From a virus: a DNA stretch of 22,006 nucleotides. Position numbers and translations under genes: made by a program. Below, one piece after another: positions 1 to 22,006 of this stretch (positions within the stretch are counted from its first letter, which is position 1; each line of letters starts with the position of its first letter). The DNA is taken from IMG/VR virus record IMGVR_UViG_3300007276_000350, positions 1 through 22,006 of that record; one strand, 5' to 3'. The notes below the pieces were generated by a model, which saw only the letters and a list, made by a program, of their open reading frames with translations, did not search any database and was not told the DNA's origin.

Positions 1-490
1 AGGTAGCTGAAATAGCCACATCAGTCAAATCCGACATAGTAAGAGTTGTTCCGTTAATTATGTGAAGAATGGTTTGACCACTAGAATATCCAGTGCCTGT
101 AACAACCATGCCTTGACGTAAATCTGTAGTGTCGTTCACTGTCAAAGTTGGTAGGCTGAACCCGCTAGACCCGCCAGATACATAACTACGCTCGACAACA
201 GCGTCGGCAATTGCGGACATCGTGATTTGTGTAGAGCTATCTACACTCACAATTGACTGAGCACTTCTGTACCCAGCACCAGTGGCTTGTTGTCCAGGTA
301 CTAGTCCAGTGGTGTCATCCACGACTAAATTGACATCCAATATACCAGTTGTTCCGTCAGCGATAACATGGATAGCTGCGCCATCCTGAACCGTAGCAGC
401 AGAATAGTTGTCGCCAAACACTTTATTCACAAGTGTTGCGATAGTATTGTACTCACTAGCGTTTACTGTATTACCTTGGTTGACAGCCAT
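1..490 (-). CDS. Tail/fibre-type virion protein, N-terminal 163 residues (runs off left edge)
   Basis: The frame opens with ATG at 490, only 2 nt after the TAA of the upstream fibre gene, and stays open to the window edge, so the C-terminus is missing. An AGGGA about 10 nt upstream may serve as ribosome binding site. The N-terminus (MAVNQGNTVNASEYNTIATL) resembles the short leader seen in many T4-like marine phage tail proteins (inference from memory). From residue 55 there are two copies of a beta-rich unit with a 61-residue period: residues 55-96 and 116-157 share the pattern V-(D/N)-D-T-T-x-L-x-x-G, T-G-x-G-Y-x-S-x-Q-x-I and T-M-S. Such repeats usually build elongated beta structures in fibres. 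The position after a tail fibre-like gene supports a peripheral baseplate or fibre role. The exact family is not recognised. Confidence 0.75.
   Translation of the reverse strand, partial: MAVNQGNTVNASEYNTIATLVNKVFGDNYSAATVQDGAAIHVIADGTTGILDVNLVVDDTTGLVPGQQATGAGYRSAQSIVSVDSSTQITMSAIADAVVERSYVSGGSSGFSLPTLTVNDTTDLRQGMVVTGTGYSSGQTILHIINGTTLTMSDLTDVAISAT
22..328 (-). repeat. Two protein-level repeats, 61-residue period
   Basis: Residues 55-96 and 116-157 of the edge gene align without gaps through the DDTT/NDTT, TGxGYxSxQ and (I/L)TMS positions. The repeat is clear in protein but diverged in DNA, so it is an old duplication. More copies may lie beyond the left edge. Confidence 0.7.
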
Positions 491-492
491 TT

Positions 493-1407
493 TTACTTTG
501 TCCCTACGACTATCTCTATTGTTCCGGTGCTCTCGACTAGATGATCCTCTAGTGCTCTACCGATTATGGCTCTGTAATCTAGCACATCTGTCATATAGGC
601 TGACTTAGCATGACCAGGAACATTACTAGTAACTAGTCTTTCTCCCTTGAGTATTCTGCCGACTACCTTACAAGGAACACGTCCAGCAAGCGCAACATAT
701 GGATGACTGTCATCTGTACCAGCTGAGCTATTCATTTCAAATGCTGGCGCGGTAGAGATTACACCAAATACATCAGTATCGTTTTGTTGTAGTGTTTGTG
801 TTATTTCTGCTGAACCACCAATCTTTACAACTGTTCCTGGTTCTAATACCTTATCAGCGGCATAACGTTCCGCGAGATCGGCGTACTCAGCACTAGTAGC
901 GGTGCCTCTGAACTTATAGTTATTAGTGGTATTCATATTGATACCAGCCTGGATTGTGGGGAACTGTGTATCAAGCCGAGTTACACCATCCTCTAGAAAT
1001 TCACTAGCAGCAGGCGTCCATGAGGTAGTGTCATCAACCGTGATTGTTACAATCACATCATCAACAATATTTTCGATTGTTTTATGAAGAATGTCCTGTG
1101 TGTCTAAACGATTTCTTACTTCGATTCTTGTGTTTCCTGTAAACCCAATCACATACCATTTTCCAGTATCGTGAATTTTTACCTGATTCGTAGAGCTGTC
1201 GTACCATTGCTGACCGTCTACTGGATTAACGGGCTCAACTCCAGAAGAGAAATTCTCCAAAAGATGTAGAAGATTTTCGTTAGAATATTCTCCGATGTTT
1301 GAAGAATTTTTACCAAGCAACACAAGACTTGTGCTTGTATCTAGTGTGCCGTCTGCGATGATGATATTAGGCTTACTCGCATCTGAATAGTTTATGTTAT
1401 ATGGCAT
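493..1407 (-). CDS. Tail fibre-like virion protein, 304 aa
   Basis: Two regions are visible. Residues about 15-88 form a fibre N-terminal type domain with an IIIADGTLDTSTSLVLLGKN core, then a conserved P-V-D-G-Q-Q-W-Y-D segment and K-W-Y-V-I. This pattern is common in phage tail fibre and collar proteins. Residues about 166-304 form a second module (TATSAEYADLAERYAAD, EPGTVVKIGG, then VFGVIST, VALAGRVPCKVVGRILKGERL, IIGRALED). It is often found at the C-terminus of phage tail and spike proteins and somewhat recalls Peptidase_G2-type C-terminal domains, but I do not see enough to claim autocleavage. The start ATG at 1407 has a strong AAGGA 6 nt upstream, and the gene is followed 2 nt later by the next one. 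The likely role is host-surface binding or fibre attachment at the baseplate rim. Confidence 0.8.
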   Translation of the reverse strand: MPYNINYSDASKPNIIIADGTLDTSTSLVLLGKNSSNIGEYSNENLLHLLENFSSGVEPVNPVDGQQWYDSSTNQVKIHDTGKWYVIGFTGNTRIEVRNRLDTQDILHKTIENIVDDVIVTITVDDTTSWTPAASEFLEDGVTRLDTQFPTIQAGINMNTTNNYKFRGTATSAEYADLAERYAADKVLEPGTVVKIGGSAEITQTLQQNDTDVFGVISTAPAFEMNSSAGTDDSHPYVALAGRVPCKVVGRILKGERLVTSNVPGHAKSAYMTDVLDYRAIIGRALEDHLVESTGTIEIVVGTK

Positions 1408-1413
1408 ATTGTT

Positions 1414-1418
1414 TCCTT
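1414..1418 (-). promoter_or_regulatory. Ribosome binding site AAGGA
   Basis: AAGGA lies 6 nt upstream of the ATG at 1407, in the short gap after the stop of the 198-aa gene. It fixes the start of the fibre-like protein. Confidence 0.75.
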
Positions 1419-1420
1419 CG

Positions 1421-2017
1421 TTATGTTCCGAGTGTTGTCTTTATTCTTATCGTATATGTTATTTGAATCTGTTGAGCAGATTCTTTTGTTCTAGGCACAA
1501 AGATAACATGAGTTAGCATCTCGCCATTTGCGTTGTACACTGCGACTTCGTCGAAGATATAGTCCGCACTATTCCCCACATCAGTAGTGTCTTCGCCAGT
1601 AGGATAACCTGTCGCAACAAGGCAAGTAATAGTCACATCACTATAATCTGTATTAGATGTATGTGATACCACTACCTGGTTATCGCTTGACTGGGTGACT
1701 GTATCATCTACTGTTTGTTTATATGTTTGATTATACAGTGCGCCACTGGTAATGTCCGTGTTTGTTGTTTTATACGTAATGTTGCCATCACTATCTATGA
1801 GTGTGCCGCCATTACCGAATCTGATATTCGAGATTACATAAGATCCAGAAGTTCCAGCATTGTTTGCCAATAGATTAGCAATAGTAACACTCATGTTTTC
1901 AAAGTTAATAGCATTTCTCTTAGAAAGAATGACCTCGCCAGTATCCGGGTCAATAATCTTAATATGACCTTCGATACTTAATCTAGAATTTTCGTTGTTT
2001 GTCAGATCCATTTTCAT
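1421..2017 (-). CDS. Virion structural protein in gp8-like position, 198 aa
   Basis: The N-terminus reads H-I-K-I-x-D-P-D-T-G-E-V-I-L-x-K-R-N-A-I-N-F-E-N-M-S, a motif recurring in marine T4-like phage structural proteins. The C-terminus (FDEVAVYNANGEML, then VIFVPRTK and a beta-strand-rich ending) has the form 'orientation-x-L-Y-x-x-x-G-E-x-L ... F-x-P-x-x-K' seen in several tail and baseplate proteins, loosely like the end of T4 gp8. This is the first gene after the giant gp7-position protein, where T4 has gene 8, but at 198 aa it is much shorter than T4 gp8 (334 aa) and orthology is not shown. Start choice is ambiguous between ATG 2017 and ATG 2011; both follow the same GGAATGA-rich leader. 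It probably has its own late promoter (2034-2041). Function: peripheral baseplate or fibre component, inferred. Confidence 0.7.
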   Translation of the reverse strand: MKMDLTNNENSRLSIEGHIKIIDPDTGEVILSKRNAINFENMSVTIANLLANNAGTSGSYVISNIRFGNGGTLIDSDGNITYKTTNTDITSGALYNQTYKQTVDDTVTQSSDNQVVVSHTSNTDYSDVTITCLVATGYPTGEDTTDVGNSADYIFDEVAVYNANGEMLTHVIFVPRTKESAQQIQITYTIRIKTTLGT

Positions 2018-2033
2018 TTCATTCCATTTTATA

Positions 2034-2041
2034 TATTTATT
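2034..2041 (-). promoter_or_regulatory. Probable late promoter, AATAAATA
   Basis: On the minus strand the octamer AATAAATA matches the T4 late consensus TATAAATA at 7 of 8 positions. It lies in the roughly 50-nt AT-rich gap after the giant gene, with 16 nt before the ATG at 2017, which leaves room for a start site and a short leader. Plain AT-richness could produce this by chance. Confidence 0.5.
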
Positions 2042-2068
2042 AAAAAATTAAACTCTACTTTATTCCCA

Positions 2069-5000
2069 TCAAGGAGTAACTATTCCTATCGAATATGTCT
2101 CGCTAATCTCTAATTTAGATGTTTCGTCGTGTGTTGGGTTTTCGTTAATCTTTCTCAGCTTAGTATGGAATGGTTTGATATCGTTAAAGAACCCTTCCAA
2201 CACATCTGTGTTCTGTGGCTGATAAAGTTTCGCGGTAGTATTCAACGGATACGAAATATCCATGGAAGTATATGTTGTCTTGAACGCAAAGTCACTAGTG
2301 GTGTTTTCTGTCACCGCTTGATGTAACCAACTAAACCATAGTTTATTATATAATTCTGGTTTTGTCAAGAACATTTTGTTTCTAACTTGCTCAATCAAAT
2401 GATATAATATGTTACTTGGATCGGAATCAAACCCAACAGAGTCAAACCCAGTTACATCAAACCCATGTCCATACTTATTTACGTTCCATAGTTCTTCACT
2501 AAATTCGATTGTTCCGTTCTTCTTCCATTCTAATACCCAGTCGTTATCAAGTCTGCGATATATAGCAGGTCTGGTCAATCCGTCACTATGAATAATGCTA
2601 CTCACGTAAACCAAATCACCATTCTGGTATGTTCCAGATATATTTTCTTCTCTAATATCTGTCAACGAGTCCACACGATAGTTGACAACAGTGTCAGTAT
2701 TAAACATATAATCCATATCGCCGGATGTGTTGTATGTGCGTTTTGTATAGTCAACATAATTCCAGAAATCTCTCGGGTTATATGTGACTTCACCCTCGAC
2801 GAAAGTTTGTCCAATATAATCTTCTAGATTAGGATATTCTGATACCATAACAATATCAGCAGTTATAGAATTAAATGCTTCAATGAAGTTCTGTCTTGCT
2901 TCTGATTTATTTCTGATAAGACTCTGAGCAGGTCTGGTCAAGTGACCAAATCTGTTATAAGGATGAAGCCTAATGTTAGGCAACAGAATAGGAGACAATA
3001 CATCAATGTCAGTTGCTTGAGTTTCTGCTGGTAATTCATAATCGTATATTCTTCTCCAGAATTCCTCAGTAGCATTAGGTGTGTTGCCAGTATTCACATC
3101 ACGTAGACTTATATAATAATCATTGCCACTTAGTACCACATCAGAAACACTGTATGTTGTTACCGCATCATACGAAGTATATGTGTATCTTTCACTATAA
3201 CGATTATAGCCAACAAGACTATCACGCATTTTGATATGTAGATATTCCGGTATTAGTTTTTTATTCTCTTTTTCTGAAAGTAACACATACTCACTATTAG
3301 TCAGCGTCTCGCTTTCATATTTCTGATTTACTTGAACAACGGAATTGTCACTAGTAAAGTTATACACATTCGAAAGAATTAACTCATCCGCTCCTGCTGC
3401 TGCTGCCCAAGAAATATCGAACGAAGACGGATTTGTCAACAATTCTCTCAACTGTGATACGTTGTAGTTACGATTATTAGCAGTTGTTGTTTTATTTTTA
3501 ACCCAGAAGTAATATGTTGTTTCAGTGCGGTTCTTGTCTGGATTGTAATATACAGACTCAGTCCACTGATATATGGTCTCATTATTTAGTTCATAACTGT
3601 ACGCTTCACCAGATGCTGTTTTACCATCCACGACGGCGCCATTTGTTACAAGAGTTTCCCATTCTTCTGGCAATGAAGGACTACGTGTCCATTCATAAAT
3701 GTCTATACTTGCGCCATCAAACAATCTACCCCAATGTGATCTCTTATAGTCAATATTTCCCTGCTCATAGTTCAGATAAACAGCGGATCTAAGATCCCAC
3801 CAGCGCTCATCAACATGGGAATCTTTCCATGCGTTATCCGTTACAATACTGCCGCTAGCATTATTGAAGTTATAGATAGCAATGTCATTGGTAGATTTAT
3901 AATCTATTTCTCTCTCGGCAAATCCTGGAATGATTCCTTTGAATGGGTCAAAGATTTCAATGTTATTGATATACGTTTGGTTCTCTGCGTCGAATATCTT
4001 AACATTTTCAATCAGGTCATTTCTTGCCTGGTCGTATGTTACTCGTACTTTTACCCAATCGCCGTAAGTATTGCCATCAGTCATTCCAAATCTGCCAGTC
4101 CAGCGATATACTGCTGGTCTGCCAAGGTCATCAGAGTTAACGAATGCGTAGATTGGACGAAGACTATTATTCTGTCTGAATCCTGCGAAGTTATATTTCG
4201 GAATGCTTAGTCCGTCTACTGTTGTGAATGAGTTATACTCAGACAACAGGCTATCAATCGTGTCGAAACGGACACTTCTCAGTGGATAAATATTGCCCAC
4301 GTTGCCTTCTTTTTCGATAAACTCATCAATGAAGAATCTTCTTTTATTGTTCGCATCGATCTCGACTACCTTGTGTATACCGTCAATTTTCGGAGTAGTA
4401 TTACTTCCTGTAATTAGAACATAGTCTCCGACTGTGAGGTTGTGAAGACTGTTTCCTTTGTTATTAGTTACATCAGAGGCAAGAGACACAGTAATCTCGG
4501 CGTTGTCTGCCTCTGTAATACCAGCACATGCTCGTGAAACATACATGCCGAAGTCCATCGACTGATGAACATCATAGCCAAAGTTGCCTAGCCCATCAAG
4601 ACTACTATCGTCTGCTACCCAGATACTAAACACGGCTGGATCATTTTCCAACTCTAAGAATACTTGAATCTCGTCGCCATTCTCAGAACGAATAGCCTGG
4701 AATGTATTGCTAACAACGGTCTGAGACGCTGTGTATGTATTGGATTGTAAACCAACCACACTGTTAATCGTGCCTGGACCAATATATAATGTACTAGCAG
4801 TGCTAGTAATTTTTAATCTGTTATTGGAATTGGCTGCTAAAATGCCACTTAATCCTTCTGCGTTGATTAGACTAACAATGTCATCAATGTCGTTGGTTGA
4901 ACTAGTTGACGATACGTTAGATGTTGCTAGAATTGTTCCTGAAACAATTCCCAACGCGGTCAACGCAGTGCTCGAAGCATCGATTACGACCTGTGTAGAA

Positions 5001-8000
5001 TTACTTGATATTGTTAGGGTATTGTTCAAAGATGCCTGCGCACTAATGCCCGGTATTACCGCGGTGTTTATTTGAGAAACTATACTTGTTAAGTCGATAA
5101 TACCCGCAGTCGGCACAGCGATACCTGTACTCACAACTGTTTCGCCAACAATAGGAAAGCCAAGTGTGGTATTCAATGTACCCTCGCCTATGATTAGTGT
5201 CGCGGCAGTAGAAGTGTCCACATTTGTTTTAGTTATTTTCAATTGATTGCTGCTGTTACTCGCAACAATATTAGGAATAGCCGCTGCTGTAATTTTCTGA
5301 ATGGTAGCAGCAAGATTATACACTCTGTTAGTTGATTGTGATGCGACTACTGTGCTAGAACTAAAGACAGTCGTAAGATTAGCAGCAAGCCAAATCGATA
5401 CATCATCTATATATGTCCCAGCTTCCATATCTGTTTGTGCCGCTGTACTATCTTGCGGAGCAACTGTTTCTGTTCCAGCAATCACAAGTGTAGGACTATA
5501 TACAGTTCCTTGTAAGCTATTAATAATATTAACATCATTGGTAATCAATGCGTCGATTTCTGCCTCATAGGCTGGTGTTCCACGCTCAGTCAACAAGAAA
5601 GTAATATCCAATCCAGCAACACTAGTAGCAAAGTAAGAAGCAAGGAATGCGCCCCATGTACCAGAAGGATATACCAATCTTAGTGCCTCGATTGCGTTTA
5701 TGCGTGCTACTGTTAATGAACCATTGATAACATCCAGCAATGCTGATTCGGCATTGATATTGTTATTATCTATGTCATTAAACGTTATCGTTGTTCCGTC
5801 TACGATGAGTGTGCCGCCTGGCGTTGATACAACGGGATTAACTACATCGTCACCTGTTGAGGTAGGCGAATCATACACGATAACATCAGAAATATTAGCG
5901 AAAGTCACGGTTACCAACTCATTGTCATCAGAAGCGATGACCAACGTAGTGTTCTGAGCAAGCACGGGATTAACTTCGGTTCCAGATATGGCTATAGGAT
6001 TATAATTTGTAGTCGTTGTTGTATTCACGATATTGATTGTCGTGGCTGTTCCCGAAGATTCGCCTATAATGAATGTGCCGCCGGCTTTACTGATGATCGG
6101 CAATACCGCGGTACCAACAACGTCAATAGGATTATTTGGTCTTGTTATTCCTGTTGCTCCAGAAGAGTCAACCATCTGGAATACGCTGCCTTGATAAATC
6201 ACTTTGTCGCCGAACTTATAGGATGTTTTGTTATCCCATTGTCCTATAGACTGCCATTCGCCAGAGAAGTCATACGCATCTTTTACTTCTGTCGGGAATT
6301 GAACAAAATCATCTCTGTTTAGTACACGATAGTCTGCCTCAGTAAGTAGTGGCAAGCCTGCGTCACTAAAGTCATTCTCTACAAGAGTCAAATCAGCAAA
6401 GGTTGTTGACGTAGTATTATTGTATTGTTTCGGTGCTCGTGTTTGGAAATTATTTCCTGCCGTACCGGTGACCAATAGATTACTGTTTGAATCCACATCA
6501 ACCACAAAGTCAGTCAGAACGTCATTGCGAATTCCATCTGTAAATCTAATCGGCTGAGGGTTTGTTTTAACTAAGTCACGGGTTAATACAAATTCCAATG
6601 TTTCATTCGAACGTGTATCGCCATAATCAGCAGTTCTAATTGCCCAATCTTCGTGTAGGGTGACATCAGCAACGGTATCATATAACGCAGTTGTGCGCAG
6701 TAATGCGTTAAGAGCATTCTCTGTGCCACTATACTTGTATGTACCTTTAACAAAATTCCACACTGTGTCGTCATCTAATGTCAGACTATCTGCCCATGCT
6801 GGACGATTGTATCCCACATTAAAGCGGGCTACGTCAAGCATTTGTTGATTTGACAATGTATTGCCAGGTCCATAATACTGGTCTAGTTCTCTTGCTACCG
6901 TGTCGAAGTTATTAACAATTCTGTCGCCAGTAACTACGAAGCCAGGAGCATATAGTTTGCCGTTCCAGTCTTTTGTTCTAGTGCCTCTCCAAGTAATACG
7001 ATCTCGCAGGTTACCCATCGCTGGCTGATAAACTACATCATTAAACAAACTTTCGTTGTCGAATACGATAACGTGCTCTAATTCTACTGTGTAGAATCTT
7101 ATACCATGGATGATTGTGTCGTTGTCTTTTCTTTCCATTACCGTGTTAATACCAGTGCTGGTTTCAATATTTCTACTGATTAGCACCTTATCATTGGAGA
7201 TTAATTTTCCATCAGCATCTACCAGATTGTATGCGCCATCATATTTTGTTGATAGGCTGTCATAATATCCCAACGTAGGCTCAGTTATCTCTAGTCTAGA
7301 GGTATCTGGCTTAGCGAATACATAATCGCCCGCTGCTGCTGTAGCATTCCATTCAACAAATTTCTGTGCCTCTGCTGCCCACGCGGCTGTTTTCCAACCC
7401 TGTGCCAATAGATATTTCTCGTAGCCTAGAATGAAATTATAAACTGCCTGTGTGTCGTCTAACACACTACTATAAGCCAATTGAGTAGCCGTGGTGTCGT
7501 ATTTACTGTAATTGTAATACAGTTTATTATTAATGTCAACCGCAATCTTGCTAGAAGTAGTTATAGGAGCATAATAACTAAATGTCTGTCCTACATTGTC
7601 CATTCCTGATACAGAAAAGCCCTGTGCTAATTTCGTAATTTTTACCGAACTAAAGAATTTTTCATCTTTTGGTTGACTTGTGTAAAGAATTGTTGTATGA
7701 CTGTCTGCTGGATAATAAACACGACCCTTATCGTGGCTACTTTCCAATATAAAGTTTTGATCGTTGTTGACAAAGCCAGAAGCCTTAACAATAGGAGAAT
7801 ATCCCATATTATTAAATCTTTCAACCAATGTGTCAACCGGTGTGTTATTATATTTGGCAAATTCAACTATAGCATTACCCATGCCGCCGAAGTATCTTGT
7901 TGCTCCAGCAATCGTAGTAACATTGAATGTCGCATTGCCTTCGCTTGTTACGATAGTCGGTCTTCCCGTGAAGTTGCCACCTGGATTGTCGATTGATACT

Positions 8001-11000
8001 GCTGCCATTGTGCCGTTATTAACATGGGCGGTAACAGTTGCGTCATCACCAAAGTTACTGAATACTGTCAATACTGGCGCGGTCGCATAAGTGCCGCCAT
8101 TTGTTACAGTAATAGTACTAAGAATGTTGTCAGCGAACGGCAAATATGTGAAGTTTGCGTTCTTATTATTTCCTAAGTTCTTTGTGTCTTTGAAGTAATG
8201 CTGTACAGTATCTATATCAGGATTCGAAATTATGCTTCTGGTAAGACTTCTGAAATATGTATTGATAGTCCACAATGGCTGTAATTTCATTAGTGTACTA
8301 AACAAGTTAATTTTATACTCGCTACTATTTCTCCATGATGATTCGATTGGACCTAAATCTCCAAATACAAAGTCTTTTGATGCTTCAACACTTACAGGAG
8401 CAGTAACAACGGCTGCCGCAACAGGATCAAGCAATACATTAGTGATATCAACTAGTGTGTTAGTATCCCAATCATAGTTTGTGTATGCGTAATCTATACT
8501 ATATTTCGGTGTATCTGCTGGATTGTTATAGTGTCCAGTTTTCAATGCTGTGATCAGTGCTGCTTTCTTATTGACATCTGTCCAGTCATAATATACTATC
8601 CACCATGTTGGTTGTGTGTTGTAGCCAAACATCTCCCATGGATGAGTGTGTGGTCTATCAGTATTAAAGTAGTATGTGTACACGCCTTTCCAGCCGCCAA
8701 TGCCTGGTCCTACACTACTGTAGTTCCAAGTAAACTTATCGCCGGCATCGTAATAAGACGCGGAGTTTAGTACGGTAACACTATTTCTAGTTTTCCATCT
8801 ATTGAAGTCATCACGCATAGCGTTGGACATGTCATCCCAAGAATAACTGGTGCTGCGATGTGCTGTAGGCATTATTGTTTTATAATCAACTACCGTGTTA
8901 AGGGCATCTGATAGATTGTTTTCTATTCTGGTATCAAGTTCCCAGATAGCGGCGTCAACGATATTAAATTCTGAACTATTTCTGTTATATAGTTCTGTGC
9001 CCATTCTAACATGAATACTGCCGTCATGTAACTGAAGCGCATCTGTGTATGTGCCAACAGTAGGAGCAACAAAGTCATCCTGACCAGTGATATATCCAGC
9101 ATCAATATAAAAATTAGATAACTGGCTTAGTTTAGTAGGTCGTACCAGACCCATCTTCGCTGCGCTTGGTGGGATAAAGCTGCTGCTATTTTGTGGATAC
9201 CAACGAATGTGGGCGTATGCTCTACTATCACCATCAAAGGTCACTGATGTATTAATTGTCACATTATAGTTTGTTAGTGTGTAATCGATGTCCTTGATCA
9301 ATGCTCTCCAACGAGCAACGCCATTGCCATCAACATCTTTTAGCCATAACTGAACATGGTTAACTGTGTCATCGAATGTGTTGATTGTTTGTGGCAATGA
9401 GAATACATTACTGTCGCCATCATACCAGTTTACATCTACACTTTCATAGCCATTATAAAATGCCATGTCACTTTGAGAAAAATCACTGTTGCGATTCTTG
9501 CCTAGATTCATTTCTCTTAGAGCACGATCAACCAACTCATATACTGGAATACTAGTATCTGTTGTGTTGTGTAGCTGTTTTACTTTTTGAGTAAATTGTG
9601 ACTTAAATCTATTATATCGCTGTGACACAAACCGTAGACTACTGAATGGATTAGAATCAGTGTTGCTGAGTGTTTGGGTTAGTAACTCTGTACTAAACGC
9701 CTGCTGCCTAATCGTGCCGCCAAATTGGTTCAACATCGGTAATGCTGTATAGTTGTTTGTACCAAAAAAGCTGTCACTAAAGCCAGGAATAGAAGTCATC
9801 TGACTTTTGATATGGTGCTGTAGGTCACTATATTCTACTGTTGTCACAAGCTCGTTCTGTGGATTAAGAATATGAGTATCAGCAGGTAAAAAAGAACCCT
9901 GTGCGGAGCTAGTTAATTTGCCATCAGTGTGCCAGGTAACATCAACCACATCATCAGCAGCAAAATCATGCGTGATGGTTAAGTGATTGTCCGAGATAAC
10001 ATAAGCAGTCTCTGGCAGAACAGTGTCGCCACTGTCATTTCTAATAGTCACATCAACATTGTATTCTTTAATATCGGACAGACTGATCCATCCTGTATCT
10101 ACTCCGGGAAGAGTATATTTTATAAGAGCATCGGTAACAGTTCCATCAAGAGATATCGTGAACTCATTATCAATAGCTGGGCTGCGAGTAAGTCCAGGAA
10201 TATTATTGCCAGAGACATCCTTAAATTGTAGGTCATCACTATCAAATACAGTCTTGAATGTATAAGTCTTGTTTCTTGCCATAAACAACACCGGATTAGT
10301 TCCGTTCACTCTGTTGAATGTAGTGACAGAATTTTGATTACTGTGTGTATGGAATTCTAGTTCGCTACCTTTACTCAACACACGAAAGCTGTCGTAATTA
10401 TGGACATCGTTCGTGCCAAGATCGACAATCATTGAGTCACTAGGGGTACCGAAGATATTCTGGTAGTGTCTTCTTACCGGCTGTCCGCCACGTACTTCAG
10501 TCCAGTTATTTGTAAATTTGCCAGTATTGATGTTCTTGAAGTAATAGAAGCCGGCAATTTCAAATTCATTTGATACACTTGAGTTTGATAAGTTAACATT
10601 TGTATTGACTTTGTTGTATGCGTATCTTATACTGCCACTGCCCAATGTAAATTCAAAACCTGGGTTGTTGCCATACTCGGCATACTTTGGCTTAAAGCCA
10701 AGCGCAAAATCATAGATTGACGATGTACTCTTGCTGTAATCAAAGATTGGATCACCGGCAAAACTGCTGTTTGGATAAACAGCGGCGTCATCTAATTTAT
10801 TCAAATCTATATCGTATGCCTGAAATAACATTCCTTCACTGCGATAGTCTTTTTGTTGTCCGTATACCCATGTAGTGTTATCCCAGTACCATTCACTGCC
10901 ACTCCATATATCATTTGGATATTCATCACCGAACACTTCGTTGTAACCAACTGTCACAACAATCTTGTCACCAGGGGTTAATGTTCCGCTGTCGTGTAAC

Positions 11001-12367
11001 GGCGTTAATGCCGTAATCAGTCCAGTGCCATCAACGACGGCTGTACGAATAGTATTATTATATGCTACATCGGTGCTAGATATGAACAATATAGTGTCGC
11101 CGTCTACCACTGTTTTAGCAACGATCTGTTTCCAATATTCACTATTCATGTAGAAAGTAGGGTTCTTGGCATCGTTGTGGGTTTGCGCACATTCCCAGTA
11201 TGTAAGTTCACCGTCTGAATCAACGTATACTTTATCACCCTTGTCGAACCCAGTCAATGACCATATAGTTGTTGCTAGATGCGAAGCAAGATTGAAATTG
11301 GTAGCGCCTATAATATCCGTACCAGGAGCAACGATGTTCTCAAATGCGTGTGACACATTCATTAAGTGTTCTGTACCGAAGTCAAACTTCTCACAATCAG
11401 CAAAGAATTCAATAATAGGTCTGACCGCTCGTGCTGTTTCAATTGCGTAGTCGCTGGAATCTAAATCATTATAATCACAGGCAGATATAACTACGCTGTC
11501 TTTTACCCATAGATTAGTTCTCGACCATGCGCTCTGCTCGGGAGCAAATCTAGGCTCTACTACATAATCTCTGATAGGATCGCTGTAGTTGTAGATTGTT
11601 TTATTGATCCATGTTTTTGTGCCAGTGGCATCATATTGTTCCGTGAGCTTGATGCCACTTGGTTGACCAACGTTGTCTACAATGTAGGTTATATCTTTGG
11701 CATAGTTTACGCCAGATACATTATCACCAATGAACTTAACACGCATACCATTTTCTAATGTTAGTGTCTTGCCGTTAGCTAAAGTAGGAGTAGTGTATGT
11801 TGAGCCAAGCAGAAGTCCATCAATATCATCAATCAGGAGCGCCTCTGCTAGAGGTCCTGATCCATAATCAAGTTCGCATACAGGCACAGTATTGAGTGCC
11901 CAAAAGTATTTGTGATAGTTGATAAACATATCGTAGTTGATCGGCAGTCTAAGAGTATAGCCATTTTCATTTAAGATATTGTTGTGGTTGTTTACATCAA
12001 CACCGTTGAATTCCAATGCTGATATAAAATCATCATAAGAAAGCACATCCGTAATCTCGTTGTTGTCATTTTTATTAACCAACGAAGGAGTAAACTGATA
12101 GTTGTCCGCAAATCTATTGCTACTGTCGTATATGTCCGACGCTTTTCTATAGCCGTTGTTTGAACCAACAAGCGAATTTATTGCCTGCAAACTGCCGCTG
12201 GATAGTAATTGTTCTAGCGTACTGTTCAGAAACTTTTTGTTTATATGAGTTCTGAAAATGTCAGGCAATAGTCCCGTAACATTTGTCGTACCCAATCTTT
12301 CCTTACTTTCGCCTGGTCGTGTGATTAGTGGGGCATCAGTAGGATTCGCTTGATAGTTCTGGCTCAT
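2069..12367 (-). CDS. Giant baseplate wedge protein, gp7/VrlC-position, 3432 aa
   Basis: This single uninterrupted frame starts at ATG 12367, overlapping the gp6 stop by 1 nt (TAATG), with GGAG 7 nt upstream. The N-terminus (LLPDIFRTHINKKFLNSTLE, then a DIY motif, NYQ, and a Y-x-x-F-I-N-Y-x-K-Y-F-W segment near residue 150) is the hallmark of the very large structural protein found directly after gp6 in marine T4-like phages, usually annotated as VrlC-like or baseplate wedge initiator. T4 gp7 occupies the same place but has only 1032 residues. Visible modules: CBM5/12-like segments near residues 369-414, 2038-2083 and 3066-3107; a Gly-rich beta-repeat pair near 1413-1489; a low-complexity, Thr/Ser/Ala/Ile-rich block at about 2083-2560 with flagellin-hook-IN-like repeats. 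It probably forms the outer body of the wedge and links hub-side wedge proteins to fibres. The family call is from recognition of the N-terminus plus synteny; equivalence to T4 gp7 is inference. Confidence 0.85.
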   Translation of the reverse strand: MSQNYQANPTDAPLITRPGESKERLGTTNVTGLLPDIFRTHINKKFLNSTLEQLLSSGSLQAINSLVGSNNGYRKASDIYDSSNRFADNYQFTPSLVNKNDNNEITDVLSYDDFISALEFNGVDVNNHNNILNENGYTLRLPINYDMFINYHKYFWALNTVPVCELDYGSGPLAEALLIDDIDGLLLGSTYTTPTLANGKTLTLENGMRVKFIGDNVSGVNYAKDITYIVDNVGQPSGIKLTEQYDATGTKTWINKTIYNYSDPIRDYVVEPRFAPEQSAWSRTNLWVKDSVVISACDYNDLDSSDYAIETARAVRPIIEFFADCEKFDFGTEHLMNVSHAFENIVAPGTDIIGATNFNLASHLATTIWSLTGFDKGDKVYVDSDGELTYWECAQTHNDAKNPTFYMNSEYWKQIVAKTVVDGDTILFISSTDVAYNNTIRTAVVDGTGLITALTPLHDSGTLTPGDKIVVTVGYNEVFGDEYPNDIWSGSEWYWDNTTWVYGQQKDYRSEGMLFQAYDIDLNKLDDAAVYPNSSFAGDPIFDYSKSTSSIYDFALGFKPKYAEYGNNPGFEFTLGSGSIRYAYNKVNTNVNLSNSSVSNEFEIAGFYYFKNINTGKFTNNWTEVRGGQPVRRHYQNIFGTPSDSMIVDLGTNDVHNYDSFRVLSKGSELEFHTHSNQNSVTTFNRVNGTNPVLFMARNKTYTFKTVFDSDDLQFKDVSGNNIPGLTRSPAIDNEFTISLDGTVTDALIKYTLPGVDTGWISLSDIKEYNVDVTIRNDSGDTVLPETAYVISDNHLTITHDFAADDVVDVTWHTDGKLTSSAQGSFLPADTHILNPQNELVTTVEYSDLQHHIKSQMTSIPGFSDSFFGTNNYTALPMLNQFGGTIRQQAFSTELLTQTLSNTDSNPFSSLRFVSQRYNRFKSQFTQKVKQLHNTTDTSIPVYELVDRALREMNLGKNRNSDFSQSDMAFYNGYESVDVNWYDGDSNVFSLPQTINTFDDTVNHVQLWLKDVDGNGVARWRALIKDIDYTLTNYNVTINTSVTFDGDSRAYAHIRWYPQNSSSFIPPSAAKMGLVRPTKLSQLSNFYIDAGYITGQDDFVAPTVGTYTDALQLHDGSIHVRMGTELYNRNSSEFNIVDAAIWELDTRIENNLSDALNTVVDYKTIMPTAHRSTSYSWDDMSNAMRDDFNRWKTRNSVTVLNSASYYDAGDKFTWNYSSVGPGIGGWKGVYTYYFNTDRPHTHPWEMFGYNTQPTWWIVYYDWTDVNKKAALITALKTGHYNNPADTPKYSIDYAYTNYDWDTNTLVDITNVLLDPVAAAVVTAPVSVEASKDFVFGDLGPIESSWRNSSEYKINLFSTLMKLQPLWTINTYFRSLTRSIISNPDIDTVQHYFKDTKNLGNNKNANFTYLPFADNILSTITVTNGGTYATAPVLTVFSNFGDDATVTAHVNNGTMAAVSIDNPGGNFTGRPTIVTSEGNATFNVTTIAGATRYFGGMGNAIVEFAKYNNTPVDTLVERFNNMGYSPIVKASGFVNNDQNFILESSHDKGRVYYPADSHTTILYTSQPKDEKFFSSVKITKLAQGFSVSGMDNVGQTFSYYAPITTSSKIAVDINNKLYYNYSKYDTTATQLAYSSVLDDTQAVYNFILGYEKYLLAQGWKTAAWAAEAQKFVEWNATAAAGDYVFAKPDTSRLEITEPTLGYYDSLSTKYDGAYNLVDADGKLISNDKVLISRNIETSTGINTVMERKDNDTIIHGIRFYTVELEHVIVFDNESLFNDVVYQPAMGNLRDRITWRGTRTKDWNGKLYAPGFVVTGDRIVNNFDTVARELDQYYGPGNTLSNQQMLDVARFNVGYNRPAWADSLTLDDDTVWNFVKGTYKYSGTENALNALLRTTALYDTVADVTLHEDWAIRTADYGDTRSNETLEFVLTRDLVKTNPQPIRFTDGIRNDVLTDFVVDVDSNSNLLVTGTAGNNFQTRAPKQYNNTTSTTFADLTLVENDFSDAGLPLLTEADYRVLNRDDFVQFPTEVKDAYDFSGEWQSIGQWDNKTSYKFGDKVIYQGSVFQMVDSSGATGITRPNNPIDVVGTAVLPIISKAGGTFIIGESSGTATTINIVNTTTTTNYNPIAISGTEVNPVLAQNTTLVIASDDNELVTVTFANISDVIVYDSPTSTGDDVVNPVVSTPGGTLIVDGTTITFNDIDNNNINAESALLDVINGSLTVARINAIEALRLVYPSGTWGAFLASYFATSVAGLDITFLLTERGTPAYEAEIDALITNDVNIINSLQGTVYSPTLVIAGTETVAPQDSTAAQTDMEAGTYIDDVSIWLAANLTTVFSSSTVVASQSTNRVYNLAATIQKITAAAIPNIVASNSSNQLKITKTNVDTSTAATLIIGEGTLNTTLGFPIVGETVVSTGIAVPTAGIIDLTSIVSQINTAVIPGISAQASLNNTLTISSNSTQVVIDASSTALTALGIVSGTILATSNVSSTSSTNDIDDIVSLINAEGLSGILAANSNNRLKITSTASTLYIGPGTINSVVGLQSNTYTASQTVVSNTFQAIRSENGDEIQVFLELENDPAVFSIWVADDSSLDGLGNFGYDVHQSMDFGMYVSRACAGITEADNAEITVSLASDVTNNKGNSLHNLTVGDYVLITGSNTTPKIDGIHKVVEIDANNKRRFFIDEFIEKEGNVGNIYPLRSVRFDTIDSLLSEYNSFTTVDGLSIPKYNFAGFRQNNSLRPIYAFVNSDDLGRPAVYRWTGRFGMTDGNTYGDWVKVRVTYDQARNDLIENVKIFDAENQTYINNIEIFDPFKGIIPGFAEREIDYKSTNDIAIYNFNNASGSIVTDNAWKDSHVDERWWDLRSAVYLNYEQGNIDYKRSHWGRLFDGASIDIYEWTRSPSLPEEWETLVTNGAVVDGKTASGEAYSYELNNETIYQWTESVYYNPDKNRTETTYYFWVKNKTTTANNRNYNVSQLRELLTNPSSFDISWAAAAGADELILSNVYNFTSDNSVVQVNQKYESETLTNSEYVLLSEKENKKLIPEYLHIKMRDSLVGYNRYSERYTYTSYDAVTTYSVSDVVLSGNDYYISLRDVNTGNTPNATEEFWRRIYDYELPAETQATDIDVLSPILLPNIRLHPYNRFGHLTRPAQSLIRNKSEARQNFIEAFNSITADIVMVSEYPNLEDYIGQTFVEGEVTYNPRDFWNYVDYTKRTYNTSGDMDYMFNTDTVVNYRVDSLTDIREENISGTYQNGDLVYVSSIIHSDGLTRPAIYRRLDNDWVLEWKKNGTIEFSEELWNVNKYGHGFDVTGFDSVGFDSDPSNILYHLIEQVRNKMFLTKPELYNKLWFSWLHQAVTENTTSDFAFKTTYTSMDISYPLNTTAKLYQPQNTDVLEGFFNDIKPFHTKLRKINENPTHDETSKLEISETYSIGIVTP
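4690..6120 (-). repeat. Low-complexity repeat block with three flagellin-hook-IN-like units inside the giant wedge protein
   Basis: Residues about 2083-2560 differ in composition from the rest of the protein: poor in aromatic residues and rich in Thr, Ser, Ile, Val and Ala. Three units near residues 2348-2410, 2421-2480 and 2491-2544 share the order 'I-x-x-I-N-x-A-x-I-x-G-I-x-A-x-x-x-x-N-x-L-x-I-T', a short strand with I-G-x-G or V-I-D-A, and 'L-G-I/L'. This resembles the flagellin hook IN motif (Pfam PF07196). Preceding segments repeat 'G-G-T-x-I-I/V' near residues 2095 and 2184. The block has the look of an inserted tandem beta-repeat arm. Confidence 0.65.
7895..8125 (-). repeat. Gly-rich beta-repeat pair in the giant wedge protein
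   Basis: Residues about 1413-1489 contain two copies of a unit 'I-x-V-x-N-x-G-x-Y/F-x-x-x-P-x-x-x-x ... G-x-x-A-x-x-x-x-x'. The first copy begins TITVTNGGTYATAPVLTV and the second AVSIDNPGGNFTGRPTIV. The same paired unit occurs in gp6 at about 13815-14045. Confidence 0.7.
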
Positions 12368-15300
12368 TAATTAACTCCGGAGTTTGATGTTATAGTAGTT
12401 AGATTAGCGTTGTTACTTGATTCCACAATGACATTAGCAGATGTTAGAACTGGCAGGAATAGTTCGTCACTTTGTGAATTAATCTCATAAAGCGTTGAAC
12501 CAAATCTGTTGTCAATTGGAACAATATTAATCTGACTTATTTGCCCTATCAAGTTGTTATGAACGTATGACGCAAGTTCAGTAAAATAAAATGTCTCGCC
12601 AAAGTCCCAGTTGTCAATACTAAAATATTCATTTATTAGTTGTACTACTGTTTGTTTGATTTCTGTATCACTCAATGTACTATTTACTGTTTTTGTAATC
12701 TTGAAGTTTGCCTGTAACTCAGATGACGCCAAATCTCCAAATAGTATTTTATACTTGACAGGTCTATAAATTATCTGGTCACTTATTGTTTTCTTGGTGG
12801 ACAGACTAGTAAACAATTTACTAAGTCCATTAACTGTCGGAGCAGCTGGCTGAGTAAATGATCTACCATCATATGCTGCCCATGTTCTGAACTCAGTGTC
12901 GTAACTTCTAAGAAGAACATATGTATCAATGATGTTAGTTCTGGATGGATCAATTACCTGATTTAAGTCAGCAATTCTATTATATCTTGTGTGTATTGCT
13001 TCGCGTCCGCCAGTATTAGTGCCGGTGGCGGCTCTTACAGTGTAATCATATCCATTTTCCGTGATCGTGCCAAGATTAATCGTCTGGTCTCTGACAACCT
13101 GCTGAAACGCATCTGGCGTATCTGGATAGTTATCGTTATCTGGATCAGCCAACGTAACTTTTACTTTATGATTATCAGTATAGCCGTCACTATATTTGTA
13201 GTATCCGCTAACATTAAACTTGTATTTCTTGCCCAATGGTGTATAATCACTAGAGGAGACATTATTAATATCAAGTACTTCTAGATTATCTCTTCTAGGC
13301 TTGGATGTCGCACTACTAAATGTTTCTTCGAAGTTGAGATTGTTAAATCTAACTGTTGTGTCACTACCAAAAACAAACCTCGTTTTTCTAACAAGTATTT
13401 CCCAATCGGTAGAACTATAATCAAATCTGATTATCCAACTCTGATCCAATGATCCAGCTGTAATATCACCTTCGAATTGTCTGCTCCAACTACTAACGTC
13501 TGTAGACGCAATACTATTGCCAGGAAGATCGCCTGATGCCACCAATGCCCATCCTCTAGTAGGAATATCGTAACGTAAACCAAAGCTATTTCGATTATCA
13601 ATCGCATTTTTTATTTCAGCTTTAACTGCTGTTGTAGTGTCCATGCTGTATGTTGGGACAATTCGTTTAATTCTTGCGCCAGTTGGAACAACACCGCCTA
13701 GTGCGACTGAACCTCGACTGTCAAGTGTAATGCCTGTTGGGATTCCAGAAGCACTATCTTCACCAAGTCCATTGTTGCCAAGACTGACTATTTTTACCCA
13801 TTTTGTGTCCGCGCTGGTTACATATACTTTAGCAACGCCGCCGCTTCCGCCGCCGCCCGTGATAGTAATGTTTGTTGCTGAGTTGTATTCCGAGCCTGCT
13901 GCTGTGACAGATATACTTGATATTGAATCACCAGTAAGAGTTGCCTCTGCTGTTGCTCCTGTGCCGATGCCATCAATAGATATCGTAGGAGCACTTGTGT
14001 ATCCGCTTCCCTGATTGACAAGCTCAATACGAGAAATATAACCTTCAACAAATGGTGATGTAATGAATTCAACTAATCCATTCTCGGATAGTTTGTCTAA
14101 TGGAGCAGCGGCGGCTGTGCCGAAATTCTGAACTACGCCATTCAGAGTGATATACCCTGTCGAGCTACTATTACCAGAAGTGATTTGGTTCCAACGATAC
14201 ACATCGTCGATACTGCCATTTACATTATAAAAATTAATCAATCCAGTTGTGTTACTGTAATGCTGATATGCGTCATATAAACCTGGTACTGCGCCGTCCA
14301 AACTGATATTTGTTCCGTAAAACTGGCGATGAAAGTAAAAGTTGGTAAGTTCAGGATCATTCAATAATGGAGCAACATGTCGATTAAATATTTGCTCAGA
14401 TGTTAATGACGAAGGTAATCCGATTAAACTTCTTACTGTTGCGTCATCTTTATAAAGATAGCCATCATCCATATACATACTTGCGTCACTGTAAGTAGCA
14501 GTAGGATCATAAAAATCTCTAAAGCGACTGTGCCCACTATGTACTCGGTTAATACTTTTAATCTTGCTAACATTTTCACTAACTGTTAGTGGGAATAAGC
14601 TATAATCATCAGCAGTAACCATGCGGTCCTGTGCGCTATAGAATCTACCAGCGTTATCCTTGATGCTCTTTAGTGATTCTCTAATACTCGCATTGCTTAC
14701 AGTTTCTTTTAGACCTAGATTAATTGTAGCTGTATATTCATTGCCATCAATTCCTGTGTATCTAAAGTTCTTTGTAATGCTTGACATATTATTTGGATTA
14801 ATAACATAGTTAAGATTGGCGCCTGTTCTGTACCAAACACGAATTATACCACGAGGAATGTTTGCGAAACTTCCGTCACCAAATACAATACTAATCTGGT
14901 CATCTTCTCTACTGCTCACAGTAAAGATATCTCGTTGGTTGTTTGAAACACTATTATAGATTGCGTTGGTTCCGTATTGTCTGTCAACAAGTGTCCAGTT
15001 TGTAGAGATGGTGCCGTCTAATCCGATTGTTTGTACCCAGATATTACCATTAGCAATATTAGTACCGGTAACGTCTAGTACCAAGTTGGCTAAGCCAGTG
15101 TCAACATTAAAATCTTGAAAGTTTAACGTGCCCTGCTTAAAGCCCATAAAGAATCCAGTATTTGGACTTGTGAAACCACTATTATCATTCTTGTACAGAA
15201 TGTCAATACTTTTATTTGGTTCAGGCGTGCGCTCTTCTATCACATTTACATTTTGATTGTAATATACACTGTATAGTTCAAATCCCAGACTTTGTCCACT

Positions 15301-15912
15301 GATAGTTGAGTTAAATGACTCTACTACCGAGTTATTTGCTGTACTAGTCTTGTATACTTCGTTCACAACACCAGATTGATTAAACTTAGCAAAAGGTGTG
15401 CCGAATTGGTTACTAGTAGTGAAAATACTATTCATAATAGTCAAGAAGTCTTGATACGTGTCAGGGTTAGTCACATCTTCAAAGAAAATATCTTTGTTGG
15501 CAAGACTTGATCCTTCGGCATCATATAATCTTTCACTTGTCTTGATACTATTGATTTTCAAATAGCCATCAGCGACAACGTTTCTTGTTGGTTCATATCC
15601 CAAGAATTCAGCAATACGCAATGCGCTTTCACGGCGCTCGGCAGTACTCAGATAGTTTTCACGGCTAGCAAGGTCAGCTCGGAAAGCCAAGTTGTGACCT
15701 AAGAATGCCATAAGTTCAATTAAACTTACAAATTCACTACTGCTGATCCAGTCGTTAAAATCTTCCGGGTAGTTAGCTCTTACATAATCCACCATGGCAG
15801 ACCTGATTGTATCAAAGTCATACGCCTGAAAATTAGCTTGGCTAAAACTCTCGTATACTACGCTGAAGTCTTCGGCAGCAAATAAACTGCTCTGTCTTGC
15901 ACCTTGTGCCAT
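12367..15912 (-). CDS. 6: Baseplate wedge protein gp6, enlarged (1181 aa)
   Basis: The first 120 residues match the gp6 / baseplate J-like family: a start rich in F-x-A-Y-D-F-D-T-I-R, then DWISSSEFVSLIELMAFLGH, F-R-A-D-L-A-S-R-E-N-Y-L and A-L-R-I-A-E-F-L-G-Y, the region that dimerises to close the inner baseplate ring. A later segment (VTADDYSLFPLTVSENVSKI) fits the conserved central part of gp6. The protein is nearly twice the 660 residues of T4 gp6. Part of the excess is a Gly-rich beta-repeat insertion near residues 622-700. The ATG at 15912 overlaps the gp25 stop by 1 nt, and the stop overlaps the next start by 1 nt, so gp25, gp6 and the giant protein are probably translationally coupled in that order, as expected for subunits of one wedge. 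Confidence 0.92.
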   Translation of the reverse strand: MAQGARQSSLFAAEDFSVVYESFSQANFQAYDFDTIRSAMVDYVRANYPEDFNDWISSSEFVSLIELMAFLGHNLAFRADLASRENYLSTAERRESALRIAEFLGYEPTRNVVADGYLKINSIKTSERLYDAEGSSLANKDIFFEDVTNPDTYQDFLTIMNSIFTTSNQFGTPFAKFNQSGVVNEVYKTSTANNSVVESFNSTISGQSLGFELYSVYYNQNVNVIEERTPEPNKSIDILYKNDNSGFTSPNTGFFMGFKQGTLNFQDFNVDTGLANLVLDVTGTNIANGNIWVQTIGLDGTISTNWTLVDRQYGTNAIYNSVSNNQRDIFTVSSREDDQISIVFGDGSFANIPRGIIRVWYRTGANLNYVINPNNMSSITKNFRYTGIDGNEYTATINLGLKETVSNASIRESLKSIKDNAGRFYSAQDRMVTADDYSLFPLTVSENVSKIKSINRVHSGHSRFRDFYDPTATYSDASMYMDDGYLYKDDATVRSLIGLPSSLTSEQIFNRHVAPLLNDPELTNFYFHRQFYGTNISLDGAVPGLYDAYQHYSNTTGLINFYNVNGSIDDVYRWNQITSGNSSSTGYITLNGVVQNFGTAAAAPLDKLSENGLVEFITSPFVEGYISRIELVNQGSGYTSAPTISIDGIGTGATAEATLTGDSISSISVTAAGSEYNSATNITITGGGGSGGVAKVYVTSADTKWVKIVSLGNNGLGEDSASGIPTGITLDSRGSVALGGVVPTGARIKRIVPTYSMDTTTAVKAEIKNAIDNRNSFGLRYDIPTRGWALVASGDLPGNSIASTDVSSWSRQFEGDITAGSLDQSWIIRFDYSSTDWEILVRKTRFVFGSDTTVRFNNLNFEETFSSATSKPRRDNLEVLDINNVSSSDYTPLGKKYKFNVSGYYKYSDGYTDNHKVKVTLADPDNDNYPDTPDAFQQVVRDQTINLGTITENGYDYTVRAATGTNTGGREAIHTRYNRIADLNQVIDPSRTNIIDTYVLLRSYDTEFRTWAAYDGRSFTQPAAPTVNGLSKLFTSLSTKKTISDQIIYRPVKYKILFGDLASSELQANFKITKTVNSTLSDTEIKQTVVQLINEYFSIDNWDFGETFYFTELASYVHNNLIGQISQINIVPIDNRFGSTLYEINSQSDELFLPVLTSANVIVESSNNANLTTITSNSGVN
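12375..12378 (-). promoter_or_regulatory. Ribosome binding site GGAG inside the end of gp6
   Basis: GGAG lies 7 nt upstream of the ATG at 12367 and within the last codons of gp6. It supports this start for the 3432-aa protein and coupling between the two genes. Confidence 0.65.
13815..14045 (-). repeat. Gly-rich beta-repeat pair inserted in gp6
   Basis: Residues about 622-700 hold two units: SRIELVNQGSGYTSAPTISI with a G-T-G-A-x-A tail, and SSISVTAAGSEYNSATNITI with a GGGGSGG run. The GC-rich CCG/GCC stretch at about 13838-13860 encodes the glycine run. It is homologous in form to the pair in the giant wedge protein. Confidence 0.75.
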
Positions 15913-16277
15913 TAGATTGTCTCACTCTCAAAATTTAAGTATAATTGTTCCACTGATCCAGTCGATACATAAACTATATTAGCTCTTACCTCTATAGAAT
16001 GTTCACGCTCGCTGATAATAAAAACTTCGTTAATACTCCAGCGTGGATCTAATCCGATGATGCGCTCAACGTCATCCTTCGCCAGTGAACGAGTATAGTC
16101 GTCCATTGGGTCAAATAACAGATCCCATATGATGCTTCCAAAAGCTGGATTCATCACACGCTCACCTTTCTTTGTATAAAAATGATTCAACAGGTCACGT
16201 TTAGCAAGTTCTGAATCAACTAGAACCGTGCTGCCTGATCTTTTATTTACACTACTAAAACCATAATACTTTGCCAT
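15912..16277 (-). CDS. 25: Baseplate wedge protein gp25 (GPW/gp25 family)
   Basis: At 121 aa it is close to T4 gp25 (132 aa). The signature runs from about residue 31: N-H-F-Y-T-K-K-G-E-R-V-M-N-P-A-F-G-S, then I-W-D-L-L-F-D-P, typical of the GPW/gp25 family (Pfam PF04965). The C-terminal half keeps the I-x-x-D-P-R-W segment and the alternating beta strands. In T4, gp25 joins gp6 and gp53 in the wedge and helps bind the first sheath ring; the same is expected here, and gp6 follows directly with a 1-nt overlap. No Shine-Dalgarno is visible; instead a perfect late-promoter octamer ends 6 nt before the ATG. Confidence 0.95.
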   Translation of the reverse strand: MAKYYGFSSVNKRSGSTVLVDSELAKRDLLNHFYTKKGERVMNPAFGSIIWDLLFDPMDDYTRSLAKDDVERIIGLDPRWSINEVFIISEREHSIEVRANIVYVSTGSVEQLYLNFESETI

Positions 16278-16282
16278 ATAAC

Positions 16283-16290
16283 TATTTATA
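16283..16290 (-). promoter_or_regulatory. Late promoter candidate, TATAAATA, upstream of gp25
   Basis: A perfect minus-strand match to the T4 late consensus lies in the 32-nt gap between the 314-aa gene and gp25. Only 5 nt separate it from the ATG. If the start site lies about 6-7 nt downstream, as in T4, the gp25 message would be almost leaderless, which fits the missing Shine-Dalgarno. The octamer could alternatively be an AT-rich translation-initiation context. Confidence 0.55.
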
Positions 16291-16309
16291 GAAGTTTTAA
16301 CTACTATGT

Positions 16310-17254
16310 TTATATTCTAATAACAAACTTCAATTCAGAGTTCGCTAGTGTAATTTTCTCAGGATGTAGCAATGTTAGTGTGTTGCCACTAACTGTAAAG
16401 TCGAATAAATGCTGAATTCTGGTTCCATTTACATACACCTCTAGTTTCTCGACCGGATACATACTTGGTTCCTTTTGAAGTGTATACACAGTTGTTGTTC
16501 CGTCAAATGTGACTAACTCATTTGTTAGTGTCTCAGCATATCGATTAATAATATCTCTCTTAATGCCTTCTGGTGTATATGGCAAGAATTTCTGTGTTTC
16601 GGCATAGTATGAAAATCTAGCACGCTGTAATTCCTCAGTTGTGAATGTTCCGAACTTGAACAGTTCGTTTTTATCACGTAACTTGAATATGCCCATTTGG
16701 CGCAACCAGCTTCTGGATTTTGTTTTGGTATAGACCGCAAGTCTTAGTATTTTGGCGCACTCAATCGCTTGTTCTTTGAATTCGTAGTTACGAATAATCA
16801 TACTAGCAACAGTATCCCAGTCGCTGTCGTGTATTGCTGATTTGAAATCGTAAACTCCCTCAATCGCAACACTCTCGGTAAGAGAACCGGTAAACCAATA
16901 ATACAAATACAATCCATCATAAACGCATTGCGGCAACTGTGTTATTGAATTTATTCCTAGTGAAGATATCAATTTCTTGAATTTTGCCTGTGTTGTGTTG
17001 AATTTAACTATCCATACATCAAATGACTCTTGTTCAGTCATCCCTCTATCGGTATCTGTGAATACTCCATACGCAGTTTTATTATATCCTGTGTATCTTT
17101 TAAAATTCAATGCGATATCAGCGACCTCACTTGATGTCCACATAATACTCAAATCTGTTGGTACAGTTTTGGTCGCATCTGCCACAGTAAAGTCTTCCCA
17201 CACGGTGTTGTATCGCTGTGCTACTGTTGTTAATTGTTTTTTAAGTTTTGCCAT
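16310..17254 (-). CDS. Baseplate-cluster protein with possible lysozyme-like segment, 314 aa
   Basis: I do not recognise a named family with confidence. Residues about 61-155 resemble the core of phage GH24 lysozymes in order and spacing: G-M-T-E-Q-E-S near 71-77 (like the 'iTeeqA' helix), then SITQLPQCVYDGLYLYYWFTG near 103-123 (like 'LTQxQFDALVSFxFNxG'), then D-F-K-S-A-I-H-D-S-D-W near 136-146. The N-terminal catalytic glutamate and the D/T residues of a T4-type active site are not apparent, so this may be an inactive relic or chance. Residues about 248-314 are a separate beta domain (F-D-G-T-T-T-V-Y-T-L, VEKLEVYVNGTRI, DFTVSGNTLTL), a module common in phage tail proteins. AAAGG 8 nt upstream fixes the ATG at 17254. 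It lies between the spike and gp25, so a hub- or wedge-associated role is likely. Confidence 0.75.
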   Translation of the reverse strand: MAKLKKQLTTVAQRYNTVWEDFTVADATKTVPTDLSIMWTSSEVADIALNFKRYTGYNKTAYGVFTDTDRGMTEQESFDVWIVKFNTTQAKFKKLISSLGINSITQLPQCVYDGLYLYYWFTGSLTESVAIEGVYDFKSAIHDSDWDTVASMIIRNYEFKEQAIECAKILRLAVYTKTKSRSWLRQMGIFKLRDKNELFKFGTFTTEELQRARFSYYAETQKFLPYTPEGIKRDIINRYAETLTNELVTFDGTTTVYTLQKEPSMYPVEKLEVYVNGTRIQHLFDFTVSGNTLTLLHPEKITLANSELKFVIRI

Positions 17255-17262
17255 TTTTATTA

Positions 17263-17267
17263 CCTTT
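17263..17267 (-). promoter_or_regulatory. Ribosome binding site AAAGG
   Basis: AAAGG lies 8 nt upstream of the ATG at 17254 and overlaps the end of the spike gene, where the TAA stop is at 17266-17268. It supports the start of the 314-aa protein. Confidence 0.7.
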
Positions 17268-18555
17268 ACGACACATCATAATCATCTTGGGTAGGTGTCA
17301 GTGTACTTGGTGCTTGAGCGGCAATAGTTGAATCATTGGTAATATGTCCGCCATATGGCTCATGCTCAGGAACTCTTCCGTTAATACTTTCTTTGACGAC
17401 TCTATTAACAGGCATCGGCTCAGATGTTGGCTTGTCTGCCACAGCGGCACGAGATCCAGGACTGTTCAGTTCTATGTTTCCAGATGTAGTCACGTTCAAG
17501 TTTCCTCGTGCGCTTATATGTCCGTCTACCTCAGTGTGTAATTTTAATTCTTTTTGACTGAACAAATCTATTCCACCAGCACTTGATTCAACCTTGACAC
17601 CATCTGCGCCAGTTGCTTTGATATTGACGGTGCTTGCCTCGATATTAAAGCTGTCATCCGCATAAAAATTAATACTATCTTCGGCTCGATAGCTTATACT
17701 GCCTTCAGCAAATACATCCACGTTGCCTTCCGCGTCCATTTGCATCCAGCTTTTGCCGCTCTGACTAATGATATAAACGATTCCAGCACTGTCATTTAAT
17801 AATAGTTGAGCTCCGCCGGCGCTGCGCAGCCTGACCAGATTATTCTTGCCTGCTTCTCTGGATTGGTCCGGTACGTGATTGATATCCTCAGCGTATTCTA
17901 CTGTGCCGTCATCCATAATAAAACTATGACCAGCGGGTGAGTTGAAGCCAGATACATTACTTGGCGATTCTCTTCTAGCACCACTACTGCCTACGCCGCG
18001 GATTGGATCTAATGGGATACCTTGCTGAGCGATTGCGTCAGCACTAGGATGTCTGACTTTGGCATTGTTTTTCTGTGCCTCTGATCCGCTACTATCTAAC
18101 GTAGGAGCAATGATGTTTTCTTCGCCCTTGACCGGATTTGCGGATAGACCAGGGATACTAGAATTTCTGCCAGCAGGAGTTAATGCTCCTATTAGGAAGC
18201 CTTCCTGTTGGTTAGCAGCAAAGGCGACCAAAACTTCTGTACCAGGAGCAGGAGGAGGAAAACTTGCTCCATAAGGAGAACTATAGTTTGACCCATTTAT
18301 AGTGCCGCCTAATGGATTTATTGTTCTTATTTTATTATAACGGTGCCGATCTTCCTGTGTGTCTTGGCTATCTAAGCGATGCTGACCAATGATTTCAACC
18401 CATATATTATTGTTGTAATCTGGATCAGCGATGTCAACCACTCTCGCAAGATGTACGCCTTGCATATTATTAGTGCCAGGAGACTCCGCCGAGGGAATGC
18501 CCACAGATGGAGTATTAAGTCCTCGGTGCTGTCTATCTGAATCTCTATTGCTCAT
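17266..18555 (-). CDS. 5: gp5-like central tail spike, OB fold plus beta-helix, no lysozyme domain
   Basis: Residues about 30-135 form a gp5/VgrG-type OB fold: GVHLARVVDIADPDYNNNIW start, I-G-Q-H-R-L, then P-P-A-P-G-T-E-V-L-V-A-F and F-L-I-G-A-L. After a linker, residues about 218-370 form the repeat-rich needle: V-R-L-R-S-A-G-G-A-Q-L-L-L-N-D, I-V-Y-I, then regular short repeats (G-N-V-D-V-F-A-E-G-S-I-S-Y, D-S-I-N-F-Y, S-F-N-I-E-A) expected for a trimeric triple-stranded beta-helix. T4 gp5 (575 aa) has a lysozyme between these parts; at 429 aa this one has no room for it, and no lysozyme motif is seen. The spike pierces the outer membrane during sheath contraction. The start ATG overlaps the upstream stop by 4 nt (ATGA), which suggests coupling with the 675-aa gene. 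Confidence 0.88.
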   Translation of the reverse strand: MSNRDSDRQHRGLNTPSVGIPSAESPGTNNMQGVHLARVVDIADPDYNNNIWVEIIGQHRLDSQDTQEDRHRYNKIRTINPLGGTINGSNYSSPYGASFPPPAPGTEVLVAFAANQQEGFLIGALTPAGRNSSIPGLSANPVKGEENIIAPTLDSSGSEAQKNNAKVRHPSADAIAQQGIPLDPIRGVGSSGARRESPSNVSGFNSPAGHSFIMDDGTVEYAEDINHVPDQSREAGKNNLVRLRSAGGAQLLLNDSAGIVYIISQSGKSWMQMDAEGNVDVFAEGSISYRAEDSINFYADDSFNIEASTVNIKATGADGVKVESSAGGIDLFSQKELKLHTEVDGHISARGNLNVTTSGNIELNSPGSRAAVADKPTSEPMPVNRVVKESINGRVPEHEPYGGHITNDSTIAAQAPSTLTPTQDDYDVS

Positions 18556-20579
18556 CGTGGTCCACTCGCGTCCGAAGCTATAGAAGCTAGACTGATTTGT
18601 CTAAGGTCTAGTGCTTCTACTTGGTTAGCAGCCTGTGAATCGGTAATCTGTCCCAAGGCTAACTGTTCATAAATTAACCCACTGTTTGTTGGTAAATTTC
18701 GATTAGCATGTAATGTCATTATAAATTGTCCATTCTGATATTGAGATGTTACTTTGATGACGTTATATAACCCAGCCAGATTCAAATCTTCGCTCGTAGT
18801 TGCTGTATAATCGCCATCTGCGGAATAGCTAGGGAAATTCACATTAAGAAAGAATAACGGACCTCCGTTATCGAATGTTCCCGCTTTAGCTAGCCAGTAA
18901 GGATCACCCCTAACAGATATATTTATAGATAGCATATCGCCGCTACCGTTTAGATTTAATTTAAGAGCACCCAGTCTCGCCTGAAATTGACTCGCCTGGT
19001 TAGAGCCACTGTTCTCTGGGCCATTGCTGTTTAACGAATAATTGTTAAAAGTTACATGACTAGTAGGATCTAGTCCTAGGCCTATAACATCCTGTTGTGT
19101 TATGTATTTTGGCTCGCCACTCGCAGAATCACGTGGACCAACACCATTTAAATTTGATGAATTACCCTGAGCAAGGTCATTTATACTGTTTACTCGGGTT
19201 TCTAGTGCTGTTTTGTTTGACACTAATGTGCGTATCTGATTGCCTAGGTTTATAGCCTGATCAGCACTGTCTGGAATTTTTAATCTTAGGTCCTGTATAT
19301 TCTGAGTCAGAGTGGATACTTGTTGAGCCAGATTTTCCAGAATGTTATCTCCGGGCCCACCACTCTCTGTTAATGTACTCGCCGGGTCTTGTGTAATCCC
19401 ACTATGAAGGGGCTGAAGCACATAATAGGCATTGTTGAACTGTATACTCAAATCAAGAACTTCTGTGTTTTGTCCTGTTAGATAATAGTCAAAACGCTTC
19501 TTTAATAATCCCAGGGTAAGAGCTTGTGCTAGTCGTTTTTTCTGTAAATCTTTACTATCGATTAACTCCTTGTGACTATTCTTATCAATAATTGCCTGAG
19601 TTGTCGCATATGGTATCATGTTGAAGGTTAATTCTCTCTGATAACGATTTGCCAGACTGTCGAATTTGACAAATTTAACATTAACATCGAAACTTATCCA
19701 ATTTATTATATTAGCCAACTCCTTAGCATCTACCACAATGGACTTGCCCGCAAATTTACCCACCGTAGTCGGAATCTTTCTGAATTGTTCTGTCGCATAT
19801 GATGCTTCTGCCAACATGTTTGTGATAGCGGTACCGGCAGGAAAAACAAATTTCAGACTACCAGAGCCAGTGATACTTACTTGTCTTCCACTGCCATCGG
19901 CGTCATTAATTACAGTAGAAAACTGCCAATCTTTCCACGCGGTTGGTACTGAAAATTTAAATAACGTCGGCAGGATGGAGGATGGGTCAAGGTCTGCTCT
20001 GACCTTTGCTGCTTTGTTGATTTCTGTTTGTAGTTTCGTGGCAAATTCTCCGAGATTGCTTGCCTCTACCGATGTCTCCACAGGAAAGTTAAAATCTACT
20101 CGGTCATATACACCCTCTTTTGTTTCTATCATGGTCATGGTGTACTGACTAGTGTTATCAGCAAAACTATGCTGAATACCATAACACTTTGTTAGCCACT
20201 CCTGTGTATGTATCTCAGTTGGTTTAGGATCATCATCGTCTGACCATCCTATAAGTTTTAGTTCAAGAATATACAATGCGTGAATGTGATTAGCAATACT
20301 CAATTGTGATGCGATATAGGCAATTCTACTAAACAGTGATAGCCCATTAGGCTCAATCAATTGTACTTGGAAATAAGATCCAGCATTGCTTCTATTTTCC
20401 GCATTGAATGCCAGATGGAAGTCGTGCTGTACCGAGTTTATTCCTACTTCATTATCTACGCCAGATTCTGCCAATACATATTTTGTTCCGCCGCCGTCAT
20501 TCAGCGGATCAACTATCATTATTTTCCATTTGTATGTATAATTATTATACTTGTTAAGCAGATTTTCTTCATACGACAA
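18552..20579 (-). CDS. Probable baseplate hub protein, 675 aa
   Basis: It lies directly upstream of the spike gene, where the hub protein that holds the spike is expected, and shares an ATGA overlap with it. The N-terminal 190 residues are beta-rich (Y-K-W-K-I-M-I-V-D-P-L, then SYFQVQLIEPNGLSLFSRI, H-A-L-Y-I-L-E-L-K-L-I-G-W). 'Epitope-x-x-P-x-G-x-S-L' followed by a long helix and 'Y-x-L-E-L-x-x-x-G' is typical of contractile-tail hub and ring proteins (gp27-like role; inference). Residues about 405-470 are predicted coiled coil by heptad look (ENLAQQVSTLTQNIQDLRLK and following). The start codon appears to be TTG at 20579: no in-frame ATG is closer than about residue 21, and AAAGG lies 11 nt upstream. 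A clear sequence match to T4 gp27 is not visible. Confidence 0.7.
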   Translation of the reverse strand: MSYEENLLNKYNNYTYKWKIMIVDPLNDGGGTKYVLAESGVDNEVGINSVQHDFHLAFNAENRSNAGSYFQVQLIEPNGLSLFSRIAYIASQLSIANHIHALYILELKLIGWSDDDDPKPTEIHTQEWLTKCYGIQHSFADNTSQYTMTMIETKEGVYDRVDFNFPVETSVEASNLGEFATKLQTEINKAAKVRADLDPSSILPTLFKFSVPTAWKDWQFSTVINDADGSGRQVSITGSGSLKFVFPAGTAITNMLAEASYATEQFRKIPTTVGKFAGKSIVVDAKELANIINWISFDVNVKFVKFDSLANRYQRELTFNMIPYATTQAIIDKNSHKELIDSKDLQKKRLAQALTLGLLKKRFDYYLTGQNTEVLDLSIQFNNAYYVLQPLHSGITQDPASTLTESGGPGDNILENLAQQVSTLTQNIQDLRLKIPDSADQAINLGNQIRTLVSNKTALETRVNSINDLAQGNSSNLNGVGPRDSASGEPKYITQQDVIGLGLDPTSHVTFNNYSLNSNGPENSGSNQASQFQARLGALKLNLNGSGDMLSINISVRGDPYWLAKAGTFDNGGPLFFLNVNFPSYSADGDYTATTSEDLNLAGLYNVIKVTSQYQNGQFIMTLHANRNLPTNSGLIYEQLALGQITDSQAANQVEALDLRQISLASIASDASGPR
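18920..18927 (-). promoter_or_regulatory. Internal late-promoter-like octamer TATAAATA
   Basis: A perfect minus-strand octamer lies inside the hub gene, about 365 nt before the spike start. It may give extra transcription of the spike and downstream genes or be a chance result of the Ile-Asn codons it encodes (L-S-I-N-I). Confidence 0.25.
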
Positions 20580-20590
20580 TGTGATATGTA

Positions 20591-20595
20591 CCTTT
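20591..20595 (-). promoter_or_regulatory. Ribosome binding site AAAGG for a TTG start
   Basis: AAAGG lies just after the gp53 stop and 11 nt before the TTG at 20579. The spacing is long, but no ATG or GTG start is available in frame nearby, so it decides the hub start. Confidence 0.45.
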
Positions 20596-20881
20596 ATATA
20601 CTGAGTGTTTTAGGAACAACTATAGTCATTCCGGATCTAAAGTCGTTGATAGGATCTTTTAGCAAATCTCTATTGTAATGAACCAGCACCCACCATTTTG
20701 CAGATGTGCCATACAAGTCATGCGATAGTAGATCGGGGCGCCTGTCATATTTGTCCGATATTTCAACTTCTCTGGTGTTTGCGCTAAGATTGTCGATTGA
20801 TAATACAGGACTGTACAACTCTAAATATTTAGAATTTAATTTAGTATTAAAATAATTGCTATTACTGCTGTATGTTGTCAT
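20594..20881 (-). CDS. 53: Baseplate wedge protein gp53-like, short (95 aa)
   Basis: The central segment D-K-Y-D-R-R-P-D-L-L-S-H-D-L-Y-G-T-S-A-K-W-W-V-L matches the gp53 family core (in T4: 'GSPRPEELANAIYGNPQLYWVL'), followed by a short C-terminal stretch ending in I-V-V-P that resembles the LysM-like tail in shorter homologues. T4 gp53 has 196 aa, so this is a compact form. The start ATG overlaps the gp48-like stop by 1 nt (TAATG), with AAAGG 9 nt upstream. In T4, gp53 clamps neighbouring wedges around the hub. Its place between the tail-tube cap and the hub gene agrees. Confidence 0.85.
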   Translation of the reverse strand: MTTYSSNSNYFNTKLNSKYLELYSPVLSIDNLSANTREVEISDKYDRRPDLLSHDLYGTSAKWWVLVHYNRDLLKDPINDFRSGMTIVVPKTLSI

Positions 20882-21453
20882 TAGATGAAGCCTTTGCTGT
20901 ATAACTCGCCACTTGCGAATTTATCAATATCAAACTGTTTTTGCTTAGCAGGATTAATATGTACCATCAGAGTAACAGTGAGCGTTAGCATGGCAGGCAG
21001 ACTTTGGCCCTCATGAGTAATAAGATCAACGCTGTTCTCAAATGTCGTGCCGAAGTCTGCTACTAGTACAGGAACGTTATTAAATATTTTATCTCCCATG
21101 CCAGAGAATCTACATACCGGCGGTGGTGTTCCGGGCGCAGAACTTTCTCCGTAGCGCATCTTGGTGACATTACGAAAAAACTGTATAGCCGCTAATGTAT
21201 ATTCATGCTCTGCCTGTGTTGTTGTAGTAAACTGTCCCGATACACTAATACTAGGACTCGGAGTATTACTGTAAGCGTGTGTCGTATAATTGGTGTGAAC
21301 CATGTCATAGCCACTATAGCTTACCGATTGGCTGTATGAAATCATCGGAGTATACGGAAATATCAAGCCGTTTGTTGGACGGAGTGAATCCGGAATATAA
21401 CTGCGAGGAGCAACAAGGCGTGCTCTGTTATCAGTGCTAGGTACATTAACCAT
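20881..21453 (-). CDS. 48: gp48-like baseplate tail-tube cap protein, 190 aa
   Basis: The sequence has the tube-cap pattern: L-I-F-P-Y-T-P-M-I-S-Y-S near residue 31, F-T-T-T-T-Q-A-E-H-E-Y-T-L-A-A-I-Q-F-F-R with T-K-M-R-Y-G near 75-105, then P-G-T-P-P-P-V-C-R-F-S-G-M-G and N-V-P-V-L-V-A-D-F, and LPAMLTLTVTLMVHI near the end. T4 gp48 shows the same order (TPRSTEDLMAIINIYQYFNY, FSYG, LPSTFTLEI) at 364 aa. gp48 and gp54 form the rings on which the tail tube polymerises; a gp54-like role cannot be excluded, and a single protein may do both here. The ATG at 21453 overlaps the upstream gene by 8 nt. Confidence 0.82.
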   Translation of the reverse strand: MVNVPSTDNRARLVAPRSYIPDSLRPTNGLIFPYTPMISYSQSVSYSGYDMVHTNYTTHAYSNTPSPSISVSGQFTTTTQAEHEYTLAAIQFFRNVTKMRYGESSAPGTPPPVCRFSGMGDKIFNNVPVLVADFGTTFENSVDLITHEGQSLPAMLTLTVTLMVHINPAKQKQFDIDKFASGELYSKGFI

Positions 21454-22006
21454 TTATTTTATCCAATACAAATTTATAGACTTCTTCATTAAAGTTGCCA
21501 AAGAAATCTGTAAATACTTCACGCTTTTTGGCGTCATCAATATCCATACGCATCGCATTTCTAAATGTAGTAGCGCTGCGGCCGTCGTCCTTAACAGGTA
21601 CAGGATAAATGTAACCAGCGTCATCACTAGTGATTAATGGCTCATTCTCCTGATACATTTTTAGATAGCCACCAGTTTTCAATCGTCCAGCATCTTTTTC
21701 GCTGAATACCAATAGTATCGCGGTGTTGTCTGGATTCTTGCCTGTCATTCTGACATCTGGTTTATATGGCTGAGTGTTCAAAATCTTATCAGCCGGTATG
21801 CCAAACATATCAGTCATAATCTTTTTCTTCTCGGCGAAGTCAAATGGATCCTTCTCAGGGCTGGCAGTTTTGCTAACTGTGGTGACGATAAATACGTTAT
21901 CACTACCAAACTTGTCAACAAGATCCATATATACTTGATGATGACCACTGTGCATAGGCTGAAAACGCCCGCCATATGCAACCATAATATCGTCTGCCAC
22001 TGCCTC
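21446..22006 (-). CDS. HxGH nucleotidyltransferase (NMN adenylyltransferase/cytidylyltransferase-like), possibly 5'-truncated
   Basis: It catalyses transfer of a nucleotidyl group from an NTP, perhaps to NMN in NAD salvage; the substrate is unknown. From GTG at 22000 the protein would be 184 aa, with G-G-R-F-Q-P-M-H-S-G-H-H at residues 10-21; H-S-G-H (17-20) is the ATP-binding HxGH motif. The C-terminal counterpart of the ISTTxxR motif is R-S-A-T-T-F-R-N-A-M-R at about 141-151. The middle keeps SPEKDPFDFAEKKKIM and V-F-S-E-K-D, typical of the phage group of these enzymes. The frame is open to the edge, and no good ribosome binding site precedes GTG 22000 or ATG 21985, so the visible part may be the end of a longer, multidomain protein. 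Finding it next to baseplate genes is unexpected for a metabolic enzyme. Confidence 0.8.
   Translation of the reverse strand, partial: EAVADDIMVAYGGRFQPMHSGHHQVYMDLVDKFGSDNVFIVTTVSKTASPEKDPFDFAEKKKIMTDMFGIPADKILNTQPYKPDVRMTGKNPDNTAILLVFSEKDAGRLKTGGYLKMYQENEPLITSDDAGYIYPVPVKDDGRSATTFRNAMRMDIDDAKKREVFTDFFGNFNEEVYKFVLDKING
21471..21478 (-). promoter_or_regulatory. Late-promoter-like octamer TATAAATT before the gp48-like gene
   Basis: It matches TATAAATA at 7 of 8 positions and lies 17 nt before the ATG at 21453, inside the 3' end of the nucleotidyltransferase gene. The spacing suits a late promoter, but it is also coding sequence (Y-K-F). Confidence 0.35.

Follow-up and report, generated by a model that had tools for sequence, protein, structure and literature searches.

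A degenerate lysozyme-like domain in a conserved phage baseplate gene beside a spike without lysozyme

The stretch analysed here (the window) is a 22,006-base virus record, in which a block of baseplate genes is encoded on the minus strand in the order t190, gp53, hub, spike, X, gp25, gp6 and a gp7-like gene (Table 1). Searches with tblastn matched the gp6 and spike products to jumbo phages of the RaK2/121Q/PA5oct/Atu_ph07 type, at below 60% identity. The same operon is present in a 52.9-kb record (L002/G007), where X differs from that of the window at one residue, F in the window and P in the longer record, directly after AYGV (by eye).

Table 1. Baseplate genes of the window and features mapped within gene X (residue numbers refer to X)
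Feature	Positions	Strand	Basis
gp53-like baseplate wedge protein, 95 aa	20594..20881	-	phrog_7145, E 7.5e-19
Hub-like structural protein, 675 aa, TTG start	18552..20579	-	phrog_11190
gp5-like spike, 429 aa, without lysozyme domain	17266..18555	-	phrog_13211, DUF2345, alignment with 121Q spike
Gene X, 314 aa; degenerate GH24 domain followed by a helical middle part and, at the C-terminus, a beta domain of attachment type	16310..17254	-	ORF
GH24 (T4/P22-type) lysozyme-like domain, residues ~39-175	16730..17140	-	hhalign, shuffle and family controls, AF2
Triad-equivalent positions N50 (T4L E11, by helix end), R53 (D20), K59 (T26)	17078..17107	-	residue counts, 32 sequences
Invariant G-[MILV]-T-E-Q, residues 71-75	17030..17044	-	invariant alignment columns, hhalign
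Beta domain at the C-terminus, residues ~242-314, of the kind found at tailspike/fibre N-termini	16313..16531	-	Foldseek, phrog_2710
gp25-like baseplate wedge protein	15912..16277	-	PF04965 E 4.9e-9, phrog_261/43
gp6-like baseplate wedge protein	12367..15912	-	phrog_10646, E 8.8e-272

Several other genes were recorded in passing. Residues ~600-713 of gp6 match other virion structural families (phrog_701 and phrog_19630) and appear to be an inserted domain. A gene starting MADDIMVAYGGRFQPMHSGHHQVY at the head of the baseplate operon (21446-22000) looks nucleotidyltransferase-like by eye only, and a 304-aa protein at 493-1407 has a weak match to Peptidase_G2 (IMC autoproteolytic; E 2.8e-4). A run of genes in L229 (12029-19537) and L230 (530-8014), from record G007 with the window's operon, opens with Cys-rich stretches, among them FCMLPWIHMH and FCPLLFQHL; judged by eye only, these genes are possibly radical-SAM/SPASM-like.

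The gp5-like spike had been predicted to combine an OB fold with a beta-helix and to leave no room for a lysozyme domain, and the analysis bears this out. Residues 30-319 match phrog_13211 ('baseplate hub subunit and tail lysozyme') and no further, residues 269-362 give a weak match to DUF2345, a beta-helix family, and both folds are likewise supported by alignment to PF04717-bearing homologues. Pfam returned no PF00959 match in the 429-aa protein. The 121Q spike is 887 aa long and carries a GH24 domain at residues 765-882 (Pfam); in the alignment, the window spike stops before this domain, which falls wholly past its end. The PA5oct spike (477 aa) has no PF00959 match either, so that a lysozyme-free spike is not peculiar to the window's lineage. 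T4 gp5 shares the OB fold and beta-helix with the window spike, and its lysozyme is of the family to which the domain of X is related. However, T4 gp5 carries its lysozyme internally, whereas the spike of the window is free of lysozyme and the related domain, catalytically degenerate, is encoded by a gene of its own.

The motif order of this neighbouring gene had been likened to that of a GH24 lysozyme over positions 16790-17074 (residues ~61-155). Profile alignment confirms that the likeness is real, but its extent is larger than claimed, at about 16730-17140 (~39-175). The profile of X, made from 31-32 X sequences, aligns collinearly with GH24 lysozymes over residues 55-170, or 39-175 at its widest, depending on the template. 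This comparison gave hhalign probabilities of 77-93%: 77% for full-length X (score 40.7), 82% with a second comparison, 85-89% against a broader GH24 template, and 91-93% for residues 30-180 alone (E 4e-7 to 1.2e-6, score 46.2). The broad GH24 alignment behind the 85-89% and 91-93% values, and behind the 24-family comparison described below, contained P2 K, which is not GH24-like; with P2 K removed and two hub GH24s added, the probability was 71-79, still far above the controls. Against a lambdoid-type enzyme alignment containing P2 K, it was 9.

Since the E-values of pairwise hhalign refer to a database of one, the controls outweigh them. Column shuffles of full-length X reached at most 23.8 in 300 trials, against the real score of 40.7, and the reversed profile scored 17.9; shuffles of the domain alone reached at most 22.2 in 150, against 46.2. 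X obtained 85-88% where 23 other ORF families of the same contigs obtained 1.5% or less. Masking residues 68-78, which hold the TEQ motif, lowered the score to 29-32 with the alignment retained, and each half of the domain alone kept the right register, the second more weakly (22.8 against a null maximum of 20.6). The C-terminal part of X gave 0.8% or less against GH24. The degenerate GH24 core foreseen beside the lysozyme-less spike is well supported by these results. In addition, an HMM built from GH24 enzymes only, run over 1,877 ORFs of the X contigs, placed X-family members at all of ranks 1-68 (best E 0.006), with the first non-X ORF at E 1.1 and the best reversed sequence at E 0.45. Single-sequence Pfam searches found PF00959 over the cut-off in neither X nor its 31 relatives, and comparison of X with the PF18013-like hub domain (Phage_lysozyme2) gave a probability of 0.1 by hhalign.

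The invariant G-[MILV]-T-E-Q opens the long helix of X and corresponds to the GITExxA turn of GH24, while the catalytic residues are not conserved. No Glu-Asp-Thr triad is conserved in X under any alignment reading of the 32 sequences, which extends the earlier remark that no catalytic glutamate is visible to the equivalent sites of all three residues. Position 50, equivalent to E11 of T4 lysozyme, is N in 25 sequences, S in five, G in one and D in one; position 53 (D20) is R in 19, S in four and D, T and K in two each, among others; and position 59 (T26) is G in 16, Q and N in four each, K and T in three each and L in two. An alternative site for the glutamate, suggested by the P22 alignment, is position 42 (D16, E12, S2, A1, N1), which is Ser in the window. 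As Asp or Glu stands there in 28 of the 32, a residual acid function may persist in the family despite the Ser of the window. E74 and D113 are invariant. The GH24 endolysins T4 e and P22 gp19, with which residues ~39-175 of X are collinear at 85-93% probability, act in lysis and have an intact E-D-T triad, in contrast to X, which belongs to a baseplate operon and has no conserved triad.

An AF2 model of X made with 31 sequences had a mean pLDDT of 75 and an overall pTM of 0.58, with pLDDT by ten-residue block of about 70-92 over residues 31-170; with five X sequences the pLDDT was 45 and the model was not usable. The predicted helices span 42-49, then, after a hairpin, 74-98, 109-122, 138-142, 146-153 and 160-174, an order that matches helices A, C, E, G, H and J of T4 lysozyme. 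The AF2 helix order agrees with a lysozyme, but no lysozyme is among the 50 Foldseek matches listed per library for the full-length model, and the fold search with this model gave no independent confirmation of a lysozyme fold. The matches listed fall mostly on the C-terminal beta domain and are tailspikes and fibres (BFVD included), the top one being TSP4 of CBA120 (E 1.7e-3, prob 1.00). Furthermore, 11 of the 32 X members match phrog_2710, a tail fiber protein family, over residues ~240-299. The segment at ~240-314 thus resembles TSP4 of CBA120, T7-fibre-like N-terminal attachment domains and phrog_2710; unlike tailspikes and fibres, X ends with the attachment domain, and no receptor-binding or enzymatic part follows it. 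A conserved helical segment (~180-240) joins it to the lysozyme-like domain.

Single-sequence searches with X gave no Pfam match and none of use in PHROGs or PDB sequences, and no relative was found among 50,697 phage records. Successive scans of viral contigs yielded 9, then 64, then 209 loci with X relatives, the 209 confirmed by tblastn in one scan and 80 of them retained; at least 60 viral contigs carry the gene. In family alignments (A3/A4), X shares 39-49% identity with its relatives. In the X loci checked, the order t190-gp53-hub-spike-X-gp25-gp6 is constant wherever the neighbours are present. Close pairs have a dN of 0.011-0.051 against a dS of 0.09-0.80 over the whole gene, and dN/dS among close relatives is about 0.05-0.16, similar for the lysozyme-like domain alone. 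With a ratio of about 0.1, X is under purifying selection, as befits a working protein that is not decaying. Genes near the corresponding slot in PA5oct, Atu_ph07 and SCTP-2 were tested as relatives and rejected; a NAGidase match (PF07555, E 0.019, residues 5-45) was also discarded, being found in one of the 32 members and outside the lysozyme-like domain. One X operon (L257) lies on a contig of 108 kb that had been assigned to a gammaproteobacterial MAG (MED685); the contig is probably of phage origin and the binning is a weak hint of the host.

The position occupied by X has a counterpart in RaK2-like jumbo phages, where CBB_239, 121Q gp586 and BF gp238 stand in the same succession of spike, gene, gp25 and gp6. 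The gene found between spike and gp25 in 121Q and BF is a stand-alone GH24 of 162 aa that appears intact, and its GH24 relationship, like that of X, shows in profile comparison. The gp586 product matches PF00959 with an E-value of 5e-9, and by eye both genes keep Glu, Asp and Thr/Ser. A second GH24 domain is found on the spikes of 121Q (Pfam) and BF (alignment). The same trio is described for CBB, with CBB_238 and CBB_240 confirmed as structural and CBB_239, the slot gene, not detected as such (PMC5259590). The slot GH24s of these phages match PF00959 and keep Glu/Asp/Thr but are without linker and C-terminal attachment domain, whereas X has both of these and no triad.

Of 32 distinct hubs that are complete in X loci, ten have a PF18013-like N-terminal domain, two a GH24 domain and 20 neither. 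The two GH24 hubs (L253:7927-10566 on the minus strand, with PF00959 at E 3.9e-19, and L254:3003-5636 on the plus strand) carry an apparently intact domain that keeps Glu, Asp and Thr/Ser by eye, in the place where others have PF18013 or nothing. In hubs such as L016:3253-6516 and L004:1238-3913, the N-terminal ~190 aa match the PF18013 tail lysozyme in circularly permuted order, with profile positions 72-138 before 2-65. In another (L031:3656-6646), the N-terminus has a unit of about 18 aa (ASPLAAGQAGANRHRSVI-type) repeated directly three times in place of a lysozyme. Alignment shows that the 675-aa hub of the window is without the ~190-aa N-terminal lysozyme of some relatives; like those of L004 and L008, it also lacks the ~170-aa C-terminal extension of most. 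SLT, M23 and GH19 gave nothing over the cut-off in 19 X-carrying records, with one weak GH19 stretch in one record, and PF00959 gave nothing over the cut-off outside the GH24 hubs in the long X-carrying records, which are fragments. Within 53 kb, no peptidoglycan-cutting enzyme was found for the window's virus; as the long records are fragments, such an enzyme may lie elsewhere in the genome.

Two readings had been offered, that the enzyme domain had passed into a gene of its own and taken on a structural role, and that peptidoglycan is cut elsewhere. They are not exclusive, and each is right in part. The separate, apparently intact GH24 that 121Q and BF carry at this site makes an origin of X from a separate gene plausible, and X may well have a structural role; a move out of the spike, by contrast, is unsupported, because 121Q and BF keep a GH24 on the spike too. 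Cutting elsewhere holds for at least 12 of 32 distinct relatives, which have a lysozyme at the hub N-terminus; for the window's own virus, with no such enzyme found in the 53 kb available, it may hold too.

The most probable interpretation, and one held with reasonable confidence, is that in X a catalytically dead GH24 lysozyme has become the core of a baseplate protein and is kept as a structural part. GH24 relatedness, the lack of a conserved triad, purifying selection, the constant gene order and the hub lysozymes of relatives are computed results, from which inactivity, the structural role and the direction of evolution are inferred. Residues ~39-175 would descend from a T4/P22-type GH24 enzyme whose helical C-lobe and GITEQ turn at the head of the long helix persist, while the active-site hairpin has shortened and the catalytic residues Glu, Asp and Thr are gone. 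The helical linker would tie this domain to the tailspike/fibre-type attachment beta domain, and X would fill the region between hub/spike and wedge, serving in assembly or as a connector, and may still touch glycan without cutting it. Ancestrally, an active GH24 would have been encoded on its own between spike and gp25, the arrangement seen in 121Q, BF and CBB; in the marine lineage it may have lost catalysis and been retained for structure, while peptidoglycan cutting may have passed to other proteins, in some relatives to the hub N-terminus. Points against this interpretation are that PF00959 is reached by none of the single X sequences, that the Foldseek matches listed include no lysozyme, that most members have an acid at position 42 and that the slot product CBB_239 was not detected as structural.

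A resemblance arising by chance or convergence among helical proteins, with X an unrelated baseplate protein, is very improbable: the lack of single-sequence database matches and of a lysozyme among the Foldseek matches listed would fit it, but the shuffled, reversed, family and motif-masked controls all fall short of the real score, both halves align in register and a GH24 gene occupies the same slot in relatives. Slightly less remote, though still improbable, is an active muramidase with a rearranged site, in which catalysis would rely, for example, on the acid at position 42 or on one of the invariant residues E74 and D113. Its appeal lies in the acid at position 42 in 28 of 32 members, the invariance of the other two residues and the fact that 20 of the 32 hub-complete loci, like the long contigs, show no other lysozyme. 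Against this, position 42 is Ser in the window and Ser, Ala or Asn in four of the 32, neither D20 nor T26 has a constant equivalent, E74 and D113 occupy helix positions that are non-catalytic in known GH24 enzymes, and some relatives have a separate active-type GH24 in the hub.

The rival with the most in its favour, although unlikely, is that X binds glycan without cutting, its lysozyme cleft having turned into a clamp on peptidoglycan by which the tail tip is kept at the cell wall during penetration. A clamp would be consistent with a GH24 ancestor that lost its triad, with the strong purifying selection acting on the domain and with the position of X beside the spike. However, no conserved aromatic/polar set of cleft residues mapped to a binding site, the cleft-lining hairpin seems shortened, and the C-terminal domain and conserved linker favour assembly.

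A tail-associated lysozyme is usually regarded as essential in T4-like baseplates, and the reuse of enzymes as structural parts is an already known type of event. No report of a catalytically inactive baseplate lysozyme in phages was found in the open-licence literature, which is weak evidence of absence. Beyond the reading of X itself as a non-catalytic baseplate protein, it is conceivable, if somewhat doubtful, that a whole uncultured marine jumbo lineage has turned the baseplate lysozyme into an obligatory non-catalytic structural subunit with a fused attachment domain, much as alpha-lactalbumin is a non-catalytic relative of lysozyme, and that peptidoglycan cutting has become an optional, swappable module of the hub. 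If so, the hub would bear GH24, PF18013 in circularly permuted form or no such module, and penetration in many members may depend on an enzyme not yet recognised or proceed with no lysozyme in the baseplate. The X family, so far without database annotation or a relative in the searched phage records, now gets a name. Across a large uncultured phage group, a lysozyme homologue is conserved without catalytic residues while enzyme domains come and go on the hub, and the structural and enzymatic contributions of the baseplate lysozyme are thereby separated, so that both can be tested.
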